64,000 nucleotides of DNA, from positions 2,542,001 through 2,606,000 of the forward strand of contig NZ_CP024955.1 of the NCBI RefSeq assembly GCF_002804065.1, given 5' to 3'. This DNA comes from Kyrpidia spormannii. GTDB lineage: Bacteria > Bacillota > Bacilli > Kyrpidiales > Kyrpidiaceae. A program made the position numbers and the translations under genes. The notes under the pieces are model-generated. The model saw nothing but the letters and a program-made list of their open reading frames with translations, ran no database searches and was not told where the DNA came from. Below, in pieces: positions 1 through 64,000 of this stretch (within the stretch, counting starts at the first letter, position 1; each line of letters begins with the position of its first letter).

Positions 1-335
1 CGAGAAAATAGCAACAGATTCTCATAACCGGTGAGGGTGGCGTCCACGCTCAGCATCTGGGGCACGTACCCGATGGCCCCCCGCACCCGGCCCGCCGCCC
101 GACGCACGGAGTATCCCGCTACAAAGGCCTCCCCTTCATCCGGGCGCAAGAGGGTGATCAACATCTTGATCGTCGTGGATTTTCCCGCACCATTGGGGCC
201 GAGAAGGCCAAAACACTCCCCTTCCGCCACGGCAAAATCCACCCCGTCCACAGCGCACACCTCGCCAAATCGCTTGCGCAAACCGCGCACCTCCACCGTC
301 CACCCCGCCCCCCCAAAATCCGAGGTCATCCTCAT
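1..335 (-). CDS. ABC transporter ATP-binding protein, C-terminus cut by window edge
   Basis: N-terminal 111 residues of a DrrA/CcmA-type ATPase that powers an exporter. The Walker A loop reads LGPNGAGKSTT (about residues 37-47) and the Q-loop region reads IGYVPQ (about 84-89); signature and Walker B lie beyond position 1. The start ATG overlaps the stop of the upstream MarR gene by 4 bp (ATGA), so the two are translationally coupled. The context suggests a MarR-controlled multidrug or daunorubicin-type exporter whose permease would follow outside the window. Substrate unknown. Confidence 0.85.
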   Translation of the reverse strand, partial: MRMTSDFGGAGWTVEVRGLRKRFGEVCAVDGVDFAVAEGECFGLLGPNGAGKSTTIKMLITLLRPDEGEAFVAGYSVRRAAGRVRGAIGYVPQMLSVDATLTGYENLLLFS

Positions 336-781
336 CGCCCCTCTTCCCTGACGAACTGGGCCAATTTATCCATCAACGCCAAAAGTTGTTTTTGCTCGTC
401 GGGCTCCAGTCGGGCAAAGGGCCTTGCGAGCCGCCGAATCCACTCCTGCTCCACCGCCCGAACCACGTCTTCCCCTTGGCGCGTCAGGCGGACGGTCCGG
501 CCCCGGGCATCCCGGGGATCCGGCTCCCGGCTGAGCCATCCCACCCGTTCCAGACGGTCCAACATCTGGGACATGGCGCTGGGGCCGACATCCACTCTCT
601 GGGCCAACTCCCCCACCGAACACCCGCCAGTCCGCTGGAGCTTCCTGAGAATCATCCACTGCACCCGGGTGGGTTGCCGGCGGGGCTCGCCGAACCATCC
701 CGCCCGAACGTATCGATTCACCGCCTGCAAATGTTCAAAAAAGCGCTCTAACCCCGCTGGATCGGGTCCCATCTGCTTCAC
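332..781 (-). CDS. MarR family transcriptional regulator
   Basis: 149-residue winged-helix regulator. An N-terminal helix is followed by the MarR core: CSVGELAQRVDVGPSAMSQM (about 55-74) is the recognition helix-turn-helix, and the wing region contains REPDPRDARGRTVRLT (about 84-99), the usual DxRxxxxxLT motif. The GTG start sits behind an AAGGAAGGGG ribosome site and just downstream of an extended -10 box. It is co-transcribed with the ABC ATPase and most likely represses that exporter and itself; the ligand cannot be read from sequence. Confidence 0.88.
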   Translation of the reverse strand: MKQMGPDPAGLERFFEHLQAVNRYVRAGWFGEPRRQPTRVQWMILRKLQRTGGCSVGELAQRVDVGPSAMSQMLDRLERVGWLSREPDPRDARGRTVRLTRQGEDVVRAVEQEWIRRLARPFARLEPDEQKQLLALMDKLAQFVREEGR

Positions 782-804
782 CTGAGCCCCTTCCTTTCAG
801 ATCC

Positions 805-813
805 ATTATATCA
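805..813 (-). promoter_or_regulatory. Extended -10 promoter of the marR-ABC operon
   Basis: On the minus strand the sequence reads TGATATAAT, a perfect TATAAT with an upstream TGn extension, 24 bp before the GTG start of the MarR gene. No good -35 box is visible at 17 bp, which fits extended -10 promoters. AT-rich sequence around it could hold the MarR operator, but no clear palindrome was found. Confidence 0.5.
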
Positions 814-882
814 CGAACTAAAATATTCGATCGAGAGACAGGCCCATTTCCCGGTCGGCCCCGCCCTCTCCCTCACCCCCGG

Positions 883-1254
883 TCAGATCCTCCCGACCCC
901 GATCCACAGCCCGAGGCCACCCGCCAAAAGCCCGAGATACAGCGATGTGGCCACATATACCACGGCCTTTTTTCGATTTCCTTCCCACCAGAGAAAAAAC
1001 GCCTCATAACAAAACGTCGAAAACGTCGTATATGCCCCGCAAAACCCCGTTCCGAGTAGCGCATACCAGGTCGCGGACAGGGTGCCCGCGGCTTCCCGCC
1101 CGGCCAGCCAGCCGAGGAAAAACGCCCCGGTCAGGTTAATGATCCACGTGCCATACGGGAACAGCGGCATCCACTTCCGAGCCACCCAATTCCCGAGGGC
1201 AAACCGGGCCCAGGTGCCGAGAACCCCGCCGATCGCCACCCACAACGACATCAT
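883..1254 (-). CDS. crcB: Fluoride ion channel CrcB/Fluc, second copy of pair
   Basis: 123-residue four-helix membrane protein that exports fluoride as a dual-topology dimer. The diagnostic motifs are GTWARFALGNW (about 12-22), NLTGAFFLGW (about 38-47) and GFCGAYTTFSTFCYE (about 71-85), the last holding the TTFST sodium/fluoride-pore signature. The start was moved from an upstream in-frame codon to the MM pair at 1254/1251, because translation there overlaps the stop of the preceding crcB by 4 bp (ATGA) and gives the family's usual length. It lies with its partner behind a fluoride riboswitch; such pairs commonly form heterodimers. Confidence 0.93.
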   Translation of the reverse strand: MMSLWVAIGGVLGTWARFALGNWVARKWMPLFPYGTWIINLTGAFFLGWLAGREAAGTLSATWYALLGTGFCGAYTTFSTFCYEAFFLWWEGNRKKAVVYVATSLYLGLLAGGLGLWIGVGRI

Positions 1255-1634
1255 ATTTGACCCCTCCGATGTATCCAGCCCATCGCCGTCTGATGGCCGG
1301 CATAGGCTAACAACAAGCCCCCCGCTACACTGGCGTGAAGATAGAGCAGGGCTTCCCAAGGATGCCCCCTTACCACCAAATGCAAGGTTTCAAGCACGAG
1401 GGTGGAAAAGGTGGTATACGAGCCCACGAATCCCGTCCCGACTCCCAGGCGCACCGCCGCGGGCAGTGACCACCGTTCTAGAGCCAGGGTGAGGAAAAGG
1501 GCTAGTACGTACGCCCCGGAAAGATTGATTCCAAATGTCGCCCAGGGCCAGCCCATGAAGGGCTGTAGCAACGATAACCCGTAGCGCGCCAGACTTCCCA
1601 GGATGCCGCCTGCCGCCAGAGCCCACCACAACAT
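1251..1634 (-). CDS. crcB: Fluoride ion channel CrcB/Fluc, first copy of pair
   Basis: 127-residue CrcB homologue with GSLARYGLSLL (about 13-23), NLSGAYVLALF (about 37-47) and GFVGSYTTFSTLVLE (about 69-83), and four predicted membrane helices. Start chosen at ATG 1634 (MLWWAL) because GGGAGGCGG lies 8 bp upstream; a longer reading frame to 1706 would start inside the riboswitch expression platform. It is the first gene after the fluoride riboswitch, so the pair is expressed when fluoride accumulates. Confidence 0.93.
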   Translation of the reverse strand: MLWWALAAGGILGSLARYGLSLLQPFMGWPWATFGINLSGAYVLALFLTLALERWSLPAAVRLGVGTGFVGSYTTFSTLVLETLHLVVRGHPWEALLYLHASVAGGLLLAYAGHQTAMGWIHRRGQI

Positions 1635-1682
1635 TTTTCTACCGCCTCCCGCTCCTAGACCCGGCAAACGCCCGGGCTCTTT

Positions 1683-1718
1683 CAAAAAGAAACTCCTACT
1701 GACCACTGTCAGTAGGAG
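1683..1718 (-). terminator. Riboswitch-controlled intrinsic terminator upstream of crcB
   Basis: On the minus strand CTCCTACTGAC and GTCAGTAGGAG form a perfect 11-bp stem around an AGTG loop, followed by TTTCTTTTT. The 5' arm reuses the conserved CTCCTACTG of the aptamer, so ligand-bound aptamer and terminator exclude each other. This is the expected OFF platform: without fluoride transcription stops before crcB. Confidence 0.88.
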
Positions 1719-1760
1719 CCATCATCTGCGTAGCGCAGCCATCGGTGAGCTCCATCACCC
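1708..1760 (-). ncRNA. Fluoride riboswitch aptamer (crcB motif)
   Basis: Read on the minus strand, the 5' part is GGGTGATGGAGCTCACC and the 3' part ATGATGGCTCCTACTG, with a small GC hairpin (CTGCGCTACGCAG) between them. This matches the known crcB-motif layout: GGxGAUGG, a short stem, then xUGAUGxCUCCUAC forming the pseudoknot. It lies in the leader of two crcB genes, the motif's classical target, and runs directly into a terminator hairpin. Recognition is by motif and context; no covariance search was run. Confidence 0.9.
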
Positions 1761-1778
1761 TGGAGTTCTCTCATCCCC

Positions 1779-1807
1779 AGTGTACGCAGAAAGGCTTGTC
1801 CCTGCAA
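1779..1807 (-). promoter_or_regulatory. Sigma-A type promoter of the fluoride operon
   Basis: Minus-strand TTGCAG (1802-1807) and TACACT (1779-1784) are separated by exactly 17 bp; transcription would start a few bases before the aptamer's first G. The end of the neighbouring insertion sequence is at about 1820, 13 bp upstream of the -35 box, so the core promoter survived the insertion. Confidence 0.6.
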
Positions 1808-1819
1808 CCCGCCGCAATC

Positions 1820-3300
1820 ACTCAGTTAAAATCTTACCGAAAGGGGGTTGGCTCACTCATGAAGAAATCTTACCGAAGGGATCGCGGTGCGGATGTCCAT
1901 GCAGAGTCGGCGAGAATACTTGAACACCATGAGGACGCGCTATCGGCAAGCACGTAGCCGATCGGAAAAATCACAGATCCTGGACGAGTTGCAAAAGACA
2001 CTGGGATATGCCCGGAAATACGCCATCGCCACCCTGAATGTCCCACCCAAAGAGACCCGGCGGCGCCAGCGCCGGACCCGCCCACTGCGTTATCAAGCGG
2101 CGATGCCGGTCATTCAAGTGGTGTGGGAAGCCCTTGATTATCCTTGCGCAGAGCGGCTGCACCCTGTACTGGTGCGCACAGCCGAGCAGCTGGCCCGGCA
2201 CGGGGAGATTTGTCTCACGCCGGAGGTGTCCGATGAGCTGCGGCAGATCAGCCGTGCAACCCTGGCCCGCCGCATGGCGAAGTGGGATCGGCCTAGGGCC
2301 AAGCACGTACCGGCCGACAAAAGACCCGTCGCACGCTTACAGTCCGAGATCCCGGTGGAACGCTACAATTGGGATGAATCCAGGCCCGGCGCACTGGAAA
2401 TCGACTTGGTGGAGCATAACGGAGGTTCTTCGTCCGGCCATTACGCGTACACCCTCTCAGTCGTCGACATCGTCACGGGATACAGTCGACGCCTGGCCGT
2501 GCTCGGTCGCGGACAGGCAGGTATAGCCAAGGCGCTGGAGCGCATTCTGACGGAGTGGCCCTACCCCGTCTGGGGAATCCACAGTGACAACGGGAGCGAG
2601 TTTATCAGCGCACACCTCATTCGCTTCACCAAGGCACATGGCCTGTCATTTACCAGAAGTCGTCCGTACAAGAAAAATGACAACGCGCACGTGGAACAGA
2701 AGAATCGGTTTTTGGTGCGGGACATCGTCGGCTACGGCCGGTACGACACACCCGAACAGGTGGCATGGCTGAACACGGTATACGCATGGCTCGACGTCTA
2801 CGCCAACGCCTGCCTGCCGCTGCGCAAGGTGGTCAGCAAGAAGTGGGAGGGTAGCCACGTACGCAAGAAGTACGACGTCGCCAGGACCCCCCTGCAACGG
2901 GCGCTTGACGCGGGCATCATCTGTGCAGAAGACCGGGAACACTGGGAACGATGGGCCGATTCCCTCAACCCGCTGCAACTCCATCGACAGCTCACGACCC
3001 TGCTGGAACAGGGGCCAGACGTGGTGAACCTAGCTGTACCTCCCACACCCGGCCCCATGTCTGTTCGCCACAAAGCCTTTGCCACAGTGGGATCATGAAG
3101 ACCCGGCCTGTGGATTTGATGGACAACCAAAAGCGGGTTGTCCACAAGCTCCACAGGCCCTATTCAGGGGAGGCCGCTTCGCTCCTCCCCTCTGGCCTTA
3201 CGGCCATTCACCCCTCCCGCTCCTCCTCCAAAGGGATAGGGATTGGGTTAGATATTTATGTGAGTGAGCTATATCCCTTCGGTAAGATTTTTACGTGAGT
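1820..3300 (+). mobile_element. DDE insertion sequence (ISNCY/IS481-like) with doubled terminal repeats
   Basis: Both ends carry the inward-facing motif ACTCAnnnAAAATCTTACCGAA (left end at 1820, right end at 3300 read in reverse). At the left a second copy, ACTCATGAAGAAATCTTACCGA, follows about 36 bp inside; at the right a more diverged second copy (CTCACTCACATAAATATCT) follows at similar spacing. One transposase gene fills the element. No target-site duplication is evident. Family assignment is by the look of the transposase, not by database search. Confidence 0.8.
1887..3098 (+). CDS. DDE transposase / integrase-core protein
   Basis: About 403 residues. An N-terminal helical region with HTH character (SEKSQILDELQKTLGYARKYAI, shown here only in part of residues 25-46) precedes an rve-type catalytic core. 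Likely catalytic acidic residues are Asp in LEIDLVEH (about 175), Asp in GIHSDNGSEF (about 239) and Glu in NDNAHVEQKN (about 273). Start GTG 1887, with ATG 1893 as alternative, both behind GAAGGGAT. The frame is intact, so the element may still be active. Confidence 0.85.
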   Translation: MRMSMQSRREYLNTMRTRYRQARSRSEKSQILDELQKTLGYARKYAIATLNVPPKETRRRQRRTRPLRYQAAMPVIQVVWEALDYPCAERLHPVLVRTAEQLARHGEICLTPEVSDELRQISRATLARRMAKWDRPRAKHVPADKRPVARLQSEIPVERYNWDESRPGALEIDLVEHNGGSSSGHYAYTLSVVDIVTGYSRRLAVLGRGQAGIAKALERILTEWPYPVWGIHSDNGSEFISAHLIRFTKAHGLSFTRSRPYKKNDNAHVEQKNRFLVRDIVGYGRYDTPEQVAWLNTVYAWLDVYANACLPLRKVVSKKWEGSHVRKKYDVARTPLQRALDAGIICAEDREHWERWADSLNPLQLHRQLTTLLEQGPDVVNLAVPPTPGPMSVRHKAFATVGS

Positions 3301-3312
3301 TGACACGCCCGC

Positions 3313-4179
3313 CTACTCGTACGTATAAAACCCTTTGCCGGATTTTCTCCCGAATTCTCCCCGCTCGAACTTCTCTCGCAGGATTTCGGGCGGCTTCATG
3401 GCCGGGTCCCCGGTTTCGGCGTATTGTTGCTGCATGACATGATAATTGACATCAAGCCCCGTAAAATCCATGAGCGTAAAGGGACCCATGGGGTGGTTCA
3501 GGGCCTTGGTCGCCGCCAAGTCGATGTCTTTAAACTCAGCGATCCCCTGTTCATAGAGATACATCGCTTCCTTGAACAAAGCCATGAGCAGCCGATTCGC
3601 AACAAATCCCGAGATCTCTTTTTTTAGGAGGATCGGGGTTTTGCCGATGCGCCGGCACAGCTCCACGGCCGTATCCGCCGTATCCTCAGAAGTTTGGGGG
3701 TTCATCACCACTTCGACGAGTTCCATGACCAGGACCGGATTGAAAAAATGCATATTGCATACGTTCTCCGGCCGCCGGGTGGCATCGGCGATTTTTGAAC
3801 TGACAATGGTGGAACTGTTGGTGGCGAGGATGGCGTGGGCCGGTGCCAGCTCATCCAACCGAGCGAACAGCTCCCGTTTTGCATCGAGCTTCTCCACGAT
3901 CGCCTCAATCACGTAGTCCGCATCCCCCACCGCTTCGGCGAGATCCGTCGTCCATGACAACCGGCTCCAGGCTCCGTCCACCTGTTCCCGGGATAATTTT
4001 CCCTTCTGTACCCGTTTCTCCAACTGCTCGGTCAGCACCTGCCGGGCCCGTTCGAGGCTCTCGGTCGCGATGTCCTGCACCTTGACCGGGTACCCGGCCA
4101 AAGCGCACACTGCCGCAATCTGGGTTCCCATCGCTCCGGAACCCACCACGCTGATTCGGTTCACCGCATCGATGGACAC
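3313..4179 (-). CDS. 3-hydroxyacyl-CoA (3-hydroxybutyryl-CoA) dehydrogenase
   Basis: About 288 residues, the usual length of single-function HBD/PaaH enzymes, which oxidise L-3-hydroxyacyl-CoA with NAD+. The Rossmann loop is VVGSGAMGTQIA near the N-terminus. NSSTI followed by MHFFNPV carries the catalytic His, and the C-terminal domain holds GFVANRLL and the closing GRKSGKGFYTYE. Start placed at GTG 4179 behind GGGGAG; an upstream in-frame ATG would add residues of non-family character. It follows the SDR gene on the same strand, suggesting a short fatty-acid or hydroxybutyrate catabolic operon. Confidence 0.9.
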   Translation of the reverse strand: MSIDAVNRISVVGSGAMGTQIAAVCALAGYPVKVQDIATESLERARQVLTEQLEKRVQKGKLSREQVDGAWSRLSWTTDLAEAVGDADYVIEAIVEKLDAKRELFARLDELAPAHAILATNSSTIVSSKIADATRRPENVCNMHFFNPVLVMELVEVVMNPQTSEDTADTAVELCRRIGKTPILLKKEISGFVANRLLMALFKEAMYLYEQGIAEFKDIDLAATKALNHPMGPFTLMDFTGLDVNYHVMQQQYAETGDPAMKPPEILREKFERGEFGRKSGKGFYTYE

Positions 4180-4314
4180 CTTTGCGTCTCCCCTTCGTAT
4201 CCTATTCATTGACATGACTTTGGTGATTGGGTAAAGCCCGTGAGCAGATCGGTTCGATCCCAAGCTCGCCCTTGTTTGTTGCCGCCTCCAGACACGGCCA
4301 CCCGGTTCGACAGG

Positions 4315-5094
4315 TCACATCACAGTGGAGCCCCCGTCCACTGTCAGGACATGGCCGGTCACATAGCTCGATGCCGATGAGGCCAAGAAGATGGCCACAC
4401 CCTTTAATTCACCTTCCTCGCCAAATCGCCCCAGAGGCGTCCCCCGCAGAATGGTGTCTCCGTTTCGTTCGAGGATCACCCGGCTCATCTTGGTCGGGAA
4501 AAATCCCGGGGCAATGGCGTTCACCAGAATGTTGTACCGGGCCCATTTTACAGCCAAATCCCGGGTTAAACTGATGATCGCCCCTTTACTGGCACTGTAT
4601 CCCACGGCATCGAGCACCTCCGGAGGAGACCCGACAAGGCCCGCCACCGAGGCAATGTTGACGATCCGCCCGCCTTGCCCCCGCTCAATCATGTGCCTCC
4701 CCACCGCCTGGGACATCAAAAACGTGCCGGTGACGTTGGTTTCCATGACTTTGTGCCAGGCATCCAGGGGCATATCCACCGCTGGCGCTCCCCAGGATGC
4801 GCCACTATTATTCACAAGAATATCGATGTGGCCGAAGGTCCTCAGGGACTCATCCACCACCCGGCGCACATTCTCAGGTTCCGCCACGTTACACGCCAAG
4901 GGCAGGGCCTTTCGTCCCAAAGCCCGCACCTCTTCGGCCACCTGCTCACAATTCTCCACCCTTCGGGAACACAGCACCACATCGGCCCCCATCTCCGCGT
5001 ACCCCAGTGCGATCTCCCGGCCCAATCCCCGACCCCCACCGGTGATGATCGCCACTTTCCCCGTTAAATCAAACAAATCCCGGGCGTGTACCAC
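4315..5094 (-). CDS. SDR family NAD(P)-dependent oxidoreductase
   Basis: 259 residues, classical short-chain dehydrogenase. The cofactor loop is TGGGRGLG (about 18-25), NNSG comes near 92, and the catalytic YxxxK is YSASK (about 163-167) with its Ser upstream. The C-terminus has the family's VLTVDGGSTVM. Basic residues after the second strand (CSRR) favour NADP(H). Start GTG 5094 is preceded by GGGGGGAGG. Close in type to gluconate 5-dehydrogenase or 3-oxoacyl reductase; substrate not assignable. Probably co-transcribed with the downstream hydroxyacyl-CoA dehydrogenase. Confidence 0.85.
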   Translation of the reverse strand: MVHARDLFDLTGKVAIITGGGRGLGREIALGYAEMGADVVLCSRRVENCEQVAEEVRALGRKALPLACNVAEPENVRRVVDESLRTFGHIDILVNNSGASWGAPAVDMPLDAWHKVMETNVTGTFLMSQAVGRHMIERGQGGRIVNIASVAGLVGSPPEVLDAVGYSASKGAIISLTRDLAVKWARYNILVNAIAPGFFPTKMSRVILERNGDTILRGTPLGRFGEEGELKGVAIFLASSASSYVTGHVLTVDGGSTVM

Positions 5095-5229
5095 CCAAAC
5101 CTCCCCCCAACCTCAACCAAATGGTCGTTTTATTCCGGCTGGTTTTCACCGTTGCCTCAGCCAGAACCCCGGCCTTCCCACTGCCTTTGGCCTCTTTAAT
5201 TAGTTCGACACCGAAGCCGCGAATCCTTT

Positions 5230-5601
5230 TTATTCTCGCCAATGGTGCAAACAATTCAGCAAGACCACCGCGTGGTTATGGACCTCGTCCTTGGCCGCAT
5301 AAACCAGGGTGACCGTCTCCCGCTCCGCCGCCTGCAGAATCTCCTCGACACACCTGCGATGTGCGGGATCGCTCCGTAACTCCTCCTCGTACCGACGGCG
5401 GAACTCAGGGAATCGATCGGGCCTATGGCCAAACCACTTGCGGAGCTCAGGGTTTGGGGCCACCTCCCGCATCCACTGATCGATCCTCGCCTCGGCTTTG
5501 GACAGGCCCCGGGGCCACAGGCGATCCACCAGAATTCGTCTCCCAGATCCGCCGGTTCGTATGCGCGTTTCAAACGGATCGTTCCCATCTTTTACACCCA
5601 T
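5230..5601 (-). CDS. DUF488 (YeaO-like) family protein
   Basis: 123 residues with the family hallmarks RILVDRLWPRGLSK (about 22-35), a WFGH segment followed by FRRRYEEEL, and TLVYAAKDEVHNHAVVL near the C-terminus. The biochemical function of DUF488 is unknown. It begins 20 bp after the stop of the upstream nitroreductase gene on the same strand and is probably co-transcribed with it. Confidence 0.85.
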   Translation of the reverse strand: MGVKDGNDPFETRIRTGGSGRRILVDRLWPRGLSKAEARIDQWMREVAPNPELRKWFGHRPDRFPEFRRRYEEELRSDPAHRRCVEEILQAAERETVTLVYAAKDEVHNHAVVLLNCLHHWRE

Positions 5602-5621
5602 TGCCCTTTTACCGCAGTTCT

Positions 5622-6188
5622 CTACTCTTGCCAGGGCTGCCCGAAGCGATCAAGGAAAATCACCTGCTCTTTGGCATGAGGCGGTTTCCCCTCCGGCCAT
5701 GCCGCCGGCCGGCCCACCCCGAGGATCGCCAAAACCCGCCGATCATCCGGCAGGTGGAGAACTTCCCGGGCATAGCCCTCCCGGCGGGCCGATTCCTCGG
5801 CGTCCTGGGCGTGGTACACGGCACCAAAAGCCATCCCCAGCCCCTGCTCCACCGCCACGAGCCACATAAAGGCACAGGCGATGGAGCCATCCTGCACCCA
5901 ATATTTGCTCACATCCGGCCGTCCGGTCACCACAATTCCCGCCGCAGCGCCGGCCAACCAGGGCATATACGGCGTGGTTTGGGTCAACCGAGTCAAAATT
6001 CCGCGATCTTGGATTACAATCAGTTCTCTGGAAATCAGGTGATTCCCCGTGGGAGCCCGATATCCCGCCTCCACCACCGCCCGGAGCACCGCCGGTTCCA
6101 CCCGCGCATCCAGAAACTGCGTTACTTCGCGGCGCTGCCGAATCGCCTCCAGCACCTCCACATCCGTCGCCTCCTCGGTGCATATCAT
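5622..6188 (-). CDS. Nitroreductase family protein
   Basis: 188 residues starting at ATG 6188 (MICTEEATDVEV). The FMN-binding N-terminal motif is IRQRREVTQFLDARVE (about 16-31), then YRAPTGNHLISRELIVI (about 45-61), and the C-terminal part contains ILGVGRPAAWPEGKPP, typical of the GxPA-type loop. Longer in-frame readings to 6686 would run antisense through the acetamidase gene and are rejected. The enzyme would be a dimeric flavin NAD(P)H oxidoreductase; substrate unknown. Divergent from the acetamidase gene. Confidence 0.85.
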   Translation of the reverse strand: MICTEEATDVEVLEAIRQRREVTQFLDARVEPAVLRAVVEAGYRAPTGNHLISRELIVIQDRGILTRLTQTTPYMPWLAGAAAGIVVTGRPDVSKYWVQDGSIACAFMWLVAVEQGLGMAFGAVYHAQDAEESARREGYAREVLHLPDDRRVLAILGVGRPAAWPEGKPPHAKEQVIFLDRFGQPWQE

Positions 6189-6321
6189 AAATTCCGGTGA
6201 GTTTACTCTACCATATTGCCCTTTGGAGATCGGAATCCAAAGGCCCCTACGTCTTATATTTTTGTGATAAAGTACAAGACAGGAAGTATCATAAATTGGT
6301 TCCACGAGAGGGGACACGCCG

Positions 6322-7629
6322 ATGAACGACTCAAAGGGTAGTCCGACCGTGTTCGTGAACACATTTACGAATGGAGTGCTCGACCCAAACCAGCCGATGT
6401 TGGGGCCTGTACGGGACGGCGGACACATTGTGGCCAACACAACCCCGGGATGTTGGGGACCCATGATCACGCCGGCCATCCGAGGTGGCCATGAGGTGAC
6501 CCAGCCAGTTTTTGTTGCTGGAGCCGAGGTCGGAGACGCTATCGCAATCCGTATCCAGTCCATCCGAGTCACCTCCATAGCAACCGCGTCCGGAAACGAC
6601 CGTACGGTGGAAGGCAGTTTCCTCGGGGACCCGTTCTGCGCAGCCAAATGTCCGGTGTGTGGCACGATGTATCCGGAAACACGCATCGAAGGTATCGGCC
6701 CTCATTCGATCCGCTGTACGAACTGTGGGGCTGACGCCTCACCATTTCAATTCACCAACGGATATACGATCGCCTTCGACGAAAACTACGAACTTGGCGT
6801 CACCCTACCCCGTGGTGCGGCTGAACGGATCGCAGCAGATGGACGGCAATTCATGGCCACCCCGGAACATTCGATTCAAAATCCTATCGTAACCTTTGCA
6901 CCCCACGACATTGTTGGGGCGGTGGCCCGAGTCAGACCGTTTCTCGGGCAGTTGGGGACCACGCCGTCCCGGCCGATGCCCGACTCTCACAATGCCGGGG
7001 ATTTTGGATCATTTTTGCTCGGCGCCCCTCACCAATATGCCCTGACACAAGAAGAACTGGATGAGGCCCGAACCGATGGACACATGGACATCGCCAGGGT
7101 TCGGGAAGGTGCCATCCTGGTTTGCCCGGTTAAAGTCCCCGGTGGCGGAGTCTATCTGGGTGATATGCACGCCTTACAAGGCGACGGTGAAATCGCAGGT
7201 CATACGTGTGATGTGTCGGGGGTGGTCACCCTACAAGTTCACGTGATCAAAGGCGCAAATCTTGAGGGGCCGATCCTGATCCCTAACGAAGAAGACCTGC
7301 CTTATCTCGCCCGACCGTTAACTGAATCGGAAAAGGCGCTGGCGAAAGCCCAGGCGACCAAGTGGGGATTCGACGCGATTGAGGAAACGGCCCCGGTCTC
7401 CGTTGTCGGCAGCGGTGCAACGTTGAACGCCGCTACGGACAACGCGCTCGAACGAGCGGCCCGCTTGTTCGGCATGTCTGTTCCCGAGGTCAAGAACCGC
7501 GCCACCATCACCGGTTCGATCGAGATCGGCCGGCACCCTGGTGTCGTGACGGCCACATTCTTGGTGCCAGTCGATCGACTGGCCAAAGTAGGCCTCTTGC
7601 CGCTAATACAAGAACAATATCGTCTTTAG
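6322..7629 (+). CDS. Acetamidase/formamidase family protein with a zinc-ribbon-like insert
   Basis: 435 residues of the FmdA/AmdA fold, hydrolysing formamide or short amides to ammonia and the acid. Family motifs: NTTPGCWGPMITP (about 39-51), PDSHNAGDFG near 219-228, and VYLGDMHALQGDGEIAGH (about 272-289), which provides metal-binding Asp/His. Between residues 110 and 135 there are two CxxC pairs (CPVC, CTNC), a probable structural zinc knuckle. Start ATG is behind GAGAGGGG. A terminator follows directly. It may feed nitrogen metabolism; no regulator is adjacent. Confidence 0.88.
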   Translation: MNDSKGSPTVFVNTFTNGVLDPNQPMLGPVRDGGHIVANTTPGCWGPMITPAIRGGHEVTQPVFVAGAEVGDAIAIRIQSIRVTSIATASGNDRTVEGSFLGDPFCAAKCPVCGTMYPETRIEGIGPHSIRCTNCGADASPFQFTNGYTIAFDENYELGVTLPRGAAERIAADGRQFMATPEHSIQNPIVTFAPHDIVGAVARVRPFLGQLGTTPSRPMPDSHNAGDFGSFLLGAPHQYALTQEELDEARTDGHMDIARVREGAILVCPVKVPGGGVYLGDMHALQGDGEIAGHTCDVSGVVTLQVHVIKGANLEGPILIPNEEDLPYLARPLTESEKALAKAQATKWGFDAIEETAPVSVVGSGATLNAATDNALERAARLFGMSVPEVKNRATITGSIEIGRHPGVVTATFLVPVDRLAKVGLLPLIQEQYRL

Positions 7630-7675
7630 GTCGAGAGGGTAAGGCAGTCGAGGAGCCTTTACAGTCCCCCGACCG

Positions 7676-7708
7676 AAGGCGCCCTGGGTTCCCCTCAGGG
7701 CGCCTTTT
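7676..7708 (+). terminator. Intrinsic terminator after the acetamidase gene
   Basis: GGCGCCCTG (7678-7686) pairs with CAGGGCGCC (7696-7704), followed by TTTT. Its right half overlaps the last codons of the convergent hemerythrin gene. Confidence 0.8.
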
Positions 7709-8201
7709 CCATCTTGCGGTTCGCCCGGGCGAGCGCCTCCGCCACCTCCGCCCGCTCCTCCGGCGTCAGGATTCGGCTGATCATCGGGAAAAAATAATGA
7801 TCCTCCTTCTCAATATGCCGCAGAACCAAATATGCTAGTAAACGCACAGCTTCCCCCCAGGGCCCGGCCACATCCCCGGTCCCCGCCCGGGAGTGCATCC
7901 CCGCCAGCACTTCCCGGTGCCGCCTGCGGATTAAATCGTGCTCCTCCCGCAGCCTCACCGCCGGCCCGGCCACCGCCGAGGGAAAATACCGTTCCACCTT
8001 GGGCAAAACTAATGTTTCCTCATAGACAAAATGATGATCGATTTCCCGCCCGAGTTCCCCGAGGGCCAAGCGGTACAACTCCGGGGACCGATCCCGGCGC
8101 ACCACCTCCATCCGCTCAGCCAGTACCCGATGTTCCAATAAAAACGTATGGAACTCCGGGGCGGTCAACTCCATCACCGCCTCCCATTCCTCCCGGTCCA
8201 T
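7695..8201 (-). CDS. Hemerythrin domain-containing protein
   Basis: 168 residues forming a four-helix di-iron bundle. Ligand-type residues: His in LLEHRVL, the DHHFVYEETLVLPKVE segment (HxxxE), EEHDLIRRRH, and HIEKEDHYFFPMI, matching the HHE spacing of bacterial hemerythrin-like proteins. Start moved to ATG 8201 behind AAAGGAG. Such proteins bind O2 or NO or repair iron centres; upstream radical-SAM heme enzymes and a Crp/Fnr regulator make a role in heme or NO physiology plausible but unproven. Confidence 0.87.
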   Translation of the reverse strand: MDREEWEAVMELTAPEFHTFLLEHRVLAERMEVVRRDRSPELYRLALGELGREIDHHFVYEETLVLPKVERYFPSAVAGPAVRLREEHDLIRRRHREVLAGMHSRAGTGDVAGPWGEAVRLLAYLVLRHIEKEDHYFFPMISRILTPEERAEVAEALARANRKMEKAP

Positions 8202-8288
8202 TGCCCTACTCCTTTCCCAACGATAATGCTGCCTTGCCGCCACGACCAACCCCGCGTATCAGAGCCAGCCGCCCTCCACCTTCGGCCG

Positions 8289-9524
8289 TCATACCCCGCC
8301 ACCGGCTTCCGCCGCGTCCCTCAGGACAGCGGGCACCCAGGGGCAGCTGGGATCACTCTCCAAATAATCCCCGGTCAACGCGTACGCCCGGGCCCGGGAT
8401 CCTCCACACACCCGGCGAAACTCACACACCCCGCACTTACCCTCGTAACCGTCGGGGTCCCTTAATGCCCGAAGCACCGATGAATCCCGGTAAATCTCGC
8501 GCAGCGAAGTCTGGTGGACATCGCCAACCCGGATCGGCAGAAACCCGCTGGGATACACCTCGCCTATGTGTGACACAAACACAAAACCATTCCCGTCATT
8601 GACGCCACGGGGCGCCCTCCCGGATCCGCCGAACACACCCCGCCGCGCCTCGGTTCCACCCGGTTTCCCCCCACCGGTCCCAAACCCGCCTTCCATTCCT
8701 CGCATCATCTGGCGCCTTTGCACCAAAACCCGCCGATAGGGCTGGGCCTCGGTGGTCTTGATGTCGAAGGGAGCCCGGTCCGCGAGCTCCGCCAGCCAAC
8801 GGTAGAGACCTTCCTGGGTGGCGTAATCTACAGCGTCCTCCTTGCGCCCCCGCCCGGTGGGCACGAGGAAAAAGACACTCCACAGAACCGCTCCGCTCTC
8901 CGCCACCAGCCCGGCCAGCTTTTCCATCTCCCCGACATTATACCGGGACACCGTGGTGTTGACCTGCCGCTCGATCCCTAGCTCCGCCGCGATTTTTAGA
9001 ATCCGCATCGTCTGGGCGAAGGAACCGGACGTGCCCCGGAACCGGTCGTGGGTTTCCGCCCGTGCCCCGTCCAGGCTCACGGCCAGCCGCATCACCCCGG
9101 CCTCCTTCAACCGCTCCAAAGCCTCCCGGGTCACCCGGGGCGTGGCGCTCGGGGTCACCGACATGCGCAGCCCCCGCTCAGCCCCGTACCGCACAAGGTC
9201 GAACACATCCGGCCGCTCAAACGGGTCTCCCCCGGTCAGCACCACCAACGGGACCTTCCACTCGGCCAACTCGTCCAGAAGCCGAAACCCCTCTTCCGTG
9301 GTCAACTCCCGGGGGTCCCGACGAAACTGCGCATCCGCCCGGCAATGCAGGCAATGCAGACTGCACGCCCGGGTCACCTCCCAGATCACCAGAAAGGGCG
9401 TTGTGGCATAATCCAGCGAAAAGGGCCGCGGGGCGGGACCGGGAATCCTGGATTCCTCGGTCCCAAACCCCACGCCATCCCGCACCTTCCAACTCTCCCC
9501 TTCCTCTCCCCGGCTTCCCCTCAT
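8289..9524 (-). CDS. Radical SAM/SPASM protein, heme-biosynthesis (AhbD/NirJ2 or TIGR04053) type
   Basis: 411 residues. The radical SAM cluster motif is ACSLHCLHC (CxxxCxxC, about 53-61), followed by VVLTGGDPFERPD. The C-terminal SPASM region contains CGVCEFRRVCGG and a later Cys in SDPSCPW. A Gly-rich insert (GGFGTGGGKPGG, near residue 280) interrupts the middle. It overlaps the upstream radical SAM gene by 4 bp. Relatives decarboxylate or modify iron porphyrins (AhbD makes heme b from iron-coproporphyrin) or act in heme d1 synthesis; which of these applies here cannot be told by eye. Confidence 0.75.
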   Translation of the reverse strand: MRGSRGEEGESWKVRDGVGFGTEESRIPGPAPRPFSLDYATTPFLVIWEVTRACSLHCLHCRADAQFRRDPRELTTEEGFRLLDELAEWKVPLVVLTGGDPFERPDVFDLVRYGAERGLRMSVTPSATPRVTREALERLKEAGVMRLAVSLDGARAETHDRFRGTSGSFAQTMRILKIAAELGIERQVNTTVSRYNVGEMEKLAGLVAESGAVLWSVFFLVPTGRGRKEDAVDYATQEGLYRWLAELADRAPFDIKTTEAQPYRRVLVQRRQMMRGMEGGFGTGGGKPGGTEARRGVFGGSGRAPRGVNDGNGFVFVSHIGEVYPSGFLPIRVGDVHQTSLREIYRDSSVLRALRDPDGYEGKCGVCEFRRVCGGSRARAYALTGDYLESDPSCPWVPAVLRDAAEAGGGV

Positions 9525-10711
9525 GCACTCTCCCCCCGCAGCGCCTGGTCGTGAATCTCTTCATCAGTCAAATAACACGCCGGATCCGAAGCCCAAAAGT
9601 CCCCGTAAACCGCCTCGGCCCGGGTGCGAAAATTGCCCCCGCACACGTCGTAAAACACGCAATCTTTACACCGCCCGTGAAGCCGTTCTCCCCGATCCCT
9701 GAGTCCCTTGAGCAGATCGTGGCTCTCGTCTGACCAAATTTCTCCGAAGGAACGCTCCCGAACGTTTCCAAACGTATAATGCTGGGTGAACTGATCCGGG
9801 TGGACGTTCCCTTGATAATCCACGTGACAGATGGCGATCCCCGATCGGTTGCCCCCGTTCATGCGCAACCTCCGGCGGATGGCCTCAGCCCGGGCCGGAT
9901 CTTTCTCCCGCATGTGCAAATAGAGATACGCCCCGTCGGCGTGGTTGTCCACGGTGAGGATTTCTTTGTCAATTCCCCTCTGGTGCCAATCCTCCACCTG
10001 GTCGATCAATTGCCCGACCACCTTCCGGGTGACCTCCGGCGAAATGTCTTGCTCCGCCGCCCCCCGGCCGCTGTACACCAAGTGGTAAAAGCAAGCCCGG
10101 TCAAAAGGCTCATCCTCCAAAAGCTGCAGCACAAAGGGCAGGGTGTGGACATTATCCTTGTGAATCGTAAAACGGATGCCCACCCGAATCCCCGCCTCGG
10201 CGCAGTTCCGCACCCCGCGCATGGCCCGGGCAAAAGCCCCGGCCCGGCGCCGAACCCGATCGTGCACATCCGGTGTCCCATCGATGCTGATACCGACATA
10301 TCCCACTCCAATGCGCTTTAACTCCAGGGCCACTTCCGGAGTGATGAGCGTGCCATTGGTGGACAGGGTCACCCGAATCCCCTTGGAGGTCGCGTATTCC
10401 ATCAGCTCCAGGGCATCCGGCCGGGAAAGAGGCTCGCCCCCGGAAACTAACAAGACCGGGACCTTGAACGCCGCCAAATCATCGATAAACGCCCGGCCCT
10501 CCTCGTGGGTCATCTCTCCTTCAAACCGCCCTGGCCCGGCATTGGCATAGCAGTGCTGGCATTGCAAGTTACACGTCCGGGTGATCTCCCACACCACCAC
10601 GGGCCCTGCCCCGGGGCGTACCCCGGTGCGCGACCGCCGGGCGCCCTCCACATAGCGCAGTCCATCCCCAAACGCCGGCTCTTCCGTCAACAAACTCGTC
10701 AACCCCAGCAT
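9521..10711 (-). CDS. Radical SAM/SPASM protein, AhbC/NirJ1-like
   Basis: 396 residues beginning MLGLTSLLTEEPAFGDGLRY, an N-terminus characteristic of NirJ/AhbC proteins. The cluster motif is RTCNLQCQHC (about 47-56); VSGGEPLSRPD follows; the SPASM cysteines are in GRCKDCVFYDVCGG and SDPACY. AhbC removes acetate side chains from didecarboxysiroheme in the siroheme route to heme. Start taken as ATG 10711 behind GGGAGGG. Stop overlaps the second radical SAM gene (ATGA), so the pair likely acts in consecutive steps of porphyrin side-chain processing. Confidence 0.75.
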   Translation of the reverse strand: MLGLTSLLTEEPAFGDGLRYVEGARRSRTGVRPGAGPVVVWEITRTCNLQCQHCYANAGPGRFEGEMTHEEGRAFIDDLAAFKVPVLLVSGGEPLSRPDALELMEYATSKGIRVTLSTNGTLITPEVALELKRIGVGYVGISIDGTPDVHDRVRRRAGAFARAMRGVRNCAEAGIRVGIRFTIHKDNVHTLPFVLQLLEDEPFDRACFYHLVYSGRGAAEQDISPEVTRKVVGQLIDQVEDWHQRGIDKEILTVDNHADGAYLYLHMREKDPARAEAIRRRLRMNGGNRSGIAICHVDYQGNVHPDQFTQHYTFGNVRERSFGEIWSDESHDLLKGLRDRGERLHGRCKDCVFYDVCGGNFRTRAEAVYGDFWASDPACYLTDEEIHDQALRGESA

Positions 10712-10887
10712 CCGTATCCCTCCCGACGCGGTCTGCACCGCGCGTCATGTCCTTCTTTCTCCAGTCTATCGCCCAGGTCTTTTTCATACAGAGGGATCAC
10801 CGCCGGGATGGCGAGAAAATCTTGAACAGAACCGGACGATTTTATGGCACATAAGCTTCCGTGGGCAGCATCGCCGTGGCCTTGCGA

Positions 10888-12216
10888 TCATCGCCGGTAC
10901 ATCACCCACATCGCCCCGGCGTAGACCAGCCACGCCGATACCCCGGCCCCCGCCCCGATCCAGGCCAACTCCTCCCGGCCACTCCAGGCGCCCACGGCAA
11001 GTAAAACGGCACCGCCGGCAAAACCCAACAAGGCCACTCCGGTGGGAACCTGCGGCATCATGTCCCGGACGCCCACCAGGCGCTGCCCGGGTGCCCGGCG
11101 AGTTACCGGAGTGAGCCCGTGGCCGTACTTGCTCATCCACCGCAGGAATGGCAGGATTTTGGCCATATATGCAGCAATCACCCACCCGAGAAAGCCGAAA
11201 ACCACAAGCAGCATCATGCCCATAAACGCCGGCCCCACCGTGCGCCCCGACGCCTCCGCCCCCAAAGCCACAGCCCCCCAGGCTAACGTAACGGGCCAGC
11301 CAGCCGCGAGCCCCGCCGCTATCCAAGGGATCACCCATTCGAGATCTCGACGCCGCCTGTACCGAAGGTGCTGAAATAAGTGAAATAGTAACAATCCGTA
11401 AGCCACCAGGTACAGGACCCATCCGACCCCGACCAGGAGGCTCCCCGGGCCCCACAGACCTGTGGACACCCCTTGCCCGGGGGCGGGCACAAGAGATACC
11501 CCTGCAGCGATCAACACGGCCCCGGCCATCAGCACAAGCTCCGGTCCCCTTCGCTCGAACCCCGGGTGGCGGGAGGAAACGAAAACGCGAATCAGGCGGG
11601 GACTCAAAACGAGAATCAGGGTGGTGAACCAGCCGGTCACTCCCGCCACCATGTGGAGGAGAAGGCTCGCCCGACCCAAGAGAGGCACCCCCAGGGCCAT
11701 TCCGATTCCAAAAAGCAGGGCGGCGAACAAAAAGACAAACACCGGCGCCGACCGGAGTGCCTCTCCGCGCTTTTTCAGCGTCAAGGCCGTGCGGCCCAAG
11801 TTCCAAAGCAAAAGCCCGTAGGCTGCAAAAACCAGAATCCCCCCTGTCGCCGCCACCGCCCACCGGCCGGACAAAAAGCCGACGGGAAAAGCGGCGGCCC
11901 CGAGCACCATGAGGACATACTGAACATAACCCAGGCGGACGGAGTACAAATGTCCCTGAAACGCCACCGGAGTGATCTGCAGCAGCGCTCCGTGAACGGT
12001 GGTCAATGCATACCCCACCACAAAAAGGTGAACGGCGGCCAGAAGGAGCGGATCGGCCCACGCCCCCCGTGCGATGGCCGGCGCCGCCCGGATCAAGCAC
12101 CACCAAGCCGGCCCGAGAAAGGCAAGCCCCGTGACCATGTACACCCGGGTGATGCGAAACCGCGGGCCCAACCCTCCGGCGGCCCCGCCCCCCGGCATCG
12201 GCAGCTTGGATTCCAT
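10888..12216 (-). CDS. Twelve-helix membrane protein, heme-copper oxidase subunit I-like
   Basis: 442 residues with about 12 hydrophobic segments. Helix 2 and the following loop read HLFVVGYALTTVHGALLQIT then PVAFQGHLYS, resembling the HLxxxGFxxxxxxGAxxQxxPV pattern of an uncharacterised heme-copper-oxidase-subunit-I-like group in Bacillota; LLLHMVAGVTGW (helix 6) adds another possible heme ligand. Start ATG 12216 behind GGGAGG. A group IIC intron sits 39 bp upstream of the start. Neighbouring heme radical-SAM genes support a heme protein, but the function is unknown. Confidence 0.6.
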   Translation of the reverse strand: MESKLPMPGGGAAGGLGPRFRITRVYMVTGLAFLGPAWWCLIRAAPAIARGAWADPLLLAAVHLFVVGYALTTVHGALLQITPVAFQGHLYSVRLGYVQYVLMVLGAAAFPVGFLSGRWAVAATGGILVFAAYGLLLWNLGRTALTLKKRGEALRSAPVFVFLFAALLFGIGMALGVPLLGRASLLLHMVAGVTGWFTTLILVLSPRLIRVFVSSRHPGFERRGPELVLMAGAVLIAAGVSLVPAPGQGVSTGLWGPGSLLVGVGWVLYLVAYGLLLFHLFQHLRYRRRRDLEWVIPWIAAGLAAGWPVTLAWGAVALGAEASGRTVGPAFMGMMLLVVFGFLGWVIAAYMAKILPFLRWMSKYGHGLTPVTRRAPGQRLVGVRDMMPQVPTGVALLGFAGGAVLLAVGAWSGREELAWIGAGAGVSAWLVYAGAMWVMYRR

Positions 12217-12254
12217 TTCTCTCGCCTCCCAAAGCCCACCCGACGCTCACGCCC

Positions 12255-14143
12255 ATCGAGTAGGAGGGGGCGGCTAGCCCCCGTCCTCTCACACCACCGG
12301 ACATGCGGATCCGCATCCGGCGGTTCACCAAGCTTGACGAAGCCTTCGGTAACGTTCGGTTAAACTCATCAGACCTTGAGCCTGCCAGTAGGCGTTGCCC
12401 AGGGCTCTGTTCATCGGCCCATGGGCCATTCGCCACGGCCCTTTGCGGGCGTTGGCGAATGGGTGTACCACCCACTCCGGCAACCCCAGTGCGCGCAGTT
12501 CACGGTATCGCGTCCGCACCCGTTTCCACTGTTTCCAGAGACACATCCGCAGCCTCCGCCGTATCCATCCATCGATTTCTTCGAAGATGCTCGGCGTTTC
12601 CGCCAGGGCAAAATACCCGATCCATCCACCCAGATACGTGTTCAGCCGTCGGATTCGTTCCTCCATGGCGATCGGTGTGTTCCTCGCCGTGAGGGTTCGG
12701 ATCTTGGTCTTGACCCGGTCGATCGACTGCCTCGCTAGGCGGATTCGGATTTCCCCGGCTTTGGGTTTATACATGCTGAACCCCAGAAACTTGAGTTTCC
12801 ACGGTCGGTCCACCGTGCTCTTCTGCTCGTTGAGCTTGAGTTTTAACCTCTCCTGCAGGAATTTCCGGACACCGGCCAAGACTCTCTCCCCCGCCCGTCT
12901 GCTTCGAACGTAGATGTTGGCATCATCTGCATACCGGACGAACTTGTGGCCCCTCTTTTCCAGTTCTTTATCCAGGTCATCCAGAAGGATATTCGCCAAC
13001 AGTGGACTCAACGGCCCACCCTGGGGCGTCCCTTCCTCCCTTTCCATGACCACCCCGTTCACCATGATCCCTGCCTGGAGGTACCGGCGAATAACCTTGA
13101 GCACTCGTTTGTCCGTGACCTTCCGGGCTACCCGGGCCATAAGGATGTCATGATTCACCCGGTCAAAGAACTTTTCCAGGTCCATGTCCACGCCCCATTC
13201 GTATCCTTCTTCCACATACTGCCTCGCTTTCTTGACCGCGTCGTGGGCCCTTCTTCCGGGGCGGAAACCGTAGCTGGCCTCCGAAAATTGCGGATCAAAG
13301 ATCGGCGTCAGCACTTGCAGGAGGGCCTGTTGGATCAGGCGGTCCATCACGGTGGGGATCCCCAGCATCCGCTTGCCTCCCCCGGGTTTCGGGATTTCGA
13401 CCCGGCGCACGGGCTGCGGTCGGTAGGTCCCCGCGAGCAGTTCTTCCCGGATGCGCGGCCACTCGGCTCGGATCTGTTCCCGGAGGTTTTCCGTGGGAAT
13501 GCCGTCCACGCCGGGGGCACCCTTGTTCTGCTCCACCCGCTTCAGGGCGGCCAGCATGTTATCCCTGGCCACCACCTTCTCCATCAGGCTGTCACCTTGA
13601 TCCCCGCGAGGTGAGGTTCCGCTTTGTGCCGGAGAAGGGCTCGGCTCTCCCACGATCCCCCGTGGCTTCACCACTTCCTCCCGTGGGCAGTCCCTGTTCA
13701 GGGTTTTCGGCTGTCTTCGTCCTTCTCGCGAACGCACCGGTCTCACCTCTGACTTGATGTTCGGGCCTTCCTCTCAGGTTCATGATCCCCGGAGTACTAT
13801 GCCCTCTGCTGACTCCTGCCGGTTCAGCCGAACCTCTCGGTTCGGGTTGCCAGTTTCTCTGGCGTGTCCGGCAGGCCTCCCCGGGTAAGAACGCTGACCT
13901 TCCCCCCGCGCCCGCCTCATATACTCCACCGCTCCTTGGCAGCCTTGGATTTCGCTGTGTTGCGCCAGCTCATCCGAACGGCGCAGCCTCGTATGAGGTT
14001 CTTGTTCATCGGACCGTGGGTTTGCCTCCGGCTTCCTTCGGATTCCGCCTCGCAGCGGACACCCTTGCCTTTGGCTAGCAGACTCGTGCTGCCTCGCCTG
14101 CAGTGGACTTTCACCACCAAGTCAACGCCCATGCCGGGCACAC
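12255..14143 (-). mobile_element. Complete bacterial group IIC intron
   Basis: 1889-bp retroelement on the minus strand. The 5' boundary reads GTGTGCCCGGCATGGGCG (intron 5' consensus GTGYG) at 14143, and the 3' boundary ends CCTACTCGAT at 12255. Domain V is seen at about 12293-12325 as CGCCGGATGCGG...CCGCATGTCCGGTGG, with the domain VI hairpin after it. The ORF lies in domain IV. The 5' exon ends with a 7-bp GC hairpin (14156-14173) and TCCATGTTGC, fitting the class C habit of inserting after terminator-like stems. All parts needed for splicing appear present. Confidence 0.88.
12325..13746 (-). CDS. ltrA: Group II intron reverse transcriptase/maturase (class C)
   Basis: 473 residues. N-terminal RT0 region KNGAPGVDGI-like (NKGAPGVDGIP, about 74-84), PKPGGGKRMLGIPTV, YGFRPGRRAHDA, DMDLEKFFDRVNHD (first catalytic Asp), GTPQGGPLSPLLANI and the active-site YADD (about 268-271). 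The maturase (group II intron maturase-specific) domain follows (YLGGWIGYF). There is no HNH endonuclease at the C-terminus, as expected for class C. Encoded within the intron, so it acts in splicing and retrohoming of this RNA. Confidence 0.95.
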   Translation of the reverse strand: MRPVRSREGRRQPKTLNRDCPREEVVKPRGIVGEPSPSPAQSGTSPRGDQGDSLMEKVVARDNMLAALKRVEQNKGAPGVDGIPTENLREQIRAEWPRIREELLAGTYRPQPVRRVEIPKPGGGKRMLGIPTVMDRLIQQALLQVLTPIFDPQFSEASYGFRPGRRAHDAVKKARQYVEEGYEWGVDMDLEKFFDRVNHDILMARVARKVTDKRVLKVIRRYLQAGIMVNGVVMEREEGTPQGGPLSPLLANILLDDLDKELEKRGHKFVRYADDANIYVRSRRAGERVLAGVRKFLQERLKLKLNEQKSTVDRPWKLKFLGFSMYKPKAGEIRIRLARQSIDRVKTKIRTLTARNTPIAMEERIRRLNTYLGGWIGYFALAETPSIFEEIDGWIRRRLRMCLWKQWKRVRTRYRELRALGLPEWVVHPFANARKGPWRMAHGPMNRALGNAYWQAQGLMSLTERYRRLRQAW

Positions 14144-14155
14144 GCAACACATGGA

Positions 14156-14173
14156 GCGCGGCCGGCGCCGCGC
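14156..14173 (-). repeat. GC hairpin at the group IIC intron insertion point
   Basis: GCGCGGC and GCCGCGC form a perfect 7-bp stem with a GCCG loop, 12 bp upstream of the intron's first base. Class C introns recognise such stems (terminators or attC-like) next to a short IBS1. It may be the transcript end of the small upstream reading frame at 14201-14443. Confidence 0.6.
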
Positions 14174-14200
14174 CGCAGGCCGCCACACTCCGTCCGCCGC

Positions 14201-14443
14201 TCACGGGTTCCGATGAATGTGAAGCGCATACTCGCACCGGTCATCGCCGTTGACGTTACATTTTACTTCCCGGGCGGACACCGTCCGACCCAAGACTTTG
14301 TGGATCGCCCCCACCCCTCCCCATTGTCTGCCTCGAAGATAACGGAGGGAGCACCGGCGTTCCGTGACCCGCGTCACAGCTCCAGAGACGATGGGCCTTC
14401 CGGCCGTTGTGCCTGCGACTGATTTTCGGTATCGTGAGGGCAA
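14201..14443 (-). CDS. Small unassigned ORF, faint V4R-like C-terminal signature
   Basis: 80 residues from a TTG codon. The C-terminal stretch [20 protein letters not shown] resembles the end of V4R-type sensory domains (C-x-A-x-G-D-x-x-C-x-F). No ribosome site of note; the ORF fills most of the 315 bp between the intron and the divergent Crp/Fnr gene. It may be the surviving tail of a larger sensor gene. Function unknown and reality uncertain. Confidence 0.35.
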
Positions 14444-14457
14444 AGGCGGTGATCACC

Positions 14458-15165
14458 ATGAGCATCACTCAGCGAATCCCACTGTTTGCACACCTGCCTG
14501 AAAACCAACTTCAGACAGTGGAGAATTTCTGCACACCTTTGAGCATTCCCTCCCGGGGCATGATTTTTCACCAGGGCGACCCATTGGAGCGCGTGTTTTT
14601 CTTGTCCCGGGGGCTTGTGAAAATTTATATCTATGACGTGGACGGGCGGGAGCAGATCATGGCGGTCCTCGGGGCCGGCGAAATGTTCCCCCATACGGGT
14701 TTTTTTGACGAGACGACCTACCCGGCCCACGCCCAGGCCATTCGGGATACCGATTTGGTGGCCCTGACCCGCCAAAAGTTGGAACGTTTGGTGCTCGATT
14801 CCCCCGATGCCGCCATGGCCCTCATCCGGGTTCAGGGCCGCAAGATCCGCGAGCTTCAGGCGAGACTTCAGAATTTGACTCAGCATTCCGTTCTGGAGCG
14901 GGTGGCGTGGACTTTATGGCAACAGGTCTTGGAATGGGGGCGGGTCGACCCAGAAGGATATGTGATGTCCTTTCCCCTCACCCACTATGAACTGGCCAAA
15001 TGGGTGGGCACCACCCGGGAATCGGCAAACCGGGCCATGAGTTTGCTCAGAAAACAGGGGGTGATCCAGGTGCAGGGGGAGCAGCTCCGCATCCTGCAAC
15101 CAGACGTGTTGGAATCTTTGGCGGGCGGACTCAAAGAGGCGGGCAAAGGACGGCCCGGGAAGTAA
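14458..15165 (+). CDS. Crp/Fnr family transcriptional regulator
   Basis: 235 residues: cyclic-nucleotide-binding beta-barrel (about 10-115, with HQGDPLERVFFLSRGLVKIY), long dimer helix, and HTH_Crp near 170-205 (THYELAKWVGTTRESANRAM). The N-terminal four-cysteine cluster of oxygen-sensing Fnr is missing; only one early Cys is present, so a [4Fe-4S] sensor is unlikely. Start ATG 14458 chosen over an upstream in-frame codon, with AAAGGCGGTGA before it. Targets may include the adjacent heme and membrane-protein genes, an inference from position only. Confidence 0.87.
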   Translation: MSITQRIPLFAHLPENQLQTVENFCTPLSIPSRGMIFHQGDPLERVFFLSRGLVKIYIYDVDGREQIMAVLGAGEMFPHTGFFDETTYPAHAQAIRDTDLVALTRQKLERLVLDSPDAAMALIRVQGRKIRELQARLQNLTQHSVLERVAWTLWQQVLEWGRVDPEGYVMSFPLTHYELAKWVGTTRESANRAMSLLRKQGVIQVQGEQLRILQPDVLESLAGGLKEAGKGRPGK

Positions 15166-15217
15166 ACGAATCCGGGCGAAAAAATGGCGGTCCGAGCCCC
15201 GAAGAGCTCCGCCGCCG

Positions 15218-15871
15218 TCACCGGTACTGGGCCACCCGCCGCTCCAGAGCGATCCCCAGCCGGGACAAAGGAAAATTCAAGATAAAGTACGCCGTAACGG
15301 CCATCAGATAGAGCAACGTGGCCTGGCTGGTGGCATTCACCCCGAGCTCTGCCCGGCGCATGATATCCATCACGCCGATGGTAAAGGCGAGGGATGAGTT
15401 TTTCACTTGCAGGACGAGAAAGCTCACCATCGCCGGCAGGATCGTCGCCAAAGCCTGGGGCAGAATGACCTTTCGCAAGGTTGTCCAGCGGCTGATCCCC
15501 AGGGCCGCTGAAGCCTCCCGCTGCTCGTGGGGGATACTGTGAAGCCCCGCCCGAAACAGCTCCACTGCATAAGCACCTCCGTAGGCCGATAACCAAATCG
15601 CCGCGGCAGTGAAAGCGTCCAATTGGATCCCGTATTGGGTCAGTCCGAAAAAGACCGCAAACAACTGTAAGATCTGTGGCGTACCACGGATCACTTCCAC
15701 GTAAGCGCCCACCACCGCCCGCAGGGGCCAAGGACCGTACAGGCGCGCCAGCGCCCCGAAGAGGCCGATGATCAGCGCCAACACCGTCCCTAAGACGGTA
15801 AGCGCCACGGTGACGAGCATTCCCTGCCCAATGGGGCCAAGGTATTGAAGAACCACTTCCACCGGCATCAC
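15218..15871 (-). CDS. Amino-acid ABC transporter permease
   Basis: 217 residues of the HisM/GlnP family with about five helices. The EAA loop reads QREASAALGISRWTTLRKVILPQAL (first 20 residues shown here as QREASAALGISRWTTLRKVI). EVIRGTPQILQLF near residue 60 is the family's RGTP motif. Start overlaps the stop of the ATPase gene by 4 bp. With the permease at 16670 it would form the heterodimeric channel of a polar amino-acid importer. Confidence 0.9.
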   Translation of the reverse strand: MMPVEVVLQYLGPIGQGMLVTVALTVLGTVLALIIGLFGALARLYGPWPLRAVVGAYVEVIRGTPQILQLFAVFFGLTQYGIQLDAFTAAAIWLSAYGGAYAVELFRAGLHSIPHEQREASAALGISRWTTLRKVILPQALATILPAMVSFLVLQVKNSSLAFTIGVMDIMRRAELGVNATSQATLLYLMAVTAYFILNFPLSRLGIALERRVAQYR

Positions 15872-16692
15872 CTCTGGGGACTGAGTTGGTAGGAGTTCAC
15901 GAGGGCCGGCTCGGCGTCGTCAGCTGGGCTGTGATCCAATACCCGCCGCAGGAAGGTGCGCGTCCGTTCGTGTTCAGGGTTGGATAACAATTTCCGCGCC
16001 GGGCCGGACTCAATGATCTGCTGGTCGGCCATCACCACGATGGTGTCCGCTACATCCCGGGCGAAAGCCATTTCATGGGTCACCAACAACATCGTCATAC
16101 CGTCGGCGGCCAATTGCCGAATGACCGACAGGACATCGCCCACCAACTCCGGATCCAAAGCGGACGTGGGCTCGTCGAAGAGCATCATTTGCGGGTGCAT
16201 GGCCAGAGCCCGACAAATCGCCACCCGCTGTTGCTGTCCGCCGGACAGGTTGCGCGGATAGGCATTTTCTTTATCGCCGAGACCCACCAAGTCTAAGAGG
16301 CGCCGGGCTTCCTGGATGGCTTCCTGCTTGGACACTTTGTTCACGTCCATGGGCGCGAGGATGATATTCTCTAGAACGGTCAGGTGAGGAAACAGATTAA
16401 ACCGTTGAAACACCATGCCCACTTTCTTCCGGATCTCCGTCAACTCCCGGTGACTGGGGCTCCAACCGCTGTCCGAGCCCTTGAGCATATGGCCGAGCAC
16501 CCGGATGGTGCCGGATTCAAAGGGCTGTAAATAGTTCACACAACGGAGGAGCGTGCTCTTTCCGGCCCCGCTGGGGCCGATGATCGCCACCACTTCGCCC
16601 ACCTCGACATCAAGGTCGATATCCTTGAGGATCGTGTGATCCCCAAATCGCTTTGTCAGACCTCGAATCTCAAGCACCCGCTGCCTTGACAC
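15868..16692 (-). CDS. Amino-acid ABC transporter ATP-binding protein (GlnQ type)
   Basis: 274 residues. Walker A GPSGAGKSTLL (about 38-48), Q-loop VFQRFNLFPHLTV, signature LSGGQQQRVAI, Walker B MLFDEPTSALDP, and H-loop LLVTHEMAFA. All catalytic parts are intact. It overlaps the upstream permease by 23 bp and the downstream permease by 4 bp, giving one tightly coupled operon. Confidence 0.93.
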   Translation of the reverse strand: MSRQRVLEIRGLTKRFGDHTILKDIDLDVEVGEVVAIIGPSGAGKSTLLRCVNYLQPFESGTIRVLGHMLKGSDSGWSPSHRELTEIRKKVGMVFQRFNLFPHLTVLENIILAPMDVNKVSKQEAIQEARRLLDLVGLGDKENAYPRNLSGGQQQRVAICRALAMHPQMMLFDEPTSALDPELVGDVLSVIRQLAADGMTMLLVTHEMAFARDVADTIVVMADQQIIESGPARKLLSNPEHERTRTFLRRVLDHSPADDAEPALVNSYQLSPQR

Positions 16693-17329
16693 GGCGCTCC
16701 CACCTCCTTACTGTCAGGGACAATCCATAGCAGACGATAAAATACAGCACCCCAGCGATCAAAAAGACGTTCGTATACTGAAAGGTTTCGCTGCCCGCCT
16801 GGTACGCTTGATACATGAGTTCCCCCACCCCGATGGTGATCACCAAGGCCGTGTCTTTCACCAAATCGATCGCCGCACTGGTGCCCGGCGGCAAGATCGC
16901 GAGGAGGGACTGGGGGACGATCACCCGCAACAGCGTGGTTCTCCGGCGGAGTCCCAAAGCCTCGGCGGCTTCGCGCTGACCGAAATCCACGCTCATGAGG
17001 CCGCTGCGAAAGATCTCGGAATACAGCGCCCCATAAAATCCCCCCAGTACGATCACCGCCGCTTCAACGCCCGGAATGATAATCCCGATCTGTGCCAAGC
17101 TGTAATAGACAAAGAACAACTCCACAATCACCGGCGTCGACCGGACGATTTCTACATACACGGCCCCGATCGCCCGGAGGGGAGCGATCTTGCTCATCCT
17201 CATGAAGGCCAGGACCCCGCCCACCACCAGCCCGACGACCAGGGAGGCCACCGTTAACTCCAAGGTGACCAGCATGCCGTGCAAAAAAGATTCCCCGTAA
17301 CGCTGCCAAAGCCCGAAAAGCGATTGCAT
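16670..17329 (-). CDS. Amino-acid ABC transporter permease
   Basis: 219 residues, HisM/GlnP family. EIVRSTPVIVELFFVYY is the N-terminal RSTP motif and FGQREAAEALGLRRRTTLLR the EAA loop. It lies between the substrate-binding protein and ATPase genes in the same operon. Confidence 0.9.
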   Translation of the reverse strand: MQSLFGLWQRYGESFLHGMLVTLELTVASLVVGLVVGGVLAFMRMSKIAPLRAIGAVYVEIVRSTPVIVELFFVYYSLAQIGIIIPGVEAAVIVLGGFYGALYSEIFRSGLMSVDFGQREAAEALGLRRRTTLLRVIVPQSLLAILPPGTSAAIDLVKDTALVITIGVGELMYQAYQAGSETFQYTNVFLIAGVLYFIVCYGLSLTVRRWERRVKAAGA

Positions 17330-17392
17330 GACTCCCTCCCGAAAACGCCTTTTCCATCAGGACGGCTTGGGCGGCCTTCGCGGATGGCGCGA

Positions 17393-18298
17393 TCAACTTC
17401 CTGACTGATTTCCTAGTCCTGCGAGATACGAAGGATCCGTCAAGCCGTATTTTTCAAGAATTTGTTTCAAGCCTCCATTCGATTGTTCTTGAACCAGAAA
17501 CTTGTTGAGTTCATCCAAAAATCGCTTCGAATAATCTCCCTTCGCCACGCCATAGTACCCGGCCGGTGCCTGGTTCCCCTTTCCTGTAATCGATTCCGGA
17601 ACGGGTCCCAGAACCTTAATGTGCAAAGAAGGATTCTTTTTCACCGCCCACTCGGCGTACATCACCGGTTGAAACGTCGCGTCCACCCGCCCGGAAGACA
17701 GGGCAAGAAACGCTTCGTTGACACTGTTGTAGGACTGATTCACCGCTCCGGGAATCCTCGGGACGAAGGCCTGTTCAGCCGTGCCGGTGGCGGTGGCGAT
17801 CTTTTTCCCCTGTAGCCCTTCCACCGTGGCCGCCGGAATTCGCGGAAAGTCGGAATTTACAATAATTCCTTCTACATATTTAATCACAGGATTCGAGAAA
17901 GTCAGCACATCTTCGCGCTCCGGCGTTTTAAAGATGTTCGCAGTGATGTCATCTCGCTTCGAGGCCACCGACTGGATGGTGGCAGGAAAAGCCATGGAAT
18001 GAACCTCCAGTTTTGCCCCCAGTGTCGAAGCGAATTTGCTGAGGATGTCAATATCCACGCCGGACCACTGCTGAGTTGCCGGATCCTGATACTCCAAGGG
18101 TGGAAAGCTGGCCACTGCCACGCTCAAAACCTTGGACGACTTCACCTTATCGAGCAGATCCCCTGTCCCCGAGCCCTGCGGCGAACTGGAGGCACCACAG
18201 GCAGTCAGCGAGAGGAGAGCCGCTATGCTGAACATGCCCGCAGCCATCCTCCGCAATAACCGTTGACCCATTATCCGTTTCAGACCCCGTGATAACAT
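17393..18298 (-). CDS. Amino-acid ABC transporter substrate-binding lipoprotein
   Basis: About 301 residues, SBP_bac_3 type. Basic N-terminus and hydrophobic segment end in the lipobox LTAC-G, so it is anchored outside the membrane. The ligand-binding core begins SFPPLEYQDPATQQWSGVDI and continues with GLQGKKIATATGTAEQAFVP. Start ATG 18298 preferred (AAAGGGG 8 bp upstream) to GTG 18304. First gene of the importer operon; probably binds a polar amino acid, exact ligand unknown. Confidence 0.9.
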   Translation of the reverse strand: MLSRGLKRIMGQRLLRRMAAGMFSIAALLSLTACGASSSPQGSGTGDLLDKVKSSKVLSVAVASFPPLEYQDPATQQWSGVDIDILSKFASTLGAKLEVHSMAFPATIQSVASKRDDITANIFKTPEREDVLTFSNPVIKYVEGIIVNSDFPRIPAATVEGLQGKKIATATGTAEQAFVPRIPGAVNQSYNSVNEAFLALSSGRVDATFQPVMYAEWAVKKNPSLHIKVLGPVPESITGKGNQAPAGYYGVAKGDYSKRFLDELNKFLVQEQSNGGLKQILEKYGLTDPSYLAGLGNQSGS

Positions 18299-18389
18299 CT
18301 TCACACCCCTTTATGCCTCATGTCGATGCCGCACAGCCTTCAACAAGCCCTTTTCGCCAGGCAACTTCCATATAGTCCATGGCGTGGCG

Positions 18390-18426
18390 ACAACTTCATA
18401 TTAACATAAAGTTGTTGAATAGACAA
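18390..18426 (-). promoter_or_regulatory. Promoter with overlapping inverted repeat for the amino-acid importer
   Basis: Minus-strand TTGTCT (18421-18426) and TAATAT (18398-18403) are 17 bp apart. ACAACTT and AAGTTGT (18390-18396 and 18409-18415) form a 7-bp inverted repeat with a 12-bp spacer that brackets the -10 box, a good candidate operator. The regulator is not identifiable. Confidence 0.6.
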
Positions 18427-18468
18427 GGATAGACATCGTTTCTCCCGCGTAATCGGGAGTCCACTGAA

Positions 18469-19638
18469 CTATCCCCGCAGGGGAGTACGCCTTTCTTCTG
18501 TGCTCTCTGCCTCGGAGGGATCTACCGATGTAGAGGAGACATCGGGGGAGGGAGTGGAGGAAGATTCCTCGGGGTCCGGCAGTTTCATCTGGAGTGGCGT
18601 CTCAAAATACACCGATTGCGATGGGAAGGCGATCTCCACTCCGTGGCGTTCGAGAATTTCCATGATCTTCAAATTGATTTCCTCTTTTACCTGCAAATAC
18701 TCGGACCAAACGGTGGTTGTGGTGAAATAGTACACAAAGATATCCAAACTGCTCGCCCCGAACTGGTCAAAGTTCACCAAGATCGTTTCATTGTGGGTTT
18801 CGGGATGCTCGTGCAATAAGGCGCGAATCTCCTTCACACATTGTTCCAGTTTCTTTCTGGGGGTTCGATAGGATAGGCCGAGATGAAAGCTCACCTGGCG
18901 CTTCCCCATCCGAGCCCAGTTGGTAATGGGCTCACCGGCTAACAAGGAGTTGGGTACAGTGACCAGCGCCTGGGCAAAAGTGCGGACCTTCGTGCTCCGA
19001 AAGGTGATGTCCTCCACCGTTCCTTCTACGGAAGGCGTCTTAATCCAATCCCCGATGCTGAAGGGCCGCTCTGTAATGATCACAAACCCGGCAAAAAGGT
19101 TGGCCAGGGAGTCTTTGGCTGCCAACGCCAGAGCGAGCCCTCCCAATCCCAGCCCCGCCAGAAAGCTGCTTACCTGAAATCCCCACTCTTGGGCGACCAT
19201 CATGACCGCCAGGGCCACAATGAAAAAACGAATCACCCGGGTTAAAAAAGGTGCGACAATTCGGTCGAACTGGACGCGAAGGTGTCCGCCCAGATGCAAG
19301 AACAACGGTGTCACCTGAAACAATGCGTGGGCCACGACAATGATGATGAACGTATGAAGGGCTTGACCGAGCCAGCGAGGTTGCGGTTCATAAAAAATCA
19401 GAACGGCCAGGTAGAGCCCCACCCCCACCAAAAACCATCGGAGAGGCTTTTCCAAAGCCGCAAGCAGACCATCATCATACGTGTTGCTGGTCTTTCGGGC
19501 GAATCTCATCAGCGTGCGGACAACGAGTTTGCCGAACACCTTCTGAAAAACTAAAGCTGCACCTACAACGAGTAGGCTGAAAACGGCTCGCCACAGGATA
19601 GGGTCCAATTGAAGGATCTGCGCATAGAAGGCTTTCAT
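18469..19638 (-). CDS. Mechanosensitive ion channel, MscS family
   Basis: About 389 residues from ATG 19638 (MKAFYAQIL). Four N-terminal helices are followed by the pore helix SSFLAGLGLGGLALALAAKD, the hallmark of MscS TM3, then NLFAGFVIITERPFSIGDWI and the beta domain. The C-terminal 40 residues are acidic and Ser-rich, low complexity. It opens under membrane tension to release solutes in hypo-osmotic shock. Start chosen behind GTGGGGGAT; longer upstream readings are not family-like. Confidence 0.9.
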   Translation of the reverse strand: MKAFYAQILQLDPILWRAVFSLLVVGAALVFQKVFGKLVVRTLMRFARKTSNTYDDGLLAALEKPLRWFLVGVGLYLAVLIFYEPQPRWLGQALHTFIIIVVAHALFQVTPLFLHLGGHLRVQFDRIVAPFLTRVIRFFIVALAVMMVAQEWGFQVSSFLAGLGLGGLALALAAKDSLANLFAGFVIITERPFSIGDWIKTPSVEGTVEDITFRSTKVRTFAQALVTVPNSLLAGEPITNWARMGKRQVSFHLGLSYRTPRKKLEQCVKEIRALLHEHPETHNETILVNFDQFGASSLDIFVYYFTTTTVWSEYLQVKEEINLKIMEILERHGVEIAFPSQSVYFETPLQMKLPDPEESSSTPSPDVSSTSVDPSEAESTEERRTPLRG

Positions 19639-19875
19639 GTTCATATCCCCCACGACAGTTCGCATCTCGAACCTGTTTTTGCGATTAACTCTATCATCCC
19701 ATCTACAGACCTGATTGTCCAATAGCCGGGTGCATTCCACCGCCTTTCTCTTACCCATTCAAGCACACGGAAACTTTGGAAAGGATTTGGACAAGCGCGA
19801 ACCCGCCTTTAAGCCTTTTTTGCGAAGTCTCTTTATCGTGAAATCGAAGAGATTTTCGAGGGATGGATTGTGCGC

Positions 19876-20294
19876 ATGGATCCCACAAGGCGCGGATTTC
19901 TAAAGGCTCCTTTGGCCGGTTCCGCGTACATATTAACGGAAATTTTAGGTATTTCAAGGCTTGCTTAAGCCGCTGAAGCGACCCAAGGGGCAGATCTCGG
20001 GTTCGTCCCCAATTCACCCCGGGATTCGGGTTTCCTCAATCCGTGGCTTCGGGAGATCCCACAAGTACCGGAGCGATTTTGTGGACCCGGGTGGTCCCCA
20101 CAGTGGCTCAAGGAGTGAGCGCTACGAATTTTGATCCAAAGATGATTCAGTGGATCAGCCCGAGCCATCTTATATGGAGCGCCTACTCCGCCGGGGACAT
20201 CCGCTCCCGGTCCGGGGCGAATAAACGGCTTTTGTACCAGTGCGAAGTCCCGGAAGGCAAAGCCTCTATGGAGGTACTCGTTCACGCCCAATGA
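19876..20294 (+). pseudogene. Remnant of a PhoD-like alkaline phosphatase (TAT-exported)
   Basis: Starts MDPTRRGFLKAPLAGSAYIL, a twin-arginine signal, then hits TAA at 19966. Past it, in a different frame, comes GFPQSVASGDPTSTGAILWT, the N-terminal PhoD motif, ending after VEVLVHAQ-like sequence at 20294. So one nonsense codon, one frameshift near 20030 and loss of the whole catalytic domain. Only about 120 of roughly 500 family residues remain. The rest of 19639-20532 holds no other gene. Confidence 0.75.
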
Positions 20295-20343
20295 TCTGCC
20301 GATCGCGCAGGAGGCCATGAACTCCCGAGTGCTTTGATGCCTG

Positions 20344-20368
20344 CCCGGCCACCCGAGCCGGGTTTTTT
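20344..20368 (+). terminator. Intrinsic terminator downstream of the phoD remnant
   Basis: CCCGGC (20344-20349) pairs with GCCGGG (20357-20362) followed by TTTTTT. It presumably ended the original phoD transcript. Confidence 0.7.
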
Positions 20369-20496
20369 GTCTGGATCGTGCCAATGGATGAAACTCCTCA
20401 CATACAACTCAGTCACTTCCGTGTTATAATAGGCTCTACAACGTTCACTTATTTTTCACAATTCGCCGCCGCCCAATCCTGTATACTCATGATAGG

Positions 20497-20515
20497 GTTA
20501 ATGATAACGTTTCTC
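20497..20515 (+). promoter_or_regulatory. Fur box upstream of feoAB
   Basis: The 19-mer GTTAATGATAACGTTTCTC matches the GATAATGATAATCATTATC Fur consensus at 14 of 19 positions. It lies 10 bp after a possible -10 box (TATACT, 20482-20487) and 17 bp before the feoA start; another TATAAT lies at 20425-20430. Iron-dependent repression of feoAB is the expected result. Confidence 0.65.
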
Positions 20516-20532
20516 AATTGAGGTGGTTCCCA

Positions 20533-20769
20533 ATGACATTGAACGACTGCCCACCCGGAACACTTTGTACAGTGATCGATGTCCTCGCTCCTAAGGACGG
20601 ACACCGCCACCGCCTCATGGAACTCGGCCTCGTACCCGGCACCGACCTGAGGGTGGTGCGCCGGGCCCCGTTCGGCGATCCGCTGGTGATTCACGTCCGC
20701 GGCGTTCAGCTGGGGATCCGCCGAAAAGATGCCCGGTTCATACAAGTGGAGACGGAGCGACGGCCGTGA
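20533..20769 (+). CDS. feoA: Ferrous iron transport protein A
   Basis: 78-residue SH3-like cytosolic protein that stimulates FeoB. Motifs: HRHRLMELGLVPGTDLRVVR (about 25-44) and GDPLVIHVRGVQLGIRRKDA. Start ATG 20533 behind GAGGTGG. It overlaps feoB by 4 bp (GTGA). Confidence 0.93.
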   Translation: MTLNDCPPGTLCTVIDVLAPKDGHRHRLMELGLVPGTDLRVVRRAPFGDPLVIHVRGVQLGIRRKDARFIQVETERRP

Positions 20770-22802
20770 AATCCGCGCAGCAGCCTGCGGAGGTTCGCGG
20801 CCCGGTGGCTCTCTCCACCATTGCCCTGGCGGGGAATCCCAACACCGGGAAAACCTCACTGTTCAACCTTTTGACAGGAACCCGCCAGTACGTCGGGAAC
20901 TGGCCCGGGGTGACGGTGGAGAAAAAAGAGGGCCTGTGCAAAGATTTGCCGGGATGTTGGGTGGTGGACCTGCCGGGAACGTACAGCCTCGCAGCCCGGT
21001 CCCCGGAGGAGCGGGTGGCGGTGGAATACCTGTTGTACCAAGGTCCTTCGGCGGTCGTCAACGTGGTGGACGCCTCAAGTTTAGAACGACATTTGTATTT
21101 TACTGCCCAGCTGTTGGAGATGGGGTTGCCCGTGGTGGTCGTCCTCAACATGATGGACACGGCGGCCGCCCGGGGTTTCAACATCGACGTTTCTCTGCTG
21201 GAACAGCGCCTGGGGGCCCCTGTGGTGCCAATGACCGCCCGGCGGGGGATTGGAAAAGAGCAGTTGATTCGTCGCCTACAGAGCGAAGTCACGCCTGCTG
21301 CCTTCGTCCTGCCCTACCCGCGGTCTGTGGCAGCGGTGGTGGCCCGGGCGGAAGCCGCCCTGGCGGCCCTGCCAGAACCTTTGGCCGGACGCCGCCGGGC
21401 CCTGGCCGTCATGGCCCTGGAAGGAAACCCAGCCGTAATAGCGGCTTTGGAACAGGCGCTGCCCCCGACCGCGGTGGCAACCCTGGCGAACCTTCGCAAG
21501 GAGTTTACAGAGAGCGGAGAGCGAATCCGCCAGGCCCGGCACGAATGGGCGGCCCAGACGGCCCGGGAAGTCGTGGCAAGCGGGGGACAATTGCAAGGAG
21601 AGCGGACGTGGAGTGATCGGCTCGATCGCTGGCTCTTGCACCCGATTCTCGGGGTCCCGTTGTTCCTGGCAGTTCTCTTTCTTTTGTTCCAAGTGACTTT
21701 TAGCTGGGTGGGAACCCCCCTGTCGGATGCCATGGACAGTGCAATCAGCGGCCCTATAGCGGCGGGACTTCAAGCCGCTTTGGAAGCCATGGGAAGCCCC
21801 GGGTGGTTTACGGATCTCATGATCCAAGGCATCCTGGGGGGCGTGGGAGCGGTGTTGGTGTTCATTCCCCAGATCGCCGTACTGTTTCTCGGTCTGTCCT
21901 TTTTGGAGGATTCCGGTTACATGGCCCGGGCGGCGGTGATTACCGACCGGGTCATGCAAGCCGTGGGGTTGGGAGGGCGGTCCTTCATTCCCATGGTACT
22001 CGGTTTCGGGTGTAACGTCCCCGCCATCATGGCCACCCGCACCTTGGAGGACCCCCGGGCGCGGCTGGTGACGGTCCTGGCCATTCCGTTCATGTCCTGC
22101 TCGGCCCGGTTGTCCGTCTACGCCCTCCTTGTCCCGGCCTTCTTTGCCCGGCACCAGGCGGAGGTCGTGTTCTTGTTGTACTTGGTCGGCGTGGCGGCAG
22201 CCCTGGGGACAGCGTGGCTGTTGGGGAGGCTGGTTGGAACCGGCGACTCGCTCTTTGTCATGGAGCTGCCGCCTTACCACGCCCCCACCGCCCGAAACCT
22301 CACTTTGCATACGTGGGACAAGGTGAAGGGGTTCTTGCGCAAGGCGGGAACGATTATTTTTTCCGTGTCGGTGTTGTTGTGGTTTCTCGGGAGGTTTTCG
22401 TTTCAGGGAACCGTGCCCGTGGAGCACAGTTTTCTCGCCGGGCTCGGGGGATGGATCGCCCCCTTGTTCGCGCCGATGGATTTTGCCACCTGGCAGGCCG
22501 GCGTGGCCTTGATCACGGGATTTTTAGCGAAAGAATTGGTGGTGGCCACGATGGGAGTGGCCTACGGCGCGGGAGAGGCGGCGGGGGGACTCACGGCGCT
22601 GTTGCAAGGAGCGTTCACCCCGGCATCGGCGCTGGCGTTTTTATTTTTCGTCCTGTTGTACACGCCGTGTCTCTCCACCGTGGCGGTGATACGCCGGGAA
22701 ACAGGGTCCTGGAAATGGACGGCCGCCTCGGTGGTGTACAGTGTAAGTCTGGCTTGGGTAGTTTCGCTGGGGGTCTACCATATCGCCAGGTGGTGGATAT
22801 GA
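20766..22802 (+). CDS. feoB: Ferrous iron transporter FeoB
   Basis: 678 residues. The cytosolic G domain has G1 GNPNTGKTS (about 22-30), G3 DLPGTYSL and G4 NMMD; it is followed by a helical GDI domain and about eight membrane helices with Gate motifs (GFGCNVPAIMATRTLEDPRA; SCSARLSVYALLVPAFF). GTG start inside the feoA stop. Imports Fe2+ with GTP-dependent gating. Complete and in operon with feoA and the cysteine-rich partner. Confidence 0.95.
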   Translation: MKSAQQPAEVRGPVALSTIALAGNPNTGKTSLFNLLTGTRQYVGNWPGVTVEKKEGLCKDLPGCWVVDLPGTYSLAARSPEERVAVEYLLYQGPSAVVNVVDASSLERHLYFTAQLLEMGLPVVVVLNMMDTAAARGFNIDVSLLEQRLGAPVVPMTARRGIGKEQLIRRLQSEVTPAAFVLPYPRSVAAVVARAEAALAALPEPLAGRRRALAVMALEGNPAVIAALEQALPPTAVATLANLRKEFTESGERIRQARHEWAAQTAREVVASGGQLQGERTWSDRLDRWLLHPILGVPLFLAVLFLLFQVTFSWVGTPLSDAMDSAISGPIAAGLQAALEAMGSPGWFTDLMIQGILGGVGAVLVFIPQIAVLFLGLSFLEDSGYMARAAVITDRVMQAVGLGGRSFIPMVLGFGCNVPAIMATRTLEDPRARLVTVLAIPFMSCSARLSVYALLVPAFFARHQAEVVFLLYLVGVAAALGTAWLLGRLVGTGDSLFVMELPPYHAPTARNLTLHTWDKVKGFLRKAGTIIFSVSVLLWFLGRFSFQGTVPVEHSFLAGLGGWIAPLFAPMDFATWQAGVALITGFLAKELVVATMGVAYGAGEAAGGLTALLQGAFTPASALAFLFFVLLYTPCLSTVAVIRRETGSWKWTAASVVYSVSLAWVVSLGVYHIARWWI

Positions 22803-22877
22803 GACACAAAAAGGCCGGCCGCACAGTCTGAAAGGCGGTTCCATGTGTAGGTAGAATCACAGAAAGGTGGAGAGTCA

Positions 22878-23090
22878 ATGGTCTATATCGTGATCGCCGC
22901 CGTCCTTGGATATGCGGCCTGGCAGTTGGTCCGCCTCTTTCACCGGACCCGCTCCGGTGGATGCGCCGCAGGATGTGACCAGTGCAACGGCTGCGCCCTT
23001 GGCCAAAGTGCGGGCCAATTTCAAAACAGCGCTCGGAAATCTTTTATTCAGCTCGATGAAATCCCCCTTGACCCGGGCAAACGGGAGTAA
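22878..23090 (+). CDS. FeoB-associated Cys-rich membrane protein
   Basis: 70 residues: one N-terminal helix (VYIVIAAVLGYAAWQLVRLF) and a cysteine cluster CAAGCDQCNGC. This is the small partner often found after feoB in place of feoC; its role in iron delivery is not established. Strong AGAAAGGTGGAG ribosome site. Confidence 0.85.
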   Translation: MVYIVIAAVLGYAAWQLVRLFHRTRSGGCAAGCDQCNGCALGQSAGQFQNSARKSFIQLDEIPLDPGKRE

Positions 23091-23117
23091 CGGGCCCCGC
23101 CCAGGAAACCAAAACCG

Positions 23118-23429
23118 TCACTTTTCTCCGACCCGGGGAGGTACGAGAACCAGAGCGAGTACTGCGTCTTCCAAGGACTCCACGCGGTGCGGCACTCCGG
23201 GTCCGACGGCGATCATTTCGGCCGGCCCCAGTGTCAGCGGCCCTCCCCCCGGTTCAAAAGCCTCAAAAACCACTCGGCCCCGCAGAACAAAGGCGAGCAA
23301 GTGAGCATCCACCCGGTGTTTGTCTAAAACTCGTCCGGCGGGCAAGCTGAGTTGTATCACCCGGGCCGGTCCGCCTTGGGCGACTCGCCTGGTGAGCTCC
23401 TCGGCCATTTGAAAACGATGGTGTTCCAT
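23118..23429 (-). CDS. Small cupin-domain protein
   Basis: 103 residues, single beta-barrel. The segment from VLDKHRVDAHLLAFVLRGRV to MIAVGPGVPHRVESLEDAV gives both cupin motifs, including PHRVE in motif 2, although motif 1 lacks the usual HxH pair (only DAHLL). Convergent with feoB operon. Function unknown; metal binding may be weak. Confidence 0.75.
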   Translation of the reverse strand: MEHHRFQMAEELTRRVAQGGPARVIQLSLPAGRVLDKHRVDAHLLAFVLRGRVVFEAFEPGGGPLTLGPAEMIAVGPGVPHRVESLEDAVLALVLVPPRVGEK

Positions 23430-23569
23430 GCCACTCCCCCCTCGGTTTCACGTCACCATCAGGATAACGGACGCCCATTAAGGTCGTGGTAACGCGGCTC
23501 ACAGGAGGACCAGCGTTCCTTATCGCTGGCCCTGGCGCATGGAAATCCGCGGTTTCAAGCAACCTGCTT

Positions 23570-25054
23570 TCACCGATTCTGGGGAGGATTATCGGGCTGC
23601 AGGATCTGTCGGGCCTGCTGGTGAATGAGGGCGATCTGCTGGGCAATGGCTTCATCGTAACCCGGGCACTGGCCGTACAAATCTGTGTACCGGGCCTTCG
23701 CCTCGGCGATCCGCCCGGTCAGCCCGCATATGTTCGCCTGGAGGAGATCGGCTTTCCAGGCGTGAATATCCGCATCTAAGTTGACCAACCCGGCGTAGTT
23801 GTCCCCTTGGGCCCGAAGGCGGCGCAGATCCTCTTCGGCAGCCTGGAGAAGCTGCTTCGCCTTTTCCACCCGAACATGGGCCAAGTAGTAGTGCGAATCC
23901 GGAAACTGGGGGTCTGTTTCCTGCATCCGCTCGGCCACCCTCTCCGCTTCGTCGTAGGCGGACTGAAACAGATACGCCTGAACCAACAACCTCTGGATCT
24001 CCAGAAGCGCCCCGAATCCCGGCGTGGTCTTGGCCCGTTCCTCCGCAGCCAGGAGAAGGCTCGTCCCTTTTTTAACGTCGCCGGCGGAAAGGACTTCCCG
24101 CCCCAGGTACATCAACCAGGTCGGGTCTGCGGGTTCTTCTTGCACCATTTGGTTCAAGAGGCGAATATTCCTCTGCAGCTTGGCGCGAATATCTGTATTT
24201 GCCGGATCGTAGCCGTCGTGCAGGATTCGAATCGTCACCAGGTAGTCCCGGGTTCTCAAGTCTGTGTAGCGGTTGCCTTTCACAGGAGCAATCTGTTCGT
24301 GAATCCGACCGTGAAAGCGCAGATCCCCTCGCCGGGGGAACAGGCGGGGAACGTTCATGGCGATGGAAGTCGTGGAGCCCAGGCGGTTGATAATCATCGG
24401 ATGAAGAACCGGGGTTGGGGTGACGGCATCCAGCATGGCAGCAGCTTCCCGGATCAACGGTTTATCATCGGGGTGCACCCATTCGTCGGCATCGATCCAA
24501 AGCACCCAATCGGCAGCAATGTTGTCAAGGCCAAAATTCCGCGCTGCGGCAAAATCATCGTTCCACGCATAAAACAGGACCCGCACGCCCGGAAAAGTCT
24601 CGGCAACAGCGGCCGTATCATCGGTGGAACCCGTATCCACCACCAGGATTTCGTCCACCGCCCCCTTCAAACTTTCCAGGCAACGGCCGATGCTCCGGGA
24701 CTCATTCTTCGCCACAATCACCGCCGCAACCGTCGGAACCCGCGGCCAGGCCAAAAGTTGCTCCACGAGAGGGTGACTGCGACCGTTATCCAAGATCGGG
24801 TCTCCTTCTTCAGCCGGAGCATTCCAGCGGGCCAGTTGTTTTTGCGGATGAAACAAGTAAGCCCTGCGAAACGCCTTTCGTGCGGAGGTGCCGTATCCTT
24901 GGCGCAACAGGGCTTCCCCCAGGATCTCCCATGCCGTCGTATCCGCCGGGTCAGCCCGGAGTGCCTTGAATCCGAGTCGCTCGACTTTGATCCAGTCTTT
25001 CTCCTCCAGCGCCCGGCGCATTTCCTCATGAGGCGGAACCATCGGCCCCCGCAT
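23570..25054 (-). CDS. Family 2 glycosyltransferase with TPR-like repeats
   Basis: 494 residues. N-terminal TPR-like helices (about 8-80), then a GT-A domain: AAVIVAKNESRSIGRCLESL (about 109-128), VVDTGSTDDT with the nucleotide-binding Asp, and WVLWIDADEW, the DxD motif. The C-terminal 170 residues are again TPR-like (AYLFQSAYDEAERVAERMQE and repeats). This architecture is common in Bacillales SunS-like or spore/cell-surface glycosyltransferases. The upstream region 25055-25292 shows nothing else. Confidence 0.87.
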   Translation of the reverse strand: MRGPMVPPHEEMRRALEEKDWIKVERLGFKALRADPADTTAWEILGEALLRQGYGTSARKAFRRAYLFHPQKQLARWNAPAEEGDPILDNGRSHPLVEQLLAWPRVPTVAAVIVAKNESRSIGRCLESLKGAVDEILVVDTGSTDDTAAVAETFPGVRVLFYAWNDDFAAARNFGLDNIAADWVLWIDADEWVHPDDKPLIREAAAMLDAVTPTPVLHPMIINRLGSTTSIAMNVPRLFPRRGDLRFHGRIHEQIAPVKGNRYTDLRTRDYLVTIRILHDGYDPANTDIRAKLQRNIRLLNQMVQEEPADPTWLMYLGREVLSAGDVKKGTSLLLAAEERAKTTPGFGALLEIQRLLVQAYLFQSAYDEAERVAERMQETDPQFPDSHYYLAHVRVEKAKQLLQAAEEDLRRLRAQGDNYAGLVNLDADIHAWKADLLQANICGLTGRIAEAKARYTDLYGQCPGYDEAIAQQIALIHQQARQILQPDNPPQNR

Positions 25055-25292
25055 GCACGTCCCTCCATCCCGGGTTTCACCGGCTTTAGGCGAAGATCCC
25101 GGTCAATTTCACCTTCCTTTTTATGAAACGCCACTTGACCGCGGTCGTCAAGCCGACCCCTCGTTCACCCGCGGCGCTGATCCACGCCAAGTGGCGTCGA
25201 ACTTTTCATTGACACCTCATTTTTGAATACGATAACGTACAATTACGGATGGGTGACTCTCCTCATGTCGTGCCATAAAGGTGATCTGAGTT

Positions 25293-25596
25293 GTGAAGAT
25301 TCAGCCTATTCTGGCCCTGCTTGTGGTCGTCGCGGCCGTGATGGTAGCGGCCGGTGGACTGATTTCATTATATAAAACGGATCAAGCCACAGCCTTTCAA
25401 GGCATCCTCGATCTATACGGGCCGAACCTGGCTCCAACGAGGTTCCGTTCCTCTGAATGGGGAATGGGAGTTTTACTGGAAGCAATTGCTGACCCCGGCG
25501 GATTTTGAACCGGGCCATCTTTCCCTTGTACCCGCCTACATACAAGTACCCCGGACCTGGCAGGGGCAAAGGGCGAAGGGAGGGATCCCAGGATGA
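25293..25596 (+). pseudogene. Remnant of a 7TMR-DISM-type sensor kinase N-terminus
   Basis: Begins with GTG behind AAAGGTGATCT, an uncleaved hydrophobic helix, then AFQGILDLYGPNLAPTRFR. After a +1 shift near 25450 the other frame reads LNGEWEFYWKQLLTPADFEP and then VPAYIQVPRTWQGQ, the typical 7TMR-DISM extracellular type 2 motif (GEWEFYW...LLxPxDF...VPxxW), and stops at 25596, overlapping the response-regulator ATG by ATGA. The membrane and kinase parts are missing. Original partner of the interrupted regulator that follows. Confidence 0.7.
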
Positions 25597-25731
25597 AGTC
25601 GAGTCCTTCGGTACTGGTCGTCGATGACGACCCGGAAGTCAGGGCACTGGTGGAGTTGTACCTCAACCGCCACGGTTACCGGAGGTTAAAAATAGATATA
25701 CATTAACCTTGTTTCATGGTAATATATAGTC

Positions 25732-26418
25732 ATGAAAGACACACAGTATCTTCCTATTGGGAAAGTGGCAAAGATGCTGGGACTGAGCGTGCAGACGATC
25801 CGTCGCTGGGAAAAGGCCGGGAAGATTCATTCCATTCGTTCGCCGGGGAACCACAGGCTGTTCGACATCGAGGAGGTGAAGCGGCTTTTGGGAAAAGCGG
25901 CCGGGGACCGGACGGCGATCTACGCCCGGGTATCTTCGGCCAAGCAAAAGGCGGACGGCAATCTCCAGCGGCAACGGGAACGGCTGGAGCGGTACGCGGA
26001 AGAACGCGGGTACGATGTGGTCCGGGTATTTTCCGAACAGGCGTCAGGAGTGAGCGACAACCGGAAACAACTGGCGGCCCTGCTCAAACTCGCCGAAGAC
26101 GGGGAGATCGACCGGGTGCTGATCGAATACCCGGACAGGCTGGCCCGGTTCGGCTATCGGTATCTGGAGCGGTTTTTCGAGAGTCACGGGGTGACGGTCG
26201 AGTCCACCCACAAGACCGAGCCGAAGACATCCCAGCAGGAGCTGGTGGAGGATCTGTTGACGATCATCACCGTGTTTTCAGCCCGGATGTACGGCAAGCG
26301 GTCCCAGGAATTCCGTGACAAGGTCCAAAAAGTCATGAACGAGATGGGAGGTGAGGGCACTGGCCGCGGTCATCAAGACGATCCGGATCGGGATTCACAG
26401 GGAGGTCCATCGGTGTAA
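25732..26418 (+). CDS. tnpA: IS607 serine recombinase/transposase TnpA
   Basis: 228 residues. MerR-type HTH at the N-terminus (IGKVAKMLGLSVQTIRRWEK, about 9-28), then the resolvase domain with IYARVSSAKQ (catalytic Ser) and LIEYPDRLARFGYRYL. The C-terminus overlaps tnpB by 68 bp in another frame. Mediates excision and integration of the element. Confidence 0.93.
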   Translation: MKDTQYLPIGKVAKMLGLSVQTIRRWEKAGKIHSIRSPGNHRLFDIEEVKRLLGKAAGDRTAIYARVSSAKQKADGNLQRQRERLERYAEERGYDVVRVFSEQASGVSDNRKQLAALLKLAEDGEIDRVLIEYPDRLARFGYRYLERFFESHGVTVESTHKTEPKTSQQELVEDLLTIITVFSARMYGKRSQEFRDKVQKVMNEMGGEGTGRGHQDDPDRDSQGGPSV

Positions 26419-27847
26419 GACGGAGGCGTTGGAGAGAACCAAGGACATCTATAACCAGGTGATTGCGTTTTACATGGACTTTTTCGCCGCACATCTGAAC
26501 GTGTTGGACGAGCCGGTCCAGGTTCGGAAGAAGGACGGGTCTATCAAAGAACGAACGCGCACCAACCAAGAACTGTTGACCTTCGCGGAGTTTCACACCC
26601 TGGCGACCAAAGCCCACCCGAACCCGGGGTGGCCGCTCGACGAACACGTTCCGGCGGCGGAGGGGATGCCGACGGAGTTGCGGCGGGCGGCGATCAACCG
26701 GGCTATTGGCAAGGTGCGGTCCTGGTGGAGTCACCTGAAAACTTGGGAGGAAACGGCACCGGACCAGCGCGGGCGGGAACCACGACCCGGCGCACCGAAC
26801 GAACCGGTGACGTTTTATGCGGGGATGGTCGAGCACCCCGCGTATGACCTAAACCCGCAGAAGAAAAAGCGGCACACGTTCATCAGCCTGAAACTGCACA
26901 CGGGGCAGAAGTGGGAAAAGGTGTCGCTGCCGGTTGTGGTTCACGCCCAGGCCGAATCGCTTCTCGCCGGGTCCGCCCTGGAGAAAGAGCGCATCGCTCG
27001 TGGAAGGAAACGTTCAAAGACGGCCCAGACCGGTTCCGGCGAAGAAAAAGGGGACCGGACATGGGTGGCGAAATCCCTGACGGTGTACGGGAAGCGGGAC
27101 AAACGGTACCCGGGCGGGGTGCGGTATGCGCTGCACGTCCCGATGGAGAAATCCGTCGACAAACCCCGGAAGGCAGAGGAACAGCGCCAGGCAAACCCAC
27201 AGATGCCGGTGGTCACGGTGGACCTGGGCGTGGGCAGGCTGGCGGTGATGGGAGCGTTCGTGGAAGGGCGGCTGGCGGCCACGAGGTTCGTGGACGGCCA
27301 GGCCCTCAACCATCGCCGGCACCGGCTGTTGACCGTCATTCACCGCAAGCGGAAACAAAGCGGACGGCTCCAGCCGGGCGTCCAGGACAACGCCGCGCTG
27401 TGGGACAAGATCCGGAACCTGGACGAGAATGCGGCCAAGCAGACGGCCGTAACCATTGTCCGGTTCGCGAGGGAGCACGGCGCAAGGGTGATCGTGTTCG
27501 AGCACCTGCGCCGGTACCGGCCGCCGAAAGAGAAGATGAGCCGGAGCGGTCGGAAGAACCACAAACGGGCGTACTGGTTGCGCGGACAGATCATGGAATG
27601 GGTCCGGGACCTGGCGTTTCGTGAGGGGATTCTGACGGTGGAGCGCAACCCGGCCTATACCTCCCAGGTCTGTCCGCACTGCAAGGTGCTCGGGGAACGC
27701 AACGGCTCACGGTTCACATGCAAGAACCCGAACCACCGGTACAGCGCGGACGCGGATTTTGTGGGGATGATGAACCTGTACAGGAAATGGACGAAGACAT
27801 TCGTGTATCCCCGCAAAGGGGATGACCCAAAGCCAGAGGTTGCCTGA
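26351..27847 (+). CDS. tnpB: RNA-guided nuclease TnpB (IS607 type)
   Basis: 498 residues. RuvC-I TVDLGVGRLAVMG with the first Asp, RuvC-II VIVFEHLRRY with Glu, a CxxC...C zinc finger (CPHC then CKNPNH), and RuvC-III SADADFVGMMN with the last Asp, so the catalytic triad is intact. The second zinc pair is C-x4-H in place of CxxC. GTG start inside tnpA. Expected to use an RNA read from the element's right end to cut the empty donor site. Confidence 0.9.
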   Translation: MRALAAVIKTIRIGIHREVHRCKTEALERTKDIYNQVIAFYMDFFAAHLNVLDEPVQVRKKDGSIKERTRTNQELLTFAEFHTLATKAHPNPGWPLDEHVPAAEGMPTELRRAAINRAIGKVRSWWSHLKTWEETAPDQRGREPRPGAPNEPVTFYAGMVEHPAYDLNPQKKKRHTFISLKLHTGQKWEKVSLPVVVHAQAESLLAGSALEKERIARGRKRSKTAQTGSGEEKGDRTWVAKSLTVYGKRDKRYPGGVRYALHVPMEKSVDKPRKAEEQRQANPQMPVVTVDLGVGRLAVMGAFVEGRLAATRFVDGQALNHRRHRLLTVIHRKRKQSGRLQPGVQDNAALWDKIRNLDENAAKQTAVTIVRFAREHGARVIVFEHLRRYRPPKEKMSRSGRKNHKRAYWLRGQIMEWVRDLAFREGILTVERNPAYTSQVCPHCKVLGERNGSRFTCKNPNHRYSADADFVGMMNLYRKWTKTFVYPRKGDDPKPEVA

Positions 27848-28081
27848 GGGCAAAATATCCCTCTGGTCTCGCGGGAGGCTAACCGCCTGGACGAGATGCC
27901 TTTCGTGATTGCCCGTGTGGTACGGGATGGCTCTGAGCTTCTTTCCTTGGGGACCGGTTTGCCGGACGCGGGAGGAAGCACACGCCGAGAAGCGCGCCCG
28001 CCCCAGGGGCGGCTCCCTTCCGGATGGAAGGAGACAAAGGTCAGGCCGACAGCGGTCGTCGGATAGGTTTGGATAGATATT
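27848..28081 (+). ncRNA. Putative omega-RNA (TnpB guide scaffold) at the IS607 right end
   Basis: 234 bp from the tnpB stop to the element end, without ORF but rich in GC stems (for example GCGCGCCCGCCCCAGGGGCG and TCCCTTCCGGATGGAAGGAG). In TnpB systems this stretch, often reaching into tnpB, is the scaffold and the flanking host bases just after the right end serve as guide; here that is CCGGCAACTGTTGATACC. Assigned from position and family knowledge only. Confidence 0.55.
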
Positions 28082-28856
28082 CCGGCAACTGTTGATACCA
28101 CGAGTACGGCGGAAGCGGGCCGCCATGCTGTGGACTTCTTGAAGTGGGAAAGTCCCGACCTCCTCATCCTCGACGTCGTGCTCCCGGATGTCAACGGCGT
28201 GGAGTTGTGCCGGGCCATCCGCCGGTATTCGGACGTACCTGTACTATTCCTCAGTTGGAAAGGCACTCCAGACGACATCATTGCCGGCCTCGACAAAGGC
28301 GGGGATGACTACGTGACCAAACCCTTCGACCCGATGGTCTTGGTGGCCCGGGTCAAAGCCCGGCTGCGGAGGGCGAAGGTTGAACGGGAAGAAACCCCAC
28401 GGCCTCATACCTTATGCTTCGGAAATGTGGAAATCGACTTCCGCTCCTACACCGTCCGGGTCGACGGCCGACCTGTGGAGTTATTCACAAAAGAACGGCA
28501 GCTACTGTTTTTCTTGGCCCGGCATCCAGACCAAGTGTTTAGTCCGACCCAGCTCCATCACCACGTTTGGGGATGGGATGCGCCAAGCGACGAGCGGACG
28601 GTGCCGGTCCACATCAGCAACCTGCGGAAAAAAATCGAACCGGATCCCAGCCGCCCCATCTACATCCGGACCGTGCGAGGATTTGGATATCGATTTTCTC
28701 CACGGGAAGACAATGGCACGGGGTGCGAGAACCCTGCCACGAAATTGAAACAAAAATAGCCCGTTTGAGCCACGCCGGCCCAGGTGAGACTTGATACCAT
28801 CGGACTTGGAAGATGTAGCCGGATCCTGAATTTGATGACGGAAAGGGTCGGTGACC

Positions 28857-29561
28857 GTGAAAAGATCGATTTCAAAACGTCCCAGGGTTCGTCGTGCGGC
28901 CCTGTGGTGGGCGGCTGGTTCTGTGGCTGCCACCGTCCTTGCGGGGTGTGGCGCCACCGCGGGCCCCGACAGCGGCACGGCGGCCCAGGGGCAGGGTGGA
29001 GCCGGGGGCCAGGCTGGAGTCATTCAAAACACTCCCCAGGCCCAGGACCTGCGCCAAGCCAACTGGCACATTCAACCGTACCAAGCGACCGATCAGGACG
29101 GAAAACCGTTTAACACCGATCAGATGAAAGGAAAGATCTGGTTAGCGGACGTCATTTACACCAACTGCCCCACCATGTGTCCGGTGATGACGCCGAACAT
29201 GGCCCAGGTGCAGAAAAAATTAAAAGCGGCGGGAGCCTCGGCGGAAATTGTATCCTTCAGCTGCGACCCCGATACGGACAAACCCGAGGTCTTGAAAAAA
29301 TACGCCGAACGCTACAACGCCGATTTAAAGATGTGGCATTTTGTGACGAGTCCAGGATTTGATATCACCAAGGATTTCGTGTTCAAAAGCTTCCATACAT
29401 CTTTGACAAAAAATCCCCCGGAGGTATCCGGAGGCATCACCATGTACAACCACACGACTCAATTTTTCCTGATCAATCGCAACGGCCAAATCGTCAAGAT
29501 GTACGACGGCATGAAGCCCCCCATCGACCAGATCGTCCAGGACGTCAAAGCCCTTGAATGA
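28857..29561 (+). CDS. SCO1/SenC family copper chaperone lipoprotein
   Basis: About 234 residues. Lipobox VLAGC near residue 30, a low-complexity Gly/Ala linker, then a thioredoxin fold with the copper motif NCPTMCP (CxxxC) and the distal His in YNHTTQFFLI. Delivers copper to the CuA site of cytochrome c oxidase on the outer face of the membrane. GTG start (28857) behind GGAAAGGGTCGG; GTG 28851 is an alternative. Confidence 0.92.
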   Translation: MKRSISKRPRVRRAALWWAAGSVAATVLAGCGATAGPDSGTAAQGQGGAGGQAGVIQNTPQAQDLRQANWHIQPYQATDQDGKPFNTDQMKGKIWLADVIYTNCPTMCPVMTPNMAQVQKKLKAAGASAEIVSFSCDPDTDKPEVLKKYAERYNADLKMWHFVTSPGFDITKDFVFKSFHTSLTKNPPEVSGGITMYNHTTQFFLINRNGQIVKMYDGMKPPIDQIVQDVKALE

Positions 29562-29692
29562 CATGGGCGCTTTTTCGCCCGCGATCCATTCCCAGTATAT
29601 TCCGGACATCAAGGCTGCGCAGTTCCTCGTGATGCGAAGTCGTTCGCAACCCGAAACGAGTGCGGCCGGGACCCACCCCGGCCGCCGCCGTG

Positions 29693-30280
29693 TCAACTCC
29701 CCGTTCCGGAAGCCTGGGTGCCCTCCAGTCCCAGTTCGCGTGCCGCGCCCTTGAGAGCCTCGATGACAAACCCGATGTGTTCATCGAGATCCACCCCCAA
29801 CTCCTCGGCGCCCCGGCGCACATCCTCTCGGTTGACCCCTTTGGCGAAGGCCTTGTCCTTCAATTTCTTTTTCACGGCCCGAACATCCACATCGTAAATA
29901 CTTTTCGTCGGTCGGACCAAAGCCACGGCGGTGATAAACCCGGACAGCTCATCACAGGCGTACAGACACTTGTCCATCAAGTGGTCCCGGGGCACGCCGA
30001 GATAATCCGCGTGGCTGAGAATCGCATGGATGACATCCTCCGGGTAGCCTCTCTGCCTCAGGATCTCGGCGCCCCGGGTGGGATGGTCCTCGGGAGATGG
30101 CCAGCGGTCGTAATCAAAGTCGTGCAATAGACCCACAATCCCCCATTTTTCCTCATCTTCCCCATACTTGCGGGCATAGGCTCTCATGGCCGCCTCTACG
30201 GCCAAGGCGTGTTTGATGAGATTCGGGTTTTTCGTGTACTCGTTCAACAGTTCCCACGCTGCCTCGCGATCAAGTGACAT
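29693..30280 (-). CDS. HD-domain protein (HDIG type)
   Basis: 195 residues. Metal ligands are visible as His in LIKHALAV (about 24), the HD pair in VGLLHDFDYD (about 53-54), then HPTRGAEILR and ILSHADYLG, with a final Asp in CLYACDELSGF. Probable phosphohydrolase; substrate unknown. Ends next to the convergent SCO1 gene and starts 14 bp after the DUF1054 gene. Confidence 0.87.
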   Translation of the reverse strand: MSLDREAAWELLNEYTKNPNLIKHALAVEAAMRAYARKYGEDEEKWGIVGLLHDFDYDRWPSPEDHPTRGAEILRQRGYPEDVIHAILSHADYLGVPRDHLMDKCLYACDELSGFITAVALVRPTKSIYDVDVRAVKKKLKDKAFAKGVNREDVRRGAEELGVDLDEHIGFVIEALKGAARELGLEGTQASGTGS

Positions 30281-30294
30281 CGTATGTGCCTCCT

Positions 30295-30966
30295 TTATCG
30301 GGCCGACCCCGTCCGGGATGATGGTTCCCCGGCGGAATGGGCGCCCGGAATCACGGCTTCATAAAGTGGGAATAGTTCCAACAGCACAGTTTGGGCGAGG
30401 CTGAGAAACGACTCGCCTTTCACTAGAGCCGGCTCCTGTCGGTCGAACCGACGGCCCACTGCCAAACCGGCTGCTTTTTTCTCCAAGGCCACGCCGAGCT
30501 CTTGGAGGCCACCTCCGTCGAGCCGAGGCCAGGGCCGGTCCGCCGCCCCGTCCCGGTGCAGGGCCCACAAGTAAGAAGAAGGCACGAGCGCGGCAGCCTC
30601 CTCCCCGTGCTCCCGCAACCACCGGGCGGCCCCCGGCTTGTCCTCCGCTTCGGGTTTGATCACCAGCCGCACAAACACCTCTTCAGCCCCAATTCCCACT
30701 TCAAAATGTGCATATCGTTTATACCCCCGGGGCGAACGGGAGAGTGCCATCCACGTCTCGTCGGGAGGGTTAACCTTGCGCCGGGCATGAGCTGCAACAT
30801 GGGGGTAAAAAGGCACCCCGGTCTCCCGGGAAAGCCGAGGGGCCAACTCGTCAGCCAGCGCCGTCAACTTCGGCCGCACCCGGGAACGAATCGCCTCCAT
30901 CCGCTCCTCGAACTCCGCGATCGAAAAGACGGCAAAATCTTCCGCTTCAAAGCCGTTGAACGCCAC
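30295..30966 (-). CDS. DUF1054 / YktB (UPF0637) family protein
   Basis: About 223 residues. Family features: FNGFEAEDFAVFSI at the N-terminus, FYPHVAAHARRKVNPPDETW, then YKRYAHFEVGI, and FDRQEPALVKGESFL. GTG 30966 is preferred because AAAAGGAGGG lies 7 bp upstream; a longer ATG start at 30999 is possible. Function unknown; conserved in Bacillales. Confidence 0.88.
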   Translation of the reverse strand: MAFNGFEAEDFAVFSIAEFEERMEAIRSRVRPKLTALADELAPRLSRETGVPFYPHVAAHARRKVNPPDETWMALSRSPRGYKRYAHFEVGIGAEEVFVRLVIKPEAEDKPGAARWLREHGEEAAALVPSSYLWALHRDGAADRPWPRLDGGGLQELGVALEKKAAGLAVGRRFDRQEPALVKGESFLSLAQTVLLELFPLYEAVIPGAHSAGEPSSRTGSAR

Positions 30967-31031
30967 CGTCAACCCTCCTTTTCCGTGTCCAGGCTCCATC
31001 CGGCGACCACGCCTGGCCTCGTGGTGACGGG

Positions 31032-32024
31032 TCAATACCCTTTGCGGGAATCCACCCGGTTGACCCATTCCCCGGCCCCGGACAAGTACACCAGGAGATT
31101 CTTTAGGAAAATTTCCAGTGCCCGGTCGTTGTAATAAGGCGAGAGACCCGAGATATGAGGGGTGAGCAGGCAATTCTCCAGTCCCCAAAAGGGATGGTCC
31201 GAAGGAAGCGGTTCCTGTTCAAACACATCCAGGGCTGCCCCGGCAATCCACCCTTCGGTCAATGCCCGCAGAAGAGCCGGTTCATCCACGACGCCGCCCC
31301 GGGCCATGTTGATCAAAAACGCCGTCGATTTCATTCGCCTCAATTCCGCCTCCCCGATCATGCCCCGGGTCTGGGCTGTGAAAGGGACGAGCACCACGAG
31401 ATAATCCGCCCCGCCCAAAAGTTCATCCAATCCATCTTTTCCGGAAAATACACGATCGAAACCATCCACGGCCCGCCCGCTCCGGTTATGGCCCCATACC
31501 GTCAACCCGAAGGCCCGGGATCGCGTCGCCAAATCTTGGGCAATCGCTCCGGTCCCCAGCACCCCGAGTACCTTGCCTCCCAGCTCGTCCACGCGAAGCT
31601 TGCGATCCCAGACCCGCTCCCTCTGGAGGCGGGCGAACTCCAGGAGCCGGCGGCTGTGCATGAGCATGATGCCCAGGGCGTGCTCGGCCATTTGAGGGCC
31701 GTGAACCCCCCGGGCATTGGTCACCACGACCCCCCGACGATCCAGTGCCGCCAAGGGCATCCGGTCCACTCCGGCGGAAAACACCTGGATCCACCGCAGG
31801 CTCTTCATCTGCTCCACCCGACGATCATCCAAATCCATCCCGTACGTAATCAGGACTTCTATCTCGGCCAGATCATTCCCCATCTCTTCCAAGCCCTGCA
31901 CTGTCCGGATTTCCACCCCGGGAAAAACCTGTTTCACCCGCTCGCCATGCTTGGTTTTTAACGGCACAGTGCTCACCACGTTCAGTCGCCTGTGAGTGCT
32001 CGATTCCGTTCCGCTTTGCCCCAT
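31032..32024 (-). CDS. D-2-hydroxyacid dehydrogenase
   Basis: About 330 residues. NAD-binding GVLGTGAIAQDLATR (about 143-157), then INMARGGVVDEPALL with the catalytic Arg, and LLTPHISGLSPYY with the catalytic His. Relative of phosphoglycerate or hydroxypyruvate dehydrogenases lacking a C-terminal ACT domain. Start ATG 32024 behind AAAGGAGG. Specificity not readable. Confidence 0.88.
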   Translation of the reverse strand: MGQSGTESSTHRRLNVVSTVPLKTKHGERVKQVFPGVEIRTVQGLEEMGNDLAEIEVLITYGMDLDDRRVEQMKSLRWIQVFSAGVDRMPLAALDRRGVVVTNARGVHGPQMAEHALGIMLMHSRRLLEFARLQRERVWDRKLRVDELGGKVLGVLGTGAIAQDLATRSRAFGLTVWGHNRSGRAVDGFDRVFSGKDGLDELLGGADYLVVLVPFTAQTRGMIGEAELRRMKSTAFLINMARGGVVDEPALLRALTEGWIAGAALDVFEQEPLPSDHPFWGLENCLLTPHISGLSPYYNDRALEIFLKNLLVYLSGAGEWVNRVDSRKGY

Positions 32025-32194
32025 CGCCTCCGCCTCCTTTCCGGTCTCCCCACCACAGTGTTGCCCGTCCCGACCCGACGCCACCCCGCTCCCGGGGGAC
32101 CGACGCGAAGAAGCTCTTCCCTACGGGTCTTGAACTTGTTACCATGAAATAAGAATAGCAAAAACACCGCCGAGGGGCGAGAAGAGGTGGAGGC

Positions 32195-32698
32195 TTGATC
32201 CGGGTTTTATTCGTGTGTCTTGGGAACATCTGTCGCTCGCCGATGGCCGAAGCCGTTTTCCGCCGGCAGGTCGAGGAAGAAGGTCTGTCCGGGTGCATCT
32301 CCGTAGATTCTGCCGGGCTGGGCACTTGGAACGTCGGGGATCCGCCCCACCCCGGTACCCGCCGGGTCCTGGATGCCCGGGGCATCTCTTGGGAAGGCCA
32401 CCGGGCGCGGAAGGTGTCCCGGTCCGATCTGGGCCGGTTCGACTATATCGTCGCCATGGATGAGGATAACCTCGCAGGATTGAGACGGCTGGATCCCGCG
32501 GGCGAGTATCTCCACAAGGCGTCACTGCTGCTCGACTGGGCACCGGAAACAGAGGTGCGCGAAGTCCCGGATCCCTTTTTTACCGGGACGTTCGAATACG
32601 TCTACCGGTTGGTGGAGGCCGGATGCCGGGGATTATTGGAACACATCCGAACGGTGCACCGCTGCGATCCTGGACCCGGAGATCTCACCCCGGAATGA
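32195..32698 (+). CDS. Low-molecular-weight protein-tyrosine phosphatase
   Basis: 167 residues. P-loop VCLGNICRSPMAEA has the catalytic CX5R (C8-R14) and VPDPFF the general-acid Asp. The residue after Asn in the loop is Ile; known YwlE-type arginine phosphatases carry Thr there, so phosphotyrosine is the likelier substrate. TTG start behind GAGGTGGAGG. Confidence 0.9.
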   Translation: MIRVLFVCLGNICRSPMAEAVFRRQVEEEGLSGCISVDSAGLGTWNVGDPPHPGTRRVLDARGISWEGHRARKVSRSDLGRFDYIVAMDEDNLAGLRRLDPAGEYLHKASLLLDWAPETEVREVPDPFFTGTFEYVYRLVEAGCRGLLEHIRTVHRCDPGPGDLTPE

Positions 32699-32851
32699 AC
32701 CTGGCAAGACACCATCACCACAAATTCACCATAAGAATTTTATCCTTTTCCCCTAGGACACTTTCTTCTCACAAGTGGTCGTCACCTGGTAGAATAGAGC
32801 CAAGAACAAGTTTCACGTAGGGCAAAGGTGTTCGGTTAGGAGGTGGGCCCG

Positions 32852-33910
32852 TTGAAAGGACTGTGGCTAGGGGGAATCATCCTGTTATTGAGTCCATTTC
32901 AACAGGTGGGGGCGAACCTGCAGAATGTCGAGGTTCCTCCGGCGGTAGCCCAGGTCATTCAGCACATTGAAGATCTTGCACAGCAAGTCGATGAGACATG
33001 GATTACCATCTCTAATATGCTGGAAAGCGGCCAGGCCACTCCCGATCAGATCAATCAACAGCTCGACCAACTCTCCCAGGAACTCAACCAGCTGCACCAG
33101 GCATTAGTCGACCAGTCACTGGCCAGACAGATCGGGATCCACCGATTGCCGCCCGAGCGGGCAGGATCCCCGCAATCTGTATCGGGAATCAATATCATTC
33201 CCGGGGATGCCAGGGTCTCCCGGGGAGCGTTGCAAGCTGCGGCAGATCTCGTGAAAAACGTCTCTCTGCCGATCTTGAAAAACGAATTGGGCCAACAACC
33301 CCAGAGGGCGCAGGTCGTACTGTTTTCCACCCCTCGCACTTATGGTAGTGCCTTGGCCCGGGCCGGAGTCGACCCGAACATGATTCCCCAGATGGTGGCC
33401 CATACCGGAGGTGTCACCGTGGGAAACGACATCTGGCTGCCCCTGTACCCCGTTCAGGCGGAATCGGATCTCGCCAACGTCCTCACCCACGAGTTGACCC
33501 ACGTCACCCTCAACGAGATGGGAATTGGCGATCAACTGCCGGTGTGGATCAATGAGGGCATCGCTTGGTATGATGGGACCCAGGCCCAGGCCCAACTGGA
33601 TCCGCAAAAGGTGACCGCTCAGGATGAGGCAATGATCCAGCAACTCCGGACTGTGGCTCGCCGGGGGGCACTGTTGCCCCTCTCGGCCGGGGAAGGGCAG
33701 ATCATCCAGGCTCCCTATAATGTGGAGTGGCAAGACTATCTGGCGGTGCGCCAGCTGCTTAAAGACGGAGGAATGGAGAAGTTCCGGTCGTTCCTGCAGG
33801 ACGTTGCCACTAAAGGTGTGGACCAGAGCTTCCGAGATCATTACCAGATGGATCTCGGACAGTACGAGAACCAAGTGGAGTCCGCCCTGGTGGCCGCTTT
33901 GCAGGGATAG
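32852..33910 (+). CDS. Exported HExxH metallopeptidase-like protein (peptidase MA type)
   Basis: About 352 residues from a TTG start 8 bp after GGAGG. Signal peptide MKGLWLGGIILLLSPFQQVG, then a Gln-rich coiled-coil region (about 25-90), then a gluzincin domain: LTHELTHVTLNE gives the zinc HExxH and WINEGIAWYDG the third ligand Glu, about 24 residues later. It lacks a recognisable partner in the neighbourhood. Probably degrades envelope proteins; substrate unknown. Confidence 0.8.
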   Translation: MKGLWLGGIILLLSPFQQVGANLQNVEVPPAVAQVIQHIEDLAQQVDETWITISNMLESGQATPDQINQQLDQLSQELNQLHQALVDQSLARQIGIHRLPPERAGSPQSVSGINIIPGDARVSRGALQAAADLVKNVSLPILKNELGQQPQRAQVVLFSTPRTYGSALARAGVDPNMIPQMVAHTGGVTVGNDIWLPLYPVQAESDLANVLTHELTHVTLNEMGIGDQLPVWINEGIAWYDGTQAQAQLDPQKVTAQDEAMIQQLRTVARRGALLPLSAGEGQIIQAPYNVEWQDYLAVRQLLKDGGMEKFRSFLQDVATKGVDQSFRDHYQMDLGQYENQVESALVAALQG

Positions 33911-33934
33911 TTCGTCGGTCAGAGGGGGCGGGCG

Positions 33935-34192
33935 TCACCCGTCCCCTCGCGCCACCGAGTCAACATTTGGCAGTTCGCCAATCTTACGAAATGGCCCATG
34001 TACCCAATTCCCAACCTTCAAACGATAAAATTGTCCTTCATATCCCTTCATCGGCTTGGTCTTGGGATGATGACAGGGGTTCACGCTTAATGATTCGATC
34101 GCTTGTAGGATTCGTTTTGCCGTGACTTTATCCAACTTTCTAATAACCTTGCTGGCCTCTTTCGCGAACAGCAATTCATAACCCGAGGTCAC
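33935..34192 (-). CDS. RelE/ParE-type toxin with an abnormal C-terminus
   Basis: 85 residues. FAKEASKVIRKLDKVTAKRI and KPMKGYEGQFYRLKVGNW are typical of the RelE/ParE fold, but after residue about 58 the expected RVIYxI...KIGHRxxVY end is replaced by VHGPFRKIGELPNVDSVARG. The catalytic C-terminal strand is therefore missing or frameshifted. Overlaps the antitoxin gene by 17 bp. Probably inactive. Confidence 0.65.
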   Translation of the reverse strand: MTSGYELLFAKEASKVIRKLDKVTAKRILQAIESLSVNPCHHPKTKPMKGYEGQFYRLKVGNWVHGPFRKIGELPNVDSVARGDG

Positions 34193-34400
34193 GCTTCAGG
34201 TCCTCCAACGGTACGGCTTCACGTTTCATCAATTCTTGCCTGCCTTGTTCAATGGCTCGAATATCCTCTGGCGTCAACAGATCGTCTTCTTCGTCAAGCT
34301 GATTTTCCAATAGCCAAGACAAAAAACTTTTTGCAACCAATTTATTTTTATCGTTCAAATGCTTGATCAATTGTTCCAGCTCTTGCTCAAGAGCACTCAT
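34176..34400 (-). CDS. Antitoxin of the RelE-type pair
   Basis: 74 residues from ATG 34400 (MSALEQELEQ). Acidic helical protein ending LTPEDIRAIEQGRQELMKRE followed by AVPLEDLKRDLGL, a tail common in antitoxins paired with RelE/ParE toxins. Ribosome site GGGGAGGTCAGC. It would bind the toxin with its C-terminal helix and repress the operon. Confidence 0.7.
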   Translation of the reverse strand: MSALEQELEQLIKHLNDKNKLVAKSFLSWLLENQLDEEDDLLTPEDIRAIEQGRQELMKREAVPLEDLKRDLGL

Positions 34401-34534
34401 GATGCTGACCTCCCCGGTGAAATTCACGGTCTTACCACAGATCCATTATAGCAAAATCGCCCTAAAGTGTCCGACGGCCCGGTGACCATCACTGTTACCT
34501 CGAGCTGGGGCATGTCACCTCATGCCGCCCCGAT

Positions 34535-36709
34535 TCAAATTCGCACCCGTTTGAGGCGCAGGGCACCCAGCACCACCATCACGGAACTGAAAGCCATGGA
34601 GGCTCCGGCGATGAGGGGGCTCAACCAACCCGCAGCCGCAGCGGGGATGCCGATGATGTTGTACCCCAGGGCCCAGAACAGGCTTTGGCGAATGTTGCGC
34701 AAGGTCGCCCGGGAGAGGAGGACGGCGCGAACCACCCCCTCCAAACCGGTTCCAATGAGGGCTACGTCGGCGGCGTCCAGGGCCACGTCCGCTCCCGTCC
34801 CCACGGCGATGCCCACATCGGCCGCCGCCAGGGCCGGCGCGTCGTTGATGCCATCCCCCACCATGGCCACTTTCCGACCTCTTTTTTGATACTTCCGGAT
34901 CACCCGGACCTTATCCTCGGGAGAGAGTTCGGCCAGAACGTGGCGAATCCCGACCTGCCGGGCGACGACCTCGGCGGTATGCCGGTTGTCCCCGGTGACC
35001 ATGACCAACTCGATCCCCATTTCTTGCAGCGCTTTCACCGCCCGACGGGACTCCTCCAATAGAACATCGGAAACGGCGATTAAACCGGCCAATCGGCCAT
35101 CCACCCCCACCTGGATCACAGTCTTGCCTTCTGACTCCCAGAGATCTTTCTCAGGGGGGACAACTCCTTCCACACCGCATTCCTCCAGGAACCGCCCGTT
35201 CCCGATTACCACCGGCCGCCCTTCCACGACGGCCCGCACTCCCCCGCCTCCCGAGGACACAAAACCCTCAGGCTCCGGGAGCGGCCCCAATCCAGTAGCC
35301 CCTTCTGCCAGGATTCGCCCAAGGGGATGTTCCGAAGGCCCTTCGGCCGAAGCAGCGAGGCGAATGAGGTCATTCCGCGAGCGAAGGGGGCCCGGTCGAA
35401 TCACCCGCACATCTGTCACCGCAGGTCGCCCCCGGGTAAGAGTCCCGGTTTTGTCCAGCAGCATCACCTGAACCCGGTGCAACTGCTCCAGCGCCTCCCC
35501 GCCCTTAAAAAAAATTCCCATCTTCGCCGCCCGCCCGGTTCCCACCATCACCGCGGTGGGGGTCGCCAAGCCGAAAGGGCACGGGCAAGCGATCAGAAGA
35601 ACGGCCACGGCGTTCATGAGGGCGGTGGGGAGTGCGCTAGTCGTGCCGCCGCCCGCAAAAAACCACACGCCAAACGTCCCGGCGGAGATGGCGATCACCG
35701 CCGGAACAAACACATTACAAATCGCATCCGCCAACCGCTGGACCGGGGCCTTCGACGCCTGGGCCTCTTCAATGAGCCCGATGATCCGCCCCAAGGCAGA
35801 GTCTGCGCCGACCCGCTTCAACTGGATCCGGAGGGTCCCCTGTTGATTGAGCGTCGCCCCGTACACCAGATCCCCCGCCCTCTTGACGACGGGGAGCATT
35901 TCCCCCGTCATCATCGATTCATCCACATCCGATTCTCCGGCCACCACCCGACCGTCCGCCGGGATTTGCTCCCCGGGTCTGACCACCACCACGTCCCCCA
36001 CCTGGAGTTGCTGGACCGGAACGTCCCGCTCTCCCTGGGGGGTCCACAGGTGGGCAAATTTGACCTGGAGGGAAACGAGCTCGGCCAGGGCGTCGGCGGT
36101 GCGGTTTTTTGCGTGAGATTCGAGAATTTTGCCGAGTCGGACCAGTGTGATAATCAAAGCTCCAGTTTCAAAATACAAATGTCCCGACCCCCGGAGGATC
36201 ATCCACACGCTGTAACCATAAGCTGCCGAAGTGCCCAAGGCCACCAGGACGTCCATGTTGGCCGAACCGCTGCGAAGGGATTTCCACGCTCCCACGTAAA
36301 AGGCCCAACCGGCGACGAATTGAATCTCGGTGGCCAAAACCCATTGCACCCGGGGATTGAGAAACGCCCTCGGGATATACGGAAAACCGGCCATATGGGC
36401 CATCACCCACAAAAACGGCAGAGACAAAATCAGGGAAAAAACAAACATTTCCCATTGACGGCGCCGATCCCCGGCCGAGTCTTTCGTCTGTTGATCAGGG
36501 TGGGCGCCGTATCCCAATTTTTCTACACGATCGATGAGCTCTTCCAGATCCACAGCCCCGGGGATGTACGTCACCGTGGCCCGCTCCAAGGCGAGATTGA
36601 CGTTCACATCGAGAACCCCTTCCTGCCGTTTCACCACCCGCTCAATCCGGGTGGCGCAGGCGGCACAGTGCATGCCCGTGATCCGCAGGGTCGCTTTCTC
36701 CTTTTCCAT
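34535..36709 (-). CDS. copA: Copper-translocating P1B-type ATPase CopA
   Basis: About 724 residues from ATG 36709 behind GGGAGGCGG. One N-terminal HMA domain with GMHCAACA, eight helices, TGE in MMTGEMLPV, the phosphorylation motif DKTGTLT, HP in SEHPLGRI, and [16 protein letters not shown]. The membrane metal motif reads [11 protein letters not shown]; most CopA proteins have CPCALG. Exports Cu+. No copZ or csoR is adjacent. Confidence 0.92.
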
Positions 36710-37064
36710 CCCGCCGCCTCCCTCGAAAAGCCAGTCTATGTGTATTCGCCAGATGGACCAAGCTAGACCACTCCGTCCGAATTTCAAGGACAGCACAAAA
36801 AAAGCCCGTCTGGGCAGTGATGTCCGAGTTCTTCCAGCTCACACAGTTCAGTGACTGGCGAAATCTGAACATCGAGCGGACGGGAATTGAAGAGAGCATG
36901 AGGAGGCGGGCATGGTATGGGCATATCTGCGACTGCCTCGGTACTCGGCGCTTTTGGACTGCTGGTTCTTCTGGGCTTGGCCGCAAAGGTGGCCGCCCTC
37001 GTGCTTCAAAGGCGGGGGGCGATGTCGCTTCCCATGTGCGGAACATCACCCCGGGCGCCGGGAA
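36710..37064. other. 355-bp gap between copA and bioB
   Basis: No supported gene. A plus-strand ORF from 36917 starts with a hydrophobic helix (MGISATASVLGAFGLLVLLG) but continues 280 bp antisense into bioB, so it was not accepted. The copA promoter should lie here; no clear CsoR site was found. Confidence 0.5.
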
Positions 37065-38093
37065 TTACAGGGCACAGGTCTCAATCTCAAAACCGAGATC
37101 TTCGATCATCTTCCAATCCGCCTCGGGCAACTGCCCTTCCGTTGTCAGGTAGTCGCCGACAAAAATCGAATTGGCGGCATAGAGTCCCAGAGGCTGCAGC
37201 GTCCCCAGGTTCACTTCCCGGCCGCCGGCGATGCGGATCTCTTTTGCCGGGTGGACGTAACGGAACATGGCCAGTACCTTCAGGCAGTACCGGGGATTCA
37301 GTTCCTTTCGGCCTTCCAGGGGCGTTCCCGGAATGGGGTTGAGAAAATTAATCGGAATGGAGTCCACGTCCAAATCTTTGAGGGAGAAGGCCACATCCAC
37401 CACGTCCTCTGGGGATTCTCCCATGCCGACGATACAGCCCGAGCACGCCGAGATACCGGCGGCTTTTGCCGTCTCCACCGTTTCCACCCGGTCGCCGTAG
37501 GTGTGCGTTGAACAAATCGCCTGGTACTGGTTCGCACTGGTGTTCAGATTGTGATTGTAGCGGTGCACCCCGGCGTCGGCGAGTTGCTGGGCTTGTTCCG
37601 GGGTGAGAAATCCGAGGCAACAGCAGATTTTTAGATCGGTGGTGGCCCGAATCTCTCGAACCGCTTCAACGATTCGCTCCACCTCTGAGGGGGCCGGCCG
37701 TCTGCCACTGGTCACGATGCAGTAGGTGCCGGCTTTGCGCCGCACCGCCTCCCGGGCCCCTTCCAGGATCGTCTCTTTTGAAAGGAGGGGGTATTTGGCC
37801 ACGTCCGCCGTGGAAATGGCGGACTGGGAGCAGTACCCGCAATCTTCGGGACACAGGCCGCTTTTCGCATTGAGGATCATGTTCAACTTTACTTTTTTTC
37901 CAAAATACCGTTGCCTAAGCCGAAACGCCCCGTCTAACAGGGCGGGCACGTCTTCATCGGGCGCGAGTAGAATAGCCAGGGCCTCCTCCCTGGTCACGGC
38001 TCGTCCGCTCAGCACCTCCCGGGCCAGGCCCGCCCAGTCCCGCATTCCTTTCAAAGGTGTCACCGCAACATTCGCCTCTCCCCGAGTCATCAT
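37065..38093 (-). CDS. bioB: Biotin synthase
   Basis: 342 residues. Radical SAM motif CPEDCGYCSQS (CxxxCxxC, about 70-78), with cluster-2 ligands in CIVTSGR, CCCLGF and the later Arg. Inserts sulfur into dethiobiotin. Last gene of the bioA-bioF-bioD-bioB operon, overlapping bioD by 4 bp. Confidence 0.95.
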   Translation of the reverse strand: MMTRGEANVAVTPLKGMRDWAGLAREVLSGRAVTREEALAILLAPDEDVPALLDGAFRLRQRYFGKKVKLNMILNAKSGLCPEDCGYCSQSAISTADVAKYPLLSKETILEGAREAVRRKAGTYCIVTSGRRPAPSEVERIVEAVREIRATTDLKICCCLGFLTPEQAQQLADAGVHRYNHNLNTSANQYQAICSTHTYGDRVETVETAKAAGISACSGCIVGMGESPEDVVDVAFSLKDLDVDSIPINFLNPIPGTPLEGRKELNPRYCLKVLAMFRYVHPAKEIRIAGGREVNLGTLQPLGLYAANSIFVGDYLTTEGQLPEADWKMIEDLGFEIETCAL

Positions 38094-38800
38094 CGATCCC
38101 CTCCACGTATCGATTGAAGTATCGCTTCCAGATCCACGTGCGCCTTGACAGTGCCCAATATTTCCTCCCTCCCCGGGCGCCCGGGCAACCAGGGTACCCG
38201 GCCGAGGATCGGGACATCGGAATATTCCCGGATCAGTTCTGGGTTTGTTTGCTCAGCGACCGTGCCTCCATCCCGGCCCCCGCCGTTTAGAATCACTCCC
38301 GCCACCCGGAGTCCCGCCTGCCTGGCGTAGGCCACGGTGAGCAGAATATGGTTGACCGTTCCGAGCCCGGCCCGGGCCACGACCAACACCGGCAGGTCCG
38401 CACCCTTCGCCAGCTCGACGGCGGTAAAACCATCCGCCAGGGGGACCGTGATTCCCCCCGCTCCTTCCACGAGGACCAGGTCGTGGCGCTGAAGCCTCAC
38501 ATTCAAGATCTCCCGCCACTTCTGGGGATCCAGCGCCACCCCTGCCCGCCGGGCCGCCAGGGCAGGGGCCAGGGGCTCCGCCAGGGTGTACGGACAGATG
38601 GACGATTCCTCTTCCTCCAGACCGCCGAGCCATTTCAACCGGGCGGAATCGGAGCCCGGATCTCCCGGTCTGCAGCCGCTTTGCACCGGTTTCCAGGCCG
38701 TCGCTCGGAGCCCGACCTCTCGATAGAGGCCCACCAACGCCCCGGTAATCCATGTTTTTCCAACCTCCGTATCCGTCCCGATCACCACAGCTCCGCTCAC
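38090..38800 (-). CDS. bioD: Dethiobiotin synthetase
   Basis: 236 residues. ATP loop GTDTEVGKTWITGAL (about 8-22), KPVQSG with the catalytic Lys, and LVEGAGGITVPL. Makes the ureido ring from DAPA and CO2. Confidence 0.95.
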   Translation of the reverse strand: MSGAVVIGTDTEVGKTWITGALVGLYREVGLRATAWKPVQSGCRPGDPGSDSARLKWLGGLEEEESSICPYTLAEPLAPALAARRAGVALDPQKWREILNVRLQRHDLVLVEGAGGITVPLADGFTAVELAKGADLPVLVVARAGLGTVNHILLTVAYARQAGLRVAGVILNGGGRDGGTVAEQTNPELIREYSDVPILGRVPWLPGRPGREEILGTVKAHVDLEAILQSIRGGDR

Positions 38801-38803
38801 CGA

Positions 38804-39961
38804 TCATCCCTCCGTTGTAAACACTGCCAGGATCCGATCCACATCTTCCATCCGGTGGGCGGCGGTCACCGTCAAACGAATCCGGCAAGATTCGGGTGGG
38901 ACCGTGGGCGGGCGAATGGCCGGAGCAAAGATTCCGGCGTCGTCCAGCCGGGCGGCCAGACGCAGGGTCTCTCCCACTTCCCCGATGATGACCGGAATGA
39001 TAGGGGTCGAACCCTCGGGGACCCGCCAGCCTCGTTCCCGAAGACCCGTGCGCAGTCGGGATACCAAGGCGCGCAAATGGTCCCTGCGCCACTGCTCCTG
39101 CTCCATGATTTCCACCGCCACGAGGGCGGCGCCCACCGCTGCCGGAGAAGGGGCCGTGGAAAAAATAAAAGGCCTGGCGCGATTGATCAGGTAGTCGATG
39201 ACCGCTTTCGCCCCTGCCACATATGCCCCCTCTACCCCCGCCGCCTTGCTGAGCGTCCCCATTTGAATGATTCGAGGTGCTGGGGACAATCCGTAATATT
39301 CCATCGTCCCCCGCCCGCGCTTTCCCAGCACTCCTCCGGCATGGGCATCATCCACCACCACAAAAGCGTCGTATTTTCCCGCCACCTCCAAGAGCCGGGG
39401 CAGCGGGGCCACATCCCCGTCCATGCTGAACACCCCGTCGGTATAGATCAGACGCCGGCGGGCGGGGCCGGCCGCGATGATTTTCGACTCTAAGTCCCCG
39501 GGATCCGCGTGGCGGTACACCGAGACCCTGGCCCGGCTCAACCGGCAACCGTCGATGATACTCGCGTGGTTCCACTCATCACTAAAAATCACATCTTCTT
39601 CACCGGCGAGGGTGGTGGCCAAGGCGACGTTAGCCATGTAGCCCGTGGCGAAAACCAGCGCCGCCTCGGTGCCCTTCCACCGGGCGATCCGCTTCTCCAG
39701 GGCTTCGTGCAGTTCCGTGTCGCCGCTGATCAAGCGAGATCCGGTGCTTCCCGCGCCGTACCGGATCATGGCCCGGTGAGCCGCCTCGATCAGGCGCGGA
39801 TCCTGGGCCAGACCCAGGTAATTGTTCGAGGCACACATCAACATCCGGCGCCCTTCCACCGTCACCTCGGGCCCTGGAGCTGACTCGACCCTCCGCAACC
39901 GCCTGCGAAGTCCCGCATCCTCCAGGTTTTGAAGTTCTGCCTCAAGGCCGGTAGAGTCCAT
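38804..39961 (-). CDS. bioF: 8-amino-7-oxononanoate synthase
   Basis: About 385 residues from ATG 39961 (MDSTGLEAEL). SNNYLGLAQDPRL near the N-terminus, VVVDDAHAGGVLGKRG (PLP Asp), and MGTLSKAAGVEGAY with the PLP Lys. The start overlaps the bioA stop by one base. Condenses pimeloyl thioester with alanine. No bioC/bioH, bioW or bioI is present in this operon, so the pimeloyl source is elsewhere. Confidence 0.94.
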   Translation of the reverse strand: MDSTGLEAELQNLEDAGLRRRLRRVESAPGPEVTVEGRRMLMCASNNYLGLAQDPRLIEAAHRAMIRYGAGSTGSRLISGDTELHEALEKRIARWKGTEAALVFATGYMANVALATTLAGEEDVIFSDEWNHASIIDGCRLSRARVSVYRHADPGDLESKIIAAGPARRRLIYTDGVFSMDGDVAPLPRLLEVAGKYDAFVVVDDAHAGGVLGKRGRGTMEYYGLSPAPRIIQMGTLSKAAGVEGAYVAGAKAVIDYLINRARPFIFSTAPSPAAVGAALVAVEIMEQEQWRRDHLRALVSRLRTGLRERGWRVPEGSTPIIPVIIGEVGETLRLAARLDDAGIFAPAIRPPTVPPESCRIRLTVTAAHRMEDVDRILAVFTTEG

Positions 39962-41313
39962 CACGACACAGCCCCTTCTTCCACCGCCCGGATCAGGATA
40001 TCCGTCATCGCCTCCAGGTCCCCTTCCGGGGTGGCGAGAGGCGGCATAAACACCACCACGTCCCCGAGGGGACGGATGATCATCCCCTCGTCCCTGGCCT
40101 TCCGGCATACGGCAGCCCCCATGAGCCTGCGGGCGGGAAAGGGCTCCTTGGTGGCCCGGTCCGCTACGAGCTCGATCCCGACCATCATGCCCTTTATCCG
40201 AATGTCCCCGACGTGGGGATGGTCGATCAGTTTCTGAAGGCGCTTCCGGAGATACGCTTCATTCTTCTGGGCCCGGTCCACCAACTGCGTTTCGTCAAAT
40301 AAATCGAGATTGGCCAGGGCTGCGGCACATCCCAGCGGGTTGCCGGTATAAGAATGACCGTGATAAAAAGTTTTTTCCTCCCAGGGTTCACCGAGAAAAG
40401 CTTCGTAGACCCGGTCGGTGGTCAGGGTGGCCGCCACGGGGAGATAACCCCCCGTCAGCCCTTTGCCGCAGGTGAGAAAATCTGGGGATACCCCGGTGTG
40501 CTCGCAGGCGAACATCTTCCCGGTCCGCCCGAACCCCACCGCCACCTCGTCGGCGATCATGAGCACGTCCCACCGGGTGCACAAGTCCCGAACCTCCCGC
40601 AGAAAACCGTCGGGCATGGCAATCATCCCACCTGCCCCCTGCATTTCGGGCTCCACGATCAGGGCGGCGGTTTCCCCGCCGTGCGCCTCCAGGGCCTGGT
40701 GAAGCAGGTGAAGGCAGGCAAAGCCGCACGTTTTTGGCTCTTGGTTCAGGGGACATCGGTAACAGTAAGGGTAAGGAACGCGAACCGTTTCAAATAAAAG
40801 TGCACCGTACGCCCGGTGATATAAATCAATGGCGCCCACACTCACCGCGCCCAGGGTGTCCCCGTGATACGCCCCGGTCATGGTGATAAATTTTCGCTTT
40901 TCGGGATGGCCCATGTGTTGCCAGAACTGGTATGCCATCTTGATGGCGATCTCCACCGCCTCGGCCCCGCTGTCCGAGTAAAATACTTTATTCAAGCCCG
41001 GAGGAGAGATCTCGATCAACCTTTCCGCCAATTCCACCGCCGGCACGTTGAGCTGCCCAAGCATCGTGCAATGGGCGATTTTCCCGAGCTGATCGGCGAT
41101 CGCCCGATCGAGTTCCGGCACCCGGTGGCCGTGGACGTTGAGCCACAGGGAGGACACGCCGTCGTAATACCTCCTTCCCCTCACATCTTCCAGCCACACC
41201 CCCTCCCCGCGCTCCACGATCACCGGCTCCTGATCAAAAAAATCTTTCATCTGGGTGAAAGGATTCCACACGTACCGCCTACTTTTCTCTAATAAGCCGA
41301 GATATCGTTCCAC
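39961..41313 (-). CDS. bioA: Adenosylmethionine-8-amino-7-oxononanoate aminotransferase
   Basis: 450 residues. WNPFTQMKDF at the N-terminus, YSDSGAEAVEIAIKMAYQFW, ADEVAVGFGRTGKMFACEH with the PLP Asp, and TCGKGLTGGYLP with the PLP Lys. First gene of the biotin operon, directly behind the BirA operator. Confidence 0.95.
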   Translation of the reverse strand: MERYLGLLEKSRRYVWNPFTQMKDFFDQEPVIVERGEGVWLEDVRGRRYYDGVSSLWLNVHGHRVPELDRAIADQLGKIAHCTMLGQLNVPAVELAERLIEISPPGLNKVFYSDSGAEAVEIAIKMAYQFWQHMGHPEKRKFITMTGAYHGDTLGAVSVGAIDLYHRAYGALLFETVRVPYPYCYRCPLNQEPKTCGFACLHLLHQALEAHGGETAALIVEPEMQGAGGMIAMPDGFLREVRDLCTRWDVLMIADEVAVGFGRTGKMFACEHTGVSPDFLTCGKGLTGGYLPVAATLTTDRVYEAFLGEPWEEKTFYHGHSYTGNPLGCAAALANLDLFDETQLVDRAQKNEAYLRKRLQKLIDHPHVGDIRIKGMMVGIELVADRATKEPFPARRLMGAAVCRKARDEGMIIRPLGDVVVFMPPLATPEGDLEAMTDILIRAVEEGAVS

Positions 41314-41326
41314 CCCATCGCCCCCT

Positions 41327-41359
41327 ATTGTTAACTCAAATAACCATACTGGTTAACAT
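41327..41359 (-). promoter_or_regulatory. BirA operator of the biotin operon
   Basis: Minus-strand TGTTAACC and GTTAACAAT are separated by about 15 bp, matching the Bacillus BirA site TTGTTAACC-N14/15-GGTTAACAA with one mismatch. It lies between the promoter and bioA, so biotinoyl-AMP-BirA should block transcription. Confidence 0.88.
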
Positions 41360-41368
41360 CCCAGGCTT

Positions 41369-41398
41369 ATGATACCAGATTGTCGAGTTCACGCGCAA
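41369..41398 (-). promoter_or_regulatory. Promoter of the biotin operon
   Basis: TTGCGC (41393-41398) and TATCAT (41369-41374) on the minus strand with an 18-bp spacer, upstream of the BirA operator. Confidence 0.55.
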
Positions 41399-41555
41399 TC
41401 CGGGGTGACATTTTCATTGGCTGTTTCATAGATATAGAGAAAGAAGTGGGGCATTTTCTCAAAGAAATCGGAACATCGGCGATAGGTTCCGTATGCGATC
41501 GACCGGGAATGGCTATACCAATAGTAACGAAAAGGAAAGATATGGAGGCGAAACC

Positions 41556-42131
41556 ATGGAAACGGTAGAACGGTGGACTACGCGCTCTGACGCTTGGGCG
41601 CCCGAAGATGACAAAAAATTGGCGGACATTGTATTGCGCCACATTCGCGAGGGCAGCACCCAGCTGAGCGCCTTTGTCGAAGCGGCCAGCGAATTGGGCA
41701 GGACCCCCGCCGCCTGCGGCTATCGCTGGAATGGGATCATTCGGAAAAATTATGAGGAAGCAATTCAAGAGGCGAAGCGGATGAAAAAGGAGCGCCTGGC
41801 CCAAACCCGGGGCCGCAGGGGGCGCCGGCGTCAGGTAGGGCACCAGTGGAACATTGATGCGGTGATCCAGTCCCTCCGAGCCTGGGAAGAGGTATTCCAA
41901 AAAATGGAGCAGGAGAACGCGGAGCTCCGGCGTACCGTCACCCATTTGGAGGATAAAGTCCGTTCTCTGGAACAGGAGAACCGCCAACTTCGCGAGGGAG
42001 GAGCTCTGTCGCAAGCTGAACAATTACGACACGACTCCCGGGAATTCCTGGCCCTGGTGGATCGGGCTCGGAAGCTTTTCCAGGAAATCGGCGAAAAACA
42101 GCCGCCATTAGGGGTGAAAGCCCAAGAGTAA
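41556..42131 (+). CDS. rsfA: RsfA family prespore regulator
   Basis: About 191 residues from ATG 41556 behind GGAGGCG. Myb-like N-terminal domain (RSDAWAPEDDKKLADIVLRH, then AACGYRWNGIIRKNYEEA), a basic region RGRRGRRRQ, and a C-terminal coiled coil (QENAELRRTVTHLEDKVRSL). RsfA tunes sigma-F-dependent genes in the forespore, so the host probably forms endospores. Confidence 0.87.
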   Translation: METVERWTTRSDAWAPEDDKKLADIVLRHIREGSTQLSAFVEAASELGRTPAACGYRWNGIIRKNYEEAIQEAKRMKKERLAQTRGRRGRRRQVGHQWNIDAVIQSLRAWEEVFQKMEQENAELRRTVTHLEDKVRSLEQENRQLREGGALSQAEQLRHDSREFLALVDRARKLFQEIGEKQPPLGVKAQE

Positions 42132-42425
42132 GACCTCCCGGTGGATCGGTGGTCGACTCCGCGCAACCTCACCGCCACCTCGAGGCACTGGAATTGAATT
42201 CCCCACGGCACCCGTGCGGGCGGCCTCCGGGTCGCCTGATCATGCCAACCGCCGCCTTTCCTCGACAGTGGCGCAAGAAGGCGGCGGCCTTGGCGTTCTC
42301 CATTCCTACCCACAATCTCCACTGGATCGTCATAATTTCGCCGGGATCTGCCCGCCCAAAGAATCGAAACGGGATACAATAAAAATGAGCGATTCCGGAT
42401 TTGGACGTAAAGGAGGGCGGGGTGC

Positions 42426-43427
42426 GTGGCGACTGCATCCGCATGGATTCACGCCGTACTAGGTACCCTTTTTCTTCTCTTCGTGTTTTACCTCGCCGGC
42501 GGTGCACTGGCTTCATTGGCCGCAGCCGGATACGGAGCCCGCAAGCACGACGCGCGCGGCCTCCGTTTGGCCCGTCTGGTGGTGCGAAAAACAGCGGTCC
42601 GGGAATGGCTGGTTTTTCTCCTCGGAGTCGTTCCCCCGATCATCATCGGGGTTTTCGTCCGATTGGCCGATGCCACGGCATACATGTTGACCCAAGGTTG
42701 GCTGACGACCGTTTTCCTCCTTTTTACGGGTTGGGGAGCACTTCAGGTGTTTAAAATTCTCTTGTATAAATATCCGCGGTCTCCGAAGCTTTTCATTCCC
42801 TTCGGCATCGCCGCGGTGGTTCTTCTCCTTCCAGTTCCGGCGGTGTTCATGGTCACCGGGGAATTCGCCGCCCAGCCGGATCTGTTCGGCGGGTTCATCA
42901 CTTTGATACTGGCCATGTTGCAGCCGTCGGTGCTTTGGCGGGCGCTGGACCTGACGATCACCACCGGGCTGATCGGTGGATTCCTGGTGGTCAGTATCGC
43001 TTACCGCCGTTTGCGCCGGATGGCTGCCGATTCGCCAGTTCGCCGATTTTATCGCTGGGCCATGGAATCCGGATTACGGGGTACCATGGTTTCCGCAGCC
43101 CTTTTGGTATTGTCCGGGGCCGTCACCGTCGCTTCGTTATCTCCGAACGCCCAGGCGGCGCTGACCGGCGGGAACATCGTCCAAACCGGCCTGTTCGCCG
43201 CCGCCGCTCTTTTCCTCGTCGGGATCGCCGCTGCTTCCTGGCTGCTCAGCCGATTGAATCGCGCCCGCGGTGTGGTGGGGACCCTTGGGATCCTTCTCGC
43301 AGCCACATTGGTTGTCATGGGCAGTCTCCACGCCGAGATGCGGGCCTATCAGAACGGCCCGTATTTCGGACAGGTGCCTCCGGGGTTGTACCCGAGCATT
43401 TTGCAACAGAGGATCTGCGGGTGGTGA
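42426..43427 (+). CDS. Membrane protein of unknown function, about 8 helices
   Basis: 333 residues from GTG behind AGGAGGGCGG. Hydrophobic segments near 8-30, 60-82, 90-108, 122-145, 152-170, 172-192, 212-235 and 245-300. A first-helix His (WIHAVLGTL), and ALDLTITTGLIGGFL recall membrane cytochromes, but no diagnostic motif was recognised. The 294 bp before it hold nothing evident. Confidence 0.6.
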   Translation: MATASAWIHAVLGTLFLLFVFYLAGGALASLAAAGYGARKHDARGLRLARLVVRKTAVREWLVFLLGVVPPIIIGVFVRLADATAYMLTQGWLTTVFLLFTGWGALQVFKILLYKYPRSPKLFIPFGIAAVVLLLPVPAVFMVTGEFAAQPDLFGGFITLILAMLQPSVLWRALDLTITTGLIGGFLVVSIAYRRLRRMAADSPVRRFYRWAMESGLRGTMVSAALLVLSGAVTVASLSPNAQAALTGGNIVQTGLFAAAALFLVGIAAASWLLSRLNRARGVVGTLGILLAATLVVMGSLHAEMRAYQNGPYFGQVPPGLYPSILQQRICGW

Positions 43428-43460
43428 TCATAGCCGGGGGCCGGCCATGCTTTCCTCGGC

Positions 43461-44660
43461 TCACGATGACGAGCCGTTCCCCCCTCTCTTTTTCGTGAGG
43501 AGCAACACGGGAATGGCCACAAGCTGTACGACCACCGAAAAAGCCACGAGAGCCACAATCGACGTATCATAGAGTACACCCAGTAACCAACTACCCCCAA
43601 ACCATGCGACCCCATAGACGGCGTTAAACACCCCGTAAGCATACGCCCGGCGTTCTGGCGAGATCATCGTTGCCACTGGGGCACTCATGAGCGAATCTTG
43701 AATGCCCATGCCGATCCCCCAGAGTATAACACCCGCTGCGGCCGCAACCCATCCACCTAAAAACGAGAGTGGAGCAAAAAAGGCGGAAAGTGCGATCGCT
43801 AATGTGAGAACGGGCATCCCACTCCGATCATACCACCTCCCGAAGATGAGCGCTGAACCACCGGCCGTCGCCATAGCCACCGCGTAAAAAATGGGAATGG
43901 CGCTCGGTGGAATCACGTGAGTCAGATGATAGGAGATGATGTTGAAGTCCGCATATCCGATAGCAACAAGGGACATGGCACTCAGATAGACCCAGAAGGA
44001 ACGCGGCAATCGCTGGGGCTGTGGAGGGGTTGTCTCCGCAACCCGTTCCAACTCGTGGGGATTGGGGTATTGGAGTCTGGCCGTCATCAGCACAATTAGC
44101 GAAATCAACGCAGGCAACGCCAGAAAGGCGAAAGCAGTATGATAGCTGCCCTTCACATAGAGAATTCCAGCGACCGCCAGAGGCCCCGCCATCGCCCCAA
44201 TCTGGTCCAGTGCCTCCCGCAGCGCAAAAGCCCAACCCTGACCGATCACCGTCCCAGCATGGGAAAGCATCGCGTCGCGCGGAGGGTTACGCAACCCCTT
44301 GCCTATTCTCTCCATAATGATGAGGACCGCCGCCAGCTGCCAACTTCCGGCAAGAGCCAGAAGAGGCACGGCCAAAAGGTTCACCACATATCCGATTCCC
44401 GTCATGAGCCAGTATCGGCCTGTGCGGCTGCTCACATACCCGGACAAAAACCTGATCCCGTAGCCGAGAAGCTCTCCAAGCCCCGAAATGAACCCCACCG
44501 CAGCACCGGAAGCCCCCAGCACGGCGAGAAAGGGACCATTGATTCCGCGGGCACCCTCATAAGTCAGATCCGCAAACAAGCTCAAGACACCGATCAGAAC
44601 TACAAACCTGAGTGCGGCGGCACTGGAAAGCCCCTCTTTTTGAGGCCTCCGATGGCTCAT
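43461..44660 (-). CDS. MFS transporter
   Basis: 399 residues, 12 helices. The loop 2-3 motif is GYVSSRTGRYWLMTGIGY and a helix 4/5 signature RIGKGLRNPPRDAMLS resembles the family seen in Bcr-like and fosmidomycin-like exporters. Intact. Substrate unknown; convergent with the preceding membrane-protein gene. Confidence 0.83.
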   Translation of the reverse strand: MSHRRPQKEGLSSAAALRFVVLIGVLSLFADLTYEGARGINGPFLAVLGASGAAVGFISGLGELLGYGIRFLSGYVSSRTGRYWLMTGIGYVVNLLAVPLLALAGSWQLAAVLIIMERIGKGLRNPPRDAMLSHAGTVIGQGWAFALREALDQIGAMAGPLAVAGILYVKGSYHTAFAFLALPALISLIVLMTARLQYPNPHELERVAETTPPQPQRLPRSFWVYLSAMSLVAIGYADFNIISYHLTHVIPPSAIPIFYAVAMATAGGSALIFGRWYDRSGMPVLTLAIALSAFFAPLSFLGGWVAAAAGVILWGIGMGIQDSLMSAPVATMISPERRAYAYGVFNAVYGVAWFGGSWLLGVLYDTSIVALVAFSVVVQLVAIPVLLLTKKRGGNGSSS

Positions 44661-44852
44661 ATCTCAATTCCTCCTTCCAACAAGTTCACCCGCGGCCAAA
44701 CATCATTGTCATGAAACCCGCCAAAGGTAGTTATAAGAAAACGCTGCCAAAGGCGCCGACTATGACGAGGATACCATACTCCAGTGCCACATCGAAACAG
44801 GATCGGTGTCGATTTCTGCAGAATGGGTTTTCCATCGTGATTATCGTCCGTT

Positions 44853-45428
44853 TCAACCGAGGACTTGATGAACGCCGACGAGAATGAGCAAGAATCCGGC
44901 GACCAGAGAGGAATATTTACCGAGCAGTCGTGCGAAGACCCCCACGCCAATCAGGTTCCCAAACCAGATCATGATATATCCCCACATCGAAATGACCGCG
45001 GTTGTCGTCCAAATGGTCGTGGCGTTTGAAACCGTCCCACCAAAAGCACTGACAACATTTGTGAAAGACAATGCAAGACCGAGCAGTGCTCCCTGCTTCC
45101 AGTTTGGTCGTGTTTGAATCTTGACTTTTCCAGTGTGTCGGGAGATACGCGGATGAACGTATCCGGAATACCAGAAAAACAACCCTATACAAGCGAGTGC
45201 GATACAGGATGCCCACCCAGCTTGTTCGGCAGTGAAGTAATGAGAGATCAGCTTACCGGCGTACGCACCGAGAAATGCGGTGCAAAAACCAACGCCATTG
45301 ACGACCGCATTAACCCGGTGAGGAAATTTGATTTTTTGACTTCCGTACGCGATTCCCACACCACAGTTGTCAAAATTCGCTCCGATGCCAATGAGATTTG
45401 CCGTAATGAACGCATTCCACCAGCTCAT
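44853..45428 (-). CDS. MntP/YtaF-like cation efflux protein
   Basis: About 191 residues from ATG 45428 behind GGGAGGGG. Six helices with two pseudo-repeats: IGIGANFDNCGVGIAYG in the first and ALSFTNVVSAFGGTVSNAT in the second. The Asp in NFDN is the usual MntP site, but the matching Asp of the second repeat is replaced by Asn/Ser (TNVVS). May export Mn2+ or act in sporulation like YtaF. Confidence 0.7.
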   Translation of the reverse strand: MSWWNAFITANLIGIGANFDNCGVGIAYGSQKIKFPHRVNAVVNGVGFCTAFLGAYAGKLISHYFTAEQAGWASCIALACIGLFFWYSGYVHPRISRHTGKVKIQTRPNWKQGALLGLALSFTNVVSAFGGTVSNATTIWTTTAVISMWGYIMIWFGNLIGVGVFARLLGKYSSLVAGFLLILVGVHQVLG

Positions 45429-45531
45429 TTTCCCGACCCCTCCCATGACACTTCTGATAGCCCTTGCCACGATATGAGGCTGGGCCGGCTCGTGTATGGG
45501 ACAGGAGGATCAAGACATGTACCTGTTTTTC

Positions 45532-45680
45532 GTTGACCTCCTCACCCCTTTTGGCGGGGGATTCCTTCCTGCCACCAGAGGCCTTGTTGCACCCCTTGGA
45601 TCGGTCGAACGACCGACTCCCCGGCTCTACACCGGAGAACAGGCGATCCGGGCCAGTCCAGCCCTTAATATGTTCATCGC
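45532..45680 (-). ncRNA. Putative omega-RNA of the IS1341-type TnpB
   Basis: From the last tnpB codons through the right end, with stems GGTCGTTCGACC-like and CCCCCGCCAAAAGGGG near the end. The guide would be the host bases after the terminal TCAA(C), starting GAAAAACAGG. Position-based call. Confidence 0.5.
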
Positions 45681-46826
45681 TCCCACTGTGTCGGCATTGC
45701 CCTCATACCCGCACCTCTCGCATCGGAATGTCGATTGCGTCGGCCGATTCGCCGGGCTTTTGTGCCCACATTCCGGAACCGGACAAGTCTGGCTCGTGTA
45801 CGGGGCCGGTACGGCCCCCAGCCAGCCTCCCAACCAGTGGAGCTTGTAGCCCAAGAACGTTTGAAACATGAACCACCCTTGGTCCAGGATCGCTTTGTTC
45901 AGCCCGCTCTTCGCCCGCACGTTCTTTCCCGGATTCTCCCTCGTCCCCTTGGCCGACTTGCTCATGTTCTGGATCCGCAAATCCTCCACAAACACCATCG
46001 CGTGGGTTTTGCTGATGGCCGTGGAGGTCTTGTGCAGAAAATCCCGCCGGGCATTCGCGATATGCGCATGAAGACGCTGAATCCTTGCTTTTTGCTTTTG
46101 CCAGTTTCGCGAGAACCGTTTCTTCCGCGACAACTTCCGCATTTCCCAAGCCAGTTTCGTTTCGTGCCGACGGAACCATCCCGGCGCATCGACAAACGTG
46201 CCGTCCGACAACGCCGCAAAATGCACAATTCCCCGGTCGATCCCCACAGCCGACTCCGACGGGTGAACCGGCTCCGGCACGTCGATCTCCGTCTGGAAAG
46301 AGATGAACCAGTGCCCGGCTTGCCATGTTACCGTGGCATTCCGAATCGTCCCATCGATGGTCCGGGACTTGCGGAACTTCACCCACCCGATCTTGGGCAG
46401 GAAAACCTTTGGCAAGACACACCGCCCGTCTGCATCCTTAGTCGACAGGTTGAGCTTGATCTGTTTCGGGTCCGGAAAGCGCAGGCCCGCCTCGTCCCCG
46501 TTCTTTTTCTTGAAGGTCGGGAAGCGCGCCGGGTTGGACTTGTCAAACGCCGCCCGGATTGCCCGATCCAGGAACTTGAGCGTCCATTGCAAAGGGTGCA
46601 CAGGGGCGTTGGCCAAAAAACCGTATTCCTCGCTGTGTCTCCAGAGTGTCAGGAGCCGGGCAAGCTCCTCATACGAGAGTAAAGGGTACCCGGCCTCCAG
46701 CCGCCCCTTTTGCAAGGCCAGCGCCTTGTTCCAGACCAACCGCGCACATCCCCGGTAACGGGTGAGGCACTGGGATTGTTCGGTTGTGGGTTCCAAACGG
46801 AATCGAAAGGACTTGAGAATTTTCAT
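45627..46826 (-). CDS. tnpB: RNA-guided nuclease TnpB (IS1341 type)
   Basis: About 399 residues from ATG 46826 (MKILKSFRFRLEPTTEQ). RuvC-I GIDRGIVHFAAL, RuvC-II VFVEDLRIQNMSK, zinc finger CPVPEC...CERC, RuvC-III NADTVGAMNIL. Catalytic triad present and frame intact. Confidence 0.92.
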   Translation of the reverse strand: MKILKSFRFRLEPTTEQSQCLTRYRGCARLVWNKALALQKGRLEAGYPLLSYEELARLLTLWRHSEEYGFLANAPVHPLQWTLKFLDRAIRAAFDKSNPARFPTFKKKNGDEAGLRFPDPKQIKLNLSTKDADGRCVLPKVFLPKIGWVKFRKSRTIDGTIRNATVTWQAGHWFISFQTEIDVPEPVHPSESAVGIDRGIVHFAALSDGTFVDAPGWFRRHETKLAWEMRKLSRKKRFSRNWQKQKARIQRLHAHIANARRDFLHKTSTAISKTHAMVFVEDLRIQNMSKSAKGTRENPGKNVRAKSGLNKAILDQGWFMFQTFLGYKLHWLGGWLGAVPAPYTSQTCPVPECGHKSPANRPTQSTFRCERCGYEGNADTVGAMNILRAGLARIACSPV

Positions 46827-46908
46827 GGTTCTAGGATACCCCGAATGTTCGAGTCTCGCAAACGCATATTCGCCAAAAGAGCCGCTCTTCCTCTGTCCGC
46901 TCAATGAC

Positions 46909-46953
46909 GCGCCTTATCCTCTTCCTGAAGGAAGAGGATAAGGCGCGTTTTTT
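46909..46953 (+). terminator. Perfect 17-bp hairpin with T-tract, no upstream plus-strand gene
   Basis: GCGCCTTATCCTCTTCC and its exact complement flank a TGAA loop, followed by G and TTTTTT on the plus strand. Looks like a strong intrinsic terminator, but the nearest plus-strand gene is 3.5 kb away. It might be left over from a lost gene or guard the truncated MFS gene from read-through. Confidence 0.65.
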
Positions 46954-47040
46954 CAGATCAAGCTAAGGACGGGAATGAAAAAATACTCGCACCACAGGAC
47001 ACCTTAAGCCCTGCAGTAAGCGGACGGCGGGCAGCCCCCC

Positions 47041-47680
47041 TCAGTTCAACTCGGACTGCTGAACGGAGGCTGGGTGATCCACCGGCAACTTTTTTCGCAG
47101 GGTGAGAATCAAAAGGCCCGCCACAAGAAGAGAAAATGCGAGATATAGATACGCTCCCGTAAAGGAACCCGTCCGGTCTTTGACGAATCCCACGAGATAA
47201 GGACCGACCCATCCCCCCAGATTTCCCACGGAATTGATCAGGCCCACGGCGCCAGCAGCGGCGGCCCCTGACAAGAAAGACGTGGGATACGTCCACCAGA
47301 CTCCCATTCCCACATACACACCGACGGCGCTGACGCAGACCAAAATAAAGCTGAGCAACGGGTTTGCAACAAAGGGCCCGAGTCCCATCCCCACGGTGCC
47401 GATAAACATGGGAATCGCCACGTGCCACCGTTTCTCACCGGTTCGGGCCGAAGAATTGCCGGTGACGATGAAGCCGATCAGCGCCACGGCCATGGGGATG
47501 ACGATGAGCCAACCGATGCTGGCGTTGGACCAACCGGACACCGATTTGAGCACCGTTGGCATCCAAAACCCAAAACCCCAGAATCCTGTAATCCACATGA
47601 AGTAGATAAAACACAGTTCTCGTCTCAACAAAATTGCGCTCGGCGCACCGACGTCAGGGTATTCTCCGGACAGTGGGCTG
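47041..47680 (-). pseudogene. C-terminal half of an MFS (anion:cation symporter type) transporter
   Basis: LRRELCFIYFMWITGFWGFG then FWMPTVLKSVSGWSNASIGW resembles the start of the second six-helix bundle of ACS-family MFS carriers; six helices follow and the stop is normal. The first six helices are missing, and the sequence upstream (47680-47760) is unrelated, so the gene is 5'-truncated. Confidence 0.7.
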
Positions 47681-47762
47681 AATCCCCTCTGTGTGCCCAG
47701 ACAGTAAACGATACATCTTCCAAAAGAAATCCCTCCGCGCCATGGATACATTTTCCTGTAAA

Positions 47763-47810
47763 CAAAAAGAGAGTTGAGGCCCGCTTCCTGAAGGCTCCAA
47801 CTCCCTCTCT
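47763..47810 (-). terminator. Terminator of the eut operon
   Basis: On the minus strand AGAGAGGGAGTTGGAGCC pairs with GGCCTCAACTCTCT and is followed by TTTTGTTT. It lies about 100 bp after the last eut-locus gene. Confidence 0.75.
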
Positions 47811-47906
47811 GTTCTCAGGGAAATCATCGATTCACTTTTATTAAAAGTATACCGAGAACGGAGCAAACTCGCAACTATTTTGTCGCTGATTTCATGGGTG
47901 TTCTTG

Positions 47907-48890
47907 TCACTCCATCCGAAGACTTTCCCGGAGAGATTCCATGGATTGAACCAGCGCGTCCGTCATGCCGGCCACCTCGCGAATTCGCCGGTCCTGACCG
48001 GCGGCGGCCTCGAGAACAACGCTCATGTCCCCGATACTTTGGGAGACCGCACCGACAAGGGAGTGCAACTCATCCCGAATGTGGCCGGCGGATTCGTGCA
48101 CCTGTTCGGATAAACGGCGGATTTCGTCGGCAATGACCCGGAATCCCAGACCGGACGATCCGGCCCGGGCAGCTTCCAGACCCGCGTTAAGGCCCAGGAT
48201 TTTCGTCTGATTCGCCACCTTTTGTACGAATTGGGTGAGTTCCTGAACTCCCCGAAGGCGGTGTTGCACATCTTCAGACGACGCTTCAAGCTGTTTATAC
48301 CGGCCGATGAAGGCGTCGTGGGCACGGCTGAGATCCGCCGTGGCTGAAGCGAGAGCCGCACTGACTTCGGCAACCCGGCCGCCGATCGACTGAACCTGGA
48401 CCAATACCCTCTGCAGGTGCGCCCGGCTTTCCTCCGCAGCCCGCCGGGCTTCAGCTTCACGGAGGACCTTTTCCATGTCCCGCTCGACGATGAGGCTACC
48501 GATGGTTCGCCCGTCTCCCCCCGTGAGCGGCACAACATCCTGGCGAACGCGGGTGCCTTCTTGACTGACCGCCTCAATGCCGTAGGCCGGCCGCCCGGTC
48601 CGGTGGACCTCAATGACCGCCGGCTCCTGTTCCATCCGGGCCGTCTGACCCACGGGAGACTCCCGATACAAGGACCGAGTCACACTTGGACGACCGTGGG
48701 CGACCACCAGTGCCGTTTCCGCATCCAACGGCATATCGATAAAGATGTCTGCCTGTACAGCGTCCGCAATAAGAGGTAACCAATCAACCAGCGCTTCCAG
48801 GCGCCTCCGGTCTTCTTCGGATATCTCTGTTGACCCCGGCAGCGATTGTAAGAGCCTGGGACGCTGCGTTTCCTCCCGCATGCTTAACAC
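47907..48890 (-). CDS. Soluble methyl-accepting-type protein with EutW-like sensor domain
   Basis: About 327 residues without membrane helices. The N-terminal 140 residues ([20 protein letters not shown] ... [20 protein letters not shown] ... [20 protein letters not shown]) match the N-terminal sensor module of EutW in this window (LQLIADLTQANVFVDCPLPS ... PVVGKIAF-like ... VVPIKNDKGETIGSLILEQD). Then a coiled coil and a short MCP hairpin, [20 protein letters not shown] and [12 protein letters not shown]. Starts inside the mdh stop (GTG 48890 or ATG 48881, ribosome site AAGGAG). It probably couples the eut signal to chemotaxis. Confidence 0.8.
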
Positions 48891-49840
48891 CAAACTCCTT
48901 CACTTTTGAGATGATCCCGGGCCGCGGCCACGGCCCTGCGAATGGTCTCCGCCGATCGGTTCAAGGCCGCAAGCTCCCCGTCATCCAGATTCAGTTCGAT
49001 CATCCGCTCGACTCCGTCGCCGCCAAGCACCGCGGGAACGCCGAAGTAGATATCGGACAGTCCATATTGCCCGTTGAGGTAAACGGACATGGGCAAGATG
49101 CGCTTGCGGTCCTCAAGCACCGATTGAACCATTTGAACGGTGGAAGCGGCCGGAGCATAATAAGCGCTCCCTTGTTTCAAGAGGGAGACGATCTCCGCCC
49201 CGCCCCGCTTGGTGCGTTCCACAATCTCCCTCAGCCGAGTCTGCGGAATCAGGTGATCCACCGGGACACAGCCGACATAGGCGTATCGAACCAAAGGAAC
49301 CATTTCGTCCCCGTGACCACCCAGTACGTACGCGTGAACGTCTTCCCCGGCAACTCCCAGCTCCTGGGCAATGAAAGTACGAAACCGGGACGAATCCAAC
49401 ACCCCGGACTGGCCGTAGACTCGGTTAGGGGGAAAACCCGACGCCCGAAGAGCTATGTAACACATGACATCCAGAGGGTTGCTCACCACGACAATGTGAG
49501 CCCGCGGAGAATAAGCGGCTGCCTGTTTTGCCGCCTCCCAGACAATCCGAGCGTTGGTTGCCGTGAGATCCTCTCGGCTCATGCCGGGCCTGCGGGCCAC
49601 GCCCGCCGTGATCACCACCACATCGGAATCGGCCGTATCTCTGTAGTGGGCGGTGCCTTTTACGTCATACGCCCATCCTTCCACCGGGCCCGACTGAAGA
49701 AGATCAAGAGCCTTCCCCGCCGCAAGACCTTCCACGACATCCATCAGAACCACATTTCCCAGCCCTTTGACCAACAGGCCGTGAGCCACCGCGGCCCCCA
49801 CATTCCCGGCACCAATTACTGTGATTTTCCTCCGTCTCAT
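48884..49840 (-). CDS. mdh: Malate (lactate/malate-type) dehydrogenase in the eut operon
   Basis: 318 residues. NAD loop [12 protein letters not shown] (about 8-19), Asp at the end of strand 2 (LMDVVEG), substrate loop [13 protein letters not shown] whose Arg pair is typical of malate dehydrogenase, catalytic His in [12 protein letters not shown]. Located 21 bp after the permease gene and before the MCP-like gene, so co-expressed with the microcompartment. No encapsulation helix is seen at either end. It could oxidise EutE-derived NADH or pull acetyl-CoA into the TCA cycle; role inferred. Confidence 0.88.
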
Positions 49841-49861
49841 TGGCCCACCCCCCTCAGCGGG

Positions 49862-51442
49862 CTAAGCCGACTGGCGAATGCGTTCGCGCACTTTCGCATA
49901 AGTACCGAGATGCGGGCCTGCAAATTGCTTCCTGATACTCACCACGTACCAAATCGTCAACAGGGCGAACACCGTCGCAAAAGTCGTTCCGGTCGCGTAA
50001 TGCAGTGTAAAATTATCCGTTAATTGTACATCGCTGGGAGCGATCACGAAAAGCACCGTGATAAAAGCGACCCAAAGAACGGCCAGGGTATTCACAATGG
50101 GACTCCAGCGTCCGAGATGCCAGGGGCCATTGTCTTCCATGCTCCACGCACCTCTCCACTGGGCCCGCAATTTGAGCAACAGAGGAATGGCGTAGGAGCC
50201 GTACAAGCCGATCGTGCTGATCGATGTCACCACAGCATACACATTGTCGGCCAGAGCGCAACAGAACGCCAGGACCACGCTCAGCCAGATGGCCGCAGCC
50301 GGTGTGCGAAACTTCGGACTGACCCGCGACCACAGATAGGCAAACGGCATCCCGTTGTCTCGGGAGAAGGCATACATCATTCTTGAAATCGACGTCACCG
50401 AAGAAAGGCCGCAGAACCACATGGCGAGGGTGACCATCCAAAGCACAGCCTTCCCGAAAGCGCCGCCCATGGCCTGTTCGATGACCGTCATGAATCCGTT
50501 TCCGCCGGCGGCCGCCACGGCATTCGGATCTTTGATCGAAAGAGTGACCAAAACCAACATCAGATAGCCGAATATACTGGACACGGCCACCGACAGGTAC
50601 ACGCCCCAAGGGGATTTGACCCGGGACTCCACCGTCTCTTCACTGGTATGGGCCGACGCATCGTATCCGGTGTAGGTCCATTGAGCCTGGAGAAGGCCGA
50701 ATAGAAAGGCGAGCCAGTAAGGCACCCCAGGACCTGTTGCGGTCGAGAATCCCGTTTCAAACATATACGAGACATTTCGATCGGGTCCAAAATACACCAA
50801 GGCCGCAATCAACGCCCCGACGCCGATCATGTGGTACAAAGCCGACACGTCATTCAGTTTGGCCACCACCCGAATCCCCACATGATTCAAAACGGCGTGA
50901 CTGAGCAGAATCACCGCATACACCGCCAGCATCTGTGCCTTGGTCGGCTCGCCAAACAGAAGCGTCGACGCGAAAGTCGCGCACCCGAAATCAATCCCCG
51001 CCACAATGGTCACTTGACCCACCATGTTGAACCAGGCCGCATACCACCCCCACCCGGGACCACCCAAAATGGAGGCCCAATGATAAATGGCACCCGAGGT
51101 GGGAATGGCGGACGCCAACTCCGCCATCGAAGCGGCCACCATGAGGACGAAAATCGTCACCAAGGGCCAGCCGATGCCCATGACGGCTGGGCCGCCCTGG
51201 TTAAAACCATACCCGTACAAAGTCACCGCCCCGGTCAGAATCGAGATGATGGAGAATGAAATGGCGAAGTTGGAAAAACCACCCATATCCCTCAGAAGTT
51301 CCTGTTTATATCCAAAGGAAGCCAGCTCCCCGTCACCGTTTCCCGAACGGCGGGATTCCTGTACACTTCGATTGGCCCTATAACCGATACCCAGCATAAC
51401 GACCAGGGCAATCACCACCAACAACACACCAAGGACCATCAC
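49862..51442 (-). CDS. APC superfamily permease, probable ethanolamine importer
   Basis: 526 residues, about 12-13 helices. An extra N-terminal helix is followed by the APC core: MGGFSNFAISFSIISILTGA, GWPLVTIFVLMVAASMAELA, and TYTGYDASAHTSEETVESRV in the loop after helix 6, as in amino-acid/choline permeases of the AmaT/HnmT group. It stands where eutH is found in other eut loci. Substrate is inferred from the locus. Confidence 0.8.
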   Translation of the reverse strand: MMVLGVLLVVIALVVMLGIGYRANRSVQESRRSGNGDGELASFGYKQELLRDMGGFSNFAISFSIISILTGAVTLYGYGFNQGGPAVMGIGWPLVTIFVLMVAASMAELASAIPTSGAIYHWASILGGPGWGWYAAWFNMVGQVTIVAGIDFGCATFASTLLFGEPTKAQMLAVYAVILLSHAVLNHVGIRVVAKLNDVSALYHMIGVGALIAALVYFGPDRNVSYMFETGFSTATGPGVPYWLAFLFGLLQAQWTYTGYDASAHTSEETVESRVKSPWGVYLSVAVSSIFGYLMLVLVTLSIKDPNAVAAAGGNGFMTVIEQAMGGAFGKAVLWMVTLAMWFCGLSSVTSISRMMYAFSRDNGMPFAYLWSRVSPKFRTPAAAIWLSVVLAFCCALADNVYAVVTSISTIGLYGSYAIPLLLKLRAQWRGAWSMEDNGPWHLGRWSPIVNTLAVLWVAFITVLFVIAPSDVQLTDNFTLHYATGTTFATVFALLTIWYVVSIRKQFAGPHLGTYAKVRERIRQSA

Positions 51443-51492
51443 TCATCCCTTCCTTTTTTGAAATCCCCCGGAACTCGACCGTTCCCCGCGAT

Positions 51493-51765
51493 TTACCCTC
51501 GTCGTGGATACACCGTGGCCACTTCCTCATGGGGACGGGGAATGACGTGGGCGGCCACCAAGTGCCCGACCCGAGCCGCCGCGGCCGCTCCGGCTTGCAC
51601 CGCGGCCTTCACCGCACCCACATCCCCCTCCACCATCACCGTCACCAATGCCGCATCCACCTGTTCCCGGCCGATCAGCCGTACATCCGCCGCTTTTGCC
51701 ATGGCGTCCGCCGCCTCCACCGCCCCCACGAATCCCCGTGTTTCCACCAGCCCCAACGCCACCAC
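51493..51765 (-). CDS. BMC-H shell protein, second EutM-like paralogue
   Basis: 90 residues from a GTG (51765 or 51762) behind AAAAAGGGGGC. Canonical BMC fold: [51 protein letters not shown]. The pore loop, usually GSG or GGG, here reads DAA (QVDAALVTV), which should change or block the central pore. A longer start at 51846 would overlap eutN and is not family-like. Confidence 0.88.
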
Positions 51766-51772
51766 GGCACAT

Positions 51773-52039
51773 TCAGCCCCCTTTTTCCACCGAATCCACG
51801 ATCCCGATGACAGCGGCGTCAATGGGCCACTGTTCCCCGTACACAAGCCGGGCGGAGCTTCCCTGAGTCACGATCACCATGTCGCCCAACCCTGCCCCCA
51901 CCCGGTCGGCCGCCACCACGGGTTCCCCCCGTCCTTGTCCATCGGGCCCGTGGGGCTGTACCACGAGGAACTTGATCCCCACGAGAACTTCTTCCTTCCG
52001 GGTCGCCCATACGTTTCCGACCACACGCCCGATAATCAT
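51773..52039 (-). CDS. eutN: EutN/CcmL pentamer vertex protein
   Basis: 88 residues from ATG 52039 ([17 protein letters not shown]). [30 protein letters not shown] and SSARLVYG are the BMC-P motifs. It closes the vertices of the shell. Overlaps the upstream gene by 4 bp. Confidence 0.93.
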
Positions 52040-52788
52040 CGATCCGCCCTCTCTCCACCTTCCATAATCTTCAGTGCCACACTCTGATCCCGTAGCCATT
52101 CCCGTGCACCCGGAGTCAGCCTCACACCTTGCGGGAGCACCAGTTCGTCCCCCGGCTGCAACCGCCTCCTGGCCAAGTCCTTGACCGTCCAATATGTCGC
52201 CCGGCTCACCCGATATTGAACAGATTCGATACTTCGGGATTCGGCGGAGAGGTCAGATATGTTCATGCGTCCGAACCGGTCGGCTGGGGGACGCCAGCCC
52301 GTAACGAACTCCTCCCAGCAAACCACGTCCACACCGTAGTGCTGCAACGCTTCAGCGTAATCCCGCAACAATTTCAGGTAGGGACGGACGGAAGCCTCGG
52401 GCCGAAAGATGACCGACAGCTGCGGATTCAGAACCATGCTGACCGGCATGGAGGCCAGAAGTGCTTTCGCCAACAGTGCGCCGGCGCGATCCGTCGTCAA
52501 TCCCAACGCTCCGCGGACCAGAATCGATTGATCGCACGGGCCGACGACCAGACATTCGGCTTGTTTCAGCAAGGATTCCGCGTCGGGATCCCGACCGTCG
52601 ACGATGACCGCTTCCCCGGACTTCTGAAGCACAGACTTGATTTCAGCCGACAACTCCTGCTCTTCCGGGCTTGGCGCCTGTCCCGGCAACCAAACAATCT
52701 GTAAACTCCCGTCTGCTGAATCCCCGGGGAAGCCTCGACGTTGCAACGCCTCGATTACGAGGTTGATCAAATCGCGGCGATCAACCAT
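52036..52788 (-). CDS. Ethanolamine utilisation protein, TIGR02536-like, unknown function
   Basis: 250 residues. Flavoprotein-like or Rossmann-like alternation in the first half (ESLLKQAECLVVGPCDQSIL, ALLAKALLASMPVSMVLNPQ); the C-terminus has an SAF-like strand and VKDLARRRLQPGDELVLPQG as in shell-associated eut proteins of Bacillota. It lies between eutM and eutN. Family assignment from memory of the locus type. Function unknown. Confidence 0.6.
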   Translation of the reverse strand: MVDRRDLINLVIEALQRRGFPGDSADGSLQIVWLPGQAPSPEEQELSAEIKSVLQKSGEAVIVDGRDPDAESLLKQAECLVVGPCDQSILVRGALGLTTDRAGALLAKALLASMPVSMVLNPQLSVIFRPEASVRPYLKLLRDYAEALQHYGVDVVCWEEFVTGWRPPADRFGRMNISDLSAESRSIESVQYRVSRATYWTVKDLARRRLQPGDELVLPQGVRLTPGAREWLRDQSVALKIMEGGERADR

Positions 52789-52803
52789 ATGTGATCACTT
52801 CAA

Positions 52804-53094
52804 TCAGGTCTGAGTCACTTTGGGCAAAATCGCCTCCAGCTCCCCGTGCGGCCGAGGAATCACATGAACCGAAACCAACTCCCCGACTCTGCGGGCCGCT
52901 TCGGCGCCCGCTTCGGTGGCCGCCTTGACCGCTCCCACGTCTCCGCGAACCATCACCGTAACCAAACCGCCGCCGACATGCACCTTTCCGATCAGGCGCA
53001 CGTCCGCCGCTTTCACCATCGCGTCCGCCGCTTCCACGGACGCCACCAATCCCCGGGTTTCGATCATGCCGAGTGCCGTCAACTCTCCGGCCAT
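52804..53094 (-). CDS. eutM: BMC-H shell protein EutM
   Basis: 96 residues behind [30 protein letters not shown], then [20 protein letters not shown] with a GGG pore loop, and [16 protein letters not shown]. Main hexagonal facet protein of the microcompartment. About 70% identical by eye to the paralogue at 51493. Confidence 0.94.
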
Positions 53095-53157
53095 CGTTCA
53101 ACACTCCTTTTGGATCGATTTGTCCTGATCATGAATCCCAGACTTCATTCCGCCGGC

Positions 53158-54672
53158 TCAGGTCCTGTATCCCGCTTTCATCCGCCCCATCACCTCCCGA
53201 ACCACCTCACTGATTTCTTGTTCATTCACATGGGGGACAAGTGGTCCCACCTCTTGAACCACCGCCTTGACCAATTCTTCCTCCGAGGACGCTGCCGCCG
53301 ATCCCCCGATGATCACCTCCTTCGTGCCATAAGCCAGGCGTTTGATGTTCATCAGGTGCTCGACGGTAATGTTGTCCGATGTGATATTGCCGCCGAAGGA
53401 CCCGCATCCCAGCGTCATGGACGGTCGCAGCCCGGTTGTCGCGCCGATCGCTCCCAAAGCAGCCGGAGTATTGACCAACACCCTGGAAACCGGCTTCTGA
53501 AGAAGGAACTCACGAATGATCTCTTCATTCCCGGAGTGAATCACCAACGAATGTCCGCGCCCCCCCAATGCCAACAGATCAATGCAGCACCGGCAGCCCT
53601 CCTCCCAATTCTCCACCGTGTAAAAAGCCAGAACCGGGGACAGCTTTTCCAGAGCAAACGGCACATCCGCGGCGACCCGCGTTTCCTCGCCGATGAGCAG
53701 CTTCGTTCCGGGCGGCACTGTGATCCCGGCCTGAGACGCGATGTACACAGCGGATTTCCCGACAATGCCGCTGTTCAGTTTTCTGGGCGACGGGAAAAGA
53801 ACCTTGGCCACCGCCTCTTTTTCCTCGGGCGACAGCATATAGGCCCCATGCCTTCTGAACTCGCGTATGACCTCTTCGCGAACCCGACGGTCGACAACCA
53901 CCGCCTGCTCCGAAGCGCAGATCGTGCCGTTGTCGAACGTTTTGCTGGTGAAGATGTCCTGCACCGCCCGGGGAACATCCGCACTTTCTTCGATGTACGC
54001 GGGAACGTTACCCGGTCCGACTCCATAGGCCGGTTTCCCGGAACTGTAGGCGGCGCGCACCAATCCGGCTCCGCCCGTGGCCAGGATCAGTTGTATATCG
54101 GGATGTTTCATCAATGCTTCGGTCAACTCCACCGTGGGTTTCTCCACCCAACCGATCAGTCCCCTGGGTGCGCCCGCTCCGTAGGCCGCCTTGGCACAGA
54201 TTTCCGCCGCCCGGATCGTACAACGGGAGGCCGACGGATGGGGGCTGATCACAATCGCATTGCGGGTTTTCAATGCAATCAGACACTTGAAAATAGCTGT
54301 GGACGTCGGGTTCGTGGAAGGAATGACGGCGGCGATGACACCGTAAGGATCGGCGGCCTCAACGACCTTGCGGCGGGGATCTTCCCGGATGATCCCGACC
54401 GTTTTCACATCGCGGATCGAGTCATAAACGTCTCGAGCCGCAAACAGATTCTTCATCGTCTTGTGTTCAACCACTCCGAACCCCGTTTCTTCCACGGCCT
54501 CCCGGGCCAGTGTTTCAGCCTCGGCCTCCGCAGCCTCCGCCGCCGCTTGAACCACCCGATCGACCTGTTCTTGATTGAACCGGGCGAATTCCTCTTGCGC
54601 CGCTTTGGCGGACGCCACCGCGTCCCGAAGCAACTGAAGAGCCACCAAATCCTGATCGATCCGGGCAATCAC
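53158..54672 (-). CDS. eutE: Acetaldehyde dehydrogenase (CoA-acylating)
   Basis: About 504 residues. ALDH fold with catalytic Cys in [12 protein letters not shown] (about 282-293), [35 protein letters not shown], and [20 protein letters not shown] at the end. It resembles the Gram-positive eut (AdhE-like aldehyde domain) type. Converts acetaldehyde, NAD+ and CoA to acetyl-CoA. Start GTG 54672 follows GAGGAGG inside the end of the upstream gene; a start at 54702 is the alternative. Confidence 0.93.
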
Positions 54673-54676
54673 CCGC

Positions 54677-55189
54677 TCATTCCTCCTCTCTCTCCTCTCC
54701 ATGCCGGCGCAGGATCTCCACCAGCGTCCGCCGATTGGCTTTTGAAATCTCCCGTCCGGACAGACCCGAGGCCTTCAAAGCCCTGACCAGGCGCCGCAAC
54801 TCCACCACCGTATAGCCTGACCATGGGTCACCCCCGTCGGACTCCGCGGAACCGACGACCTCGTCACAGCGGTTCTCGACGATTTCCGGCCCCTCCGGGA
54901 AGCGCGCTCGGAGCGGACTTCCTGTTACCATTTCCACGACCTCCTCCCAAGGACCGGGCAGTACAGAAAACCGAAGTACCCGCCCGATTGCCGACGCGGC
55001 CCGCACCGCCGATTCCACCGCCTCAGCCACCGCAGCCGCCTCGCCGGCCACCGTCAGCGTCACTATGCCGTGATGGATCGGTTCGCAACCCACCACCACG
55101 ACATCGGCCCCTTTGACCGCCGCATCGGCAGCCGCAATGACAGCGGCCAGTCCCTGGGTTTCGATGAGTCCGATCGCCACGTTGCCCAC
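54677..55189 (-). CDS. BMC shell protein with C-terminal SAP-like domain (EutK-like architecture)
   Basis: 170 residues. BMC domain about 1-90: VAIGLIETQGLAAVIAAADA, VVGCEPIHHGIVTLTVAGEA, with IHHG in the pore position. An acidic linker (about 95-125) leads to YTVVELRRLVRALKASGLSG and REISKANRRTLVEILRRH, a helix-hairpin of SAP/Rho_N character that may bind nucleic acid. EutK of enterics also joins a BMC domain to a small nucleic-acid-type domain, so the architecture is shared though the domains differ. Overlaps eutE region. Confidence 0.75.
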   Translation of the reverse strand: MGNVAIGLIETQGLAAVIAAADAAVKGADVVVVGCEPIHHGIVTLTVAGEAAAVAEAVESAVRAASAIGRVLRFSVLPGPWEEVVEMVTGSPLRARFPEGPEIVENRCDEVVGSAESDGGDPWSGYTVVELRRLVRALKASGLSGREISKANRRTLVEILRRHGEEREEE

Positions 55190-55199
55190 TGTCTCGCGT

Positions 55200-55856
55200 C
55201 TACCTCACCGCAAGCGGACTCTCGGCAACCGCAATCACGGCCTCGAGAAACGCCGCGGCCGCGGCCGTACAGGCGGACTGACTGCCGGTCAACAATCCCC
55301 CGGCAAAATTGGTTTCCGTCGGCGGTCCGTAAAATTTGGCCAACCGTACGGTGGCCGCCTTCAGTGCGGCATCAAGGCCAAACATCGCTTCAAGAGGCGG
55401 AGCGATCAAGTACGCGAGCGGCTCCCCTTCGGCAATTCCGGCCACCTTGGAAAGATAGCGGCCTGTTCGGGAAATCACGTGAGGATAGACCGTATGCTCT
55501 CCCTTGGCATCCAACGCGTAAAAGCAGGCGCCCCGATCAACCACTTGGGCGGCCGCCTCCAAACCGCTCCGGACTTCATCCGGGGTCGGTCCGGCCAGCA
55601 CACCGATGAACTCTCCCGACAGCGGGCCGGACGAATGGGCCGCTCCGGCATAAAACGATTTGGCATACACCACATCCACCTCCGCCCTCTTTGTGGCTTC
55701 ATCTACGGCGGTATAGCCGACATCGTCAATGGTCACCGTCAGCATGCCGATCGACCGGTGTCGGGGCGAGAGCCGGAACTGTCTGGCCAGAGCCCCGTCG
55801 ACGTTTGCAATAATCCTGGTCGCCAAGACTTGGGCGCGTACAGGTTCTAGCACCAT
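55200..55856 (-). CDS. eutL: Trimeric shell protein EutL
   Basis: About 218 residues, tandem permuted BMC domains. VRAQVLATRIIANVDGALAR, VDVVYAKSFYAGAAHSSGPL, GEFIGVLAGPTPDEVRSGLE, and NFAGGLLTGSQSACTAAAAA are EutL hallmarks. Forms trimers with a gated pore. Start ATG 55856 or GTG 55871 (overlapping eutC by 4 bp). Confidence 0.93.
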   Translation of the reverse strand: MVLEPVRAQVLATRIIANVDGALARQFRLSPRHRSIGMLTVTIDDVGYTAVDEATKRAEVDVVYAKSFYAGAAHSSGPLSGEFIGVLAGPTPDEVRSGLEAAAQVVDRGACFYALDAKGEHTVYPHVISRTGRYLSKVAGIAEGEPLAYLIAPPLEAMFGLDAALKAATVRLAKFYGPPTETNFAGGLLTGSQSACTAAAAAFLEAVIAVAESPLAVR

Positions 55857-55867
55857 CGTCCCCTCTT

Positions 55868-56914
55868 TCACTCCACAGACATCAGTTTCACTCCACTGGC
55901 CTTCTTTTCGATCATGGTCTTGACCACGGCGCCCAGATGGGCGCCCGCTTCAACAGGAGGCGTACCGGCGTCGTGAATGTTGGATACCACCATCCGATCC
56001 GCTTCTATGGTGCCTCGTCGCGGTCGATAACACAGGTACGCACTCATCGAATCGGCGGCGGCCAACCCCGGCCGCTCGCCGATGAGCAGGACGAAAGCCT
56101 CGGGCTGAAGCAGTTCCCCGATCTCGTCCATAATGGCCACGCGCCCTCGGCGAACGTAAAACGGCGTTCCCATCGAAAGCCCATATTGTTTTAACGATTG
56201 GCAAAGGGCCGGATAGACATCCTTCAGGTTCGTCATCACCGCCTGGGAACTGAGGCCGTCCGACACCACAACCTGCACCTGCGGACGCCTGACGCATTTG
56301 TGCTGGATCAAATGAACACTCTGCGGCGTCAACTTCCTTCCAAGATCCGGACGTCGAATATAGGTGTCCTTGTCGGCGGCCATGGTGTCGACCACAAACA
56401 ACCCAAACTCCTCCAGTACCGCTTCATCCACTTCCCCGTAGACGGCATCCACCGCAGCCGCGTGGTCTTCCCGAAAGGTGAGCAGAGTTTCGGTGCACGG
56501 CCTTGGTCCCGACCGCCCCACACCGATCCGAGCCGGAGTGGTGCGCAGCAGGTCTCGGAGGAGTCTTTGATCCCTGATTGCAACCCCGGACACTGTACAT
56601 CCTTTGATTTGCCCCTGAAAGGCGGGATCGACATCTTCTTCGGACAGAGCAGCGACTTCTCCTGTATTCAGCCGGATGCGACTCCCGCCCTCGTTTTCCA
56701 TCCCGCACACCTCGGAAGACCCACCATCCACACGGCCCGTCTCATAAGGCACCAACCTCGCCCGCAAGACCTGCGCCTCCTTTGAAGCGGAAGCCGCCTC
56801 AGTTCTTTCGGGATACGGCCTCCGGGAGATTGCCCCGTCCGTGGATCCGTCTTGAAGCCGATGGAGAACTCGTCGTACGATCTCCTGCACCTCATCCTGA
56901 ACGTTCCGGGACAT
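55868..56914 (-). CDS. eutC: Ethanolamine ammonia-lyase small subunit
   Basis: About 348 residues from ATG 56914. The amphipathic N-terminus SRNVQDEVQEIVRRVLHRLQ looks like an encapsulation peptide, followed by a long variable linker (about 22-95). The core includes ARIGVGRSGPRPCTETLLTF, VVSDGLSSQAVMTNL, and LLIGERPGLAAADSMSAYLC, the cobalamin-contact end. Works with EutB. Confidence 0.94.
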   Translation of the reverse strand: MSRNVQDEVQEIVRRVLHRLQDGSTDGAISRRPYPERTEAASASKEAQVLRARLVPYETGRVDGGSSEVCGMENEGGSRIRLNTGEVAALSEEDVDPAFQGQIKGCTVSGVAIRDQRLLRDLLRTTPARIGVGRSGPRPCTETLLTFREDHAAAVDAVYGEVDEAVLEEFGLFVVDTMAADKDTYIRRPDLGRKLTPQSVHLIQHKCVRRPQVQVVVSDGLSSQAVMTNLKDVYPALCQSLKQYGLSMGTPFYVRRGRVAIMDEIGELLQPEAFVLLIGERPGLAAADSMSAYLCYRPRRGTIEADRMVVSNIHDAGTPPVEAGAHLGAVVKTMIEKKASGVKLMSVE

Positions 56915-56925
56915 ACGCCACCCTC

Positions 56926-58293
56926 CTAATCGAACACGAAAAGCGTCGGATCGCCGGCCCGCTCCGTCAAGGCGCCGTGCCGTAAGATCCCCCGCTGCTC
57001 CAGCCACGCTTCGAATTCCGGAGCCGGGCGAAGTCCGAAGGTCTGCCGCAGGGCGGGAATATCGTGATAACTGAGAGATTGGTAATTCAACATACAGTCG
57101 TCGCCCATGGGCACGGCAATCACAAAATTCACCCCGGCCGCCGCCAAGAGCACTCCCAGTCCTTCGATGTCATTCTGGTCCGCCCTGGTGTGATTCGTGT
57201 AACACACGTCGACCCCCATGGGAATACCGTGCATCTTGCCCATGAAATGATCTTCAAGCCCCGCCCGGATCACTTGTTTCGCATCGTACAGATACTCCGG
57301 CCCGATAAACCCCACCACGGTATTCAAAATGAACGGATTCCAACGCCGGGCAAAGCCGTATTTCCGGGCTTCAAGGGTCACTTGGTCCACTCCGTGGTGT
57401 GCGTCCGCCGACAACTCGGTTCCTTGGCCGGTTTCGAAATACATCAGATTGGGCCCCGGGCTGGCACCCTCCCGCCGGATCAACTCGTGGGCTTCATCTA
57501 AGAGCGCCGCGCTGATGCCGAAAGAACGATTCGCTTCTTCGGTGCCGGCGATACTCTGGAAGATCAGGTCAACCGGAGCTCCCTGCTCCACCGCCTTCAT
57601 CTGGGTGGTCACATGCGCCAAAACGCAATTCTGGGTTGGAATGCCCCAGGCCCGGATACAATCGTGCGAAGCATGCATGAGGCGCTTCACACTCTCCACG
57701 GAGTCGTCCACCGGGTTGATGCCGATTACCGCATCCCCGACCCCGTAGGACAACCCCTCGCGAATGGACGCGACCACACCGTCCGCACTGTCGGTGGGAT
57801 GGTTCGGCTGCAGTCGGGAAGAAAGCGTCCCACGATGGCCGATGGACCCGTTGCAGCGGGTGATCACTTCAATTTTTTTCGCCGCATAGATCAAATCCAG
57901 GTTCGACATCAACTTTGCCGCCGCTGCAATCATTTCACTGGTCAATCCCCGGGACAAGCGGAGAAGATCGGTCCCCGACGCGCCGTCGGACAGAATGTAT
58001 TCCCGAAGCTCCGCCACGGTCCAACCGCGGACTTCCCGGTAAATTCGCTCATTGACCCCCTCGTCGATGATTCTGGACACCTCGTCGTCCTCCGGCGGGA
58101 TGAGCGGATTGTTGCGGATCTGTTCGAGCGTGGTTTCCGCCAGAACGCGCTTCGCCGCGATCCGTTCTTGGGCGGATTCGGCCCCGATTCCCGCCAGGCG
58201 ATCGCCGGATCGTTCTTCATTGGCCTTGGCGAATACTTCTTTAAGATCCCTGAATCCGTAACTTTGCCCCTGTACTTGTGCTGTCAGTTTCAC
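56926..58293 (-). CDS. eutB: Ethanolamine ammonia-lyase large subunit
   Basis: 455 residues, full length. GDAVIGINPVDDSVESVKRL, CVLAHVTTQMKAVEQGAPVD, FQSIAGTEEANRSFGI (substrate Glu), and QDDCMLNYQSLS-like end (MGDDCMLNYQSLSYHD). TIM-barrel adenosylcobalamin enzyme cleaving ethanolamine to acetaldehyde and ammonia. GTG start overlaps eutA by 4 bp. Confidence 0.96.
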   Translation of the reverse strand: MKLTAQVQGQSYGFRDLKEVFAKANEERSGDRLAGIGAESAQERIAAKRVLAETTLEQIRNNPLIPPEDDEVSRIIDEGVNERIYREVRGWTVAELREYILSDGASGTDLLRLSRGLTSEMIAAAAKLMSNLDLIYAAKKIEVITRCNGSIGHRGTLSSRLQPNHPTDSADGVVASIREGLSYGVGDAVIGINPVDDSVESVKRLMHASHDCIRAWGIPTQNCVLAHVTTQMKAVEQGAPVDLIFQSIAGTEEANRSFGISAALLDEAHELIRREGASPGPNLMYFETGQGTELSADAHHGVDQVTLEARKYGFARRWNPFILNTVVGFIGPEYLYDAKQVIRAGLEDHFMGKMHGIPMGVDVCYTNHTRADQNDIEGLGVLLAAAGVNFVIAVPMGDDCMLNYQSLSYHDIPALRQTFGLRPAPEFEAWLEQRGILRHGALTERAGDPTLFVFD

Positions 58294-59789
58294 CGTTTTT
58301 TCACCTCCCTCGGCCCATCGAGAACCAGGGTCTTGACCGCCACCGGCACCGCACCGCTCTCCATCACGGGTTCGCCGATGTCGACGTAATCGCCGTCGCC
58401 GGCCTGAATCTGATCAATACAGACCAAGGACTTCAGCCCCGCCGCCGACAGACACTGCCCAAAGGCTTTTCCCACATCGCCGTCCATGATGAGGACGGCC
58501 GGTTCCCCGCCCGACAGACCTTCCCCAAGCACCCGGGAAAAAACCTGCGCCGCCTCCTGGAGATCCGAAAAATGTCTTCCGGATAACCCCCGCACCGCCA
58601 GCGCCAGCGGCGGATTTTCCCCGCCGGGATCATAGATCCGTTTTCCCCGAGCAAGCACTTGACGCAAATCCTCTTCGGGTACACCTTCCGGGTCATAGGT
58701 AAACGCCATCACCGGCACATTGCGCAGGGGCAGCCGTCCGGCCTCGACATGAACCGTCGCTCCGCTGATCTCCATTGATTGCGTTCCCGCCCCAATCACC
58801 GTGGCCCGCATCGTTTCCCGGGCCGGAATCCGCTCCAAGTCGGCAAAGCTCTGTTCGTGCAGAAGGCTGTACGCCAAGGGCAACCCCATATCGGCAAAAC
58901 CGTCCTCCGCCCAGGCACGTTCAATCACCAATTCCTTACAACTCGATGCCGACCGGGATCCGTCGAGAAGCGCGGCTATCATCCCTCCGACGCCGCCGGA
59001 AACCATCCAGGCATCCGGCAGTTCGACCCAGTTGGGCGGATGGCCCACCAAAAGTTCACGCTCCGGCGGACCAACGCGCTGGTGCAGCACACCCGCCAGA
59101 CACCCGGCCAGTCGGTCTGAGATCCGGCACAACATTTCAACCGAGTGATCCACCCTCCACCCGGGTTCAAGCCGCATGTCCGTTACCTGCATCCACTTTT
59201 TCAGCACAGGCGACACCCTCCGCACGACTCCTCGTTCAAATTCAATCACTCGACCGCCGATCGCCAGGGTACAGGTCCCCCGCACCTCTCCCCGGGAGAA
59301 CAAAGCGATGTTCGCGGTGCCGCCGCCGATATCAACATTGGCGACCGTTCGGTTCATTCGTTTGGACCATTCCAGGGCTCCGGAACCCTTTCCGGCAAGA
59401 ATCCCTTCGAGATCCGGCCCCGCGGTGGCCACCACAAAATCTCCGGCCCGATCGGCCAGGGACATGACCACTTCCCGGGCATTGTCCCGGGTAGCCGTTT
59501 CTCCGGTGATGATCACCGCCCCGGTGTCGATGTCCGCGAAAGTGATGCCGGCCCGGCGATATTCCGCGTTCAGGATCTCCCCCACCCCTGCCATGTCAAT
59601 CAGGGAATCATTTAATAAAGGCGTTCGGTATAAAGGGCTGCGGTATACAACCTGCCGGTCGACAATTTCGATTCGAGGGATGCGGGAGTGGCCGGCGGTA
59701 TTGGCGAGACGCAGGCGGCTCACGACCAATTTCGTCGTGCTGGTCCCCAAATCAATCCCCACCGTGGTCATCGCATCTTTCCGTTTCAT
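58290..59789 (-). CDS. eutA: Ethanolamine ammonia-lyase reactivating factor EutA
   Basis: About 499 residues from ATG 59789 behind GGAAGGGACGG. Actin-like ATPase: TTVGIDLGTSTTKLVVSRL (phosphate 1), VANVDIGGGTANIALF (phosphate 2), MVSGGVGGMIAALL (adenosine). Exchanges damaged cobalamin from EutBC with ATP. Preceded by a 140-bp leader with a controlled terminator. Confidence 0.94.
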   Translation of the reverse strand: MKRKDAMTTVGIDLGTSTTKLVVSRLRLANTAGHSRIPRIEIVDRQVVYRSPLYRTPLLNDSLIDMAGVGEILNAEYRRAGITFADIDTGAVIITGETATRDNAREVVMSLADRAGDFVVATAGPDLEGILAGKGSGALEWSKRMNRTVANVDIGGGTANIALFSRGEVRGTCTLAIGGRVIEFERGVVRRVSPVLKKWMQVTDMRLEPGWRVDHSVEMLCRISDRLAGCLAGVLHQRVGPPERELLVGHPPNWVELPDAWMVSGGVGGMIAALLDGSRSASSCKELVIERAWAEDGFADMGLPLAYSLLHEQSFADLERIPARETMRATVIGAGTQSMEISGATVHVEAGRLPLRNVPVMAFTYDPEGVPEEDLRQVLARGKRIYDPGGENPPLALAVRGLSGRHFSDLQEAAQVFSRVLGEGLSGGEPAVLIMDGDVGKAFGQCLSAAGLKSLVCIDQIQAGDGDYVDIGEPVMESGAVPVAVKTLVLDGPREVKKR

Positions 59790-59811
59790 AAGCCGTCCCT
59801 TCCTCAACACA

Positions 59812-59862
59812 GCAAAAAGCGCCCCAAGCGGTTCGGATGAACCTTCCGGGGCGCCATTGCCC
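59812..59862 (-). terminator. EutV-controlled leader terminator before eutA
   Basis: Minus strand: GCGCCCC (59848-59854) pairs with GGGGCGC (59819-59825) followed by TTTTTGC. Overlapping it, GGGC-AATGGC-GCCC (59849-59862) forms a 4-bp stem with a hexaloop that has A at position 1 and G at position 4, the ANTAR-recognition pattern. The hairpin's 3' arm is the terminator's 5' arm, so EutV binding should prevent termination. Confidence 0.75.
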
Positions 59863-59928
59863 AAACGAATATCCACCTGGTATTGCCGTTCTTTCCCTTC
59901 ACCGCCGCCCAACGAGAAATCCGGGTGT

Positions 59929-60531
59929 TCAGGGATTTGCCGACCGTCTGTCGAACCGCAGTCGTCCCGCGATCACATCCTGGGCCATGCGCTCCAGGGA
60001 AACCCGCTGATTCATGCTTTCCGATCGCAACATTTGATACGCACTCTGTTCCGATAGTCCGTGTTCTTGCATCAGGATCCCCTTGGCCCGCTCGACCAAC
60101 TTTCGGATTTCCAGTTGTTTCTCAAGCCGATGAACATTGCACGAGAGTCGGTGAAGACGGTCTCCTTGGGCCAAGGCGATCTCGACGGCGGGGATGAGGT
60201 CGGACTCGCCGACCGGTTTCACGAGATAACCGAGCACGCCGGAGTTCTTGGCCTCTTCGATCAATGCCCCATCGCTGTACGCAGTCAACAGAACAATGGG
60301 GATCCCGAGTTTTTGGTGAATGATTCGGCCGGCTTTGACCCCGTTAATCTTTGGCATCTTCACATCCATGAGAACGAGATCTGGACGGTGACGATGGGCG
60401 AGTTCGACCGCCGATTCTCCGTTCCCCGCCTCGGCCACCACCTCGTAACCGTGCTCTTGCAATATCTCCCGGATGTCCATCCTCAGGATCGACTCATCGT
60501 CCACGATCATAATTCGGGCCCTGCTCATCAC
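59929..60531 (-). CDS. eutV: ANTAR-type response regulator EutV
   Basis: 200 residues. Receiver domain about 1-125 (IMIVDDESILRMDIREIL, phosphorylated Asp in DLVLMDVKMPKING, Lys in LVKPVGES), then the ANTAR helix bundle (LVERAKGILMQEHGLSEQSA, YQMLRSESMNQRVSLERMAQ). Phosphorylated EutV binds RNA hairpins and blocks terminators. Overlaps eutW by 38 bp. Confidence 0.95.
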   Translation of the reverse strand: MMSRARIMIVDDESILRMDIREILQEHGYEVVAEAGNGESAVELAHRHRPDLVLMDVKMPKINGVKAGRIIHQKLGIPIVLLTAYSDGALIEEAKNSGVLGYLVKPVGESDLIPAVEIALAQGDRLHRLSCNVHRLEKQLEIRKLVERAKGILMQEHGLSEQSAYQMLRSESMNQRVSLERMAQDVIAGRLRFDRRSANP

Positions 60532-61948
60532 TGGTCTCCCCTTTCGGAAACATCACGGTCGCCACGGTGCCGCCTTCCGGTCGAACCTGGATGTGAAAAA
60601 CCCCGCCGAGGTCGCACTCTGTCAGAGTCCGGACAATCTGCAATCCTAAACTCTCGCGGACCTGCCCTTCCTGAAAACCACAACCATCGTCCACCACCTG
60701 CAACAAGGCCCAGGACTCCTGATCGCCAATCTCTACAGCGAGCAACCCTTCCGTTCGATCGCGATACGCATGTTCCAAACTGTTTTGTATCAGTTCATTG
60801 GCCACCAGGGCCAAGGAAACCGCCCTTCCGGACGGCAGAACCAACCGCGCGCCCCGCACCTCGTATCGGATCCTGGGCGGATCCGCCGTCATACTGTGAA
60901 TCTGCATCCAACCGATCTTACGAACCACATCATGAAAATCCACCATCTCCACCCGGGATCCGGACAGAACCTCGTGAACTGCGGCGATGCTCATGATTCG
61001 ATTGAGGGTCTGCCGGTAATGCGCCTGCTGGTCTTCGGGACACCGCCGCATTTGCAGCCGCAAAAGACTTGCCACCGCTTGAAGGTTGTTCTTGACCCGG
61101 TGGTGGATTTCCTTGATCATGGCGGATTGAATCTGAAGTTGCCGCTCCTTTTCCCGCAGCTCGCTCACCTCGCGAATCATGACCAAGCCGGAGCGAGTCC
61201 CCGATGGATCCCACAACCCCACCGCGTGCACCTGGAAAACGCGCTTGCCCACCTCGGTTTCGTAACGCACTGCTTCACCTTCTAAAAATTGCAGACCCCG
61301 GATAAAAGGGAGGACTTTATCAAGTCGTTCCCCGATCAAGTGGGTAGAGGGTTGAAATTCGGTAATCAATGTAATTCCACAGGCGTTCACATAGGTGATC
61401 CGGCCTTGGTCATCTGTCAGGAATAGCGCATCCTGAATAACATCCGATAATGGAGAACGACCGGGAATATCGAAAAATACGTGACTGAGTTGTTCGACGG
61501 CTTCACTAAGAACCCGAACCCGAGCAGCATTATCAATCCACTCACTGATGTCCTGTTCCAATATCAATGACCCGATCGTTTCCCCCTTGTCGTTCTTGAT
61601 CGGAACCACACTTTGTTTCACGTGTTTTCCTTCTTGGGTAATCGCTCGATTGTAAGTGGTCACTTCGCCGGTTCGGTGTGTACGAGCCACCGCGGGTTCG
61701 TACGCGGCGAAAGCTATCTTGCCAACCACAGATTCACTATACAGCGAATGGCCCGAAACCGGGCTCGCTTCGGCAACCACAACTGCGTCGTCTCCACTGG
61801 GCAGAGGGCAGTCCACGAACACATTCGCTTGCGTCAGGTCTGCAATTAATTGCAAATGACGAGCAACATCCCGGATTCGGGCGACATCGTCGTCGCTGAG
61901 ATCGGTGCGCAAACGACAAACTTGGTCAAGTGCATCCATTCCGTTCAC
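60494..61948 (-). CDS. eutW: Ethanolamine sensor histidine kinase EutW
   Basis: About 484 residues, soluble. N-terminal sensor module (about 10-150), a PAS domain (DALFLTDDQGRITYVNACGI), HisKA_2 with the phospho-His in MIKEIHHRVKNNLQAVASLL, and an HATPase with NELIQNSLEHAYRD and DDGCGFQEG. GTG start at 61948 behind GGGAGG; an ATG further up at 61978 lies in the terminator stem and is rejected. Confidence 0.94.
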   Translation of the reverse strand: MNGMDALDQVCRLRTDLSDDDVARIRDVARHLQLIADLTQANVFVDCPLPSGDDAVVVAEASPVSGHSLYSESVVGKIAFAAYEPAVARTHRTGEVTTYNRAITQEGKHVKQSVVPIKNDKGETIGSLILEQDISEWIDNAARVRVLSEAVEQLSHVFFDIPGRSPLSDVIQDALFLTDDQGRITYVNACGITLITEFQPSTHLIGERLDKVLPFIRGLQFLEGEAVRYETEVGKRVFQVHAVGLWDPSGTRSGLVMIREVSELREKERQLQIQSAMIKEIHHRVKNNLQAVASLLRLQMRRCPEDQQAHYRQTLNRIMSIAAVHEVLSGSRVEMVDFHDVVRKIGWMQIHSMTADPPRIRYEVRGARLVLPSGRAVSLALVANELIQNSLEHAYRDRTEGLLAVEIGDQESWALLQVVDDGCGFQEGQVRESLGLQIVRTLTECDLGGVFHIQVRPEGGTVATVMFPKGETSDEQGPNYDRGR

Positions 61949-61965
61949 CTGGGCCTCCCTAAACG

Positions 61966-62017
61966 AAAAGGCGCCCATGGCAACAGCCGATGCAACTGTT
62001 GTCGGGCGCCGTTGCCC
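61966..62017 (-). terminator. EutV-controlled leader terminator before eutW-eutV
   Basis: Minus strand: GGCGCCC (62004-62010) and GGGCGCC (61970-61976) with an inner CAACAG/CTGTTG pairing, then TTTTCG. GGGC-AACGGC-GCCC (62004-62017) again makes a 4-bp stem and AxxGxx hexaloop whose 3' arm is the terminator's 5' arm. This would make eutVW expression autoregulated. Confidence 0.75.
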
Positions 62018-62039
62018 CGGGCTCTCCTGTTTGTTTTAA

Positions 62040-62068
62040 ATTTTAGTACGTCGGGTGCTCAACGTCAA
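62040..62068 (-). promoter_or_regulatory. Promoter of eutW-eutV
   Basis: TTGACG (62063-62068) and TAAAAT (62040-62045) on the minus strand, spacer exactly 17 bp, between eutP and the eutW leader. Confidence 0.75.
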
Positions 62069-62093
62069 GCTATAATTTTGATAGGACTTTCAG

Positions 62094-62516
62094 CTACAAT
62101 AATTCCAGCAACTCTTTGAGACCCTCCCCGGTAACGGCCGATGTCACAACAATGGGCCCAAATGGCATGGCCAAGCGCAACAATGCTTTTGCCCGATCTG
62201 TATCGGCCTGGGGATGATCCGCTTTGGTTACCACCCCGATGGCCCGTTTTGGAAGTCCTGTGGCAAAACCCGGAGGGAAAACGGTCCGATCCCGGGTGGC
62301 GTCTTGAATGAGCAATACGTCCGTCACCTCCAGGGCAGTGGCCATCAGGGCACGGTAATACAAGGGGTTCTCCATATATTCACCCGGTGTGTCGACAATC
62401 CAGTCGCGATACTGTATGGCCTGGGTTTTCATCACCTGAGTCCCGCCGCCCAGCAGAGCATCCACCAGAGTCGATTTCCCGCTGCCGACCGCCCCGATGA
62501 TCATGACCTTCCCCAT
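62094..62516 (-). CDS. eutP: EutP/PduV family GTPase-like protein
   Basis: About 140 residues from ATG 62516. P-loop MIIGAVGSGKSTL (about 5-17), DTPGEY (G3), TKADHP (G4-like). EutP is a small Ras-like or acetate-kinase-like protein of eut loci; reported acetate kinase activity in relatives makes ATP-forming use of acetyl groups possible but unproven here. Confidence 0.9.
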   Translation of the reverse strand: MGKVMIIGAVGSGKSTLVDALLGGGTQVMKTQAIQYRDWIVDTPGEYMENPLYYRALMATALEVTDVLLIQDATRDRTVFPPGFATGLPKRAIGVVTKADHPQADTDRAKALLRLAMPFGPIVVTSAVTGEGLKELLELL

Positions 62517-62525
62517 ACGCACCAC

Positions 62526-62867
62526 CTAAGAACGGGTGATGGCTGCCGGAGTAAAACCGAGTTGATCCCGCAAGAAACGGTTGATCGCTTCCATGGCCAT
62601 CTCCACTTCAGACACGGCTCCGACCAATACCAAACTTCCTGTAAACCGGTCGAGAAATCCAATGGTCACATTTGCTGCCTTCGCGGCAAGATCGCCGGCG
62701 ATGATCACCGTCTCACTGGGGGTCAGCGTCATGATGCCGAGGGCACCGCGCTCGGCCAGTCCGAGTTTCGTGTGCAGATCCGCATTGGGATTGGCGATGA
62801 GGTGAGACAACGTCACTTGCTTACCCGGCACAAACTCTTGAATAAACCGCTTCTTCTCTTCAGACAT
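62526..62867 (-). CDS. eutS: Permuted BMC-H shell protein EutS
   Basis: 113 residues. FIQEFVPGKQVTLSHLIANP and KLGLAERGALGIMTLTPSET, with IAGDLAAKAANVTIGFLDRF. EutS hexamers are bent and form shell edges. First gene of the locus, behind GGGGAGG. Confidence 0.94.
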   Translation of the reverse strand: MSEEKKRFIQEFVPGKQVTLSHLIANPNADLHTKLGLAERGALGIMTLTPSETVIIAGDLAAKAANVTIGFLDRFTGSLVLVGAVSEVEMAMEAINRFLRDQLGFTPAAITRS

Positions 62868-62892
62868 CCTTCCGCCCCTCCCCTTGGAAACG

Positions 62893-62951
62893 CAAAAAGC
62901 CGGAGCACCCGGGAATGACCATCTCCCGATGCGGTTCCGGCTTCATCGCCG
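62893..62951 (-). terminator. Leader terminator before eutS with competing hairpin
   Basis: Minus strand: AGCCGGA (62936-62942) pairs with TCCGGCT (62898-62904), with an inner CGGGA/TCCCG stem, then TTTTTGCG. Overlapping upstream, CGGC-GATGAA-GCCG (62938-62951) gives the same 4-bp-stem, six-base-loop layout as at eutW and eutA, with G at loop position 4 but G where A is expected at position 1. Confidence 0.65.
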
Positions 62952-62975
62952 CAGTAAACATCGCCTTTTTGGAAA

Positions 62976-63004
62976 ATTATATGCGATTGGAGACACTCCG
63001 TCAA
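62976..63004 (-). promoter_or_regulatory. Main promoter of the eut operon
   Basis: TTGACG (62999-63004) and a perfect TATAAT (62976-62981) with a 17-bp spacer on the minus strand. The -35 box lies inside the noncoding end of the racemase pseudogene region, so the operon promoter abuts decayed sequence. Confidence 0.82.
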
Positions 63005-63009
63005 TGGGC

Positions 63010-63450
63010 CTATAATGCGGTCTCCAATGCCGCTTGGATAAGCAACTCCTCGGAATCCAACAGCGGCAGGGGGCTGTTGTCGCCGTTTAACAACATCGGG
63101 GGCTCAGTGCAACCAAGAATTACCGCCTGCGCCCCTTTGGATTGCAAAGATTTCACGATGTCGATCATGTGCTGCTGCGATCTCTTCGTCCGAATGCCCA
63201 CAAAAGCTCCGACTCGAGAATGTGCTGGATTGTTTCTTGAGCGCCTCTATCGGGCACAATGCACTCTATCCCGTGTTTTTCGAGGCAGGTTCGAACCTGC
63301 ACTTCATCGAAAACGATATGCGGTGTATTCGCCGCGATGACACCGAAATCAGCTCAGGCCGCGGCCAAGGCCGACAGCGCTTCCTCGATTCCCCGGGCAA
63401 ACCGGTCCCACTGGCCCGGACCGACCAATCCCAGAATTTCTTAAACGTCA
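63010..63450 (-). pseudogene. Decayed aspartate/glutamate racemase
   Basis: Pieces in order: LVGPGQWDRFARGIEEALSA, a TGA where GGA is expected (about 63358), then ADFGVIAANTPHIVFDEVQ with the cysteine position replaced by Ala, HGIECIVPDRGAQETIQHIL, a frameshift at about 63205, and VGIRTKRSQQHMIDIVKSL with GAQAVILGCTEPPMLL to the stop. About 90 N-terminal residues are missing. Confidence 0.7.
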
Positions 63451-63559
63451 CGCTAAAAATAATCCTCTCCGGATATTGTGTATATCTCCGAATCTTTCCA
63501 CGTAAGTTCGGATCATCCGGTGGTGGAAGTCCGCAGTGGACTCAGCGCTTAACCCACCT

Positions 63560-64000
63560 TCAGTCGACAAAACTGCCGCGGAAGATCGGTCGTTCGCCGA
63601 TGGGTTCTCCGGCAAACCAAATCAGGCGCAGAGCGGATGATGCCGAGTCTTCGTGGGCAACAATGCGGATCGACCGGATGGTTTCCTGAGAAAACACCAG
63701 CGCTTCCCCGGCGCCCGCTTCTACCGGCGCCTGGCCTGAAGAATCGGTGTCGAAAACAAACCGGCCTCTGCCCTCCAACACGTAGACCAATCCTTGAAAG
63801 CCTTCAATTCCCGAAAGTTGGAACTGTATGCCCGGAAAAACTGTGACATCTTCATATCTCATCGGCCGGCGGATGTCAACCGGTGAACCGTCTCCCACAA
63901 TCGTTTTCACGATGGCACCGTCGATGCGTTTTGTCGGCAATTGATCTCCGGCGACATCCTGATAGCTCGGCACCACACCTTTGTCGCTTCGCGGCAAATT
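63560..64000 (-). CDS. Pirin family protein, N-terminus beyond window end
   Basis: At least 146 residues of the C-terminal part. NLPRSDKGVVPSYQDV at the edge is the bicupin linker motif; VYVLEGRGRFVFD and IWFAGEPIGERPIFRGSFVD match the pirin C-terminal cupin (GxPIxEPxxxxGxFV). The metal site lies in the missing N-terminal cupin. Confidence 0.82.
   Translation of the reverse strand, partial: NLPRSDKGVVPSYQDVAGDQLPTKRIDGAIVKTIVGDGSPVDIRRPMRYEDVTVFPGIQFQLSGIEGFQGLVYVLEGRGRFVFDTDSSGQAPVEAGAGEALVFSQETIRSIRIVAHEDSASSALRLIWFAGEPIGERPIFRGSFVD

Follow-up and report, generated by a model that had tools for sequence, protein, structure and literature searches.

The ligands of most chemoreceptors are unknown, whereas the sensor kinase EutW has a known ligand, established for the kinase as a whole. 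We know of no ligand site in the GAF domain of EutW, and the literature that we found on this kinase holds no statement on whether its GAF or its PAS domain reads ethanolamine. Ethanolamine activates EutW, whereas AdoCbl affected neither EutW nor EutV in vitro (PMC5821096). Amine chemoreceptors have been described in Pseudomonas aeruginosa (TlpQ and PA4915); ethanolamine attracts this bacterium and PA4915-LBD might bind it, the receptor there not being settled (PMC10653921). TlpQ and PA4915, however, have other sensor domains, and no eut-operon sensor has been described for them. The initial annotation of the present locus knew of no described eut-dedicated chemoreceptor, and none was returned when the text of open papers was searched (most subscription papers lie outside this search); the main text of a taxonomy of microcompartment loci leaves chemotaxis unmentioned (PMC4207490).

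Short soluble chemoreceptors are already known with a variety of sensors, and what is new here is an EutW-type sensor on one of them. YfmS of Bacillus subtilis (9a72) carries an N-terminal alpha/beta sensor on a short MCP hairpin, with neither a HAMP domain nor a membrane segment. In YfmS-like short receptors the sensor gives a weak match to sCache_3 and not to GAF_PdtaS, and the literature that we found describes no eut link for YfmS. Another short receptor (L029, Diacid_rec-MCP) joins a sensor from a catabolic-regulator family (CdaR-type) to a short MCP hairpin; its sensor is nevertheless a sugar-diacid sensor, unrelated to eut. We also noted three short MCPs of about 290 aa (L020, L026 and L027) whose N-terminal domain is Rossmann-like (in L027 it matches GFO_IDH_MocA), and which, judging from their domains, are possible nucleotide- or metabolite-binding chemoreceptors.

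The window analyzed here, a stretch of 64,000 nucleotides from Kyrpidia spormannii, contains an eut operon with a soluble chemoreceptor gene at its end. Its features, in the order in which the operon is read and on into the flanking genes, are as follows:

62976..63004, minus strand: promoter-like site TTGACG-17-TATAAT upstream of eutS (consensus match only)
62526..62867, minus strand: EutS shell protein, encoded at the head of the run (assigned from sequence and position)
60494..61978, minus strand: EutW sensor kinase with GAF_PdtaS, PAS, HisKA_2 and HATPase_c domains (Pfam)
59929..60531, minus strand: EutV response regulator with an ANTAR domain (Pfam)
56926..58293, minus strand: EutB, ethanolamine ammonia-lyase large chain (PF06751, 700.8 bits)
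55868..56917, minus strand: EutC, ethanolamine ammonia-lyase small chain (PF05985)
52036-52788, minus strand: 250-aa protein inside the eut operon (no Pfam or NCBIfam match)
49862..51442, minus strand: amino-acid/amine permease, candidate for ethanolamine uptake (PF13520)
48884..49840, minus strand: malate dehydrogenase-like gene (TIGR01763, over cut-off)
47907..48890, minus strand: soluble chemoreceptor gene (Pfam, BLASTP, predicted structure)
47764..47810, minus strand: operon terminator, a long stem with a U tract behind it (-23.1 kcal/mol, z -2.2)
47044-47751, minus strand: truncated MFS transporter, next to the downstream end of the eut operon
45627-46904, minus strand: IS605-type TnpB, directly downstream of the eut operon

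The eut genes from eutS (62867) to the chemoreceptor gene (47907) run in a single direction, and the coordinates previously given for the chemoreceptor gene are correct; this gene and that of EutW both lie on the minus strand. Since the stop of the malate dehydrogenase gene overlaps the start of the chemoreceptor gene, and a strong terminator lies behind the latter, the eut operon ends with the chemoreceptor gene. EutS as a query finds eut loci, and the permease scores only 44 bits on a curated ethanolamine permease model. The malate dehydrogenase-like gene is an unusual eut companion: 0 of 80 EutW loci matched it in a neighbour search. A second, weaker promoter-like site precedes eutW and would allow for an additional transcript.

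The chemoreceptor has 327-328 residues, and we place its start codon at GTG 48890 (ATG 48881 and TTG 48893 are also possible). A plus-strand reading of the same interval was rejected on account of in-frame stops; codon use did not separate the frame from its antisense. Pfam places GAF_PdtaS (PF12282) at residues 21-152 (E 4e-27; 95.3 bits against a curated cut-off of 23.7) and MCPsignal (PF00015) at residues 205-319 (E 1.6e-18; 67.6 bits against a cut-off of 34.6). There is no transmembrane segment (top 19-residue hydropathy of 1.41, against 3.27 in a permease control) and no HAMP domain, the sensor passing directly into a short MCP hairpin, and this layout with a single N-terminal sensor is that of YfmS. 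PF12282 occurs in both the chemoreceptor and EutW, and Pfam bears out the earlier assignment of an MCP hairpin to the one and a HisKA_2 kinase to the other; lacking the HisKA_2 and HATPase_c output, the chemoreceptor does not qualify as an EutW kinase. EutW thus shares its GAF_PdtaS sensor subfamily and its operon with the chemoreceptor but has a PAS domain and a HisKA_2 kinase output in place of the hairpin.

An AlphaFold2 model, predicted from the GAF rows only (a combined alignment of GAF and hairpin was misaligned), has a confident GAF domain (pLDDT about 95), with the sensor at residues about 21-140, followed by a continuous helix (140-243), a tip (244-247) and a returning helix (248-326). 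The best whole-length match in the PDB is the YfmS-CheW model 9a72 (E 6e-9); as the long helix is of middling confidence and its superposition on 9a72 has a high rmsd, we limit the comparison to the order of the parts. The sensor superposes on that of Mycobacterium tuberculosis PdtaS (2ykf) with Z 13.4 and rmsd 2.1 over 113 residues (22% identity), and the predicted fold of the EutW sensor does so with Z 14.6; the YfmS sensor is the third-best fold match for the EutW sensor (Z 12.4). The predicted folds of both N-termini are thus PdtaS-like, and not the unrelated folds that would have spoken against a common sensor.

At the sequence level, the chemoreceptor and the resident EutW share 59 of 147 aligned residues (40%; BLASTP, E 3e-28), well outside chance expectation, which confirms the N-terminal alignment in the initial annotation, and all three motifs quoted there are present in both proteins. 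Thirty-nine EutW sensors yield 31 positions that are at least 90% conserved, and 26 of these are kept in the chemoreceptor, among them the charged or polar D52, S73, Y75, E89, Q110, E111, Q117, E136 and D138; the five changes, from EutW sensors to chemoreceptor, are L to I, A to G, V to P, I to L and L to A. A GTDB scan with the sensor alignment, which rested on one short pattern, returned 80 loci in which the matched genes were EutW-type kinases, nearly all adjoining eutB, eutC or eutV, and this ties the sensor subfamily to ethanolamine use. Judged by sequence, the chemoreceptor sensor derives from the EutW subfamily.

How it is related to the resident EutW is less clear. The initial annotation had proposed a duplicated sensor placed on two outputs. 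One sensor family with two outputs inside one eut operon, in a genome with flagella and Che proteins, is indeed what we find; that the chemoreceptor sensor is a duplicate of the one in the resident EutW is not established. Between the resident EutW and a homologue from another genome identity is 59%, against 40% between this EutW and the MCP sensor. In a 70-row sensor tree the chemoreceptor forms a long branch (2.07), weakly placed (95/70) next to a group that contains Bacillaceae EutWs as well as the resident EutW, and topology tests rejected neither sisterhood with the resident EutW (p-AU 0.375) nor sisterhood with a distant EutW (p-AU 0.533).

Such a long branch would also fit a functional soluble chemoreceptor whose GAF domain reads acetaldehyde, redox state, another amine or a nucleotide, and hence the metabolic state of the eut pathway in place of ethanolamine itself. 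The GAF domain of PdtaS reads Cu/NO via C53/C57, with c-di-GMP binding reported as well (PMC8131098), so the fold is adaptable. Nevertheless, the conserved EutW positions are retained in the chemoreceptor, and the PdtaS dicysteine motif CVAQC is absent, ALVVAHGRP standing in its place (via the EutW-PdtaS alignment); PdtaS, with its kinase output, has the fold in common with the chemoreceptor but not the Cu/NO site. We regard such a different ligand as unlikely. By analogy with EutW, the one basis for this assignment, the likely ligand is ethanolamine or a signal common to the two proteins. Cobalamin, which the initial annotation had offered as the other candidate, is an unlikely one and is disfavoured by the in vitro response of EutW to ethanolamine and not to AdoCbl (PMC5821096).

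Nine EutW kinases (L082, L090, L103, L104, L114, L121, L126, L142 and L161) have their HisKA box at ~166-204 instead of ~286, a spacing that leaves no room for a PAS domain. The existence of these short kinases suggests that the GAF domain may serve as sole input. The chemoreceptor would be a second, kinase-free setting in which to ask whether the GAF domain of EutW, and not PAS, reads ethanolamine. Eight of the nine (all but L114) lie in eut loci where no shell-protein matches were found nearby.

We also considered the signalling output. The genome encodes CheA and CheW within a flagellar/che cluster (named by sequence and gene order), two flagellin genes, and 14 MCPs including the chemoreceptor. 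Its hairpin retains all 17 positions at which an alignment with 20 other MCPs shows no variation. The tip deviates at 245 (S, mostly E/D elsewhere), 248 (L, R/K elsewhere) and 251 (R, mostly A/G elsewhere); given these residues and the long sensor branch, altered or weakened coupling of the hairpin is possible. GAF domains commonly dimerise, and two proteins with one sensor family in one operon might pair, so that the chemoreceptor GAF would bind that of EutW and tune the kinase rather than act on CheA. For such a role an MCP hairpin with a conserved tip would be superfluous, however, and the two sensors are only 40% identical; we hold this to be highly improbable.

Taken with the operon position, these features incline us, by a little, to read the protein as a cytosolic YfmS-type chemoreceptor with an EutW-type GAF domain, which closes the eut operon, reads ethanolamine or the signal read by EutW, and steers via CheA. 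In this scheme, the chemoreceptor GAF would bind imported ethanolamine, or the cytosolic signal to which EutW responds, and the helix that emerges from this GAF would pack differently; the hairpin tip would then alter CheA activity and thereby bias swimming. We infer the coupling to CheA/CheW and the effect on swimming. A single signal could so set eut expression via EutW-EutV and swimming via the chemoreceptor. The broader proposition, that a catabolic operon brings along a cytosolic chemoreceptor fitted with the sensor type of the operon's regulator, ethanolamine governing expression and swimming alike through a single type of sensor domain, we consider evenly poised. If true, it would tie motility directly, at the genetic level, to a microcompartment pathway, and the cell may steer towards a food whose use is encoded by the same operon. 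An EutW-type sensor on a chemoreceptor is also a rare case in which a ligand can be predicted beforehand.

We then asked how widespread the fusion is. No second GAF_PdtaS-MCP fusion came up when the proteins of about 1,300 sampled Bacillota genomes were searched; the samples were draws, the larger searches scored five candidates per genome, among which a fusion should rank first, and the late ones used stringent cut-offs. A single-protein GTDB scan with the chemoreceptor yielded no relatives, and a plasmid search gave no place covering 80% of the query. The initial annotation had suggested looking for the pair in other eut loci: the 80 GTDB EutW loci held kinases and no MCP, hence no fusion, and the MCP-type protein was likewise not found widely without eut genes. 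Together with the Bacillota searches, this contradicts a general eut pairing. In one genome (G536), a 365-aa candidate fusion was recognised as a short EutW that lacks PAS. In L088, L138 and L142, MCPs in the vicinity of eut genes were set aside as longer receptors (578-804 aa) of other architecture, and one in L145 as a 135-aa fragment, separated by several kb from eut. The sensor-MCP arrangement is so far known from one genome, and a single example gives no argument for function from conservation.

The other three genomes of the order, of which two are incomplete, lack EutB, and this absence, together with the neighbouring IS605 TnpB and truncated MFS gene, fits a gain of the eut locus by transfer. 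The chemoreceptor might then be an old fusion that arrived with the operon and has since lost its signalling, as its accelerated sensor, unusual tip residues, single occurrence and neighbouring TnpB and truncated transporter would allow. Against such decay, the frame is intact with every invariant tip residue retained, operon position and terminator are preserved, and the composition of the gene resembles the rest of the operon, although codon use does not discriminate. We therefore judge a receptor in decay to be quite improbable.

Lastly, we inspected the locus for regulatory RNA. A consensus pattern and a hairpin script found no EutV dual-hairpin target sites outside a coding match, and Rfam over 44-64 kb gave a single chance-level match, below its gathering score. 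The eutS leader (62868-62976, minus strand) contains a terminator-like stem, GCCGG...CCGGCUUUUU, whose fold is no stronger than that of shuffled sequences. GGCGAUG occurs twice in this leader, and the leader is possibly an attenuator of a form outside the EutV pattern.
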